DNA of 50,218 nt, taken from NCBI GenBank assembly GCA_944371325.1, contig CALVXO010000012.1, forward strand, positions 1 through 50,218, in the 5' to 3' direction. This document shows, piece after piece, positions 1 to 50,218 of this stretch. Within the stretch, counting starts at the first letter, position 1. Each line of letters starts with the position of its first letter. Under the pieces are notes generated by a model that saw nothing but the letters and a program-made list of their open reading frames with translations, was not told the DNA's origin and did not search any database. The stretch comes from an uncultured Bacilli bacterium. GTDB taxonomy: Bacteria > Bacillota_I > Bacilli_A > RF39 > UBA660. A program made the position numbers and the translations under genes.

Positions 1-83
1 GAGATTAATGCTACAATAGCTAAAATAATAATTACAGCTAATAACTCTATTAAAGTAAACGCATTCTCTTTAGATTGTTTCAT
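1..83 (-). CDS. Prepilin-like protein, N-terminal fragment (cut by window edge)
   Basis: The first 27 residues of a protein running off the left edge are visible. They form a short basic leader followed by FTLIELLAVIIILAIVALI, the class III signal peptide and N-terminal hydrophobic helix of type IV pilin-like proteins, normally cut by a prepilin peptidase. The residue before the Phe is Ala where Gly is usual, so processing may be inefficient or different. The helix is nearly identical to that of the larger pilin-like protein at 25068-26765, so the genome carries at least two such genes. A sigma-A promoter lies upstream at 129-157. The C-terminal part is outside the window, so its variable or constant nature is unknown. 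Confidence 0.8.
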   Translation of the reverse strand, partial: MKQSKENAFTLIELLAVIIILAIVALI

Positions 84-128
84 AAAAATCTTCCCTTCTA
101 TTATTGATAGTCTTACTACCTTAATTTA

Positions 129-157
129 AGTATACATTATTTTTTGATAATTTACAA
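129..157 (-). promoter_or_regulatory. Sigma-A promoter of the left prepilin-like gene
   Basis: TTGTAA and TATACT are separated by 17 bp, with a TG one base before the -10. The sequence just downstream (TATACTTAAATTA) resembles that at the promoter of the other pilin-like gene (26822-26850), which suggests shared regulation. Confidence 0.6.
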
Positions 158-192
158 TATCAAAATTACATATGTGTGCAAATTATTTTAAT

Positions 193-221
193 AAAAAAAA
201 GACATATTTTTATACGTCTTT
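193..221 (-). terminator. Intrinsic terminator of the U32-family gene
   Basis: AAAGAC/GTCTTT stem (extendable with a G-U pair) followed by a run of eight U in the minus-strand transcript. The stop codon at 210-212 lies inside the hairpin. Confidence 0.7.
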
Positions 222-2324
222 ATTATATCTTAAATTATTAATACCCATATCAAAATATTTATTATGAACTTGATAATTTCTTTTTTTATAATCATAAATA
301 TGCATTAAATCATTTTTAATAATAATTGGATATTTATTTTTAAATCTATCTTCTAATATTGAGTTATTAACATTATATTTTTTATTAATATTATATTTAG
401 ATACCATTGCTTCTAAATTACCATATATAACTAACTCTAAATTAGGATGTTTATGATATCGATTATGATATGCATCAATTAAATTTTTTATTTGTGTATC
501 AGTTAATTCATAAGATAAACATATTTGTTTAACATTATTACTATGTAAAAATGCAACTGAATAGGAATTTGTTACATTAAACGAAAAATCGGTTAATATA
601 TCTTTATATATTAGGCTACCTAATTCTCCTATTAATAATTTTTTATTATATTCTTTATGTTTTTCAATTACTCGATCTAATCTTAATACTTTTCTTTCAT
701 CATCAATCTTATTATATAAATTATCATCCATGTAAATATATTTATAATTACTATTTTTATCATAATCTTTTATATCACTAATTAAAATATTGTAATTTTT
801 TTCTTTTGGAAAATCCGGTAAATCAATACTATATTCTTTTTTTATATAAGGATATTTATATAATCTTTTTTCATTCAATAATTTAACAAATTTATTTTTT
901 AAATCATTTAATTCTTTAATAGGTATAAATATATTAGTATCACCTTTTATATTTAACTCATCAAATTCATAAATAGTATTACCTAATTTATTTAATTGTT
1001 CTTTTATTCGTTCAAACGATATTGGACTATTGATAGCTTCATTAACTATATTACCAAATATAGTTACTTCATTTTTACCATCGGTAACTTCTAATTTAAT
1101 TTTGTTATTTAAATAAACTTCTAAATTACCTTTAATTTTTATTTTTTTATTTGTTTTTAAAATATCATCTATCTTTTTATTTAATAAATAATCATATGTT
1201 TTAACTACATTACCAGATACTTTATCATTGCAATAAATAGATACTACATCACCAATATTTCCTTTATTAATTCTTTTTTTATTTTTAAATATCCCAGTTA
1301 CTATAAAACCAACATCATTGTTTATAAATCTTATACCATCATTTATATTTAATTCATCTGTTAATAAAATATCAACATAGTTATTTTGTGATTTTATTAC
1401 TTTTCCTATTTCAATTCCCAAATGATTTGGTCGATATTCATTTACTATGTTAGATTCATTAAATAAAAAACCTTTAGTATATTCACGATTAAATATTTTC
1501 TTTAAGTCAGTTAAATCTATATTAACCTTTTTATTATTAACATAAGAATCAATAGCTTGTCTATATAATTTAGTAACTAAATAAACATAACTAGGAGATT
1601 TCATTCTTCCTTCTATTTTAAAACTATCAACCCCAATATCAATCAATTTACCAATATTATCAATAGTACATAAATCCTTACAACTCAATAAATAATTATC
1701 TTTATTAACTTTTTTTCCGTCAACTAGTAAATTATATTTTTGTCTACAACTTCCGGCACAACTTCCTCTATTACCACTTCGATTACCAATTAGACTACTA
1801 AATAAACATTGTCCAGAATAACTTACACATAACGCACCATGAACAAATATTTCTAATTCAATATTGGTATTTTTTTTGATTTCTTCTATTAATTCAATAG
1901 GAGTTTCACGGGCTAAAACAGCTCTTTTTAAACCTAAATTTTCTATTAACTTAACTCCTTCTAAATTATGAATATGCATTTGAGTTGAAGCGTGTAGTTC
2001 TAATAATGGATAAGTTTTTCTAACTAAATCCATCATTCCAATATCTTGAATAATTAAAGCATCAACATTGTTTTTATATAAAAAATCAACGTAATCCATA
2101 AATTTATCTACTTCATTTTCATATATTAAAGTATTTACAGTAACATATACTTTAACACCATATAAATGTGCATATTTAATTGCTTCAATTAATTCATCAT
2201 TATTAAAATTATTTGAAAAAGCTCTTGCCCCAAATAATTTGCCACCTAAATAAACTGCATCGCACCCACCTAAAATAGCCGCTTTTAAACTTTCAAAATT
2301 ACCTGCTGGAGATAATAATTCCAT
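210..2324 (-). CDS. U32 family peptidase-like protein (RlhA/TrhP type)
   Basis: A 704-residue protein. It opens with MELLSPAGNFESLKAAI and has the U32 signature region with a Cys cluster around residues 163-195 (CVSYSGQC and SCAGSCRQ). U32 proteins once called collagenases are now known in E. coli as RNA hydroxylation factors (RlhA on 23S rRNA, TrhP on tRNA wobble uridine), and the conserved Cys are thought to hold an Fe-S cluster. The long C-terminal half matches the two-domain (DUF3656-containing) subgroup, but is on the short side for it. It starts two bases after the DUF488 gene stops, so the two are cotranscribed. An RNA hydroxylation role is inferred from the family; the substrate cannot be read from sequence. 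Confidence 0.85.
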   Translation of the reverse strand: MELLSPAGNFESLKAAILGGCDAVYLGGKLFGARAFSNNFNNDELIEAIKYAHLYGVKVYVTVNTLIYENEVDKFMDYVDFLYKNNVDALIIQDIGMMDLVRKTYPLLELHASTQMHIHNLEGVKLIENLGLKRAVLARETPIELIEEIKKNTNIELEIFVHGALCVSYSGQCLFSSLIGNRSGNRGSCAGSCRQKYNLLVDGKKVNKDNYLLSCKDLCTIDNIGKLIDIGVDSFKIEGRMKSPSYVYLVTKLYRQAIDSYVNNKKVNIDLTDLKKIFNREYTKGFLFNESNIVNEYRPNHLGIEIGKVIKSQNNYVDILLTDELNINDGIRFINNDVGFIVTGIFKNKKRINKGNIGDVVSIYCNDKVSGNVVKTYDYLLNKKIDDILKTNKKIKIKGNLEVYLNNKIKLEVTDGKNEVTIFGNIVNEAINSPISFERIKEQLNKLGNTIYEFDELNIKGDTNIFIPIKELNDLKNKFVKLLNEKRLYKYPYIKKEYSIDLPDFPKEKNYNILISDIKDYDKNSNYKYIYMDDNLYNKIDDERKVLRLDRVIEKHKEYNKKLLIGELGSLIYKDILTDFSFNVTNSYSVAFLHSNNVKQICLSYELTDTQIKNLIDAYHNRYHKHPNLELVIYGNLEAMVSKYNINKKYNVNNSILEDRFKNKYPIIIKNDLMHIYDYKKRNYQVHNKYFDMGINNLRYNKDV

Positions 2325-2326
2325 AA

Positions 2327-2827
2327 CTATACACCTTCAAATTTTGATATAAATTTCTTTATAAATTGTTTAACATGGTTTGATTCTTTTTCTTTTTCAA
2401 TAACGTTTTCTAGTACTTCTTTAATCCATTCTGGACGATTTACTATTGTCATGTTACCAAATTTATCAGTTACTATTTCAGGAACTGTTGTATCTAATTC
2501 AATTTCTAACCAAGCCGCAACAATATGGCGATGACAAAACTCCATGTTATTTTCATAGCATAATAAAATTTTATTATTAAGTTTCTTAAATACCTCATTA
2601 GCATCTAAATTTTTCAAAACTAAATCATAATAATTTTTAATATAAAAATAATTATTTTCATTATCAGGAATTTTTCCTATATTATCATGCCATTGTTGCC
2701 AAAATGATTGCTTTGGTGCTAAAGCGGAAAAGCATTCTCCTTTGTAATCAGCATTTTTTCCTTTATCTCCAGAAATAGAAACAGTATTTTTATTTGAGCA
2801 TTTTTTATAACTACTTGTAAAAATCAT
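2327..2827 (-). CDS. DUF488-like protein
   Basis: A 166-residue soluble protein. The segment ILLCYENNMEFCHRHIVA around residues 87-104 matches the hallmark of DUF488 proteins (LCxE...CHR), a family of unknown function whose conserved Cys and His-Arg suggest a catalytic or ligand-binding pocket. A good ribosome-binding site (AAGGGGTG) precedes the ATG, and a promoter is visible at 2849-2876. It forms a two-gene unit with the downstream U32 gene. Function unknown. Confidence 0.65.
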   Translation of the reverse strand: MIFTSSYKKCSNKNTVSISGDKGKNADYKGECFSALAPKQSFWQQWHDNIGKIPDNENNYFYIKNYYDLVLKNLDANEVFKKLNNKILLCYENNMEFCHRHIVAAWLEIELDTTVPEIVTDKFGNMTIVNRPEWIKEVLENVIEKEKESNHVKQFIKKFISKFEGV

Positions 2828-2848
2828 ATAATCACCCCTTAAATAGTT

Positions 2849-2876
2849 CTATAATAATTTTAACACATTTCACAAA
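2849..2876 (-). promoter_or_regulatory. Promoter of the DUF488-U32 unit
   Basis: TTGTGA, 16 bp spacer, TATAGA, about 22 bp upstream of the DUF488 start. It overlaps the U-run of the rpsR terminator. Confidence 0.45.
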
Positions 2877-2904
2877 AAAAATACCATCTACTATTTAGTA
2901 AATG
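2875..2904 (-). terminator. Intrinsic terminator of the rpsF-ssb-rpsR operon
   Basis: Nine-pair stem CATTTACTA/TAGTAGATG (one G-U) followed by U-rich sequence. The rpsR stop codon (2891-2893) is in the distal arm. Confidence 0.65.
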
Positions 2905-3109
2905 GAATTAAAGCCATAAAACGTGCTTTTTTAATTTCATTAGCTATATGTCTTTGATGTTTTGCACATGCTCCAGTAATTCTACGAGGTAATATTTTAC
3001 TTCTTTCATTACTTATATATTTTTTGATAGTTTCAACGTCTTTATAATCGACGTCTTTACCAGCACACATTTGGCAAACTTTTTTCTTTTTACGATAAAA
3101 TTCAGCCAT
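2891..3109 (-). CDS. rpsR: Ribosomal protein bS18
   Basis: A 72-residue small-subunit protein with the bS18 core ([24 protein letters not shown]). It binds next to bS6 on the 30S platform. A CxxC pair at residues 12-15 together with the later Cys and His makes this the Cys-containing form. It is the last gene of the conserved rpsF-ssb-rpsR operon, 12 bp after ssb, with a strong AGGAGG site. Length and order are typical. Confidence 0.97.
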
Positions 3110-3121
3110 TCATATTCCTCC

Positions 3122-3565
3122 TTAATCTAAAAAGTTATCATCGATTGATACACTATCACCAAAATCGGCAAAAGGATCATTATCAACATTAACATCATTA
3201 GATGGCTGTTGGAAATCATATGGAGTAGCACTAGCTCTATTTTGTGATTGAGATTTTGATTCTAAAAATCTTACATTATCAGCTTGAACATCCATTGAAT
3301 ATCTCTTATTACCATCTTTATCTGTATAATTACTTGTTTGAAGCCTTCCTTCAACAGAAACTAAACTACCTTTATCTAAATATTGGCAAATATTTTCTGC
3401 TTGTTTTCTCCAAGCAACAGTATTAATGAAGTCAGTTCTTCTTTCTCCATTAGAACTTGGAATACCATCTACTGCTACAGAAAAACGAGTATATGGTATA
3501 TTAGAATTAGTATATCTTAATTCTGGCTTAGCAGTTAATCTTCCTACTAATAAAACTCTATTCAT
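3122..3565 (-). CDS. ssb: Single-stranded DNA-binding protein
   Basis: A 147-residue protein: OB fold over about residues 1-105 (MNRVLLVGRLTAKPELRYT; the segment ending DGNKRYSMDVQADNVRFL), then a flexible polar linker and an acidic tail. SSB coats single-stranded DNA at forks and recruits partners through its C-terminal tip. The tip here reads SIDDNFLD and not the usual DDD[IL]PF; the terminal Pro-Phe is missing. An internal DNDPF sits about 16 residues earlier. It lies between rpsF and rpsR, as in most Bacillota, and is probably translated from the same autoregulated transcript. Confidence 0.95.
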   Translation of the reverse strand: MNRVLLVGRLTAKPELRYTNSNIPYTRFSVAVDGIPSSNGERRTDFINTVAWRKQAENICQYLDKGSLVSVEGRLQTSNYTDKDGNKRYSMDVQADNVRFLESKSQSQNRASATPYDFQQPSNDVNVDNDPFADFGDSVSIDDNFLD

Positions 3566-3574
3566 ATTTCCTCC

Positions 3575-3865
3575 TTAGTCTTCGATTTTAGTAATCAAAT
3601 GACGAACGATATCTGATGTATTTCTAGCTTGTCTATCAAATTCGTTGATAGCTTTATCATCATTAGCTTCAAGAGTGATAACATAATAGAATCCTGATTT
3701 GAAATCTTTAATTTCATAAGCTAATTCTCTTTGTCCCATATCTTTTTCACCAGTTATAGTAGCACCATTATCTGTTAATATTTTAGAAAACTTAGTAATA
3801 ACATTTTTCTTTTCTTCTTCAGATAAAGTTGGTCTTGCTATAAACATAATTTCATATTTACGCAT
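3575..3865 (-). CDS. rpsF: Ribosomal protein bS6
   Basis: A 96-residue protein beginning MRKYEIMFIARPTLSEEE, a standard bS6 start, with the conserved YYVITLEAND and DIVRHLITK segments. It binds 16S rRNA as a heterodimer with bS18, whose gene is two downstream. It is the first gene of the rpsF-ssb-rpsR operon. The AAGGAGGTG site ahead of the ATG can pair with an upstream CUCCUU in a leader hairpin (3874-3915), which suggests feedback control by the S6:S18 complex. Confidence 0.97.
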   Translation of the reverse strand: MRKYEIMFIARPTLSEEEKKNVITKFSKILTDNGATITGEKDMGQRELAYEIKDFKSGFYYVITLEANDDKAINEFDRQARNTSDIVRHLITKIED

Positions 3866-3873
3866 TCTAACAC

Positions 3874-3915
3874 CTCCTTATGGACTATTGGCTTTTAGTA
3901 AATAAAAGCAAGGAG
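3874..3915 (-). promoter_or_regulatory. Candidate S6:S18 autoregulatory leader sequestering the rpsF ribosome-binding site
   Basis: In the transcript CUCCUU pairs with AAGGAG, the rpsF Shine-Dalgarno. These arms enclose a second 6-bp hairpin CUUUUA/UAAAAG with a 5-nt loop. An mRNA structure bound by S6:S18 is known upstream of rpsF in many bacteria. The exact CCG bulge of that motif is not clear here (the unpaired stretch contains CCAAUAGUCC). Confidence 0.5.
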
Positions 3916-3936
3916 TAAATTTCTTACTCGCTTAAG

Positions 3937-3965
3937 ATTATAACAAACTTATTTTAATTTGTAAA
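3937..3965 (-). promoter_or_regulatory. Sigma-A promoter of rpsF-ssb-rpsR
   Basis: TTTACA, 17 bp, TATAAT, located just upstream of the structured leader. Confidence 0.7.
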
Positions 3966-3979
3966 TAGTTTATTAAATA

Positions 3980-4426
3980 TTAACTATACATTTTTATAAA
4001 AATTTCACGATACATATTTAATTTTTCTTTTGTAACTTCACCAACTTTAAATAATATATCATCATTTTCAATTCTATAAATACTATCTAATTTTAAGATA
4101 CTGTCTTTCTTTAACTTGTTTTTTGAATCTTTAGCTAAAAATAAATTTGTATCATATTTTAATTTATCTAATTGTGAAGATATCAACAAACAAAAGTAAT
4201 CCATATTAATTATATAATTATCTTCTATTATTAAAAATAAATGATTAGAACCAAATGAACCATCATTATAATTATATTTTTTTACAAATACAATATCATC
4301 TACATTATATTTAAAATTATAACTACTTTTTTCTTCATTTAAATATATTGTATTATCTTCTATTATATCTACATCTTTTAATTCTTTTATTAGATTATTC
4401 TTTTTTGCTAATTCTATTATATTCAT
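3980..4426 (-). CDS. PemK/MazF-like protein without a recognisable antitoxin partner
   Basis: A 148-residue protein. After an N-terminal stretch of about 35 residues it shows the order of elements of PemK/MazF RNases: YNVDDIVFVKKYNYNDGS (strand 1 and loop), NHLFLIIED, then LLISSQ, and near the end DSILKLDSIYRIENDDILFKVG followed by a helix. MazF-like proteins cleave RNA and are usually encoded after an antitoxin. No antitoxin gene adjoins this one: the upstream neighbour is divergent and the next downstream gene is rpsF. The similarity is weak and by pattern only. It could be a solitary, domesticated family member or a non-toxic relative. Confidence 0.5.
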   Translation of the reverse strand: MNIIELAKKNNLIKELKDVDIIEDNTIYLNEEKSSYNFKYNVDDIVFVKKYNYNDGSFGSNHLFLIIEDNYIINMDYFCLLISSQLDKLKYDTNLFLAKDSKNKLKKDSILKLDSIYRIENDDILFKVGEVTKEKLNMYREIFIKMYS

Positions 4427-4515
4427 AAATTCACCTTTAATTAATTATATATTAATTATATGTTAATGTCAAATATTTTTTTAATATTTGATTAAACTAA
4501 TAAAAGGTGATTATA

Positions 4516-5043
4516 ATGTATTATTTAAATTATTTTTTCATTTTATCTTTTATAGGTCATTTAATAGAAACATTTATAATAAAAAGTAATAGTGGTATCT
4601 TACTAAGTTGGTGGACACCTGTTTACGGAATTGGTAGTGTAATTGTTATTTTAATAGATAAATATCTTAATAAATTTCATCTAAATAAAATATCAAAAGT
4701 AATATTATTGTTTATTAGTTGTAGTTTTATCTTGACACTTCTCGAAGCAATAGGTGGATATTTAATCGAATTTGTTTTTGATATAACTTTTTGGGATTAC
4801 ACAAAATATAAATTTAATATTGGCAAATATATTGCATTAGAAGTATCAATTATATGGGGATTAAGCAGTATTATTTTAATATATTATATTAAACCTTTTT
4901 TAGACAAAATAATAAGTAAAATACCTTCATATTTTACTTATATCTTAATTATATTATTTATAATTGATGTTATAGCTACATTATTTGTTAAATCTAAAGT
5001 AACAGATGTCGCCATCTTGCATCAAATAATCTTTACCTTCTAA
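4516..5043 (+). CDS. Membrane protein of the putative ABC transporter permease (PF06541/CmpB) family
   Basis: A 175-residue integral membrane protein with about five hydrophobic segments. It carries the family pattern: IGHLIETF near the N-terminus, WTPVYGIGS, a central LEAIGGYLIEFVF followed by FWDYTKYKFNIGKYIALEVSIIWG, and a C-terminal helix. The family is annotated as putative ABC permease, but its function is unknown. The ATG at 4516 is chosen because AAAGGTG sits at proper distance; an upstream in-frame GTG at 4507 is part of that site. It is the only plus-strand gene left of the origin, so it is head-on to replication. Its last 63 bp overlap the 3' end of ychF convergently. Confidence 0.75.
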   Translation: MYYLNYFFILSFIGHLIETFIIKSNSGILLSWWTPVYGIGSVIVILIDKYLNKFHLNKISKVILLFISCSFILTLLEAIGGYLIEFVFDITFWDYTKYKFNIGKYIALEVSIIWGLSSIILIYYIKPFLDKIISKIPSYFTYILIILFIIDVIATLFVKSKVTDVAILHQIIFTF

Positions 5044-6081
5044 TCTAACTTTACCAGCTTCTTTAACTAATTTTTCATCGCCATATTTTTCTAAATCATA
5101 GTAACTAAATACTTCTGCTTTAATAAATCCTTTTTCAAAATCAGAGTGTATTATACCAGCACATTCTGGAGCTTTCATGCCTTTTTTAAAAGTCCATGCT
5201 CTTACTTCATCAGGACCTGCAGTAAAGAAAGTTTCTAGTCCTAATAAAGAATATGTTGCTTTTATTAATTGATTTAATCCACTTTCTTCAATACCTAAAT
5301 CATTTAAAAATGCATTCTTTTCTTCTTCATCTAAATCACTTAATTCAGATTCTATTTTTGCACATACTTTAATTACCTTAGCATTTTCTGCTTCAGCATA
5401 TCCTTCTACATTTATAACATAGGGATTATTTTTATTAACTAGATCTTCTTCACTAACATTAGCCATATAAATAATTGGTTTTAAAGTTAAAAAATTAAAT
5501 GGTCTTAAGATTTTTAATTCTTCTTTATCAAATTCCATTCTTCTTAAAGGAAAGTTTTTAAGTAAATTATCTTTTACTTTATTTAATAATTCCACTTCTT
5601 TAATTGTTTCCTTATCTTTAGACATAGCAGCTTTTTTACCAATTCTATTTAATCTATTTTCTACTACTTCTAGATCTGCTAATATCAATTCAACATTTAT
5701 TATTTCAATATCTCTAATAGGATCAACATTATTTTCGACATGGATAATATTTTTATTTTCGAAGCATCTCACAACTTCTACTATAGCATCAACTTCTCTT
5801 ATATGAGATAAAAATTTATTACCTAATCCTTCACCATGTGATGCTCCACTTACTAAACCTGCTATATCAGTAAATTCAAAAGCAGTGGGAACTAAACTCT
5901 TTGGTTGATATAAATTATTTAAAAAATCTAATCTCTTATCTGGTACTATTACAACACCTACATTTGGTTCTATTGTAGCAAAAGGATAATTGGCTGCTAA
6001 AATATTTTGTTTTGTTATTGCATTAAATAATGTACTTTTACCAACATTTGGTAAACCTACAATTCCGGCACGTAAAGCCAT
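4981..6081 (-). CDS. ychF: Redox-regulated ATPase YchF/Obg-like
   Basis: A 366-residue full-length YchF. Walker A GLPNVGKSTLFNAIT is at residues 9-23, DIAG and the switch region follow, and in place of NKxD it has ANVSEED, typical of YchF, which prefers ATP over GTP. A coiled-coil domain is in the middle and a TGS domain at the C-terminus (WTFKKGMKAPECAGIIHSDF). YchF binds ribosomes and is linked to stress responses. It sits next to the rpsF operon as in Bacillus. It has its own promoter at 6108-6136 and its 3' end overlaps a convergent membrane-protein gene. Confidence 0.96.
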   Translation of the reverse strand: MALRAGIVGLPNVGKSTLFNAITKQNILAANYPFATIEPNVGVVIVPDKRLDFLNNLYQPKSLVPTAFEFTDIAGLVSGASHGEGLGNKFLSHIREVDAIVEVVRCFENKNIIHVENNVDPIRDIEIINVELILADLEVVENRLNRIGKKAAMSKDKETIKEVELLNKVKDNLLKNFPLRRMEFDKEELKILRPFNFLTLKPIIYMANVSEEDLVNKNNPYVINVEGYAEAENAKVIKVCAKIESELSDLDEEEKNAFLNDLGIEESGLNQLIKATYSLLGLETFFTAGPDEVRAWTFKKGMKAPECAGIIHSDFEKGFIKAEVFSYYDLEKYGDEKLVKEAGKVRLEGKDYLMQDGDICYFRFNK

Positions 6082-6107
6082 ATAATCACCTCTTCAAACA
6101 CTTATAT

Positions 6108-6136
6108 AGTATATCAAAACAATATTAAAAAATCAA
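6108..6136 (-). promoter_or_regulatory. Sigma-A promoter of ychF
   Basis: TTGATT, 17 bp, TATACT. The -35 overlaps the U-run of the preceding terminator. Confidence 0.55.
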
Positions 6137-6150
6137 ACATAAAGTTTGAA
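6127..6150 (-). terminator. Intrinsic terminator after the AbgT-family gene
   Basis: TCAAAC/GTTTGA stem with a 5-nt loop followed by six U, three bases beyond the stop codon. Confidence 0.7.
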
Positions 6151-6153
6151 TTT

Positions 6154-7656
6154 TTACATAGTAGCTAAAGTATCAATTCCTAATGGTAAACCAGCTACAT
6201 ACCAAATAACTAATATCAATAACCAGAATATAATCATTGATATAATGATTGGCCATATTAATTTCATCGTATTAAATAGTGTAACTTTATTTTCATTTTT
6301 ATTATATTTTTGAATAAATCCAACCATAACAATAAAATAAATAAATAATGGTGTTATAATTTTACCAACACTGTCAGCTGCTTTAAAAACAAATTGCGCA
6401 AAATCTGGAGTCAAATTTCCTCTCATAAATAAAGGAACTAAAACAGGTGATATTAATGCCCATTTTTCTAAACTGCCAGGAATTAAAATACTCATTATTA
6501 TGATAAATATAAATGATATAACAATCAAAGGAATTCCAGTAAAATCAAATAAACTTATTATATAAATTAAATTATTAGCGATTACTGTTCCTAAATTTGT
6601 CCAATTAATAATTCCAATTAAAGTGGATGATAAAAACATTAAAATAAATAAATATCCTATATTGTCAAATTGTTTTGTAAATCCCCATCCAAAATCATGA
6701 TTTGACTTAAAGTTTTTACTAATAAAACCATATACGAAACTTACCACCGAAATAATTATTAAAAATAGGTACATAAATGATAAATTAAAAGGAGAATTTG
6801 CACTAAATATTTTTGCTACATATTTAGTTTGTGTATTATCTAATAAGATACCATTTGGCATAATCATAATAAATATTTGTACAATACAAATTACAAAAAA
6901 TAACATTGAAATCAAAAGTGCTTTTTTTGAAGTTTTTAATTCATCTTCATATTTAACTGTATTAGAAATTCTTTTACTTAAATATCTTTCAATTAAAATT
7001 GTTATTAAAAATGTAATAATAATAGTACTAACAATCATTATATATAAATTTGAATATAAATTAAATTTATATGATGGATCAACATCAATTATAGCTGCTG
7101 CTTCTGTAAGTACACCTAAGGCATAATCATTATAATTATAAAATATTCCTGTTCCATATCCTAAAGTGATTCCTAAAAAAACTGTAATTATTCCTAATAT
7201 AGGGCTTTTATTTATATATTGATATAATATAGCTACTAAAGGTAATAAAATTACATAACTATAATCACCAACTATAGTTGATATAACACTTATAAATACA
7301 ATAATAAAAGTTAAAACATTTGGTTTTAATTTTTTTAGTGGTTCAAATAAATGCTTCAAAAGACCACTTGATTTAGCAATTCCTATCGTCATTAAAGAAA
7401 TAATTATTAAAATTAAAGGCTCTAATAAATTAAAATTCGTTATAACATTACTAAAAAAATAAATTAAACCTTCTTTAGAAAAAATATTTTTAACAACTAC
7501 AATTGAGGTTTCTAAAATACCATTTTCAATAGTTGTTTGTGTCCCATCAAAATTGATAAGTGCTAGGATAGTACTAGATGCTAAAGCGATAGCAATTAAT
7601 ACTAACATTGTTATTACTGGTGATAGTAATTTTGGTTGCTTTGCTTTTTTATGCAT
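6154..7656 (-). CDS. AbgT family transporter
   Basis: A 500-residue protein with roughly 11-12 hydrophobic segments. Family features are present: GIAKSSGLL near residue 92, the VGDYSYVILLPL region, and NYNDYALGVLTEAAAIID followed by the LYIMIVSTIIITF helix. AbgT members import p-aminobenzoyl-glutamate (a folate breakdown product), and some export sulfonamides. The substrate here is not determinable. It ends the parA-parB-mscS-DUF951 run, 12 bp after DUF951, with an AGGAGG site, so it is probably cotranscribed. Confidence 0.85.
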   Translation of the reverse strand: MHKKAKQPKLLSPVITMLVLIAIALASSTILALINFDGTQTTIENGILETSIVVVKNIFSKEGLIYFFSNVITNFNLLEPLILIIISLMTIGIAKSSGLLKHLFEPLKKLKPNVLTFIIVFISVISTIVGDYSYVILLPLVAILYQYINKSPILGIITVFLGITLGYGTGIFYNYNDYALGVLTEAAAIIDVDPSYKFNLYSNLYIMIVSTIIITFLITILIERYLSKRISNTVKYEDELKTSKKALLISMLFFVICIVQIFIMIMPNGILLDNTQTKYVAKIFSANSPFNLSFMYLFLIIISVVSFVYGFISKNFKSNHDFGWGFTKQFDNIGYLFILMFLSSTLIGIINWTNLGTVIANNLIYIISLFDFTGIPLIVISFIFIIIMSILIPGSLEKWALISPVLVPLFMRGNLTPDFAQFVFKAADSVGKIITPLFIYFIVMVGFIQKYNKNENKVTLFNTMKLIWPIIISMIIFWLLILVIWYVAGLPLGIDTLATM

Positions 7657-7668
7657 TAAAAATCCTCC

Positions 7669-7851
7669 TTATATATTTATAATTTTTTTTAATTTTTTAT
7701 TGAATTCTATTCTTGGTAACATAATGATTCTTCCACATTTACAACATTTTATTTTAATATCAGCACCCAATCGAACAACTTCAAATTCGTTAGTTCCACA
7801 TGGATGTTCTTTTTTCATAGCAACAATGCTTCCTAATTTATATTCTTTCAC
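7669..7851 (-). CDS. DUF951 small zinc-ribbon-like protein
   Basis: About 60 residues with the DUF951 signature YKLGSIVAMKKEHPCGTNEFEVVRLGADIKIKC in pieces: HPCGTNEFEV, then KCCKCGRIIMLPR. The Cys residues suggest metal binding or an RNA/DNA contact, but the function is unknown. I place the start at the GTG 7849-7851, which has TTGGTGG at correct distance inside the end of mscS. A longer frame from 7884 adds an unlikely N-terminus. Small DUF951 genes near mscS and parB are common in Bacillota. Confidence 0.8.
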   Translation of the reverse strand: MKEYKLGSIVAMKKEHPCGTNEFEVVRLGADIKIKCCKCGRIIMLPRIEFNKKLKKIINI

Positions 7852-8644
7852 TATGTACCACCAATTGATTATAAGGTATTTCAATTTTATTTTTATCTAA
7901 CTCTAATTTAACAGCTTTTCTAATTTGTCTTTGAACTGTAAATTGCGTTCCTGCTTCCACTTCAGCAGTCAATCTAAATGTTATCGCACTATCACCTAAA
8001 TCTTCTATACCTAATAAAGTTATATCTCCTTTTAATGTAGTTATATCTTTTCTTAATTGTTCACATAAATTATTCAATACACTTTCTACTTTATCAATAT
8101 CAGAATCATAAGAAACATTAACATCAACAATAGCTAATGAGTTAGATGCTGTGTGATTAATAACTTGTGTAATTGACCCATTATTAATAATTAAAATTTC
8201 TCCTTCATAAGCTCTTATTCTTGTAGTTTTCATACCGATACTTATTACTTCACCTTTAAAATCATTAATAGTTACCCAATCTCCAACATTATAACTATCT
8301 TCAAATATAAAAGAGAAACCTGCAATAAAATCTTTTAAAATATCTTGAAATGCTAAACCTACAACAACAGTTACTGCACCTAATGAAGTAATTATAGCAC
8401 TTGTTTTTATTCCATAAATTTCTAAAATAATTAATGCAATAAAAATTAATGTTAATACACGCAAAAGATTAATAAAAAAATTCATTAAAGTAACTTGTTT
8501 CTTATGTTTAATTTTATTTGACTTGAAATTGAATATTCTTTTTATAATTCTTTTTACTATTTTATAAATTATAAACATAACAAGTATAGTTACAATAGGT
8601 CCTATAATCTTTATGTTTAATAAAAAATTTAAAAATTCTTCCAT
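7838..8644 (-). CDS. Mechanosensitive channel of the MscS family
   Basis: A 268-residue protein with three N-terminal transmembrane segments. The pore helix and beta domain follow: ITSLGAVTVVVGLAFQDILKDF then GDWVTINDFKGEVISIGMKTTRI, the classic MscS TM3b and beta-domain sequence. It opens under membrane tension and releases osmolytes on hypo-osmotic shock. It starts 4 bp after parB ends, and its last bases overlap the DUF951 start, so it belongs to the parAB transcript. Confidence 0.93.
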   Translation of the reverse strand: MEEFLNFLLNIKIIGPIVTILVMFIIYKIVKRIIKRIFNFKSNKIKHKKQVTLMNFFINLLRVLTLIFIALIILEIYGIKTSAIITSLGAVTVVVGLAFQDILKDFIAGFSFIFEDSYNVGDWVTINDFKGEVISIGMKTTRIRAYEGEILIINNGSITQVINHTASNSLAIVDVNVSYDSDIDKVESVLNNLCEQLRKDITTLKGDITLLGIEDLGDSAITFRLTAEVEAGTQFTVQRQIRKAVKLELDKNKIEIPYNQLVVHSERI

Positions 8645-8648
8645 ATTA

Positions 8649-9524
8649 TCACTCTTTTACATTTAATATTTCTAAGATTCTATTTAAATCTGCTACATTG
8701 TTAAAAGATATAATTAATTTTTTATCTTTAACTTTAATTTTTGTATCTAACTTATCTCTTAATAAATCTTCAACATATTTATATTCACTATTTTCTTCTT
8801 TATTGTGTTTTTTTATTTTATTTTTTCTTTCTTCGTCAATTGTTATTTCTTCTGTTTCTCTAACAGGTATTTTATTTTCAACAATTTGTCTAGCATATTC
8901 TAACATTTTTTCTTCATCTTCTAATTTACTTAAAACTCTAGCATGGCCCATAGTTAATTGATTATTAACGATCATATCTTGAATTTCTTTTGGTAATCTT
9001 AATAACCCTAATATGTTAGTAATATGACTTCTACTTTTACTTACCTTATTACTCAATTCTTCTTGAGTAATATGTAATTTTTCAATCATTGATTTATAAG
9101 CTAAGGCTTCTTCTATTGCATTTAAATTTTCTCTTTGTAAATTTTCTAATAATGCAATTTCTATCATTTGTTCTTCAGAAAAATCTCTTACAATAGCTGG
9201 TATTGTAGTTAAGCCAGCTAATTTAGATGCTCTAAATCTTCTTTCACCAGCTACCAAATCATAACCTTTGATACTTCTTTTTACAATAATAGGTTGGAAT
9301 ACACCATTTTTTTTAATTGAATTTGCTAAATCATTTAGAGAATCTTCATCAAAAACTTTTCTAGGTTGATGTGGATTAGGTCTTATTTCATCTAAATTAA
9401 TTTCAATTATTTCTTCCTTAGGTGTTGTTTCATAAATTTGTTTTTCAAAGTTTTCAAAATCTAAATTTTCACTATTAAATAATTGTTCTAAGCCTCTACC
9501 TAGAGCTCTTTTTCTATTTTCCAT
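8649..9524 (-). CDS. parB: Chromosome partition protein ParB (Spo0J type)
   Basis: A 291-residue protein with all ParB parts: N-terminal ParA-contacting segment (RALGRGLEQLF), CTP-binding boxes GERRFRASK (about 94-102) and ENLQRENL, helix-turn-helix near 155-200, and a C-terminal dimerisation domain. In the specificity helices it has Arg165 and Gly193, the residue types that read parS in the ParB/Noc family (positions 173 and 201 of Caulobacter ParB). It therefore should bind the parS array at 49722-50214. It overlaps parA by 11 bp. ParB loads as a CTP clamp and recruits SMC. Confidence 0.95.
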   Translation of the reverse strand: MENRKRALGRGLEQLFNSENLDFENFEKQIYETTPKEEIIEINLDEIRPNPHQPRKVFDEDSLNDLANSIKKNGVFQPIIVKRSIKGYDLVAGERRFRASKLAGLTTIPAIVRDFSEEQMIEIALLENLQRENLNAIEEALAYKSMIEKLHITQEELSNKVSKSRSHITNILGLLRLPKEIQDMIVNNQLTMGHARVLSKLEDEEKMLEYARQIVENKIPVRETEEITIDEERKNKIKKHNKEENSEYKYVEDLLRDKLDTKIKVKDKKLIISFNNVADLNRILEILNVKE

Positions 9525-10299
9525 CGTGATCTATCACCTCTTTAGCTAAATTTAAATAAGCCATTGTTCCTCTATTTTTAGGATCATAGGCTAATATTGG
9601 TTTTCCATGACTTGGAGCCTCTGATATTTTTATTAATCTTGGAATTATTGTATCATAAACTTTTTCTTTAAAATAAGCTTTTATTTCTTCTACAACTTCT
9701 AATCCTAATATAGTTCTACTATCTAACATTGTTAACAATACCCCTTCAATATCTAGATTAGGATTTAAATCTTTTTGAATTAATAATATTGAATGTAATA
9801 ATTGAGTTATTCCTTCCAACGCAAAGAATTCACATTGTACAGGTATTATTACACTATTAGCTGCTGCTAAAGCATTAGTAGTTAAAATGCCTAAAGAAGG
9901 AGGACAATCAATAATTATATAATCAAATTTTTCCTTAGCAACATCTAAATACTTTTTTAATTGACTAGATTTATTAAAATTATGATCAATTCTACTTCTT
10001 TCCATCAATTCTATATCCGCTCCAGCTAAATTAATTGAAGCAGGTATAATATATAAATTTTTAAACTTAGTTTTTATTATAACTTCATCTAAACTAGCTC
10101 GATCTACTATTAAATCATAAATTGTTTTTTCATGTGAACTTTTACTTATTCCAACTCCAGTTGTACTATTTCCTTGACTATCTAAATCAACTAATAATAC
10201 TTTTTTCCCTAGTACACCTAAAGATGCAGATAAATTTATACTAGTAGTAGTTTTCCCAACACCACCTTTTTGATTAACTAAAGCTATAACTCTACCCAT
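9514..10299 (-). CDS. parA: Chromosome partition ATPase ParA (Soj)
   Basis: About 261 residues. It has the deviant Walker A motif QKGGVGKTTTSINL at the N-terminus and PPSLGILTTNAL (Walker B region). ParA works with ParB to move origins and also modulates DnaA in Bacillus. The ATG at 10297-10299 is preferred because GGTGATG lies directly upstream; two earlier in-frame ATGs would overlap that site. It is first in a parA-parB-mscS run. Confidence 0.95.
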   Translation of the reverse strand: MGRVIALVNQKGGVGKTTTSINLSASLGVLGKKVLLVDLDSQGNSTTGVGISKSSHEKTIYDLIVDRASLDEVIIKTKFKNLYIIPASINLAGADIELMERSRIDHNFNKSSQLKKYLDVAKEKFDYIIIDCPPSLGILTTNALAAANSVIIPVQCEFFALEGITQLLHSILLIQKDLNPNLDIEGVLLTMLDSRTILGLEVVEEIKAYFKEKVYDTIIPRLIKISEAPSHGKPILAYDPKNRGTMAYLNLAKEVIDHDGK

Positions 10300-10403
10300 T
10301 AACATCACCATTTTTCTACATATACTATTTTATCACATTTTAATTCAATTAGATAGTAGTAAATGATAAAAATATAATTTTTTATAATTGAATCATTTAA
10401 AAT

Positions 10404-10440
10404 AAAAAAATAATGTGCATCAAATTTTACACATTATTTT
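10404..10440 (-). terminator. Intrinsic terminator of ftsH
   Basis: AAATAATGTG/CACATTATTT 10-bp stem with a 12-nt loop followed by U-rich sequence, 7 bp after the ftsH stop. Confidence 0.75.
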
Positions 10441-10446
10441 TACAGT

Positions 10447-12399
10447 TTATTCATTATTTTTAATTGCTTCTTTTAATTCTTCTTTAGTCATTTTAGTATA
10501 ACCTTTAATTTTTAATTCTTTAGCAATGTTTTTTAATTCTTCTAAAGTAGGTTCATCCTCTAAAGGAGGTAAACATTTATGTTCTACTAAATAATCTATT
10601 TCTTCTTTAGTTAAAGTTTCTTTTGTTATTAAAGTATTCGCAATTAAATCTAATAAATCTCTGTTTTCTTTAATTATTTTAGTAGCTTTTTTATAACAAT
10701 CATCCATGATTTTACGCATTTCTTGGTCAATTTCATAAGCCACTTGTCCAGAGAAATTACGTGATTTATTATAATCTCTACCTAAGAAAACACTACCCTC
10801 TTGTTGTTCTAATTGAAGTGGTCCTAAAGAACTCATACCATATTCAGTTACCATCGATCTAACTATCTTAGTAGCTTGCTCAAAGTCATTATGAGCTCCT
10901 GTTGTTATTTCATTAAACACTAATTCTTCAGCAACTCTACCACCTAATAGTCCAATTATACGTTCTAATAATTCTTGTTTAGTAGCAGTAAATCTTTCTT
11001 CTTTAGGTAACATCATTGTATAACCGCCAGCATATCCACGTGGAATAATAGTAATCTTTTGAACATCATTAGCGCCATCTAATTTAATACCTAATACAGC
11101 ATGACCAGCTTCATGGTAAGCCACTAACTTCTTATCATTTTCAGTATATTTTTTAGATTTTTTAGCAGGACCCATCAATACTCTATCGTGAGCTTCGTCA
11201 ATTTCTTGCATAGATATACTATCTTTATTTCTTCTAACAGCAAGTAAAGCAGCTTCATTAAGTAAATTTTCCAAATCAGCTCCACTAAAACCAACTGTTC
11301 TTTCAGATATATTTTTTAAAGATACATTTTTTGCGAAAGTCTTACCTTTAGCATGGACATTTAATATTTCTTCTCTTCCTTTTGCATCAGGTAAATTAAC
11401 TTGAACTTGTCTATCAAATCTACCTGGTCTTAAAAGAGCAGGGTCTAAAACATCTGGTCTATTTGTAGCAGCAATTATAATAATTCCTTCATTAGCACCA
11501 AAACCATCCATTTCAGTTAATAATTGATTTAATGTTTGTTCTCTTTCATCGTGGCCTCCTCCAAGACCAGCTCCTCTTTGTCTACCTACAGCATCTATTT
11601 CATCAATAAATATTAGACAAGGAGCATTATGTTTAGCTTGTTTGAACATATCTCTTACACGTGATGCACCTACACCAACAAATAATTCAACAAATTCAGA
11701 ACCACTTATATAATAAAATGGCACATTAGCCTCACCAGCAACTGCTTTAGCAAGCAAAGTCTTACCTGTTCCTGGAGGACCTACTAATAAAACACCTTTA
11801 GGTATTCTAGCACCTAATCTTTGGAATTTCTTAGGACTTTTTAAGAAGTCAATTAATTCGGCAACTTCTTCTTTTTCCTCATCTAATCCCGCAACATCTT
11901 TAAATGTAACTTTATTATTTTGTTCACTAAGTCTTGCCTTACTTCTACCAAAATCCATAGATTTATTAGCAGAACCCATTTGTCTAGTTACAAAATATAA
12001 TCCAACACCTAAAATAATAATAGTTGGTAATACATTTAAAATAAATATTAGTAAAGTACTTGAATCTGGATCTGATGAAGTAGATATTTTAAAATCATAA
12101 TTTTCTTCTGCATTTAAAATCTTGGCAATAACTTCATTAGATAGTGGTACTTTTAAATAAAATGTTTCATTTTCACCATAATTATTTAATTTACCTCTTA
12201 TTTCATATACACCTGCACTACTTCGTGGTGTAATAGCTATTTCTGTTATTTCTTTATTATCCATATGAGTAATAAATTCATCATAAGTGAATTGATTTAT
12301 TTTAGTATTAGATAAATTAAAGAAATAAAGAATTCCAAGCATTACTATAAATAAAACTAAGTAAGGTAGTAATCCTTTTTTTACATCTTTTCTATTCAT
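10447..12399 (-). CDS. ftsH: ATP-dependent zinc metalloprotease FtsH with a SAP/Rho-N-like C-terminal tail
   Basis: A 650-residue protein. Two N-terminal membrane helices flank a small extracytoplasmic domain (about 8-135). The AAA module has [12 protein letters not shown] and the second region of homology, and the M41 protease has HEAGHAVLG. It degrades membrane proteins and regulatory proteins. The last ~35 residues ([20 protein letters not shown] then TKEELKEAI) follow the LxELAKELxIKGYSKMxKxEL pattern of SAP, HeH or Rho-N helical modules, which I do not know from ordinary FtsH. The tail may bind nucleic acid or a partner. The gene follows tilS by 12 bp, as in Bacillus, but without hpt between them. 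Confidence 0.96.
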
Positions 12400-12411
12400 A
12401 ATTTCCTCCTT

Positions 12412-13740
12412 TTAATAGTACTTAAGTATTATATCACACTTTTCTTCTTTTTCTTTACAAAATTTTGATTTTTTTAACTCTGGTAACCAAATTATATTAT
12501 CTTCACTATCACATACTACTGGCCATAATTCTCTATCCTTAGCAGGAATCTTACAATCAATGAAAATATCCGATATTTTTTTTCTGCCTAACATTCCTTT
12601 AACAGTCATTTTATCACCATCATGACGATTACGCACATATAAAGGTAACTTAACTGATTTTGAATCCAATCTACAAATATTATTATCGTCTAATTTAGAT
12701 GATTTGATTGTTTCAATATTTTTACCATTTGGTAAATTCAAATAATCTTCAATTTGGATTTCATATATATTATTTTTAAATTCCAATTTAGTTAATTCTA
12801 AAGTATTATATGATTTAATTGCCCCAATATTATTAGGTAAATGAATAGTTGCGTTTGCTTTATTAGATAAAACCAAATTATGAATTATTTCACAATGTTT
12901 ATCTGTTATTAACATTAAATCATCTTGATACATCTTTTCTAACATCATATAAATAATTTTAGTTTGAATTAATTCTTCTTGCTTTTTAAATTCTTCAATA
13001 TTAAGTACATTATCAGGGCATATTTTGTTATATTTTTTCTTAACTTGTTTATCAATATAATCATTATATTCTAATAATACCTTACTAAATTTATAAAACT
13101 TTTCATGAACCATTTTATCTTCTTTTTTAAATTCAGGTACTATATATTTTCTAAATCTATTTCTTGTATAAACATCTTTAGTATTAGATGAATCTTGCAT
13201 ATACTTAATTTTGTTTTTATTTAAGTAAGCTATTATTTGATCCTTAGTAACTTCAATTAAAGGCCTTATTATATAATAATTATCCATCTTAACAACCTTA
13301 GAAAATCCACTATATCCTTTTAAAGTTGAACCTCTTACAATACGCATTAAGATAGTTTCCATTAAATCATCGGCATGATGAGCTGTAAATAAATATTTAG
13401 CATTATACTTTTTTATTAAACTATTAAAGAAAGTATATCTAATTGTTCTAGCTTCATTATGAAAATTATCATCACCATACTTTTCAATTGTCATCGTTTC
13501 AAATACAACACTATTTTTTTTACAATAATCTTCAACAAATTTTTGCTCTTCAAATTGTCCTTTTCTTCCTGTATTATGGTTAACATGAGCACATATTATT
13601 TGTAAATCCAAAGCTTTTTTTAATCTGATTAATAAATGTAATAATGCCATAGAATCGGGCCCACCAGATACACCTACTACTACGGCATCACCATATTTTA
13701 TATTTAATCTATTAAGTAATTCATCATATACTTTATCCAT
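12412..13740 (-). CDS. tilS: tRNA(Ile) lysidine synthetase TilS
   Basis: About 442 residues. The PP-loop motif VVGVSGGPDSMALL is near the N-terminus, HVNHNTG follows, and there is a C-terminal TilS domain (RNRHDGDKMTVKGM...KKISDIFID). TilS converts C34 to lysidine in tRNA-Ile(CAU) using ATP and lysine, which is essential for reading AUA codons. AUA is common in this AT-rich genome. I use the ATG at 13738-13740, preceded by GGTGAG; the longer upstream extension lacks a site. Cotranscribed with spoIIR and ftsH. Confidence 0.95.
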   Translation of the reverse strand: MDKVYDELLNRLNIKYGDAVVVGVSGGPDSMALLHLLIRLKKALDLQIICAHVNHNTGRKGQFEEQKFVEDYCKKNSVVFETMTIEKYGDDNFHNEARTIRYTFFNSLIKKYNAKYLFTAHHADDLMETILMRIVRGSTLKGYSGFSKVVKMDNYYIIRPLIEVTKDQIIAYLNKNKIKYMQDSSNTKDVYTRNRFRKYIVPEFKKEDKMVHEKFYKFSKVLLEYNDYIDKQVKKKYNKICPDNVLNIEEFKKQEELIQTKIIYMMLEKMYQDDLMLITDKHCEIIHNLVLSNKANATIHLPNNIGAIKSYNTLELTKLEFKNNIYEIQIEDYLNLPNGKNIETIKSSKLDDNNICRLDSKSVKLPLYVRNRHDGDKMTVKGMLGRKKISDIFIDCKIPAKDRELWPVVCDSEDNIIWLPELKKSKFCKEKEEKCDIILKYY

Positions 13741-13792
13741 AATTCTCACCATATCAATTATATAATAAAAAAAAATAGTAAGCAATACTATT

Positions 13793-14311
13793 TTATAGAT
13801 ATTTGTCTAGTAGTTCTTTTACAAACGAAGTATATTCTACTTCAGTGCTTTCTTCTGCTTCTAATAGACATAAAGGTGGAAATAAAACACACCACCAATT
13901 ATCACCTTTACCTTCACCTAATGTAATAACTAATGATTCGTAATAACCTTCATCATAAACAATTCCTTTATATTCTTTACTAGGAAAGTAATTTAATCCA
14001 AAATTAATATCATATTCTAAATCATAGTTTAATAATTGTAAATTGTTTCTTACATCGCTATCTATATTATTTAAATTGTTATTTATAATTCTTCTTGCTT
14101 CTTCTATTCCTTTAGTATTTTTTAATAATTCATACATTTTATATTGTATATTTTCTTTTACAATTTTTTTAATTTCTTGATCATATTCAGAATTACTATT
14201 AGCAATTACTCTAATTCTTAATGCATCATCAGGAATAGCTAAACTAGATACATGTCCTATGCAAATATAAAATAAAACAATTAAAAAAATAACCAATATT
14301 AATTTTTTCAT
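13793..14311 (-). CDS. spoIIR: Stage II sporulation protein R homologue
   Basis: About 172 residues with an N-terminal membrane/signal helix and the whole SpoIIR pattern: LRIRVIANSNSEYDQEIKK, a long helix, FPSKEYKGIVYDEGYYESLV, and GEGKGDNWWCVLFPPLC. In spore formers it is made in the forespore and triggers the SpoIIGA protease that activates sigma-E in the mother cell. The ATG at 14309-14311 is chosen because AGGTGATAAAA precedes it. Here it sits between a CinA-like gene and tilS, not with other sporulation genes. No other sporulation-specific gene is visible (whiA is general). Confidence 0.88.
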   Translation of the reverse strand: MKKLILVIFLIVLFYICIGHVSSLAIPDDALRIRVIANSNSEYDQEIKKIVKENIQYKMYELLKNTKGIEEARRIINNNLNNIDSDVRNNLQLLNYDLEYDINFGLNYFPSKEYKGIVYDEGYYESLVITLGEGKGDNWWCVLFPPLCLLEAEESTEVEYTSFVKELLDKYL

Positions 14312-14351
14312 TTTTATCACCTAAATTAATATTGATTATTTATTATAAATT

Positions 14352-14816
14352 TTATACAATGTTTTTTAATAAAATAGTGATTTTATTAATTATTTGTTGT
14401 TTCATTGATTCTCTATCACCAACTAAATCTTCTATTGTAATAGTATAATTATGATTTTTTTCTTTATCATAAATACTTACATAAACGATATTATTTGATC
14501 CAAATGGATTATTTTCATCTTGTCTATTTAATTTTCCTGTTATTCCAACTCCATATGATGAATTAGTAAACGAACAAATTGCTTTACTCATTGCATTAGC
14601 AGTTTCGATACTATATACTGTATATTTATCAATTATGTTACTATCTACGCCCATTTTTATTTTATATTCATTAGAATAAGTAACTGCTCCATATTTAAAT
14701 ATTTTACTTGCTCCTTCCACATTTGTTATAGAACTAGCTAAAAAGCCACCTGTACAGGATTCCATTGTGGAAATTGTTTTATTTAATTTAATTAATTTAT
14801 CAACTACATCTTTCAT
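14352..14816 (-). CDS. CinA C-terminal domain protein (nicotinamide-nucleotide amidase type)
   Basis: A 154-residue single-domain CinA-C protein. It has STMESCTGGFLASSITNVEGAS near the start (given in parts: ESCTGG, then SSITNVEGAS), FKYGAVTYSNEYK, and GVGITG. Such proteins (PncC) hydrolyse nicotinamide mononucleotide to nicotinate mononucleotide in NAD recycling. The N-terminal MoCF domain of full CinA is absent. It overlaps the upstream nucleoside phosphorylase gene by 4 bp (ATGA), which fits a salvage operon. Confidence 0.88.
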   Translation of the reverse strand: MKDVVDKLIKLNKTISTMESCTGGFLASSITNVEGASKIFKYGAVTYSNEYKIKMGVDSNIIDKYTVYSIETANAMSKAICSFTNSSYGVGITGKLNRQDENNPFGSNNIVYVSIYDKEKNHNYTITIEDLVGDRESMKQQIINKITILLKNIV

Positions 14817-16078
14817 TTTATTACTCCTAAAATTAATTTGTTTTCAATTGGATTAGATGCTATCTCTAAACTATCTAAATAATCTTCTATCAAATCTATT
14901 TCTTTATCGGTATACAATGTTGCTAATAAATCATCTTTAGCAACATAATCGTTTAATTTTTTATTTAAAATAATACCAGCATTATAATCAATTGAATCAT
15001 CTTTTTTAATTCTTCCAGCACCTAACATTGAACTTATTTTTCCTATTTTAGCAGTGTCCATTTTAGTAATATAACCATTTTTTTTAGAATAAACTTTATA
15101 TTCATATTTAGATTTATGAATTAATTTAGAAATATCTCCACCTTGATAATTAACTAATTGATAAAATTTGTTTAATGCTTTACCACTATTTAATACTTCA
15201 ATTACTTTAGTTTTAGCTTCTTCATATGTAATACTTTTAGTAATACTTACCATATATGTAGCAAGTTCAATACATATGTCAGTTAAATCTTTAGGTCCAT
15301 TACCTTTTAATACTTCAATAGCTTCTAACACCTCTAGATTGTTACCGATATTATTACCTAAAGGTTCATTCATATTAGATAAAATAGCTACTGTATTAAT
15401 TGATGCATTTTTACCAATATTAACCATAGTTTGACCTAATTTGGTTGCATCTTCAATATTTTTCATAAAAGCTCCACTACCAACTTTAATATCTAATACT
15501 AAATTTTTAGCTCCGCTTGCTATCTTTTTACTCATAATACTAGATGCTATTAAAGGAATACTTTCAACAGTTGCTGTTACATCTCTTAATGCATAGATTT
15601 TTTTATCTGCTGGAGCAATATTTTTTGTTTGACTTATAATACTTAAATTAATATCATTAATTTGTTTAATAAATTTATCATCATCTAATTGTACTTTAAA
15701 TCCAGGAATTGATTCTAATTTATCAATTGTTCCTCCAGTATAACCTAAACCTTTACCACTCATTTTAGCAACTTTACAATCTAAGCAAGCAACTATTGGA
15801 GTAATTATTAATGTTGTTTTATCTCCAACGCCACCGGTTGAGTGTTTATCCACAGCATTAAAATTTAAATTTAATTTATCCCCAGAATTAGCCATAGCTA
15901 AAGTTAAATTAGTAACTTCTAAATCATTCATACCATTTAAAACAATTGCCATTAATAAACTTGATACTTGATAATCTGGTATTTCATTATTAACATAACC
16001 ATTTACAAAGAATTCAATTTCTTCTTTAGTTAAATTTAACTTATTTTTTTTCTTTTCTATTATGTCATACATTCTCAT
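14813..16078 (-). CDS. pdp: Pyrimidine-nucleoside phosphorylase
   Basis: A 421-residue protein with the thymidine/pyrimidine phosphorylase signature KHSTGGVGDKTTLIITPIVA near residue 78, MSGKGLGYTGGTIDKLES (split as MSGKGLGYTGG and TIDKLES) and SGAFMK. It cleaves uridine and thymidine with phosphate, giving the base plus (deoxy)ribose-1-phosphate. It is directly downstream of cdd, whose product uridine it can use, and overlaps the CinA gene. The length is slightly under the usual ~433. Confidence 0.93.
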   Translation of the reverse strand: MRMYDIIEKKKNKLNLTKEEIEFFVNGYVNNEIPDYQVSSLLMAIVLNGMNDLEVTNLTLAMANSGDKLNLNFNAVDKHSTGGVGDKTTLIITPIVACLDCKVAKMSGKGLGYTGGTIDKLESIPGFKVQLDDDKFIKQINDINLSIISQTKNIAPADKKIYALRDVTATVESIPLIASSIMSKKIASGAKNLVLDIKVGSGAFMKNIEDATKLGQTMVNIGKNASINTVAILSNMNEPLGNNIGNNLEVLEAIEVLKGNGPKDLTDICIELATYMVSITKSITYEEAKTKVIEVLNSGKALNKFYQLVNYQGGDISKLIHKSKYEYKVYSKKNGYITKMDTAKIGKISSMLGAGRIKKDDSIDYNAGIILNKKLNDYVAKDDLLATLYTDKEIDLIEDYLDSLEIASNPIENKLILGVIK

Positions 16079-16080
16079 AT

Positions 16081-16443
16081 TTATTTCTCCATATCAAAAG
16101 AATAGGGTAGTAGTTCATCTAAAGTATAAACTTTGTCTCCAATATATATTTTAAAATCTTTATCACAAAATTCACTCATAACTTGACGACATACTCCACA
16201 AGGATAACAATATTCTGTATCACCACTTATAGCAATAGCTTTAAACTCTTTATGGCCTTCACTTACAGCTTTAAAAAAAGCAGTTCTTTCAGCACAACAA
16301 CTAGGTGTATATGATACACTTTCTATATTACATCCTGTATATATTTTATCATCTTTAGTAAGTAGGGCAGCTCCAACTTTAAAATGAGAGTAGGGACTGT
16401 ACGAATTTTTTTTAGCTTCTATAGCTTTTTCCATTAATTCCAT
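16081..16443 (-). CDS. cdd: Cytidine deaminase
   Basis: About 120 residues. The zinc deaminase motif is complete: the CAER of CCAERTAFFKAV carries the first Cys and the catalytic Glu, and PCGVCRQVMSEF holds the PCxxC. YSPYSHFKVGAALLT is the typical N-terminus. It deaminates cytidine and deoxycytidine. The ATG at 16441-16443 overlaps the deoD stop (TAATG) and has GGAGG 7 bp upstream; the earlier in-frame ATG is inside deoD and precedes that site. Confidence 0.95.
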   Translation of the reverse strand: MELMEKAIEAKKNSYSPYSHFKVGAALLTKDDKIYTGCNIESVSYTPSCCAERTAFFKAVSEGHKEFKAIAISGDTEYCYPCGVCRQVMSEFCDKDFKIYIGDKVYTLDELLPYSFDMEK

Positions 16444-17153
16444 TATAAAACCTCCAAACATGCTTCTAATGCAATTTCTATCATATGTTTTAAATTATTT
16501 TGTCTATCACTAGAACTTATTTTAGTATTATCGTATAAAGAATCAGATACAGTTAATAAACAACTTGCTTCTTTATTTAGCATTTTAGCTATATAAAATA
16601 GGGCAAATGCTTCCATTTCACTTGCGATAATATCTTTAGGTAATCTTTTTTTATATTCTTCTTTGTTTTCCATATAAGCATCAAATACCATACTACAAAC
16701 AGTTTTACCATGTTTAATATTATTATCTTTGCTTAAAATAATATTATTTAAATAGCTACTAGATTCTACCTCATTAACATTGACTGAACTATAAGTATAA
16801 CTAAAATTAGTTTCTGTATAACTTGAAGTAGAAAGAATAGTATCCAATAATTTAATATCCTTACTATTACTTCCGCAAGAACCAATTCTTATAATATACT
16901 TAACATCAAAATATTTATATAATTCATAACAATATATTCCAATACTAGCCATGCCCATACCAGAGGAAAAAACCGTTATTTTTTTTCCTTTATAGTATCC
17001 TGTATAAGCTAACATATTTCTTACACTATTAACTAATTTATAATTGTCTAGATATGTCTCAGCAATAAATTTAGCTCTTAATGGATCACCTGGCATTAAA
17101 ACTATATTTGAAATATCTTCTTTATTACATTTTATATGTGGCGTTTCTATCAT
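16443..17153 (-). CDS. deoD: Purine-nucleoside phosphorylase, DeoD type
   Basis: About 236 residues in the hexameric NP-I family: TPHIKCNKEDISNIVLMPGDPLRAKFIAE, shown here in pieces (TPHI, MPGDPLRAKFIAETYL), VFSSGMGMASIGIY, the RIGSCG phosphate/base site and SEMEAFALFYIA. It splits purine nucleosides for salvage. I start at the ATG 17151-17153, which has AGGAGTG upstream; the longer frame reads through the promoter. First gene of deoD-cdd-pdp-cinA-spoIIR-tilS-ftsH. Confidence 0.95.
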   Translation of the reverse strand: MIETPHIKCNKEDISNIVLMPGDPLRAKFIAETYLDNYKLVNSVRNMLAYTGYYKGKKITVFSSGMGMASIGIYCYELYKYFDVKYIIRIGSCGSNSKDIKLLDTILSTSSYTETNFSYTYSSVNVNEVESSSYLNNIILSKDNNIKHGKTVCSMVFDAYMENKEEYKKRLPKDIIASEMEAFALFYIAKMLNKEASCLLTVSDSLYDNTKISSSDRQNNLKHMIEIALEACLEVL

Positions 17154-17171
17154 TTTATCACTCCTATATTT

Positions 17172-17180
17172 AGTATAGCA
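17172..17180 (-). promoter_or_regulatory. Extended -10 promoter of the deoD operon
   Basis: TGCTATACT (extended -10) about 18 bp upstream of the deoD start. No convincing -35 is seen. Confidence 0.45.
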
Positions 17181-17221
17181 CAAAACTAATATGAAAATAA
17201 TAATTCTTACATTTGCTTTAC

Positions 17222-17247
17222 AAAAAAATTGTAATTTCTTACAATTT
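17222..17247 (-). terminator. Intrinsic terminator of rlmH
   Basis: AAATTGTAA/TTACAATTT perfect 9-bp stem with a 4-nt loop and a U-run, beginning directly after the rlmH stop codon. Confidence 0.7.
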
Positions 17248-17679
17248 TTACTTATGATAAGTTTCATTATTCAATATTTTAAAACTTCGATAAATTTGTT
17301 CTAACAACATAACCCTAAATAATTGATGAGGAAATGTTAATCTAGAAAATGATATTTTAAAATTACTTAATTTTTTTACATCATCATGTAATCCATCTGA
17401 TCCACCTATTATAAAGGTAATATTAGAATTAGTTAAAAATATATTATCTATTTTTTTAGCTAAAGTAGGGGAGTCTAACATATCTCCTTCAATTTCTAAT
17501 GTTATTATAAATTCTTTATTAATATGCTTTAAAATATTATCTTTTTCTTCATTAATGTTACTATCCTTTAACTCAATTACTTCTATTTTAGTATATTTAC
17601 TTATTCTTTTAGTATATTCTAAACAGGCATCAACTAAATACTTTTCTTTTAATTTACCAACACAGATTATCTTTATCAT
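17248..17679 (-). CDS. rlmH: 23S rRNA pseudouridine-1915 N3-methyltransferase RlmH
   Basis: A 143-residue SPOUT methyltransferase with KIICVGKLKEKYLVDACLEY at the start, the FIIGGSDGLH knot loop and the C-terminal LLEQIYRSFKILNNETYHK. It methylates pseudouridine 1915 in helix 69 of 23S rRNA. It overlaps walJ by 4 bp (ATGA), the same neighbour as in Bacillus (yycJ...rlmH region). It ends its transcript at an immediate terminator. Confidence 0.95.
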   Translation of the reverse strand: MIKIICVGKLKEKYLVDACLEYTKRISKYTKIEVIELKDSNINEEKDNILKHINKEFIITLEIEGDMLDSPTLAKKIDNIFLTNSNITFIIGGSDGLHDDVKKLSNFKISFSRLTFPHQLFRVMLLEQIYRSFKILNNETYHK

Positions 17680-18416
17680 ACTTCTATCAACTCAGTACTT
17701 TCATTTTGCGAAGCAATCATAATTTTGATATTATTTATATCACTTAAATTATTTAGAGCTAAAGAAGGATCATTGTTTTGTTCAGATAAATGGGCTAAAA
17801 CAATACACTTAGTTCTATCACCAATTATTTTTTTTAAATATTCTTTACATTGATTGTTTGACAAATGACCTCGATCACCTAAAATTCTTTGCTTTATTTG
17901 ATAAGGATAATTAGGATTATTCATTAATAATTCAATGTCATGATTACTTTCAAAAATATATAAATCTTTATTATTTATTTTTTTTAAATTTTTTATATTA
18001 ATATATCCAGTATCAGTTACATAAACAATTTCTTTTTCATTATTTTTTACTATATATCCGACTGAATCAGTGTCATGAGAAGTTTTGAAAAAATCAACTA
18101 TTAAATCACTTAATACAACTTTATCTTCAAGTATTTCATAATCATCTAATATGTCACTTATTTGATTGTACATATCTAAAGTAAGATAAACTTTAGGATG
18201 ATGTTTTTTTACAAATACTTTTAATCCTGCTATATGATCAGTATGGGTATGAGTTATAAAAACACTATTTATATCATTAGGATTAACTCCTAACATAACT
18301 AATTTTTTTTCTATGTATAAATTACTCATCCCAACATCAATTAATATTTTAGTATTATTAGTTTCAACAAAAGTAGAATTACCTTTAGATCCTGATGCTA
18401 AGACTGATACTTTCAT
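17676..18416 (-). CDS. walJ: WalJ/YycJ family MBL-fold hydrolase
   Basis: About 247 residues. Metallo-beta-lactamase fold with KVSVLASGSKGNSTFVE start and the metal motif THTHTDHIAGL, then CIVLAHLSEQNNDP at the end. YycJ/WalJ is a 5'-exonuclease-like DNA repair/mismatch factor in Gram-positives, usually next to the walRK genes, which are not in this window. The ATG at 18414-18416 overlaps the stop of the upstream peptidase gene (TAATG). Confidence 0.88.
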   Translation of the reverse strand: MKVSVLASGSKGNSTFVETNNTKILIDVGMSNLYIEKKLVMLGVNPNDINSVFITHTHTDHIAGLKVFVKKHHPKVYLTLDMYNQISDILDDYEILEDKVVLSDLIVDFFKTSHDTDSVGYIVKNNEKEIVYVTDTGYINIKNLKKINNKDLYIFESNHDIELLMNNPNYPYQIKQRILGDRGHLSNNQCKEYLKKIIGDRTKCIVLAHLSEQNNDPSLALNNLSDINNIKIMIASQNESTELIEV

Positions 18417-20020
18417 TAATATAAACTCCAAGGATTAATGTGACAATATTGACAATCTTTCCATACTTCAAAATGTATATGAGGTCCGGTTGAATAACCG
18501 GTTGAACCAACATAACCTATTTGCTGACCACGTTCAACAGTCGAACCCACTTCAATTCCATCCATAAATTTATTCATATGAGCATATAAAGTATAATAAC
18601 CATTATTATGGTCTATAACAATATAGTTACCATATGAATAATGGTAAGCAACTTTCGTTATTACTGTTCCATTATTAGCAGCATAAACAGCCGAATTATA
18701 ACCTGTACCAGCGATATCTATTGCTTGATGGAATTTACGTTCTCCTGTTATTGGATGAATACGCCATGCATAATTATCTGTTATTGTCCATCCACTTTCA
18801 CTAGGCCAAGCCCAGTTAGATAAATCACCAACATTTGGAACATATTTATCTCCTTTAATTACAATTTTATCGATACTAGCTTTTAAAGTTTCTTTTCCTA
18901 CCGGTTCAACAAATTCAATATTACCATTAACTATTTTTTGTTTTTGACTAATTCTTTCTAGACCAGATTCACCTTCTTGTACAACTTTTTCATATCCTAT
19001 ATATTCATCATCATCATATTGATATACAGTTTTATAATCATTTTCTTTATCTTCAACAATATATTTTTCAATTACCACTTTTAATTGAGGATTAGTTTCC
19101 TTAATTAGTACTTTTGTACCAACAGCAATTAAACTATTTTCATCACGATACTTTGGATTAGAAATTAAAAATTCTTGATTACTAATTTGATTATTGAATG
19201 CTATATCACTTATCATTTCGCCTTCTTTTACTTCATATGTTTTTGTAACCGGATTATCACCATATAAAAGAAATTGCGCTAATTCTTGTGAATCAGTATA
19301 TATTTTTTCATCAATTGGAATTTGAATTTCTTTTACAGTTATATCTTCTTGTATATAAACATTTTCTATTACAGATCCTACAGTTTCAATTTCTATTTGA
19401 TTTCCTTCTAAATAAGCTTTATAATCATCTGCACCTACATAAGTCGCAATTAATTCATTAACTGCTTCTTCAAATATTTGTTTATCTGTTGTATAAAAAT
19501 ATTTTTGTTTATCTTCATCTCTTGTTATAAATTGGTAACCTTTAATAGTAAATGATTTCATATTTATAATTTTTGAATAAACATCTTCAACAGTTGATAT
19601 TTCTCCATTATAAGTTAATACTTTTTCAATATTTAACCCATTTGGAGTATATATTTTTTCAATAGTTTCGCCATCTTCAATTATAATATCCATACATTTT
19701 TTTTCGTCTTCTTCATAGTATTTTACTTCTTTACTATTATCAATTAAATCTTGTAAATTTTCTTCTTTAATAATTTCATCTAATGTTTTTTCATTTTCAC
19801 AATATGTTTTAGTTACTTCTTTTACATTTATTAGATGTTCAGTTGTTTCATTTATATATTTTTCTAATTCGGATTTTGATTTTATTGTTCCTAAATAATT
19901 ACCATCTAAATAAACGTTATATAATTCATTTGGATAATTGTTTTTACTATAACCGCAACAAACAAAAAATAAAATTATTCCGAATAATAAACTTACTATA
20001 ATCGCACCTAAATTTTTCAT
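18416..20020 (-). CDS. Secreted cell-wall M23 endopeptidase with LysM and G5 domains
   Basis: A 534-residue protein: N-terminal membrane/signal helix (4-24), a long coiled N-terminal region, a LysM-like segment about 248-293 (KTYEVKEGEMISDIAFNNQ), a G5 domain about 300-380, and a C-terminal M23 peptidase with HQAIDIAG and GPHIHFEVW supplying the zinc ligands. It likely cuts peptide cross-links of peptidoglycan and is held at the wall by LysM/G5. It overlaps dnaB by 4 bp and walJ by 1 bp, so it is in a translationally coupled run. Confidence 0.92.
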   Translation of the reverse strand: MKNLGAIIVSLLFGIILFFVCCGYSKNNYPNELYNVYLDGNYLGTIKSKSELEKYINETTEHLINVKEVTKTYCENEKTLDEIIKEENLQDLIDNSKEVKYYEEDEKKCMDIIIEDGETIEKIYTPNGLNIEKVLTYNGEISTVEDVYSKIINMKSFTIKGYQFITRDEDKQKYFYTTDKQIFEEAVNELIATYVGADDYKAYLEGNQIEIETVGSVIENVYIQEDITVKEIQIPIDEKIYTDSQELAQFLLYGDNPVTKTYEVKEGEMISDIAFNNQISNQEFLISNPKYRDENSLIAVGTKVLIKETNPQLKVVIEKYIVEDKENDYKTVYQYDDDEYIGYEKVVQEGESGLERISQKQKIVNGNIEFVEPVGKETLKASIDKIVIKGDKYVPNVGDLSNWAWPSESGWTITDNYAWRIHPITGERKFHQAIDIAGTGYNSAVYAANNGTVITKVAYHYSYGNYIVIDHNNGYYTLYAHMNKFMDGIEVGSTVERGQQIGYVGSTGYSTGPHIHFEVWKDCQYCHINPWSLY

Positions 20021-21369
20021 ACTTCACCTTCCATATTTTCATCAACCGAATTGAATGTACTTGTATTTGTTTTAAAGATAAGTGGGATATCTGTTACAGG
20101 ACCATTACGATGTTTAGCAATTATAAGTGTTGTTCTACTAGTATTTTCATCAATTCTTGCTTCTCGATCATAATAGTCTTCACGATGTAACATTGCTACT
20201 ATATCAGCATCCTGTTCGATAGATCCGGATTCCCTTAAATCACTTAATATAGGTCTATTATCTTTTCTTCCTTTTCCTTCAACGCTTCTTGATAATTGTG
20301 ATAAAGCGATAACAGGAACTTTTAATTCCATAGCTAAAGTTTTTAAATTTCTAGATATTTCAGTTACTTCTTGAACTCTATTTCCTTTATATCTATCAGA
20401 TCCTTGAATTAATTGTAAATAATCGATTATAATTACATCTAATCCATCTTTCATAGAAGCTAATCTTCGACATTTAGCTCTTATTTCACTAATAGTCATA
20501 CCAGATGTATCATCAATATACATCTTTGTTTCAGCTAATCTACTGATAGCTTCATTTATTCTTTTCCAATCGTCATTTTTTAAATTACCACTTTTTAATT
20601 TATCACCAAATATTTGACCTACTGAAGCCAACATTCTCATTACCAATTGTTCAGCACTCATTTCCATGTTAAATAAAGCTACTGTTTTTCCATTCATAGC
20701 CATATTAGTAGCTAAATTTAAAGCAAATGCTGTTTTACCCATACCAGGACGAGCTGCAATAATAATTAATTCATGAGGATGTAATCCAGATGTTATTTTA
20801 TCTAACTTATAAAATCCAGTTGAAATACCAGTCATTTCACCTTTATTTTTAGATATTTTTTCTAAGTCTGCTTGTGTTTTAAATAATACATCTTGAATAC
20901 TTCTAAATTCAGTTCCTTTTCTTGTTTTAACTACATTTAATATTTTGTTTTCAGCATTATCCAAAATATCATTAATACTATTTGTTGAGTTATATGCTTC
21001 TGTTACAATGTTCGTTGCTTCATCTATTAATCTTCTTAATATTGCTTTTTCTTCAACTATTTTTATATATTCATCAATATTAGCAGCGGTTGGAACACTT
21101 CTAGCAACAATAGTCAAATATTCAATACCACCAATAGTATTTAACCAATTTCTTTTTTTTAATTCTTCACTGACAGTCATTATATCAATTGGTTTATTTA
21201 CTTCTGCTAAATCTCTTATAACAGAAAATATTTTACTATGACTATCTAAATAAAATAAATTTTCATTTAAACTTTCAATACCTTTTTGCAAAGCATATTT
21301 AGTTAAAAACATCGATCCTAAGACCGCTTGTTCCGCTTCAATACTATGAGGTATAGTTTTTTCTTGCAT
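20017..21369 (-). CDS. dnaB: Replicative DNA helicase DnaB (Bacillus DnaC)
   Basis: A 450-residue protein beginning TIPHSIEAEQAVLGSMFL, with Walker A AARPGMGKTAFALNLA around residue 205, DYLQLIQ (Walker B) and SDLRESGSIEQDAD. It is the hexameric fork helicase. rplI-dnaB order and the upstream DHH gene match the Bacillus gdpP-rplI-dnaC locus. No intein or insertion is seen. Confidence 0.96.
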   Translation of the reverse strand: MQEKTIPHSIEAEQAVLGSMFLTKYALQKGIESLNENLFYLDSHSKIFSVIRDLAEVNKPIDIMTVSEELKKRNWLNTIGGIEYLTIVARSVPTAANIDEYIKIVEEKAILRRLIDEATNIVTEAYNSTNSINDILDNAENKILNVVKTRKGTEFRSIQDVLFKTQADLEKISKNKGEMTGISTGFYKLDKITSGLHPHELIIIAARPGMGKTAFALNLATNMAMNGKTVALFNMEMSAEQLVMRMLASVGQIFGDKLKSGNLKNDDWKRINEAISRLAETKMYIDDTSGMTISEIRAKCRRLASMKDGLDVIIIDYLQLIQGSDRYKGNRVQEVTEISRNLKTLAMELKVPVIALSQLSRSVEGKGRKDNRPILSDLRESGSIEQDADIVAMLHREDYYDREARIDENTSRTTLIIAKHRNGPVTDIPLIFKTNTSTFNSVDENMEGEV

Positions 21370-21376
21370 ATTTCAC

Positions 21377-21814
21377 CTACTTTACTAAGTTTATTTTTAA
21401 GTTTGCTGTTACTTTTTTATGTAATTCTACATTTACAATATGGGTACCTAAACTAGATAATGGATGATCTAATTTTATTTTGTTTTTATCAATATCATAG
21501 TTTAATTTTTTTAATTCTGTAACAATTTGCTTAGTACTAACACTACCAAAAACTCGGTCTTGTGTACCAACTTTTACTTTAATGTTTATTTTTAATTTTT
21601 CTAATTGTTCCTTTAATTTTTCACATTCTTTTATGTATAAATTTTCTTCTAATTCTTGTTTAGATTTTACTGTATTATAATGCTTTAAATTTGATTCATT
21701 AGCTATATTAGCTATTTTATTTTTTATTAAAAATGTTCCATACCCATCTTTTACTTCTTTTATATCACCTTTTTTTCCTTGACCTTTTAAATCTTTAATA
21801 AATATTACTTTCAT
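21377..21814 (-). CDS. rplI: Ribosomal protein bL9
   Basis: A 145-residue protein with [20 protein letters not shown], the N-terminal 23S-binding domain, a long connecting helix rich in Lys and Glu, and a C-terminal domain with [12 protein letters not shown]. Standard length. It overlaps the upstream DHH gene by one base. Confidence 0.97.
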
Positions 21815-22788
21815 TAGTCCTCCTTAATGTTACTTACTAAAATTTTTTCTACTTCTTTAATACTTTTATCTTTAATTTGAGTAGCAGCTTCTGTATAATG
21901 ACCGCCGCCACCTAATTTAGCCATTATTTGCTCAACATTTATTTTTCCTATCGATCTTGCACTAATGCCAACTATATCTTTAGAAATTTTTCCTATAGCA
22001 AAAGATGCCTCAACATTTTCAAATTGTAGAAGTTCTTCTGCTATTGATGCTAAATCTTTATTTTCGTATATTTTACTATCTAAAACACATATAGTCATGT
22101 TTTTATTTACCATATAACTTTTTTCAATTAGTTTTTGTCTTCTTATATATTCTTCTTTATTTTCTTGTAATAATTCTTGCTTTAATATATTATCCGCACC
22201 TAATTTAATTAAATAAGAAGCTGCTTCATATGTTTTATCAGTAGTTTTTAATCTAAAATTATTTGTATCTATTTCAAGACCAACTAACATAAAAGTAGCG
22301 AATAGGGGATCTATTTGTTTATTTAAGTATTTAATATAATTTGCCATAAATTCAACTGTACTAGAAAGTCCCTCATTAATATAACTTATCTTAGCATCTT
22401 TTATGTAATCTTTATTTTTTATATGATGATCAATTATAATGATGTTTTTAACTTTTGAAACTAGTTCAGGAATTTCTACCATTTCTTGCTTATGCGTATC
22501 CAAAATAATTAATAAAGTATCATCATTAATAATTTTATCAATGTTTGATTTTTTAATTGTATTAAAATATAAATTATTTTCTATAATCAAATCATAACTT
22601 TTTTTTAGTGAATTATTTTTTTCACTATTATTTATACATATATAACTTTCTTTTTTAAAACTATTAATTACTTGTTGTAATCCTAAAGCTGAACCCATAC
22701 CATCAAAATCAGGATTTTTATGTGTCATAATCAATATATTATTGTGTTCTTTTATAAATTGCGTTAATGAATTAAAGATTTCTTCCAT
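21814..22788 (-). CDS. DHH/DHHA1 phosphodiesterase, GdpP-like catalytic module without sensor half
   Basis: About 324 residues. DHH motifs: [31 protein letters not shown] and GLEIDTNNF; the DHHA1 part ends in [13 protein letters not shown]. The internal order and the position directly before rplI-dnaB match the C-terminal part of GdpP (c-di-AMP phosphodiesterase). The two N-terminal membrane helices, PAS and GGDEF-like domains of GdpP are missing. It resembles soluble DhhP/Pde2 or NrnA enzymes; substrates could be c-di-AMP, pApA or nanoRNA. The start at 22788 has GGGTGAT upstream. Confidence 0.85.
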
Positions 22789-22827
22789 AAAATCACCCAT
22801 ATTAATTATACTATAAAATTAGAATAA

Positions 22828-22852
22828 TAAAAAGAGAATTTACATTTTCTCT
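22828..22852 (-). terminator. Intrinsic terminator of whiA
   Basis: AGAGAA/TTCTCT stem followed by U-run; the whiA stop codon (22840-22842) lies in the loop. Confidence 0.6.
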
Positions 22853-23733
22853 CTTAATTTGTCAGCTAAATTACTTATTTTTTTTAATCGATGATATATT
22901 CCTGATTTAGTAATTTTCTTACCTGTTTCTATTGAAATTATTTCACTTAGTTCTAATAATGATACATCCTTATACTTTAATCTATATAAAGCAACAACTT
23001 GTTCTTTTTCATCTAATAAATCTAATCCTACTTTATTAATAATCTCAATATCTTTTATTTGTTTACTTGCCGTTTCAATTATTTTATCAACATTTGCTTG
23101 TTCACAATTATTTAATCTGTTAGTCATGTTTTTATGATCACGGTAAATTCTTATATCCTCATAATACATAACAGCATTATACGCATTAATTAGTCTTAAA
23201 AAATCACTTATCTTTTCAGCTTCTTTAATATATATCATATATTTAGTGTCTCTTTTTAATACTTTACTATTTAAATTATATTTATTTAGTAAATCACTGA
23301 TAAAAAAAGCATATTTTTCATCATTAACTAAAAATTCTAAATGATACCTTGAAGTTTTAGGATCATTAATCGATCCACTCATCAAAAATAAACCTCTTAA
23401 GTAAGCCCTTTTTGACTCATCATCATCAATAATATAATCTTTAGGTATCTTGTTTGATAAATCAATGTTTTTGTTTTTTATGTGTAAAATATACAAATAT
23501 TTTTTATTAAAATTTATACTTCTTCTAACTATAATATTTGGTATTACATGATATATATCTTTAATTAAATTAAATATTCTTCTTGATACACTAGCATTTT
23601 CGGTAGTTATTTTTATGATATTATCTTCTAATATAGCTCCGTTAGCTAGAATAGCTTCTAATTCAGCAATCTTTTCTACATTATTTACTTCTAATTTACT
23701 TACTTCATTTTTTACTGTACTTGTAAACGACAT
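22840..23733 (-). CDS. whiA: DNA-binding protein WhiA
   Basis: A 297-residue protein: MSFTSTVKNEVSKLE start, degenerate LAGLIDADG homing-endonuclease-like domain (RAYLRGLFLMSGSINDP near residue 108), and a C-terminal HTH (RLKYKDVSLLELSEII then GIYHRLKKI). In Actinobacteria it controls sporulation; in Bacillota it affects cell division and chromosome segregation. It directly follows yvcK by 2 bp, as in Bacillus yvcK-yvcL. The rapZ gene that usually precedes them is absent. Confidence 0.95.
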   Translation of the reverse strand: MSFTSTVKNEVSKLEVNNVEKIAELEAILANGAILEDNIIKITTENASVSRRIFNLIKDIYHVIPNIIVRRSINFNKKYLYILHIKNKNIDLSNKIPKDYIIDDDESKRAYLRGLFLMSGSINDPKTSRYHLEFLVNDEKYAFFISDLLNKYNLNSKVLKRDTKYMIYIKEAEKISDFLRLINAYNAVMYYEDIRIYRDHKNMTNRLNNCEQANVDKIIETASKQIKDIEIINKVGLDLLDEKEQVVALYRLKYKDVSLLELSEIISIETGKKITKSGIYHRLKKISNLADKLREKM

Positions 23734-23735
23734 AA

Positions 23736-24686
23736 CTAATCACCCTTTAATAAATATGAATATATATGAAACCCTAATTTAGCTGTATTATGCCTTAAAA
23801 CATCATCATCTACACTTATAAAATTATCAGCAATAATTTTTAAATTTAATTTCTTTAATTCTTCTTTATCATATATGACTTGATCTTTTTGTTCAGTAGT
23901 TAAATATTTTTCTTTTACTTTTTTAGTTATTTTACCATTATTAACTAAAATAATTGATACCTTTCTTTTATTTAAATATTTATTTATTGCTTTTATATGA
24001 TCACTCGCTTTATAATTGTCAGTTTCTCCTGGTTGTGTCATTATATTACATACATACATTATATCAGCTTTACTATTATCAATAGCATTTTTAACTTCGT
24101 CACATATTAAATTAGGTAATAAACTAGTATATAAACTTCCCATACTAAAAATAATTAAATCTGCATGTTCTATTTCATATATTACATCATCTAATACCTT
24201 TGGTTTTTCTTTATAAAATATTTCTTTTATTTTTTTTTGACTTTCTGTAATATTGTGTTCTCCTTCAATTATAGTGTCATCTTCCATTTTTGACATTAAT
24301 ATTACATTGTCTTCAGTTAAAGGTAACACTTTACCTTTTAAATTTAAAATTTTACCTAATGATTCAATACTGGTAGACAAATTTCCTGAAACATTTATAA
24401 GACCAGTAAGTAACAAATTCCCTAAAGCATGACCATTCAAATCACTATTAGTTTTAAATCTATAATTTAACAATTTTTGAAATAAAGGTTCTGTTTCTGA
24501 TAGTGCTATTATAACTTGTCTTATATCTCCAACAGCAGGAACATTAAATTCTTTTCTTAATTTTCCTGTACTTCTTCCATCATCAGATACAGCTACAATA
24601 GCAGTTATATCAACAGGAAATTGTTTTAAACCACGAAGTAGTGTAGATAAACCTGTTCCACCGCCTAATACAACAACTTTTTTCAT
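23736..24686 (-). CDS. yvcK: YvcK/gluconeogenesis factor family protein
   Basis: A 316-residue protein with VVVLGGGTGLSTLLRGLKQF at the N-terminus (nucleotide-sugar binding, CofD-like fold), AVSDDGRSTGKLR, and the GHALGNLLL motif. YvcK binds UDP-sugars and is needed for morphology and gluconeogenic growth. It starts a two-gene unit with whiA, and its promoter has an extended -10 TGATATAAT at 24712-24720. Confidence 0.95.
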   Translation of the reverse strand: MKKVVVLGGGTGLSTLLRGLKQFPVDITAIVAVSDDGRSTGKLRKEFNVPAVGDIRQVIIALSETEPLFQKLLNYRFKTNSDLNGHALGNLLLTGLINVSGNLSTSIESLGKILNLKGKVLPLTEDNVILMSKMEDDTIIEGEHNITESQKKIKEIFYKEKPKVLDDVIYEIEHADLIIFSMGSLYTSLLPNLICDEVKNAIDNSKADIMYVCNIMTQPGETDNYKASDHIKAINKYLNKRKVSIILVNNGKITKKVKEKYLTTEQKDQVIYDKEELKKLNLKIIADNFISVDDDVLRHNTAKLGFHIYSYLLKGD

Positions 24687-24711
24687 TTTATCACCACTTA
24701 ATTTTATTTTT

Positions 24712-24720
24712 ATTATATCA
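24712..24720 (-). promoter_or_regulatory. Extended -10 promoter of yvcK-whiA
   Basis: TGATATAAT 26 bp upstream of the ATG; the -35 is weak. Confidence 0.45.
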
Positions 24721-24732
24721 TAGTTTATTACA

Positions 24733-24776
24733 AAAGAAAAAGCGATTTTTCGATTTTACTCTACTAAACCACTTTT
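24733..24776 (-). terminator. Terminator closing the transcript downstream of the pilin-like gene
   Basis: AAGTGGTTT pairs with AAATCGCTT (two G-U pairs), then UUUUUCUUUU. The loop starts AGTAGAG, as in the terminator after the Noc-like gene (32019-32056). Confidence 0.55.
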
Positions 24777-24887
24777 AAACAGTTGTTTTATCACCAATAT
24801 TTTTAGGTTACCCTAGGGAATAAGGTTTGTTTCCCAATGCTTATCTTTAAATAACCTTGGTCATATAAATCTCAGTTTAAAAGGAAT

Positions 24888-24965
24888 CTGCACGCACGCC
24901 GTTCGTATTCGAAGAACTATTGTTGTTGGATTGCCATTGTTGTTTACGTTGCGAACGTTAGACGA
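24888..24965 (-). repeat. Variable/template-repeat-like copy, 78 bp, outside any gene
   Basis: It shares the terminal GGCGTGCGTGCAG and the initial TCGTCTAACGTTCGCAACGT with the first variable region of the pilin-like gene. Between these ends it is adenine-rich (AACAACAATGGC, AACAACAAT). By hand alignment to 25787-25865 there is one 1-nt gap and 16 substitutions, 11 of them at adenines of this copy. This fits a DGR template repeat or a detached, decayed variable region. Confidence 0.6.
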
Positions 24966-24994
24966 ACTATATAGCCTTACACCCATATTTGCCT

Positions 24995-25021
24995 CACCTT
25001 GCCCTTTTCATCGGCAAGGTG
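24995..25021. other. Perfect 9-bp hairpin about 130 bp after the second variable region
   Basis: CACCTTGCC/GGCAAGGTG with a 9-nt loop. There is no U-run on the minus strand. DGR targets are known to have a DNA hairpin shortly after the variable region; alternatively it may stop plus-strand transcription. Confidence 0.5.
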
Positions 25022-25067
25022 TGTCTTTTCTTCGTTTATACATTACTGTTATTCCTACAATATTTTC

Positions 25068-26765
25068 TTATTGTAATACATATGGTGAGTTTGGAGTACC
25101 TTCACCTCCTGTGAAGGTTATGGCTGAAGTCCCTGACTTCAGATATATAACTGCACGCACGCCGTACCTGTACAAAACGTAAATGAAATTGAGGCCGCCA
25201 CTGTCGTAGACGCTGCTAACTTCAGACGAACTATATCTATTCATTGTCCAATAACAGCTTAATACCGTTGGATTTTCTATTGTATTTACATCGACAAATG
25301 TTTTTGTACTTGATGTGCCTAAATCTATATCATTGCCACTGAACATCTCTCCTACTGTTGGTAATCCAATACTTGCAGTTATTGTTGTACTTTGTGGTAC
25401 TGTATAACTATTTCCTGATTCATACATGCCTACTCCATATGTTCCTGTTGTTATATATTTACTGTCAATATTTGCAATAAATCCATTTAATACATTTGTA
25501 TATATTAAATCACTTGTTGTTATATTATCACTTGCATTATCAGCCCATGCACTTGTTGTTGGAAGTAATCCATTTAATACCACTTTTATACTGTCATTAT
25601 TTTTACTTACCACTCTAAATGTACACATATTATCTTCTCCACAAGCTTTATCACTTCCGCTATATGGTACATTGATATATTCTCCTACTTGAACATTATC
25701 TGTATTCGTTGTTTTGTTTGCTACTTGATAATTGTTCTCAAGAGTACCATCCCCTTTGGTGATGGTTATATCAGATATTTTTATAACTGCACGCACGCCG
25801 TACGCAGCCCTAGTACTATCGCTGCGGAGGTCGCCATTGTAGTATACGTTGCGAACGTTAGACGAATCAGCTCTATTTCCTAACCACCAATAATCTTTTA
25901 TATCCAAGAAATGATCTGTACTTCCAGCTCTTATATATTGGTCTTCATCTAATAATCCTACTTTTTGAACTGTTGTTATTTCACTTACATTATCATATAT
26001 TCCTACATTAAATGTACTATCTTTAATATTACTTTGTATACTACTATCTAAACTATTCCAAAAATAATCATTTAACCATGTGTTGATATAACTTGATTCA
26101 TATGCTTCTTGTGACTCCCATACTGCACTGGCTGGTTGAATTGTTGTTAATGGCTGTTGAGTTATTAATGTTATTGTGTTAGCACTCGTATCAAACTCCA
26201 ACACTCTCCATTGATGTCCTCCATACCATAAGAAATTATTTGCTACTTGGTCGTTTGTTCCAGTATAATAATATAAATTTTCATTTGTACTATCTTTTAC
26301 TAATCCTGTTGTGTTAGATTCGTTATATTGTTCTAATAATTTTGTAATTAACGAATTAGGATTTCTTGGACAACTTTCATCATCCATAGCAAATGTTCCA
26401 CTTGAACATAATGTAAATTTATGATTATTACTTTTAATAACTAATGTTGTTAATTTTTTTCCATCATATACTAATTCATTTATTGTTGCATTTCCTAAAT
26501 TAACCATTGTTGGTACGTCATCTTTATCCATACTTGATGTGCATATTCTTTCATAACTATTATCTAGTTGATATTTCATTTCTTCACTGGCACAATAATT
26601 ATTTATTCCCCCTAATATCATATTGGCTTCTGATCTTCCTGCTGTTATTCTTGCATCTTCCACAACATCTAATATTATTGGTGTAGCTATTAAAGCTACT
26701 ATTGCTAAAATAATAATTACTGCTAATAATTCAATTAATGTAAAACCTTTGTGCTTTTTATACAT
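25068..26765 (-). CDS. Prepilin-like surface protein with two DGR-type variable C-type-lectin-like domains
   Basis: A 565-residue protein. Residues 1-28 are a class III prepilin leader and helix (KGFTLIELLAVIIILAIVAL, Gly at -1). Two related domains follow, about 140-330 and 345-545. Each contains a WRVLEFD or FRVVSKN strand and ends in a variable stretch closed by YGVRAVI (301-327 and 513-539). Within these stretches codons turn from the usual A/T-ending to C-ending (AAC, CGC, AGC, GAC, TAC), and the two copies differ mainly at codon positions 1 and 2. That is the mark of adenine mutagenesis from AAC codons in a DGR template. It is probably an exported, hypervariable binding protein. Promoter at 26822-26850; monocistronic. 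Confidence 0.8.
   Translation of the reverse strand: MYKKHKGFTLIELLAVIIILAIVALIATPIILDVVEDARITAGRSEANMILGGINNYCASEEMKYQLDNSYERICTSSMDKDDVPTMVNLGNATINELVYDGKKLTTLVIKSNNHKFTLCSSGTFAMDDESCPRNPNSLITKLLEQYNESNTTGLVKDSTNENLYYYTGTNDQVANNFLWYGGHQWRVLEFDTSANTITLITQQPLTTIQPASAVWESQEAYESSYINTWLNDYFWNSLDSSIQSNIKDSTFNVGIYDNVSEITTVQKVGLLDEDQYIRAGSTDHFLDIKDYWWLGNRADSSNVRNVYYNGDLRSDSTRAAYGVRAVIKISDITITKGDGTLENNYQVANKTTNTDNVQVGEYINVPYSGSDKACGEDNMCTFRVVSKNNDSIKVVLNGLLPTTSAWADNASDNITTSDLIYTNVLNGFIANIDSKYITTGTYGVGMYESGNSYTVPQSTTITASIGLPTVGEMFSGNDIDLGTSSTKTFVDVNTIENPTVLSCYWTMNRYSSSEVSSVYDSGGLNFIYVLYRYGVRAVIYLKSGTSAITFTGGEGTPNSPYVLQ
25151..25229 (-). repeat. Variable region 2 (DGR type), residues 513-539
   Basis: 79 bp from TCGTCT to the shared GC-rich end GGCGTGCGTGCAG. 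It encodes SSEVSSVYDSGG and then a variable run before YGVRA. Confidence 0.65.
25787..25865 (-). repeat. Variable region 1 (DGR type), residues 301-327
   Basis: 79 bp, the same length and ends as variable region 2. It encodes SSNVRNVYYNGDL and then a variable run before YGVRA. Confidence 0.65.
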
Positions 26766-26821
26766 ATATATTCTTATATTCTCCTTTCAAATTTTAAGAC
26801 TACTATCTTTAACATAATTCA

Positions 26822-26850
26822 AGTATACAATATTTTTTTATTATTTTCAA
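26822..26850 (-). promoter_or_regulatory. Sigma-A promoter of the variable pilin-like gene
   Basis: TTGAAA, 17 bp, TATACT with an upstream TG. A (CG)5 run lies about 10 bp upstream of the -35 (26861-26872). Confidence 0.65.
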
Positions 26851-26892
26851 GACCTAAATTACGCGCGCGCGGAAAATTTTTAAAAGTTTTAC

Positions 26893-27117
26893 TTATTTTT
26901 TAGCTTTTTCAATTACAAACAATAAATCAATTAAGTAATAAATAAAATGTTTTTCTAATCCTTGTAATTTTAAAGTAATAATTAAATTTTTGCTACGTGT
27001 TCCAAATCTAAAATTATTGCTTATTTTAAATGTTTCTAAGAATAATTTTTCACTATCTATATTAGAATCAATTGTTAATTCTATTTCTTTTGAATTTTGT
27101 TTAATAAAAAAAGAAAC
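26893..27117 (-). pseudogene. 74-codon open frame without a start codon, in frame after the thioredoxin-reductase-like stop
   Basis: The frame runs from the TAG of the neighbouring reductase to a TAA with no ATG, GTG or TTG near its beginning. The translation looks protein-like (KEIELTIDSNID, FRFGTRSKNLIITLKLQG, FIYYLIDLLFVIEK). The first codons coincide with the terminator of the reductase gene. I do not recognise the family. It is probably a 5'-truncated remnant; the rest of 26766-27117 is the pilin promoter region. Confidence 0.3.
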
Positions 27118-27129
27118 CTAAATTTCTTT
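27104..27129 (-). terminator. Intrinsic terminator of the thioredoxin-reductase-like gene
   Basis: AAAGAAA/TTTCTTT stem whose loop holds the TAG stop codon, followed by a U-run. Confidence 0.55.
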
Positions 27130-27981
27130 CTTAACATTAATAGCAGCAATAGTGGCTTCACCAACAGCAGTAGTTAATTGATAAATATCTTTTTTAATAA
27201 TATCGCCACATGCAAATATATAATCTATATTTGTTTTCATTTTATTATCTACTACTATATAGCCATTATCTTTTTCTAAATTATTTAAAAATGATGTATT
27301 AGGTTCATATCCTATTGAAACAAACATACCATCTATTTTAAATGAACCTTTATTAGTAACAATTTCGGTTAATAGATTATCTTTTTTATTTAGTGTCTCT
27401 ATTACACAATTCAATTGCACTTCAATGTTATTTTTTTGATATATTTTATCTGCTAAACTTTCTTCACCTTTAAAAGATGAACCACGTCCAATTATAATAA
27501 CTTTTTTACATATATCAGATAAATATATTGCTTCTTCAATTGCAGAATTACTATATCCAACAACTGCTACAGTTTTATCTTTATATAAATTGCCATCACA
27601 TAGAGCACAATAACTTATGTTTTTTATATCATTAGTATTATCTAATTTACGAGCTTTTCTACCTATAGCAAGTATAACTTTATTAGTAGTTATTTCTTCT
27701 ATATCAGTTTTAACAACATGATCTTTAATATCTAATACTTTACCATACCTAATTTCTATACCTAAATTATTAACTTGTTCATAAATTTTATAAGCTAAAT
27801 CAGGTCCAGATATTTTATTAAATCCCGGATAATTTTCTATAACACTTATCTTATTTAATAATCCACCCGGAGCATCATTATCTAATAACAAAACATTAAC
27901 ATTCGATCTTTTTAAATATATTGAAGCAGTCATTCCAGCTATACCAGAACCTACCACCACACAATCAAAATCGTATTTCAT
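27118..27981 (-). CDS. Thioredoxin reductase-like FAD/NAD(P) oxidoreductase
   Basis: About 287 residues. FAD motif VVGSGIAGMTASIYLKRS at the N-terminus, NYPGF, the redox pair CALC near residue 131, the dinucleotide motif VVGYSNSAIEEAI, and the C-terminal FACGDI...QLTTAVGEATIAAIN. In classical TrxB the NADPH site has HRRxxxR; here the matching strand reads VIIIGRGSSFKGEE, so NADPH preference is doubtful. It may reduce thioredoxin or be a ferredoxin- or NADH-dependent relative. The ATG at 27981 overlaps the lgt 3' end and has AAGGAG 7 bp upstream. Confidence 0.88.
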   Translation of the reverse strand: MKYDFDCVVVGSGIAGMTASIYLKRSNVNVLLLDNDAPGGLLNKISVIENYPGFNKISGPDLAYKIYEQVNNLGIEIRYGKVLDIKDHVVKTDIEEITTNKVILAIGRKARKLDNTNDIKNISYCALCDGNLYKDKTVAVVGYSNSAIEEAIYLSDICKKVIIIGRGSSFKGEESLADKIYQKNNIEVQLNCVIETLNKKDNLLTEIVTNKGSFKIDGMFVSIGYEPNTSFLNNLEKDNGYIVVDNKMKTNIDYIFACGDIIKKDIYQLTTAVGEATIAAINVKKEI

Positions 27982-28780
27982 CAACATTCTCCTTATCATT
28001 ATATTGATTAGTAAATACAGTACCTCTTGATTTAACTAATAATAATATTAGACCAATGATTATTAAAGCCATAGAAACTATTTGAGCTATTTTAAAATCA
28101 AATAACATCAAACTATCTGTTCTTAATGATTCAATCATATATCTACCAATACCATACCATACAAAATATAATGCAGTTACTTGACCAATTTTACAGTATC
28201 TTCTTTTTCTAAATAATAATAGTAGTACAAATCCTATTAAACACCATATTGATTCATATAGGAAAGTAGGTTGATAGTATGTACCGTTAATATACATTCC
28301 TTCAATAATAAAATTAGGTAAGTGTAATGATTGTAAAAATGATAAGGAAGTTGCAGGTCCGTGAGCTTCACCATTAAAAAAATTACCCCATCTACCAATT
28401 GCTTGGCCTATTAATAATCCAACAGCTATAATATCTAACATTCTAAAAGTATTTACTTTATATTTTTTTGTATAAATTATTATAAATATTAATCCAAATA
28501 ATATACCACCGTGAATTGCTAATCCGCCTTCCCATATTTTAAATATATCAATTAAATGTTTACTATAATAACTCCATTCAAAAGCAACATAATATAGTCT
28601 AGCTCCGATTATTCCAAAAATTATTGTAAACAAAATTAAATTTAAAACATAATCTTCTGGAATTTTAAATTTTTTAGCTTCATTAATTATTAAAGATCCT
28701 CCTACAAAAACACCTAATAATATCATTACTGAATACCAATATATTTGAACTACACCTAAATCTAATAAAACAGGATTCAT
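27965..28780 (-). CDS. lgt: Prolipoprotein diacylglyceryl transferase
   Basis: About 271 residues with seven hydrophobic segments and the Lgt signature IGRWGNFFNGEAHG near residue 140. It attaches diacylglycerol to lipobox Cys of prolipoproteins; YidC in this window (lipobox LLTGC) is a likely client. The start at 28780 is preferred because AGAGGA lies 9 bp upstream. It is coupled by overlap to the reductase gene downstream. Confidence 0.95.
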   Translation of the reverse strand: MNPVLLDLGVVQIYWYSVMILLGVFVGGSLIINEAKKFKIPEDYVLNLILFTIIFGIIGARLYYVAFEWSYYSKHLIDIFKIWEGGLAIHGGILFGLIFIIIYTKKYKVNTFRMLDIIAVGLLIGQAIGRWGNFFNGEAHGPATSLSFLQSLHLPNFIIEGMYINGTYYQPTFLYESIWCLIGFVLLLLFRKRRYCKIGQVTALYFVWYGIGRYMIESLRTDSLMLFDFKIAQIVSMALIIIGLILLLVKSRGTVFTNQYNDKENVDEIRF

Positions 28781-28819
28781 TTTTATCATTCCTCTCTATA
28801 ATAATTATAACACAGAAAT

Positions 28820-29329
28820 TTAACCTTTAATAATATTTTCTAATCTAATAAGTGACTTATTTATATATTTTCTATTTATACCAACTATTGGTATATTTAA
28901 ACTTTTTATTTTTTGATATAATTTTTCCACAAATAAACCTTTTCTTTTTTCCATTCCTTTATTTGTATATATGTATTCAACACAACAAGATGGAGATTGT
29001 TCTATTCCTAAAATAGCTATAACTTGATATTCACTTGAAGATATTAATTTTATCTCATTAGCTACTTTATCAGCTAACATTTCGCAATGTTTATTAAATT
29101 CTTCTGTATCGTATTTACTAATACCTTTAGGATTTCTTATTAAAGAATTATTAAAACTACTTTCTGCACAAGGCATTTGTATTATATTTATATCATTTTC
29201 TATTAACAATTCTACAAATGGTTTAATACTTGATTTCCATTCATATTTAACTATACCTTGAGCTTGATATGCTTGCGCTAATAAACAAAATGGAACAAAA
29301 ACAAATTTTTTACTTCGATTATCTATCAT
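28820..29329 (-). CDS. TudS-related putative desulfidase (DUF523-like)
   Basis: A 169-residue protein. Three Cys positions match the DUF523/TudS pattern: Cys15 in FVPFCLLAQ, Cys54 in QMPCAESS and Cys115/116 in QSPSCC. In TudS three Cys hold a 4Fe-4S cluster that removes sulfur from 2-thiouracil. The middle region is diverged from TudS, so the substrate is open. It overlaps the upstream PP-loop ATPase gene by 4 bp (ATGA), which implies a joint sulfur-transfer task. Confidence 0.7.
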   Translation of the reverse strand: MIDNRSKKFVFVPFCLLAQAYQAQGIVKYEWKSSIKPFVELLIENDINIIQMPCAESSFNNSLIRNPKGISKYDTEEFNKHCEMLADKVANEIKLISSSEYQVIAILGIEQSPSCCVEYIYTNKGMEKRKGLFVEKLYQKIKSLNIPIVGINRKYINKSLIRLENIIKG

Positions 29330-30024
29330 AAAAATTTACCTTCGATCATTGTGTTTTCATATTTTTTTATTAAATAAATAGTTTTTTCTTTTAATAAATC
29401 TTCATATACATTTTTTACTGATTTTATTATTTTATCATCAATATTTTTAATTGGCATTCCAATTAAACATTGTGATTCTAAAGTTTTAGGAACAAATCCT
29501 CTTACCAATATTTCATTTTTTACATTAAAATCAGATGTTTCGTCTAATAATGGATAAACTATTTTAATATTGTATATTTTAAATAATTGTTTAAAACATT
29601 CTATCATTTCATCTTGTTCAATTGCAAATAATTGACTCTTTCTAGCCCCATCTACTACTATATTTATATTATTCTTTTTAGCTTCAATAATAGTTACTAT
29701 ATACATAGCTAAACGACAGGATAAACAATTAAATTGAGATATTGGAACTTCACCATATTTTTCAATTATCTTACTTGGCAATAAATTATAATATAGTAAT
29801 AGTAATTCTCTCCATATAGCAGAAACATTTTTTATGCCTATAAATTTTACTCTAGTATCTCCATATTTTTTAATCAATTTATTAATATTATATTTTACAT
29901 TTTTAGACTGTAAGCCACAGCCGTTTTCATAAGTTATTAAATTAACATTATATCCTTGTTCTAACATCTTTAAAGTACTTAAAAAACTATCTTTTCCACC
30001 TGAAAATAAAATTATTGCTTCCAT
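29326..30024 (-). CDS. PP-loop ATP pyrophosphatase family protein (thiolation-type)
   Basis: A 232-residue protein with the PP-loop SGGKDS at residues 8-13 in an N-terminal alpha-hydrolase fold. Cys occur as C36, CxxC at 100-103 (FNCLSCRLAMY) and C186 (LESQCLIGM), a layout that could bind an Fe-S cluster or zinc as in TtcA/TtuA-type thiolases. PP-loop enzymes adenylate a carbonyl before adding N or S. It lacks the THUMP domain of ThiI and the signatures of QueC or MnmA. Coupled to the desulfidase-like gene; 8 bp after uvrB. Confidence 0.65.
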   Translation of the reverse strand: MEAIILFSGGKDSFLSTLKMLEQGYNVNLITYENGCGLQSKNVKYNINKLIKKYGDTRVKFIGIKNVSAIWRELLLLYYNLLPSKIIEKYGEVPISQFNCLSCRLAMYIVTIIEAKKNNINIVVDGARKSQLFAIEQDEMIECFKQLFKIYNIKIVYPLLDETSDFNVKNEILVRGFVPKTLESQCLIGMPIKNIDDKIIKSVKNVYEDLLKEKTIYLIKKYENTMIEGKFL

Positions 30025-30032
30025 TCTTACAC

Positions 30033-31973
30033 CTACTCACTTTTATATTCAAATAAAATATCTCTTAATTCCATAGCTCTTTCGAAATCTAAATTTTTTG
30101 CTGCCTCTTTCATTTCTCTTTCAATATCAATCATTAATTTTTGTTTATCTTTCTTAGATATTTTTTCTTTTTCAATTTCTTTATTATTCGTAACAACTTC
30201 TCTTATTTCTTTAATAATAGTTTTAGGCATTATATTGTGTTTAATATTATATTCTTCTTGAATTTTTCTTCTTCTGTTTGTTTCTTTTATTGCTTTATCC
30301 ATAGAATCACTAATAGTATCAGCATACATTATAACTCTACCATTTGCATTTCTAGCAGCTCTACCTATCGTTTGAATTAAACTTCTTTCACTTCTTAAAA
30401 AGCCTTGTTTATCAGCATCTAATATTGCTACCAAACTTACTTCAGGTATATCTAAACCTTCTCTTAATAAGTTAATACCTACTAAAACATCATATTTACC
30501 TTTTCGTAAATCATTAATAATTCTTAATCTTTCTAATGTTTTAACTTCCGTATGAAGATAAGCTACTTTAATATCAATTTTCTTTAAATAATTAGTTAAT
30601 TCTTCCGCCATTCTAATAGTCAGAGTAGTAATCAATGTTCTTTCATTTTTATTTATTTGGTTATTTATTTCATTTACTAAATCATCTATTTGATTTTTCG
30701 ATTTTCTTACTTCTATAATTGGATCTAATAAACCTGTTGGTCTAATTATTTGTTCAACAAATTTATAATTAGTTTTTTCTAACTCATAATCTCCAGGTGT
30801 AGCAGATACACAAATGACTTGATTTATCTTACTTTCAAATTCATTAAATTTTAATGGTCTATTATCTAGTGCACTAGGTAATCTAAAACCATAATTAACT
30901 AAAACTTCTTTTCTAGCTCGATCACCATTATACATTCCTCTTACCTGAGGTAGAGTAACATGTGATTCATCAACTACCATTAAAAAGTCTTTATCAAAAA
31001 AATCAATCAATGTAGTAGGGGTAGCACCTGGTTCTTTTAAAGCAATATGTCTAGAGTAATTTTCGACGCCTCGACAAAAGCCTGTTTCTTCTAACATTTC
31101 CAAATCATAATTGGTTCTTTCCTGTAGTCTTTGATATTCTAATAATTTGTTTTCACTTTTAAATTTTTCTAATTGTTGTTCTAATTCTTTTCTTATATTT
31201 TTAATTGCTATTTTTAATTTATCTTCACTAGTTACAAAGTGACTAGCAGGGAAAATTGTTATAGATTTCTTATTATTTATTATTTTATTGGTCAATATAT
31301 CTACTTCTAATATTTTATCAATTTCATCACCAAAAAATTCAATTCTAATAGCATGACTATGTTGATTTATTGGAACTATTTCTAATATATCGCCTCTAAC
31401 TCTAAAAGATCCTCTTTTTAAATCTAAATTATTTCTTTCATATAACATTTCCACTAATTTTTCTAAAATATCATTTCTTTCAACGTTATCACCTACATTT
31501 AAAGTTAAAGTTTTGTTTTTATATTCTTCTTTTTCACCAATACCATATATACATGATACAGAAGCAACTACTATAACATCTCTTCTATTTAATAAAGAAG
31601 ATGTAGCAGAGTGCCTTAGTTCATCTATTTCATCATTAATAGATGCATCTTTTTCAATATATGTATCAGTCTTAGCTACATATGCTTCTGGTTGATAATA
31701 GTCATAATAAGAAACAAAATATTCTACTCGATTATTAGGAAACAACTCTTTTAATTCTGCATATAATTGACCAGCTAAAGTTTTATTGTGAGCTAAAACT
31801 AGAGTAGGCTTATTAACTTCTTTTATTACATTTGCAATTGTAAAAGTTTTACCTGTTCCTGTTGCACCTAATAATACTTGGTATTTTTTTTTATTATTTA
31901 TTCCATCTACTAATTCTTTAATAGCCTCTGGTTGATCACCACTTGGTTTATATTTAGATACTAATTCAAACAT
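30033..31973 (-). CDS. uvrB: Excinuclease ABC subunit B
   Basis: About 646 residues with Walker [15 protein letters not shown], the damage-probing beta hairpin ([11 protein letters not shown]), helicase motifs ([20 protein letters not shown]) and a C-terminal UVR motif that contacts UvrC. It verifies lesions delivered by UvrA; uvrA is not next to it here. The start at 31973 has GGTGAT upstream; four extra upstream codons are unlikely to be used. Confidence 0.97.
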
Positions 31974-32018
31974 ATATATCACCATTTAATATTATATATC
32001 ATTTTTATTAAAATACAA

Positions 32019-32056
32019 AGAAAAACGATTTTTTGATTGCTCTACTAAATCGTTTT
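32019..32056 (-). terminator. Intrinsic terminator of the noc-like gene
   Basis: AAACGATTT/AAATCGTTT perfect stem, loop beginning AGTAGAG, then UUUUUCUUU. Confidence 0.7.
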
Positions 32057-32062
32057 ATACTA

Positions 32063-33664
32063 TTATTTTTCAATTTTAAATATAACTTGATATGAATCTT
32101 CAAAATCTATTTCCTCAACATCTACTGTGAATCCATATTTTTCTAGTGTTGATTCACATTCTCTAATTGTATTTAAAGCGACTTTAATATTAGGAACAGC
32201 AGCTTTAATTGTTGGAGTAGGTGTTATTTCTGAAACATTATTAACTGGTTTAGTAAATGTTTCTACATTAATATTACCAACATTTAATGATGGTTCAATT
32301 GGTTGATCTATAACTGGTATATCTGTTGTTGTTGGAGCAATTGGTACATCATAAATTGGAGCAGTCGTTTGACTTGTTTGATGTACTTTTGGCATGCTTG
32401 GCGCATTAAATGTTTGTGCTTGAGTTGCTTGAGGTACTTCTGGCATACTTGGTATATCAAATGATGGTACTTGAGTTGCTTGAGGTACTTCTGGCATACT
32501 TGGTGCTTCAAATGACGGTACTTGAGTTGCTTGAGGTACTTCTGGCATACTTGGTGCTTCAAATGATGGTACTTGAGTTGCTTGAGGTACTTCTGGCATA
32601 CTTGGTATATCAAATGATGGTGCTTGAGTTGCTTGAGGTACTTCTGGCATACTTGGTGCTTCAAATGATGGTACTTGAGTTGCTTGAGGTACTTCTGGCA
32701 TACTTGGTGCTTCAAATGATGGTGCTTGAGTTGCTTGATTACTAGTAGTATTTGATTGTGCTGTGTTATCCATATTAGTAAAGAAATTTTCTAATTTAAA
32801 ATTATCTTCATTATTTTTTTGTTCAACTGGTTGATCAAAAAAATTAAAGAATTTTCCAGTTGGTTGATGTTGTGGTTGTTCTTCAACAACTGGTGCATTC
32901 GATTTCAATAATTGATCTACATTAGCAACAGGTCTTTCTGGTTTAATAATATCTTGCGCATTTTGTTCAATAGCATCAATATTCATAAATCCAGGATTAT
33001 TTACTTCATTTATTGCGGAATCAGGTATTTGAACAACTTCTTCTGGTTTATTTAATTCTTCATTTAACATTTTATCAATCTCCTCATCTGTTTTTCTAAC
33101 TGTTAATCTTTCTTTTATTATTCTATTTAACATTTCTACTTGTTGTTTTTCATTTTTCAATTTTAATAATGATCTGGCATGTCTTTCAGATATTTTATTT
33201 TCAAGTAAAGCTTCTTGAACATCATCTGATAAATTAAGTAATCTTAAAGTATTTGCTATAGCTGATTGTGATTTGCCAACTTTTTTGGCTAATTCTTCTT
33301 GATTTATATAGCCCATATCTAATATTTTTTTATAAGATACTGCTTTTTCAATTGGAGTTAAATCTTCTCTTTGAACATTTTCAATTAATGCAATTTCGAC
33401 ACTATCTTTATCATTTAATTCTGATATGATGGCAGGTATTGTTTGTTTTCCAGCAACTTTACTTGCTTTATATCTACGTTCTCCTGCAATTATTTCATAT
33501 TTATTACCAATTTGTCTTACTACTATTGGTTGAATTACTCCATATTTTTGAATTGATAAAGCTAGTTCATTGATAGCATTTTCATCAAATTTAATACGAG
33601 GTTGAAATCTATTTGGTAATACATCTGATAGATTCAATTCAACTACTTTTCTTTCATTTTGCAC
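32063..33664 (-). CDS. noc: Noc-like ParB family protein with a Pro/Gln-rich tandem repeat linker
   Basis: A 533-residue protein. Residues 1-170 are a ParB/Noc core: LPNRFQPR, the CTP boxes GERRYKASK and ENVQRED, and an HTH with GKSQSAIANTLRLLNL and ISERHARSL, closest to Bacillus Noc. It also sits next to rsmG as noc does. At the four positions that separate ParB from Noc it has Gln133, Thr139, Asn144 and Arg161: the two specificity residues are Noc-type, the other two are not. About 310-425 hold seven copies of a 17-residue repeat (PQATQVPSFEAPSMPEV), then a small C-terminal domain. The N-terminal amphipathic helix by which Noc binds membrane is not evident. Probably a nucleoid occlusion or origin-organising protein. 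Confidence 0.8.
   Translation of the reverse strand: MQNERKVVELNLSDVLPNRFQPRIKFDENAINELALSIQKYGVIQPIVVRQIGNKYEIIAGERRYKASKVAGKQTIPAIISELNDKDSVEIALIENVQREDLTPIEKAVSYKKILDMGYINQEELAKKVGKSQSAIANTLRLLNLSDDVQEALLENKISERHARSLLKLKNEKQQVEMLNRIIKERLTVRKTDEEIDKMLNEELNKPEEVVQIPDSAINEVNNPGFMNIDAIEQNAQDIIKPERPVANVDQLLKSNAPVVEEQPQHQPTGKFFNFFDQPVEQKNNEDNFKLENFFTNMDNTAQSNTTSNQATQAPSFEAPSMPEVPQATQVPSFEAPSMPEVPQATQAPSFDIPSMPEVPQATQVPSFEAPSMPEVPQATQVPSFEAPSMPEVPQATQVPSFDIPSMPEVPQATQAQTFNAPSMPKVHQTSQTTAPIYDVPIAPTTTDIPVIDQPIEPSLNVGNINVETFTKPVNNVSEITPTPTIKAAVPNIKVALNTIRECESTLEKYGFTVDVEEIDFEDSYQVIFKIEK
32381..32737 (-). repeat. Seven tandem 51-bp repeats inside the noc-like gene
   Basis: The units encode PQATQ[VA]PSF[ED][AI]PSMPEV with few changes. 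The length is a multiple of three, so copy number can change without frameshift. The repeat also creates spurious long open frames on both strands. Confidence 0.9.
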
Positions 33665-33712
33665 AGAAAAACCCCTTCCTAATTCTTTTATAAATTAATA
33701 ATACTATATTTT

Positions 33713-33742
33713 GGGAAATAATGCAATAGTTTTTGGGAAATA
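33713..33742. promoter_or_regulatory. Two GGGAAATA motifs upstream of the noc-like gene
   Basis: TTTTGGGAAATA occurs twice, 22 bp apart (two helical turns), about 50 and 75 bp before the start codon. GGGAAAT equals one half of the Bacillus Noc-binding site ATTTCCCGGGAAAT, which suggests an autoregulatory site. This is inference. Confidence 0.4.
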
Positions 33743-33759
33743 AAAAAAATTTCTAAGAT

Positions 33760-34440
33760 TTATAGTGGTTTTTTCTTTATTTCACTATATTTTCTAGGAA
33801 ATTTTTTATCTGTTTTATTTAATTTTTTAATTTTAATTATTATTCTATTGCTTTGTTCAATCGGTAATAAAAATGAATTAGTTTCAATAATTTCACTATT
33901 TAACTTTAATAATGCATTATTTGCTTCTTCATTTTTACCTTTCATTGCAATAAAATAACCATTAATTTTTGTAAGTGGAATACAATATTCTAATAAAATA
34001 TTTAAAGGGGCTACTGCACGAGCAACAGTAATATCAAATTGTTTTTTATATTCTTCAGCCCTTGAATGAACTGTTTCAATATCTTTTAGATTTAATTCTT
34101 TAATAACAACATTTAAAAAATTTAATCTTTTATTTAATGAATCTAACAAAGTTACTTTTAAATTAGGAAACATTATTTTAAGAACTAGACCTGGAAAACC
34201 TGCTCCTGTTCCAACATCACATAAAGTTTCATATTTAGTTAGGTCAATTACTTTAGTTATTGTTAAACTATCATAAAAGTGTTTTAAATAGACATCTTTT
34301 TTTTCAGTAATTCCTGTTAAATTCATTACCTTATTATACTCTATTAATAATTCATAATATTTTTCTAATTGAATAAGTTGTAAATCAGTTATATTAATAT
34401 TTAATTTTTTTAATTCTTCTATAAATTTATCTTGATTCAT
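33760..34440 (-). CDS. rsmG: 16S rRNA guanine-527 N7-methyltransferase
   Basis: A 226-residue protein with the SAM site LCDVGTGAGFPGLVLKI and the RsmG segment ITVARAVAPLNILLEY. It methylates G527 of 16S rRNA; its loss gives low-level streptomycin resistance in other bacteria. It overlaps the mnmG 3' end by 14 bp and precedes the noc-like gene, the same order as in Bacillus. Confidence 0.96.
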   Translation of the reverse strand: MNQDKFIEELKKLNINITDLQLIQLEKYYELLIEYNKVMNLTGITEKKDVYLKHFYDSLTITKVIDLTKYETLCDVGTGAGFPGLVLKIMFPNLKVTLLDSLNKRLNFLNVVIKELNLKDIETVHSRAEEYKKQFDITVARAVAPLNILLEYCIPLTKINGYFIAMKGKNEEANNALLKLNSEIIETNSFLLPIEQSNRIIIKIKKLNKTDKKFPRKYSEIKKKPL

Positions 34441-36286
34441 GATACTCCTTTTTTAAATATATATTTAATATTGATATATCGGCGGGATTTACACCACTTA
34501 TTCTAATTGCTTGGCCAATAGAAGTAGGGCGAATTTCATTTAATTTTTGACGTGCTTCACTAGCTAAATTAGTTATTTTATTATAATCAATATCATCTGG
34601 AATTTTTTTATTTTCTAAATTAATTAATTTTTGAGCTTCTTTTTCAGCTTTTTTAATATAACCTTCATATTTAATGTTTAATTCAACTTGTTCAATAATT
34701 TCATCATCATAATCAAAAGTATAATTCATTTTAGATAAAGTTATTTCTGGTCTTCTTAATAAATCATATAAGCTAATACCATCTTTTAAAGGTGTACTAC
34801 CTAATTTAATCAATAAATCATTATATGTAGGTGTAATTTTAACACTTTTTAATTTATCTTTTAATTCTTCAATTTTTCTTATTTTATCTAACAACTTATT
34901 ATGTCTTTCTTCATCAATTAAACCAACTTGGTATCCATATTCTCTTAATCTTAAATCGGCATTATCATGTCTTAATAATAACCTATATTCTGCACGAGAA
35001 GTTAATAATCGATATGGATCTCTTACACCTTTAGTAACTAAATCGTCAATTAAAACTCCAATATATGCTTCATTTCTTTTTAATATTAAAGGTTCTTTAT
35101 TTTCTAATTTTAAACTAGCATTTATACCTGCCATTAATCCTTGGCAAGCTGCTTCTTCGTAACCACTAGTACCATTTATTTGACCAGCTGTATATAAATT
35201 TTCAATTAGCTTTGTTTCTAATGTTCTTTTAATTTGAGTAGGGTAGATAGCATCATATTCAATAGCATAGGCATATTTATTAATTACTGCATGTTCCAAT
35301 CCTGGTAAACTATGAACCATTTGTTCTTGAACATCTTTAGGCATACTTGTTGAGAATCCTTGTAAATATATATCATCATAATATAAACTTTCTGGTTCTA
35401 AAAATAGTTGATGTCTTTCTTTATCTTTAAATCTTACTATTTTATCTTCAATAGAAGGACAATATCTTGGACCAATACCTGTTATATCATCTAATCCACC
35501 ATACATACTTGATTTATTTAAATTATCTAAAATTATTTTATGGGTTAGAGGAGTTGTATAAATTAAATGGCATGGAATTTGATCTTCTATTTTATACTGT
35601 GGATTATTATCGAAACTAAATGTATGATATACTGAATCACCATTTTCAATTTGAGTTTTAGAAAAATCAATACTATCTTTAGCTATTCTTTGTGGTGTTC
35701 CTGTTTTAAGTCTTATTATTTTAAAGCCATATTTTTTTAAATTATCACTTAAAAAGTTACTTGGCTTTTCGCCATGTGGTCCTTGTCTTGTTCTAGTATC
35801 ACCAATTAATATATCAGATTTTAAATAAGTACCAGTTGTTAAAATAACTGCTTTAGAAAATATTTTTTCACCTGTTTCAGTTGCAACACCTGTTACTTTA
35901 CCATCTTCAATTATTAAATCTTCAATTATTGCTTCTTTTAAAGTTAAGTTAGGTGTTCCATTTAATAATTTTAACATCTTCTGTGGATAAGTTATTTTAT
36001 CAGCTTGGGCACGTAGTGCTCTTACTGCAGGTCCTTTAGCATAATTTAACATCTTTATTTGTAATAAACTTTGATCTGCTATTTTACCCATAGCTCCACC
36101 TAAAGCATCTATTTCTCTTACAACAATGCCTTTAGCTGATCCACCTATTGAAGGATTACATGGCATTGTTGCTATATTATTAATTCTTCCTGTCACTAAT
36201 AATGTTTTGTGATTTTTTCTAGCACAAGCTAAAGCTGCTTCACACCCAGCATGGCCACCACCAACTACTATTACTTCATATTCCAT
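34427..36286 (-). CDS. mnmG: tRNA uridine-34 carboxymethylaminomethyl-modification enzyme MnmG
   Basis: About 619 residues. FAD motif VVGGGHAGCEAALACARK, the PCNPSIGGSAKG and GPRYCPSIEDK signatures, and the C-terminal MnmE-binding helical domain. With MnmE it builds the cmnm5 group on wobble U34. The ATG at 36286 has AGGTG upstream. It follows mnmE by 8 bp, so the partners are made from one transcript. Confidence 0.97.
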   Translation of the reverse strand: MEYEVIVVGGGHAGCEAALACARKNHKTLLVTGRINNIATMPCNPSIGGSAKGIVVREIDALGGAMGKIADQSLLQIKMLNYAKGPAVRALRAQADKITYPQKMLKLLNGTPNLTLKEAIIEDLIIEDGKVTGVATETGEKIFSKAVILTTGTYLKSDILIGDTRTRQGPHGEKPSNFLSDNLKKYGFKIIRLKTGTPQRIAKDSIDFSKTQIENGDSVYHTFSFDNNPQYKIEDQIPCHLIYTTPLTHKIILDNLNKSSMYGGLDDITGIGPRYCPSIEDKIVRFKDKERHQLFLEPESLYYDDIYLQGFSTSMPKDVQEQMVHSLPGLEHAVINKYAYAIEYDAIYPTQIKRTLETKLIENLYTAGQINGTSGYEEAACQGLMAGINASLKLENKEPLILKRNEAYIGVLIDDLVTKGVRDPYRLLTSRAEYRLLLRHDNADLRLREYGYQVGLIDEERHNKLLDKIRKIEELKDKLKSVKITPTYNDLLIKLGSTPLKDGISLYDLLRRPEITLSKMNYTFDYDDEIIEQVELNIKYEGYIKKAEKEAQKLINLENKKIPDDIDYNKITNLASEARQKLNEIRPTSIGQAIRISGVNPADISILNIYLKKEYHESR

Positions 36287-36294
36287 TTTAACAC

Positions 36295-37650
36295 CTACTT
36301 TCCTAAACAAAATTGACTAAATAATTGATCAATTAATTCTTCTTCATATGTAACACCAATAATACTGCCTAATAAATTCCAAACATTTTTTAAATCTATT
36401 TCTAACATATCTATAGGCAAATTGTTACCTATACCCATTTTAATATCAGTAATTGCATTTAATGATTGTTTTAATAAAGAGATAGATCTAGCATTAGTTA
36501 GATAAGTTAAATCAGAAGTTTCTATCTTGTCTAAATTAAATATTTCTTTAATTTTATTTTTCAAATCATCAATACCTTTATTATTTAAAGCACTTATATA
36601 TATTATTTTATCTTTATCTAATTTAGATATATCTATTTTAGAATCTAAATCAGTTTTATTAATTACAATTAAGTAATTTTTATTTTTAATCTTATTTAAT
36701 AATTCCATATCTTCATTAGTTAATTCTTCATTATTATTAAGTAATAATAATACTAAATCAGAATTATTCATCAAATCAATACTTTTATTAACACCAATAC
36801 TTTCGACTACATCTTTAGTTTCTCTAATACCTGCTGTATCAATTAAATTAACTATTATTCCATCGATACTTATTGTACCTTCAACGCAATCTCTAGTAGT
36901 ACCTGCAATATCAGTTACAATTGCTTTATTATCCTCTAATAAACAGTTTAATAAGCTACTTTTACCAACATTTGGTCGTCCTATTAAAGCTACATTTATT
37001 CCTTCTTTAACAATTTTACCATTTTCACTTTTATTAAGAATTGTTTTTATACTATTTTCTATATTAGATATTCTTTCACCTAACATTTTAGTAGTCATTT
37101 CTTCAATATCTTCATATTCTGGATAATCTATATTTACTTCAATATTAGCAAGAATTTCAATAATACTTTGTCTTAAATCTTTAATTAATTGTGATGTACT
37201 ACCATTTACTTGGTTGATTGCTAAATTACGTGATATTTCAGTTTTAGAATTAATTAAATCCATAATTCCTTCGGCTTCAATTAAATCAATTCTTCCATTT
37301 AAAAATGCTCTTTTTGTAAATTCTCCTGGTTCTGCTAATCTACATCCATCAGTTAATAATAATTCTAATACTTTATTAGTTGTTGCAATACCACCATGAC
37401 AATTAATCTCAACTATGTCTTCTTTTGTAAATGTTTTTGGAGCCTTCATAACCGAAATTAAAACTTCATCGATTATTTTATCATTTTCCACAATATAATC
37501 ATAATTAATAGTATGGGAATTTACTTTATTTAATTTTTTAAACTTAGTAATATTATTAACTATATTAATTGCCTCATTGCCACTTACTCTTATTATTGAT
37601 ATTGCACCAACACCTAAAGCTGTGGAAATAGCTGCTATTGTATCTTCCAT
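36295..37650 (-). CDS. mnmE: tRNA modification GTPase MnmE
   Basis: A 451-residue protein: N-terminal formyl-THF-binding domain (MEDTIAAISTALGVGAISIIR in parts: TIAAISTALG, GAISIIRVSG), G domain with GRPNVGKSSLLN, DIAGTTRD, NKTD, and the C-terminal CLGK whose Cys is conserved in the family. It is MnmG's partner. Immediately upstream is a HD-domain gene 4 bp away. Confidence 0.97.
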   Translation of the reverse strand: MEDTIAAISTALGVGAISIIRVSGNEAINIVNNITKFKKLNKVNSHTINYDYIVENDKIIDEVLISVMKAPKTFTKEDIVEINCHGGIATTNKVLELLLTDGCRLAEPGEFTKRAFLNGRIDLIEAEGIMDLINSKTEISRNLAINQVNGSTSQLIKDLRQSIIEILANIEVNIDYPEYEDIEEMTTKMLGERISNIENSIKTILNKSENGKIVKEGINVALIGRPNVGKSSLLNCLLEDNKAIVTDIAGTTRDCVEGTISIDGIIVNLIDTAGIRETKDVVESIGVNKSIDLMNNSDLVLLLLNNNEELTNEDMELLNKIKNKNYLIVINKTDLDSKIDISKLDKDKIIYISALNNKGIDDLKNKIKEIFNLDKIETSDLTYLTNARSISLLKQSLNAITDIKMGIGNNLPIDMLEIDLKNVWNLLGSIIGVTYEEELIDQLFSQFCLGK

Positions 37651-37654
37651 ATAA

Positions 37655-38170
37655 TCACTTCTTTCTTAAACCTACATATTTATATAATTCTTTTGGTTCC
37701 TTAAATATTTCTAAAGAACAGTATTTATCAACAAAACAAATTAACCAACTTTCATAATAAAGTGGGGGAATAAAATTTAAAGGAAACATATGTCTTTTAA
37801 TTATATTTTCTACTTTTTTATCTATTAATTCAGGAAATAAATTTTTTGAATTTTCTAAAGCTTCTTTAGCATGCACAAAACCATGTTGTTTTCTTAATGG
37901 TAAGTTTGTTTTATTTAATTGCCAATCTTTATAATAAAAATCATGTAATAATCCTCCGATAGCAGCGGCTTTGTAATCAAGGCCTAATTTTTTTGCTAAA
38001 TGGTAAGATTTTACTGAAACCATCAAACTATGACCATAAACTGACCTATGCTCATGATGATTAAATGTTTTTCTTTTGATAAATTCTTCATTACTTATAA
38101 TTGGGTTTATGATACTTAAATATTCATCATCCAATTCATCTAATATTTTACTAGGTAACTGTTCAGACAT
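37655..38170 (-). CDS. HD-domain phosphohydrolase-like protein
   Basis: A 171-residue protein with an HD metal site: H46 region (HHEHRSVYGHSLMVSV), GGLLHDFYY, and RKQHGFVHA with a later IIKRHMFP. Proteins with this pattern are found in Bacillota origin-proximal operons and are annotated only as HD family. It lies between jag and mnmE. The ligand or substrate is not known. Confidence 0.8.
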   Translation of the reverse strand: MSEQLPSKILDELDDEYLSIINPIISNEEFIKRKTFNHHEHRSVYGHSLMVSVKSYHLAKKLGLDYKAAAIGGLLHDFYYKDWQLNKTNLPLRKQHGFVHAKEALENSKNLFPELIDKKVENIIKRHMFPLNFIPPLYYESWLICFVDKYCSLEIFKEPKELYKYVGLRKK

Positions 38171-38221
38171 AATTTTTCCCCTTTCATCTAAAATATTATA
38201 AAATAAGATTAGATAATAATC

Positions 38222-38245
38222 AAGAAAAAAAGACTATTAGTCTTT
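38222..38245 (-). terminator. Intrinsic terminator of the rnpA-yidC-jag segment
   Basis: AAAGAC/GTCTTT hairpin with the jag stop codon (38237-38239) in its 5-nt loop, followed by seven U. Confidence 0.65.
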
Positions 38246-38836
38246 AATTTTTATAACTGTGTATCTATTAGGTGTTTCACCATAACTAATAGATTGTAAT
38301 CCATCAAATTCAGTTACTATTGAGTGAACTAGTCTTCTTTCATAAGAATTCATTGGATCTAATTTTACTTCTACTTTTGTTTTTAAAACTTCTTTACATA
38401 TTTTTTTAACTTCATATTCTAAGTTTTTTAATTTTTTAGCTTTATAATTACTTACATCAACTATAATTCTTAAATTAAATTGATTTAATTCTTTAAAAGA
38501 TTGTCTTAAAATTAGTTGAATTGCATTTAATGTTTTACCATCTTTACCTATTAGAATATTATTGTTATCACTTACTAATAAAATATTAATATTATTTTCT
38601 TCAATTCTTATTTCTGAATTAATTTCTAAATTCATATTTTTACTTAATTCTTTGATAAATGATTTTATTGAAGATATAATTTCTTCTTTTGTTATTGCTT
38701 CTAATTCATATTTCTTACCTTTAAATAAACCACTTTCTAATTCTTTTGTTACCATGTAGGCATCTTCTAATTCATTTAAACATTGTTCTTTTAATAAATC
38801 AACATTTTTTCCTTCATATTTATGCAATGTGATCAT
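38237..38836 (-). CDS. jag: RNA-binding protein KhpB/Jag
   Basis: A 199-residue protein: short Jag N-terminal domain (KYEGKNVDLLKEQCLNEL), a type II KH domain with VSDNNNILIGKDGKTLNAIQ, and an R3H domain with DPMNSYERRLVHSIV. It binds RNA with KhpA and influences cell elongation and division. It is located after yidC as usual, overlapping it by 17 bp. Confidence 0.94.
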   Translation of the reverse strand: MITLHKYEGKNVDLLKEQCLNELEDAYMVTKELESGLFKGKKYELEAITKEEIISSIKSFIKELSKNMNLEINSEIRIEENNINILLVSDNNNILIGKDGKTLNAIQLILRQSFKELNQFNLRIIVDVSNYKAKKLKNLEYEVKKICKEVLKTKVEVKLDPMNSYERRLVHSIVTEFDGLQSISYGETPNRYTVIKIKD

Positions 38837-39827
38837 TTTTCTTTCTCCTTTTAACTAATAAATTTTGAACTATTGTAAAACTACTATTAACAATCCAATA
38901 TAAAGCTATACCAGTAGATATTGTAAATGAAGCTATTGAAATCATTACTATACTTATATTCATCATCATCTTCATTTGATTAGCTTGTTCACCAGATGGA
39001 TTCATTGATGAATTTAATTTAAATGAGAAATAAGTAGCCGCGATAACTAATGCACTAAAAATTAAATAATAAAATTGTCCATTTGATAATGCATTAAGAG
39101 GTGTTAAACCTAAATTAATACCATAGAAGTTTTCTTCTAAAACAACTGGTAATCTATATAATGCTTCATAGAAAGCAAAGAATAATGGAATTTGAATTAA
39201 AGCAAATAAACATCCAGACATTGGATTAATATTATAATCTTTATATATTTTCATCATTTCTTGTGCTTTTAACATTTGAGATTGTTGATCATTTCTATTT
39301 TTATATTTTAATTCTAATTTATCTAGTTTTGATTTAGCTGCATTTAAGTTTTCTGATTGCATTGCTGTTTTTTGCGTTAAAGGGAATAATACTAATCTAA
39401 TTAATATTGTAACTAATATAATAGCCCAACCATAATTTTTAGTAAATGTTCCTATTTGAATAATTAACCAAGCTAATGTTTTAACAAATAAAGTTGTCCA
39501 TAATCCTTCATTTTCAGCAAAAACTTGAAATTCAGTACAATATGCAACATCTGATATATCAAAAGTTTTATTTAATTCTTCTATTTTTTTATCGTAATCT
39601 TCTTGAGTAATACTAGAATTATTTAATTGTTCATCTAATTTTACTTTATTTTGTTCTTTTAGTTTATTAAATTCTTCTTCTGTTGCTTCAGTCTTACACA
39701 AAATATTTTCAACAACTCTTTGACCTGTTGATTCAATAACAACTGGTTGTTTATCATAAGTTTTATACTTAGTACATCCTGTTAGTAATAAAATTGCAGT
39801 TAAAATTAATATAATTTTTTTATTCAT
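38820..39827 (-). CDS. yidC: Membrane protein insertase YidC/OxaA
   Basis: A 335-residue lipoprotein: signal peptide with lipobox LLTGC (Cys18), an N-terminal extracellular part, then the Oxa1 core with five membrane segments (YGWAIILVTILIRLVLFPLT; a conserved Arg sits in this first core helix). It inserts membrane proteins with or without Sec. It overlaps rnpA by 8 bp. Confidence 0.96.
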   Translation of the reverse strand: MNKKIILILTAILLLTGCTKYKTYDKQPVVIESTGQRVVENILCKTEATEEEFNKLKEQNKVKLDEQLNNSSITQEDYDKKIEELNKTFDISDVAYCTEFQVFAENEGLWTTLFVKTLAWLIIQIGTFTKNYGWAIILVTILIRLVLFPLTQKTAMQSENLNAAKSKLDKLELKYKNRNDQQSQMLKAQEMMKIYKDYNINPMSGCLFALIQIPLFFAFYEALYRLPVVLEENFYGINLGLTPLNALSNGQFYYLIFSALVIAATYFSFKLNSSMNPSGEQANQMKMMMNISIVMISIASFTISTGIALYWIVNSSFTIVQNLLVKRRKKNDHIA

Positions 39828-40164
39828 CTCTATCTCCTTTAATTAAATTATTTCTTGATAATACTTCTAATAAATTTTGTTCCATTTCATTATAAGATTT
39901 ATTTAAAATATTACTACCTACTATTATAATACAATTAAAGCCATTTTGGTAGTCTTTTTTAGCAACAATATGCCTTAATTGTCTTTTTATCTTATTTCTC
40001 ATAAAAGCTTTACCTATCTTTTTACCAACAGAAAAACCAAAACGATAATTATTCTCTTTATTTCTTTCTATATATAATATATAATCCTTATATTTATATG
40101 GTTTATTTTTTTTAATTATTCTTTGGAAATCTAAATTTTTTTTAACAATATGTTCTTTATTCAT
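39820..40164 (-). CDS. rnpA: Ribonuclease P protein component
   Basis: A 114-residue basic protein with the RNR motif in KIGKAFMRNKIKRQLRH and the central cleft strand YILYIERNKENNYRFGFSV. It helps the RNase P RNA bind the 5' leader of pre-tRNA. It follows rpmH with a hairpin between them (40182-40210). Confidence 0.96.
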   Translation of the reverse strand: MNKEHIVKKNLDFQRIIKKNKPYKYKDYILYIERNKENNYRFGFSVGKKIGKAFMRNKIKRQLRHIVAKKDYQNGFNCIIIVGSNILNKSYNEMEQNLLEVLSRNNLIKGDRDE

Positions 40165-40181
40165 AAAATCACTCCTACATT

Positions 40182-40210
40182 AAGAAAACACCACTGTTTA
40201 TCAGTGGTGT
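40182..40210 (-). terminator. Terminator/attenuator between rpmH and rnpA
   Basis: ACACCACTG/CAGTGGTGT perfect 9-bp stem with a 5-nt loop followed by UUUUCUU. It starts one base after the rpmH stop and likely sets rpmH expression above rnpA. Confidence 0.75.
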
Positions 40211-40211
40211 A

Positions 40212-40334
40212 CTAATGAGCTAAAACTTTACGTCCTTTTTTACGACGATTACTTACTACCTTAGTTTTAACACGTGCTAAGAAACCCATTTTTTTACTTC
40301 TTTTTCTATTATTTGGTTGATAAGTTCTTTTCAT
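40212..40334 (-). CDS. rpmH: Ribosomal protein bL34
   Basis: A 40-residue protein [20 protein letters not shown]...KKGRKVLAH. It is about four residues shorter than the usual 44, with the gap in the middle loop. The start at 40334 has GGAGGTGG upstream; longer in-frame extension is promoter sequence. It begins the long minus-strand run away from oriC and has a consensus promoter. Confidence 0.96.
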
Positions 40335-40377
40335 TATAATCCACCTCCAAAATTTCGTTTTTTTGATTGCTTTATTA

Positions 40378-40406
40378 ATTATATAGATAAAAGTCGATTT
40401 TGTCAA
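40378..40406 (-). promoter_or_regulatory. Consensus sigma-A promoter of rpmH
   Basis: Perfect TTGACA, 17 bp, TATAAT, about 45 bp upstream of the rpmH start. Confidence 0.85.
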
Positions 40407-40526
40407 ATATTTTTGTAATTTTTTCAATAAATATATTTTATAACATAATATTTTTTTCTAATTTTATTAAATTTTTAAAAATATTGTTATACTTTTCATT
40501 AACAAAATGTTGATAAAAAAAATTAT

Positions 40527-40676
40527 TTTTCCACATTTTATAAAGTTATCCACATTTTTATTAACAGTTGTGGAATTAATTATTAACATATTATTTTACA
40601 TGTGAATAGATTTATCCACAATTATGTGGAAAAGTAATATTTCCCAATTTTTTCAATTTGTTTGTTGTGTGGAAAA
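40527..40676. promoter_or_regulatory. oriC: oriC part 1: DnaA-box cluster upstream of dnaA
   Basis: Perfect TTATCCACA at 40546-40554 and 40612-40620, plus TTTTCCACA at 40527-40535 and, reversed, at 40625-40633 and 40668-40676. The surrounding stretch 40407-40754 is very AT-rich and has no gene. It also holds the dnaA promoter, which I cannot place with confidence. Confidence 0.85.
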
Positions 40677-40754
40677 TATGTTTTTTTTTATTTTTTTATA
40701 GCGTTTTTATTTAAAATAGTGTAGAATATATGTGTATAAAGTGGGTGATAGTTT

Positions 40755-42113
40755 ATGGATATCAATAGTATTTGGAAATCTTTTTTAGAAAAGATGGAAC
40801 AAAAATTAACACCAGTATTATATGATATGTGGTTTTCTGAAACTAAATTAGTAGAATTAAACGAGGAATATGCTAAAATATTAGTTCCAATGGCTGTTCA
40901 TAAGAAACATTTAAAAGAAAACTATATTGATTTAATTGAAAGTATTTTTACTGAAGTTACTGGTTCTATATTTAAATTTGAATTTGTTACGGAAGATGAA
41001 ATAAATAATGAAAGTATTCTAGACATTGATGAAATTGGTGTTCCAGAATCAGCTATATTTCAATCTAACTTAGATCCTAAATATACTTTTGAATCTTTTG
41101 TTTCAGGAAGTAGTAATAAATTTGCTAAAGCATCTGCCTTAGCAGTAGCAGAACAACCAGGTAGTATGTATAATCCGTTATTTATATATGGAAAAAGTGG
41201 ATTAGGAAAAACTCACCTAATGCATGCTATAGGTAATTATATAAAGGATAATAGTAGAAAAAAAGTTTTATATGTTACGGCTGAAACATTCGTAAATGAT
41301 TTTTTAAAAATATATAGAAAAGACAGTAATAATTTTGAAAATATTGACAGTTTTAAAGAAAAATATCGTAATGTTGATGTATTAATGATTGATGATATTC
41401 AATATTTGGAAATAGCTCATAAAACACAACAAGAATTTTTCAACACTTTTAATGATTTATATACAAATAATAAACAAATCATTATTGCATCAGATAGATC
41501 TCCAGATGATTTAAAAAAACTAGAAGAAAGATTAAGAACAAGATTTGTTTGGGGATTAATAGTTAATATTCTTCCACCAGATTATCAATTAAGAATAGAT
41601 ATTATTGATAGAAAAATAGATGGTAATAACTTAAATACTTTTTTTCCACAGGATGTTAAAGAATATATTGCAAATAATTGTACTACAGATATTAGAAAAC
41701 TTGAAGGAGCAATAACTAGAACAATTGCTTATGCTACTATTATGAATGGTTCAGATATTACATTAGAATTAGCAATGGACGCATTAAAAGATTATTTTGG
41801 AGGAAGTGTTATATCTAAAAATAAAATTGAACAAGTTCAACAAATTATAGCTAATAATTATAATATAAGTATTGAAGATATAAGAGGAAAAAGAAAATCA
41901 AACGATATTACAATTCCAAGACAAATTGCTATGTATATATGTAGAGTATATTTAAAAGAATCTTTACCTAAAATTGGAGCTGAATTTGGTGGAAAAGATC
42001 ATACTACAGTTATGCACGCTGTTAATAAAATAAAAAAAGAAATAGAATCTAATGATGAATTAAATATTGAAATTAACAAAGTTATTTCCCAACTACCGTG
42101 GATAAATCAATAA
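40755..42113 (+). CDS. dnaA: Chromosomal replication initiator DnaA
   Basis: A 452-residue protein with domain I (IWKSFLEKMEQKLTPVLYDMW in parts: WKSFLEKM, YDMWF), AAA+ domain with GKSGLGKTHLMHAIGNY and VLMIDDIQYL, and C-terminal DNA-binding domain with GGKDHTTVMHAV. It opens oriC. DnaA boxes flank the gene on both sides, so autoregulation is likely. RBS GGGTGAT precedes the ATG. Confidence 0.98.
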   Translation: MDINSIWKSFLEKMEQKLTPVLYDMWFSETKLVELNEEYAKILVPMAVHKKHLKENYIDLIESIFTEVTGSIFKFEFVTEDEINNESILDIDEIGVPESAIFQSNLDPKYTFESFVSGSSNKFAKASALAVAEQPGSMYNPLFIYGKSGLGKTHLMHAIGNYIKDNSRKKVLYVTAETFVNDFLKIYRKDSNNFENIDSFKEKYRNVDVLMIDDIQYLEIAHKTQQEFFNTFNDLYTNNKQIIIASDRSPDDLKKLEERLRTRFVWGLIVNILPPDYQLRIDIIDRKIDGNNLNTFFPQDVKEYIANNCTTDIRKLEGAITRTIAYATIMNGSDITLELAMDALKDYFGGSVISKNKIEQVQQIIANNYNISIEDIRGKRKSNDITIPRQIAMYICRVYLKESLPKIGAEFGGKDHTTVMHAVNKIKKEIESNDELNIEINKVISQLPWINQ

Positions 42114-42124
42114 TATCAACATAG

Positions 42125-42230
42125 TTTTCCACCTTATAAAATAATAGATTTTATAAAGGTTTTATAAAGTTATCCACATTATCCACATCAATAATAATAA
42201 TAATATATATAATATAAATAAAAAAAGGAG
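42125..42230. promoter_or_regulatory. oriC: oriC part 2: DnaA boxes and unwinding element between dnaA and dnaN
   Basis: Two perfect boxes abut head to tail (TTATCCACA at 42170-42178 and 42179-42187), preceded by a weaker TTTTCCACC. They are followed at once by TCAATAATAATAATAATA and TA-rich DNA to 42230. The TAA/AAT triplet run is where a DnaA-trio would lie in a Bacillus-type bipartite origin. Confidence 0.8.
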
Positions 42231-42240
42231 CTGAAAGTTT

Positions 42241-43362
42241 ATGAATTTTAAAATAAAAAAAGAACATTTAATAAAACATTTAAATTATGTTATTAAAGGT
42301 ATATCTAATAAAAATATTAGACCAATACTTAATTGTATTAAATTTGAATTGACAAATGAAGGATTATATTTATCAAGTACTGATAATGATATAGCAATTA
42401 AAACTTTTATTACTAAAAATGAAATAGAAGAAGATTATAGCTGTGGAAAGTTTGTAGTATTTGGGAAATATATATATGATATTATAAGAAAACTTCCTAA
42501 TGAAATAATAAATATTGAAGAAGTAATGGATTCTAAAATATTTATTTCCACAGCAAATAGTTCATTTTCATTAAATTGTAATAATGTTAATGAATTTCCT
42601 GATTTAGAATTAGAAGATAGTAAGAATCCTATTATATTAAGTAATAAAGTATTAAAAAATATATTTAATCAAACAACTTTTGCGGCATCTACTCAAGAAT
42701 CTCGTCCTGCAATTACCGGTATGAATTTTAAAATATCAAAAAATATCTTGGAATGTACTGCCACAGATTCATATAGATTAGCTAAAAAAACAATTAATTT
42801 AGAAAATACTGTGGATGAAGATGTTAATATTATAATTCCAACTAAAAACTTAATTGAATTATCAAGAATGTTTAGTGATGAAGAAGAAAATGTAGAAATC
42901 CACATATTTAATAATAAAATAATATTTAAATTTGGAACAATAGTTATGTTATCAAGATTAATAAATGGTACTTATCCAGATGTTTCAAGATTAATTCCAA
43001 CCGATTTTTTATTAAAAATAACTGTGGATATGCATGACTTTTACGCATTATTAGATCGTGTTTCATTATTTTCCACAGAAGAAGAAAAAAATACTGTTAA
43101 ATTAGAATGTACAGACAATACTGTAGTTGTAACATCTAATATTCCAGAAATAGGTAATGTTGTGGAAAAAATAGAAGTTGAAAAAAATAATGAAGAAAAT
43201 ATAAAAATTGCTTTTTCATCTAAATACATGATGGATGCAATTAAGGTATTAGATTGTGATAAAATTGAATTAGCTTTTAATGGGGAAATAAAACCAATTA
43301 TTATTAAAAATCCTGAAGATGAAAATCTAATTCAATTAATTGTACCTATAAAAACATATTAA
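42241..43362 (+). CDS. dnaN: DNA polymerase III beta sliding clamp
   Basis: A 373-residue protein with three clamp domains and typical segments such as RPILNCIKFELTNEGLYLSSTDND (in parts) and the C-terminal LIVPIKTY. It encircles DNA as a dimer and binds clamp-binding motifs of polymerases. The AAGGAG site follows the origin unwinding region. The coding sequence itself holds six TGTGGA sequences, the core of the DnaA box. Confidence 0.97.
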   Translation: MNFKIKKEHLIKHLNYVIKGISNKNIRPILNCIKFELTNEGLYLSSTDNDIAIKTFITKNEIEEDYSCGKFVVFGKYIYDIIRKLPNEIINIEEVMDSKIFISTANSSFSLNCNNVNEFPDLELEDSKNPIILSNKVLKNIFNQTTFAASTQESRPAITGMNFKISKNILECTATDSYRLAKKTINLENTVDEDVNIIIPTKNLIELSRMFSDEEENVEIHIFNNKIIFKFGTIVMLSRLINGTYPDVSRLIPTDFLLKITVDMHDFYALLDRVSLFSTEEEKNTVKLECTDNTVVVTSNIPEIGNVVEKIEVEKNNEENIKIAFSSKYMMDAIKVLDCDKIELAFNGEIKPIIIKNPEDENLIQLIVPIKTY

Positions 43363-43387
43363 AATACAAGAAAATTGTATTTTTTTT
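43361..43387 (+). terminator. Intrinsic terminator of dnaN
   Basis: AAAATACAA/TTGTATTTT stem with a 5-nt loop and T-run, overlapping the dnaN stop codon. Confidence 0.7.
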
Positions 43388-43392
43388 GTATT

Positions 43393-43437
43393 TTCGACAA
43401 AATTCGACAAAATTCGACATATCACTTGTGGTATAAG
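43393..43437 (+). promoter_or_regulatory. Tandem 10-bp repeats and extended -10 promoter of the comK-like gene
   Basis: TTCGACAAAA is repeated at 43393 and 43403, with a third TTCGACA at 43413. TGGTATAAG (extended -10) is at 43429-43437. The repeats lie one helical turn apart, about where a -35 box or activator would bind. Confidence 0.5.
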
Positions 43438-43473
43438 AGATAAGCCAATTAATTTGGTTAGAGGGGGTGTATT

Positions 43474-43938
43474 ATGATAGAAGAGTATTTTATTAACGAA
43501 GATACATTATTATTAGTACCAAAAGACAAAAAGACAACTAAAATATTTGATATTAATGGAGAATATACAATTAAAAAAAATATATTTAATGTTGTGGATG
43601 AAAGTTGTCAATACTATGGTAGTAATTATAATGGAAGGTATGTAAGTGCGAAAAAGACATTAGATATGGATTATAAATTACCTATTATAATTGACGAAGT
43701 TAAAGAAGTTGTTTTATTTCCCACATGTTCACCCAAATTAAATAATTGTATTTGGATATGTGTTAATAATGTAGAAAATTATAGCAAAAATAAGAAAAAT
43801 TCAGTTATAAAATTCACTAATGGCGAAACACATGAAGTCAATATTACTATTAATGTTTTAGAAAATCAAATTTTAAGAGCAACAATGTTATTAATGAAGT
43901 TAAAAAAAAGAAAATCTAATCCAAAAAAAATAGGCTAA
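43474..43938 (+). CDS. comK: ComK family competence transcription factor (short form)
   Basis: A 154-residue protein with clear ComK segments: VVDESCQYYGSNYNGRYVSA, KLPIIIDEVKEVVLFPT, CIWICVNNV, IKFTNGETHEVNI and ENQILRATMLLMK. ComK of Bacillus (about 192 residues) activates competence genes by binding AT-rich K-boxes. This protein ends just after the conserved core, so the C-terminal tail with the FMLYPK motif used by MecA for degradation is missing. It has its own promoter, strong RBS AGGGGGTG and terminator, and occupies the place where yaaA usually lies between dnaN and recF. Confidence 0.83.
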   Translation: MIEEYFINEDTLLLVPKDKKTTKIFDINGEYTIKKNIFNVVDESCQYYGSNYNGRYVSAKKTLDMDYKLPIIIDEVKEVVLFPTCSPKLNNCIWICVNNVENYSKNKKNSVIKFTNGETHEVNITINVLENQILRATMLLMKLKKRKSNPKKIG

Positions 43939-43950
43939 ATGCCTATTTTT
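43927..43950 (+). terminator. Intrinsic terminator of the comK-like gene
   Basis: AAAATAGGC/GCCTATTTT stem with the TAA stop codon in its 5-nt loop, followed by T-run. Confidence 0.8.
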
Positions 43951-43972
43951 ATGCTTTTTTTATGCTATTTTA

Positions 43973-43981
43973 TGATATAAT
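43973..43981 (+). promoter_or_regulatory. Extended -10 promoter of recF-gyrB-gyrA
   Basis: TGATATAAT 76 bp upstream of recF, right after the comK terminator; weak -35. Confidence 0.45.
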
Positions 43982-44056
43982 ATATATATGAGTATGGGTG
44001 TACATAAATACATAAAATACGAAAATTTGGACATTTATTAAAAAAGAGGTGACTTT

Positions 44057-47091
<3,035 letters not shown>

Positions 47092-47100
47092 GAGGTAGTT

Positions 47101-49539
47101 ATGGATAAATTAGAACAAAGAAATATAGTAAATGAAGTAGAAAAATCTTTTCTTGAATATTCAATGAGTGTTATAGTATCTCGTGCTTTACCAGATTTAA
47201 GAGATGGTTTAAAACCAGTTCATAGACGTATTTTATATACAATGTTTGAAGACAATTTAACTCCAGATAAACCTTTTAGAAAAAGTGCAACAACAGTTGG
47301 AGCTGTTTTAGGTAGATACCATCCACATGGAGATACATCTGTTTATGATGCAATGGTTCGTATGGCTCAAGATTTTAGTTATCGCTACGTTTTAGTAGAA
47401 GGTCATGGTAACTTTGGATCAATAGATGGTGATGGAGCTGCAGCTTATCGTTATACTGAAGCAAGATTATCTAAATTATCTCTAGAATTGTTAAGAGATA
47501 TAAATAAAAATACAATTGATTTTATGCCTAACTTTGATAATACAACTAAAGAACCTGTTGTATTACCAAGTAGATTTCCAAATATTTTAGTAAGTGGAAC
47601 GATGGGTATTGCTGTAGGTATGGCAACTAATATCCCACCACATAATTTAGGGGAAGTAATAGATGGTTGCGTTGCTTATATTGATAATAATGATATAACA
47701 ATACCAGAATTGATGGAATATATTAAAGGACCTGATTTTCCAACTGCTGCTACAATTTTGGGAAATAGCGGTATTAAAAAGGCTTATGAGACAGGAAAAG
47801 GTACAATTACTATTCGAAGTAAAGTAGAAATAGTTGAAAATAATAATAAAACACAGATTATTGTTACTGAATTACCTTATCAAGTAAATAAAAAAGCATT
47901 ACAAGAAAGAATAGCTGAATTAGTAAGAGATAAAATAATAGATGGTATTAGCGATCTACATGATGAAACTAACTTAAAAAATGGTATTAAATTGGTTATC
48001 ACTCTAAAAAAAGAAGCAAATGCAAATGTTGTACTTAACAATTTGTTCAAACATACTCAATTGCAAACAACATTTGGTATTATTTTCTTAATGTTAGATG
48101 AAGGTCAACCAAAAATATTAAATTTAAAAGAAATTATTTCAAAATATGTTGATTATCAAAAAATAATTATCATTAGAAGAACAAAATTTGAATTAGATAA
48201 AGCAGAAAAAAGAGTTCATATCTTAGAAGGATATAAAATTGCTTTAGATAACATTGATGAAGTTATTAAAATTATTAAAAATGCTGAAAGTGATGTTATT
48301 GCTAAACAACAATTAATGAATAGATTTAATTTAACTGATATTCAATCTGACGCTATTTTAGAAATGAAGTTAAGAAGATTAACTGGATTAGAAAGAAGTA
48401 AAATAGAAGAAGAATTAAAAGAATTATTAGCATTAATTGATGAATTAAAATCTATTTTAGCTAGTGATGAAAAGATTTTAAATATAATTAAAGAAGAATT
48501 AATTGCTATTAAAGAAAAATATAGCGATGAAAGAAGAACTCATATTGATATGACAGCTGTTGAATATATTGAAGATGAATCATTAATTCCTGTTGAAGAT
48601 ATAGTTGTAACTTTAACAAATAAAGGATATATTAAACGTATTACTACTGAAACATATCGTACACAAAATAGAGGTGGCGTAGGAGTTAAAGGTATGACAA
48701 CAAATGAAGATGATTTTGTTGAAAATATTATATCAATGACTACTCATGATTATTTGTTATTCTTTACAAATAAAGGTAAAGTATATCGTATTAAAGGTTA
48801 TGAAGTACCACTTTATTCTCGTCAATCTAAAGGATTACCTATTATTAATTTATTATCATTAGATAAAGATGAAGTTGTTAAAGTTATGCTTAAAGTAAGT
48901 AATAATGATGATAATAATTATCTTGTATTTTGTACACAAAAAGGCTTAATTAAAAGGACAAACATCAGTGAATTTGAAAATATAAGAGCAAATGGTAAGA
49001 TAGCAATTACTTTAAAAGAAGATGATGAATTGATAGCAGTTAAGAAAACAACTGGTGAAAATGAAATTATTATGGCTGCATCAAATGGTCGTATGATCAG
49101 ATTTGACGAAAAAGAAATTAGAGTCATGGGTAGAACTGCTTCGGGTGTTCGAGGAATAGATATTGGTGATGGTGTAGCTGTTGGATGTGAAATAGCCGAA
49201 CCAAATCAAGAAATATTAGTTGTTACTGAAAATGGCTATGGTAAAAGAACTGATGTTGAAGAATACCGTATGACACATCGTGGCAGTAAAGGTGTTAAAG
49301 GATTAAATGTAACTGAAAAAAATGGTAATATAGTTTCATTTAAAACAGTTCATGGTGATGAAGACTTAATGATTATAACTAATAATGGAATAATTATTAG
49401 ATTGCCAATAGAACAAGTATCTACTACTGGTAGAGTTGCACAAGGTGTTAGATTGATCAATCTTAAAGATGGTCAAAAAGTTTCAACAGTAGCTATGATT
49501 AAGAAAGAAGAATCAAATGATATATCAGAAGAACAATAA
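47101..49539 (+). CDS. gyrA: DNA gyrase subunit A
   Basis: An 812-residue protein: winged helix with catalytic Tyr118 (AAAYRYTE), tower, coiled coil, and a C-terminal beta-pinwheel with the gyrase-type box [10 protein letters not shown]. The helix IV region reads [15 protein letters not shown], with Thr79 where E. coli has Ser83. It ends with an acidic tail. A terminator containing the stop codon follows, then the parS-like array. Confidence 0.98.
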
Positions 49540-49553
49540 TTCTTCTTTTTTTT
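49527..49553 (+). terminator. Intrinsic terminator of gyrA
   Basis: AGAAGAA/TTCTTCT stem, the TAA stop in the loop, then eight T. Confidence 0.75.
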
Positions 49554-49721
49554 ATTAAATTTTAAAAAAATTAATATTTTATAGTGTAATTTTAAAAAAT
49601 GAAAATGATAATTGTAATATCAACACATATATTTTAAATTATAATGCTATGTGTATTAAAGACATAACTTTCTTCTAATTTTTAAAATTAGAAATGTTAT
49701 TTAAGTTATTATACAATTCAA
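49554..49721. other. AT-rich spacer between gyrA and the parS-like array
   Basis: No open frame. A palindrome TCTAATTTT/AAAATTAGA lies near 49675-49693, flanked by ATAAC and GTTAT arms; its role is unknown. Confidence 0.6.
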
Positions 49722-50214
49722 TGTTTCACGTGGAACTATAAATAATAAAATAACCAATGTTTCACGTGAAACTATAAATAATAAAACAAATCAATGTTTC
49801 ACGTGGAACTATAAATAATAAAATAAGTTAATGTTTCACGTGGAACTATAAATAATAAAATAAATCAATGTTTCACGTGGAACTATAAATAATAAAATAA
49901 ATCAATGTTTCACGTGGAACTATAATAATAAAATAAATCAATGTTTCACGTGAAACTATAAATAATAAAACAAATCAATGTTTCACGTGGAACTATAAAT
50001 AATAAAATAAGTTAATGTTCCACGTGGAACTATAAATAATAAAATAACCAATGTTTCACGTGGAACTATAAATAATAAAACAAATCAATGTTTCACGTGG
50101 AACTATAAATAATAAAACAAATCAATGTTTCACGTGGAACTATAAATAATAAAATAAATCAATGTTTCACGTGGAACTATAATAATAAAATAAATCAATG
50201 TTTCACGTGAAACT
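49722..50214. repeat. parS: Tandem array of 14 parS-like centromere sites, continuing past the window edge
   Basis: Sixteen-base sites start at 49722, 49758, 49795, 49832, 49869, 49906, 49942, 49979, 50016, 50052, 50089, 50126, 50163 and 50199. Ten read TGTTTCACGTGGAACT, three TGTTTCACGTGAAACT and one TGTTCCACGTGGAACT. The Bacillus parS consensus is TGTTNCACGTGAAACA. Spacers are 20-21 bp of near-identical AT-rich sequence (ATAAATAATAAAATAAATCAA or variants), so sites recur every 36-37 bp. ParB (8649-9524) is the expected ligand. Confidence 0.93.
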
Positions 50215-50218
50215 ATAA

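Follow-up and report, generated by a model that had tools for sequence, protein, structure and literature searches.

Tandem parS-type sites between gyrA and dnaX as the probable centromere of an uncultured Bacilli bacterium

Bacilli are named among the few lineages with scattered parS sites (PMC8357415, in the extract available). What, then, is a row of such sites doing beside gyrA in an uncultured member of this class, and could it serve as the centromere of the chromosome? The window, i.e., the whole 50,218-bp stretch of DNA analysed here, ends inside this row (Table 1). Its 14 parS-type sites conform to TGTTYCACGTGRAACT and span positions 49722–50214 at distances of 36 or 37 bp, in a single register and direction. 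With up to three mismatches to the parS consensus, the window contains 15 matches, namely the 14 array sites and an unrelated three-mismatch match at 35873. Shuffled windows gave a mean of 0.27 matches, and 15 were reached in 0 of 100 shuffles. Tandem Repeats Finder described the array as 13.6 copies of a 37-bp unit with 93% matches. The dense array beside gyrA that the original prediction had proposed was thus recovered by both motif scan and repeat search.

Table 1. Positions of the array, its contig junction and the genes discussed in the text (window coordinates unless contig C8 is named).
Feature	Location	Strand	Evidence
Tandem parS-type array, 14 sites at 36–37 bp, ends at contig end	49718..50218	+	motif scan, Tandem Repeats Finder
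First parS-type site, TGTTTCACGTGGAACT, 182 bp past gyrA stop codon	49722..49737	+	motif scan
Variant site TGTTCCACGTGGAACT, sole site with C at position 5	50016..50031	+	motif scan
Last site of the window, TGTTTCACGTGAAACT	50199..50214	+	motif scan
Last 77 bp of the window, identical to first 77 bp of contig C8 and to window 49885–49961; contig junction inside array	50142..50218	+	sequence identity
Bacterial small SRP RNA	C8 233–331		RF00169
ParB, 291 aa, likely reader of the array (predicted)	8649..9524	-	PF02195, PF17762; TIGR00180 above cut-off
ParA-type ATPase gene, upstream of parB	9514..10311	-	PF13614 228.5 bits, PF01656 89.5 bits, above cut-offs
Second ParB-family protein, Noc-like, 533 aa, beside rsmG	32063..33664	-	PF02195, PF17762
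gyrA, left neighbour of the array	47101..49539	+	NF004043 1185.6 bits, cut-off 902
dnaA, marks likely origin region ~9 kb before the array	40755..42113	+	PF00308, PF08299

The window is the whole contig C12 of an assembly whose 77 contigs total 1.57 Mb, with 92.5% completeness and 5.2% contamination. As had been predicted, the array continues past the window edge, since contig C8 opens with the 77 bp that close the window and then carries two more sites. C8 starts with 4 sites in all; once the overlap is removed, the joined array comprises 16 sites, not 18, a count obtained by joining two contigs whose ends both fall inside the repeat. The assembly break within the array would be explained by the renewed occurrence of the 77-mer at 49885. 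Past the array, C8 continues with the SRP RNA, tadA, dnaX and recR, the three protein genes all scoring above NCBIfam cut-offs. A DnaA box, TGTGGATAA, lies at C8 (locus L019) 155–163, 24 bp past the start of the last parS site. Exact boxes near the array were found at 5 further of 17 genus loci, our own locus being one of them again, too few for us to regard the box as a feature of the array.

All 14 sites of the window have one to three mismatches to TGTTTCACGTGAAACA, and every one keeps the GTTNCACGTGNAAC core. The joined array is made up of TGTTTCACGTGGAACT (n=11), TGTTTCACGTGAAACT (n=4) and TGTTCCACGTGGAACT (n=1), with T as the final base in all 16 sites where the consensus TGTTNCACGTGAAACA has A. 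Sequence changes among the sites of the window fall at the two positions on which the consensus puts little or no constraint. In the window, the spacers are 94% AT with a mean identity of 0.92; the joined array contains six spacer sequences among 15, which sort into the three classes distinguished in the original prediction. Spacers that are repeated and alike to this degree are not unique, and a CRISPR array was therefore discarded. The partly repeated order of spacer classes described earlier is present as well, but the growth by block duplication that had been read from it did not stand: no stretch of more than 2 identical units recurs, and as long a repeat was reached in 6570 of 20000 shuffles of unit order, so that it does not exceed chance.

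The array likely lies close to the replication origin, whose place we infer from dnaA, ~9 kb away, and from DnaA boxes at 40546, 40612, 42170 and 42179; gyrA adjoins the array directly. The same region holds a ComK-family gene between dnaN and recF (window 43474–43938; PF06338, 132 bits). Between dnaN and this comK-like gene, 43393–43419 consists of 2.7 perfect copies of TTCGACAAAA, a unit that we take to resemble a Spo0A box.

Only two ParB-family genes are found in the genome. Neither adjoins the array, and parAB is located ~39 kb away on the same contig. The shorter protein, ParB, has Spo0J (6sdk) as its best PDB match, and the alignment shows R173/G201-type residues. Four residues tell parS-binding ParB from NBS-binding Noc, with Gln173, Arg201 and a lysine at 179 or 184 marking Noc (PMC7383237, in the section at hand). 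With the register counted from printed alignments, these four are R, I, R and G in ParB and Q, T, N and R in the Noc-like protein. By its aligned residues and the positions given in that section, ParB is thus of the parS type at both base-reading positions. The Noc-like protein has Noc-type Gln and Arg at 173 and 201, whereas its residues at 179 and 184 are Thr and Asn; the same section of PMC7383237 describes lysine as needed in its test protein, and no lysine is present here. The Noc-like protein scored 291.9 bits with TIGR04285 against a cut-off of 315, and its best PDB matches are Noc structures 7ng0 and 7nfu. It also features a long low-complexity linker of 17-aa repeats before its C-terminal part (window 32369–32738), encoded by 7.3 copies of a 51-bp unit with 91% matches (Tandem Repeats Finder), and two Phe-rich stretches that might contact the membrane. 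The ParA-type ATPase gene does not reach the cut-offs of the NCBIfam ParA-type models that it matches. The genome also codes for SMC and ScpB, with a second, partial ScpB match on contig C47.

A scan of the whole assembly for other parS sites, proposed together with the original prediction, gave none off the array within two mismatches. Matches with one or two mismatches number 17 in the 1.57 Mb and all are array sites; there is none with zero mismatches. At three mismatches, one array site and 12 others were found, compared with 4 for a reversed control pattern. One of the 12, at C20:3731, has its CACGTG core intact. Further parS sites may lie in DNA missing from the assembly, given its completeness and contamination.

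Relatives in the genus share this layout. The motif GTTYCACGTGRAAC was found in 17 of 18 genus genomes, our own included, the sole exception being G016, which is 73% complete and gave no match. All 17 fetched genus loci are flanked by gyrA and/or tadA–dnaX. The period varies with the species and amounts to 27–28, 34–36 or 36–38 bp; genome G002 is looser, with three sites at 67–70 bp, and of the three sites in G011, one falls within the fetched locus. Among G001–G007, matches lie on one contig in G002 and G004 and on two contigs in the others; for G001, G003, G005, G006 and G007, the second contig proved to be the other side of the same gene junction (5/5 checked). The search among relatives that had been suggested with the original prediction hence found the layout to be common and to keep to one gene junction.

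In the family, three or more sites at 24–54 bp occur in 51 of 291 genomes and in 40 of 150 genera, under a pattern that admits only this spacing, so that the search itself sets the limits of the period. The remaining 240 genomes have no three tandem sites under the same pattern, and the block is therefore not needed in this family. Array size reaches 27 sites in G200, at 41–44 bp on two contig ends for which no overlap was found, 19 in a single run in G008, and 18 in G042 after removal of an 81-bp contig overlap. Across genus and family, gyrA, tadA or dnaX was present in the fetched flanks at 77 of 77 loci checked, comprising 17 genus loci, 42 from family and order draws (four of them genus loci again) and 18 hand-chosen regions. 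At seven loci, some or all of the sites are found between tadA and dnaX or within the dnaX gene (L159, L168, L192, L193, L194, L235 and L241). In L193 (1497–1612; G055), three parS-type sites lie within the dnaX coding sequence, in an apparent charged linker. The 18 chosen regions divide into 12 looser clusters or pairs (L229–L237, L244–L246) and 6 tight arrays; one looser cluster, in G126, has 9 sites in 1.8 kb. Among relatives, this locus thus varies from a loosely spaced pair of sites to a tight array of 27. The strict 16-mer TGTTYCACGTGRAACA was present in at least 119 of 146 family genomes, a lower bound, as genus-type sites are missed (0 in G000). Among the 20 of these genomes with listed positions, all strict sites lay on one contig within 1.8 kb in 14, sites lay on two contigs in 4, and 2 had a single site. 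Periods of ~26, 28, 35, 37, 39 and 43 bp share no common multiple of ~10.5 bp, and a filament on one face of the helix was hence dropped as an explanation of the spacing.

Outside the family, arrays become rare. A class-level draw gave arrays in 4 of 43 genomes of this family versus 1 of 253 from other families; an order-level draw gave 26 of 241, all from the one family and thus no outside comparison. The sole non-family array in the class draw, in G556 (L199), has three sites and lies upstream of tadA–dnaX; going by this genome, the gene place of the array may predate the family. Genomes of named species hold at least 118 stretches with three tandem sites. Among the matches listed, 3 of 9 Bacilli-titled records carry a run of at least seven sites; none of the 109 others does, their longest run being 6. 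Short parS clusters are therefore seen across phyla, and long tight arrays, among the matches listed, only in this lineage. Viral contigs contain 24 parS stretches with a longest run of 8; this longest one (L269) has five of its seven gaps at exactly 38 bp. The top results of our literature search, which left most subscription journals outside, named no publication that describes arrays of this kind for these bacteria.

From the sequence evidence, we consider it probable that the tandem parS block between gyrA and SRP RNA–tadA–dnaX is the centromere of the chromosome, at which predicted multi-site loading of ParB clamps would pass the origin to ParA and SMC. This reading is favoured because no other parS lies within two mismatches, because the genome codes for a parS-type ParB, a ParA-type ATPase, SMC and ScpB, and because relatives have the same gene junction and keep the motif as spacers change. 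The block is a conserved, unusual form of a known element, a chromosomal parS condensed into a tandem block. ParB would bind the array, each site would act as a separate loading point for ParB clamps, and the block would lift the local clamp-loading rate, in the manner of the super-loader for ParB clamps and SMC that the original prediction had suggested. As a single block, it could offer one handle for ParA and one entry point for SMC. Slippage or recombination would expand and homogenise it, like satellite DNA. In the extract of PMC8299390 available, B. subtilis ParB condensed DNA with 7, 13 and 26 parS sites, but not with 1, 2 or 4; force rose with parS number, which its authors tied to the loading rate. 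The same extract allows that the threshold of 5–7 sites stems from the applied force, one parS being enough in vivo. Scattered parS sites are argued to raise SMC collisions and clustered strong parS sites to avoid them, according to the portion of PMC8357415 consulted.

The alternative that best survives, although we judge it unlikely, is a mostly neutral expansion, in which slippage in AT-rich DNA multiplied a small number of functional parS sites, or a single one, and left the additional copies as passengers without function. The AT-rich spacers, which are alike within an array, agree with it, as do the wide variation of copy number among relatives, the many family genomes with few sites and the statement in the above extract of PMC8299390 that one parS is sufficient for segregation. 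A passenger array, however, should lose its motifs at the rate of its spacers. We compared the two in 19 arrays from 17 genomes, with both contig ends used for G200 and G042, in which 194 of 205 units are intact. Departures from the motif affect only 16 of 2460 core positions, versus about 430 of 4396 spacer positions that differ from the most central spacer of each array (Fisher p ~1e-64). This value overstates the certainty, given the relatedness of units, the definition of sites by at most three mismatches, the choice of arrays with perfect sites and two G042 units counted twice. Core changes far rarer than spacer changes argue against passengers, and the motifs, which had been predicted to be functional, look as if kept by selection. 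The same gene junction at every locus checked likewise speaks against neutral expansion.

The motif is hence kept while spacers and unit length change between species. Among 15 genus arrays, spacer identity was 0.864 within and 0.652 between arrays, with 0.543 for shuffled letters, and the within-array value exceeded the best between-array value in 8 of 15 only. Eleven arrays of other genera gave a between-array identity of 0.637 (largest 0.789) against 0.563 when shuffled. Such a pattern agrees with a turnover of repeats that retain some trace of their ancestry, evening-out within species being partly supported only.

We regard as very unlikely that the palindromes mainly act as terminator or RNA hairpins between gyrA and the SRP RNA, or as a ParB barrier that shields promoters. 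The block does sit between the gyrA end and the SRP RNA gene, and P. aeruginosa ParB near parS is reported to repress some nearby genes (PMC7022226, in the extract seen). The conserved letters are, however, the parS letters, with changes in the window confined to the free or nearly free consensus positions, and three loci have their sites in other places, within dnaX at L193 and entirely between tadA and dnaX at L159 and L194. Even less credible is an assembly artefact that repeated one true parS unit, as might be suspected from a contig that ends within the array and a 77-mer common to both contig ends. The units differ, with nine types among the 15 of the joined array, and relatives hold whole arrays that are flanked by genes on both sides within one contig (19 sites in G008, 11 in G047). 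Least plausible of all is the insertion into the chromosome of a centromere from a plasmid or phage: the layout recalls sopC-type plasmid centromeres and viral contigs carry the short parS clusters described above, but 80% coverage of the array was reached by none of the 7 plasmid and 31 phage records matched at an E-value limit of 10, even the best of these matches being weak, the place between housekeeping genes is common across the family, and no ParB-family gene adjoins the array.

With the parS block as a centromere, the nearest relation is to the chromosomal ParABS system of B. subtilis, which is similar in motif type, nearness to dnaA, parS-type ParB, ParA-type ATPase and SMC–ScpB. Where the sites are scattered in Bacilli (PMC8357415, in its extract), those found here within two mismatches all form one tandem block. 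The closest published case we found is Myxococcus xanthus, with 22 parS sites in 3 kb (PMC3899335) or 24 (PMC3778016), as far as the excerpts of these papers go. There, too, many chromosomal parS sites are grouped near the origin, as are the 16 joined sites here and the 27 in G200. By those excerpts, the M. xanthus cluster has about one site per 140 bp on both strands, whereas here there is one per 36–37 bp, in one direction and with near-identical spacers. Synthetic DNA with 7 to 39 clustered parS sites was made in the laboratory to raise the signal, in the extract of PMC8299390, while the present array is natural.

Among plasmids, sopC of plasmid F consists of direct repeats of about 40 bp with one ParB-type site each, and is thus likewise a tandem array of such sites. 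The present array differs in that it lies on the chromosome between gyrA and tadA–dnaX, has the chromosomal parS motif, is ~39 kb from parAB and has no par operon of its own alongside. In eukaryotic satellite centromeres, units are alike within a species and differ in length and spacer between species, with the protein-binding box kept. These extend over megabases, whereas the array spans hundreds of bp and evening-out within species is partly supported only.

Noc-type motifs (NBS) add a further aspect to this locus in the family, with counts in relatives covering array loci and regions. The perfect NBS WTTTCCCGGGAAAW is present in 11 of the 18 chosen regions and in 8 of 38 further family loci. 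The 18 regions contain 25 NBS in 78,662 bp, compared with 0.0013 expected under a first-order model, and 17 of these NBS have a parS within 500 bp. In G200 (L238 1664–1900), four NBS, 74–75 bp apart, precede the parS array; G167 (L167 61–219) has tandem NBS, the spacing in both genomes being 71–75 bp. G126 (L229 2478–3750) repeats a parS–NBS module four times, with the NBS 27–28 bp after the parS start. Among named genomes, NBS were found in 4 of 118 listed loci, three of them Bacilli-titled, among the matches listed. At L231–L234, L244 and L245, an NBS lies within or at the end of the dnaX frame, near 146–310, at a similar distance from tadA.

None of the 17 loci from the genus of the window contains an NBS. 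Our own assembly contains a single perfect NBS, at C8:7712, and a one-mismatch NBS at C8:2011, with 1 match for a reversed control; the latter (L019 2011) is the dnaX-associated NBS of this genome. With no NBS at these loci and the perfect NBS 7.7 kb into C8, we rejected NBS as a part of the array itself. The motif positions suggest that some family members have a double locus for ParB and Noc, which is not a feature of the array in the window. More tentatively, the family centromere could be a satellite-like point locus that changes fast while its gene junction stays fixed, in many members double, with parS/ParB and NBS/Noc arrays interleaved or neighbouring; we hold this to be possible, though rather less than an even prospect. 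If it is true, Noc would act at the origin and couple origin position to membrane or division, and would not coat most of the chromosome.

If the parS block is a working centromere, it would provide a natural experiment on how parS number and density relate to ParB loading, condensation and SMC entry, which so far have been addressed with synthetic DNA. Relatives with two to 27 sites at one locus would allow parS dose to be compared without engineering. A working centromere of this kind would, moreover, change in the manner of satellite DNA, so that ideas on centromere turnover would become testable in bacteria.
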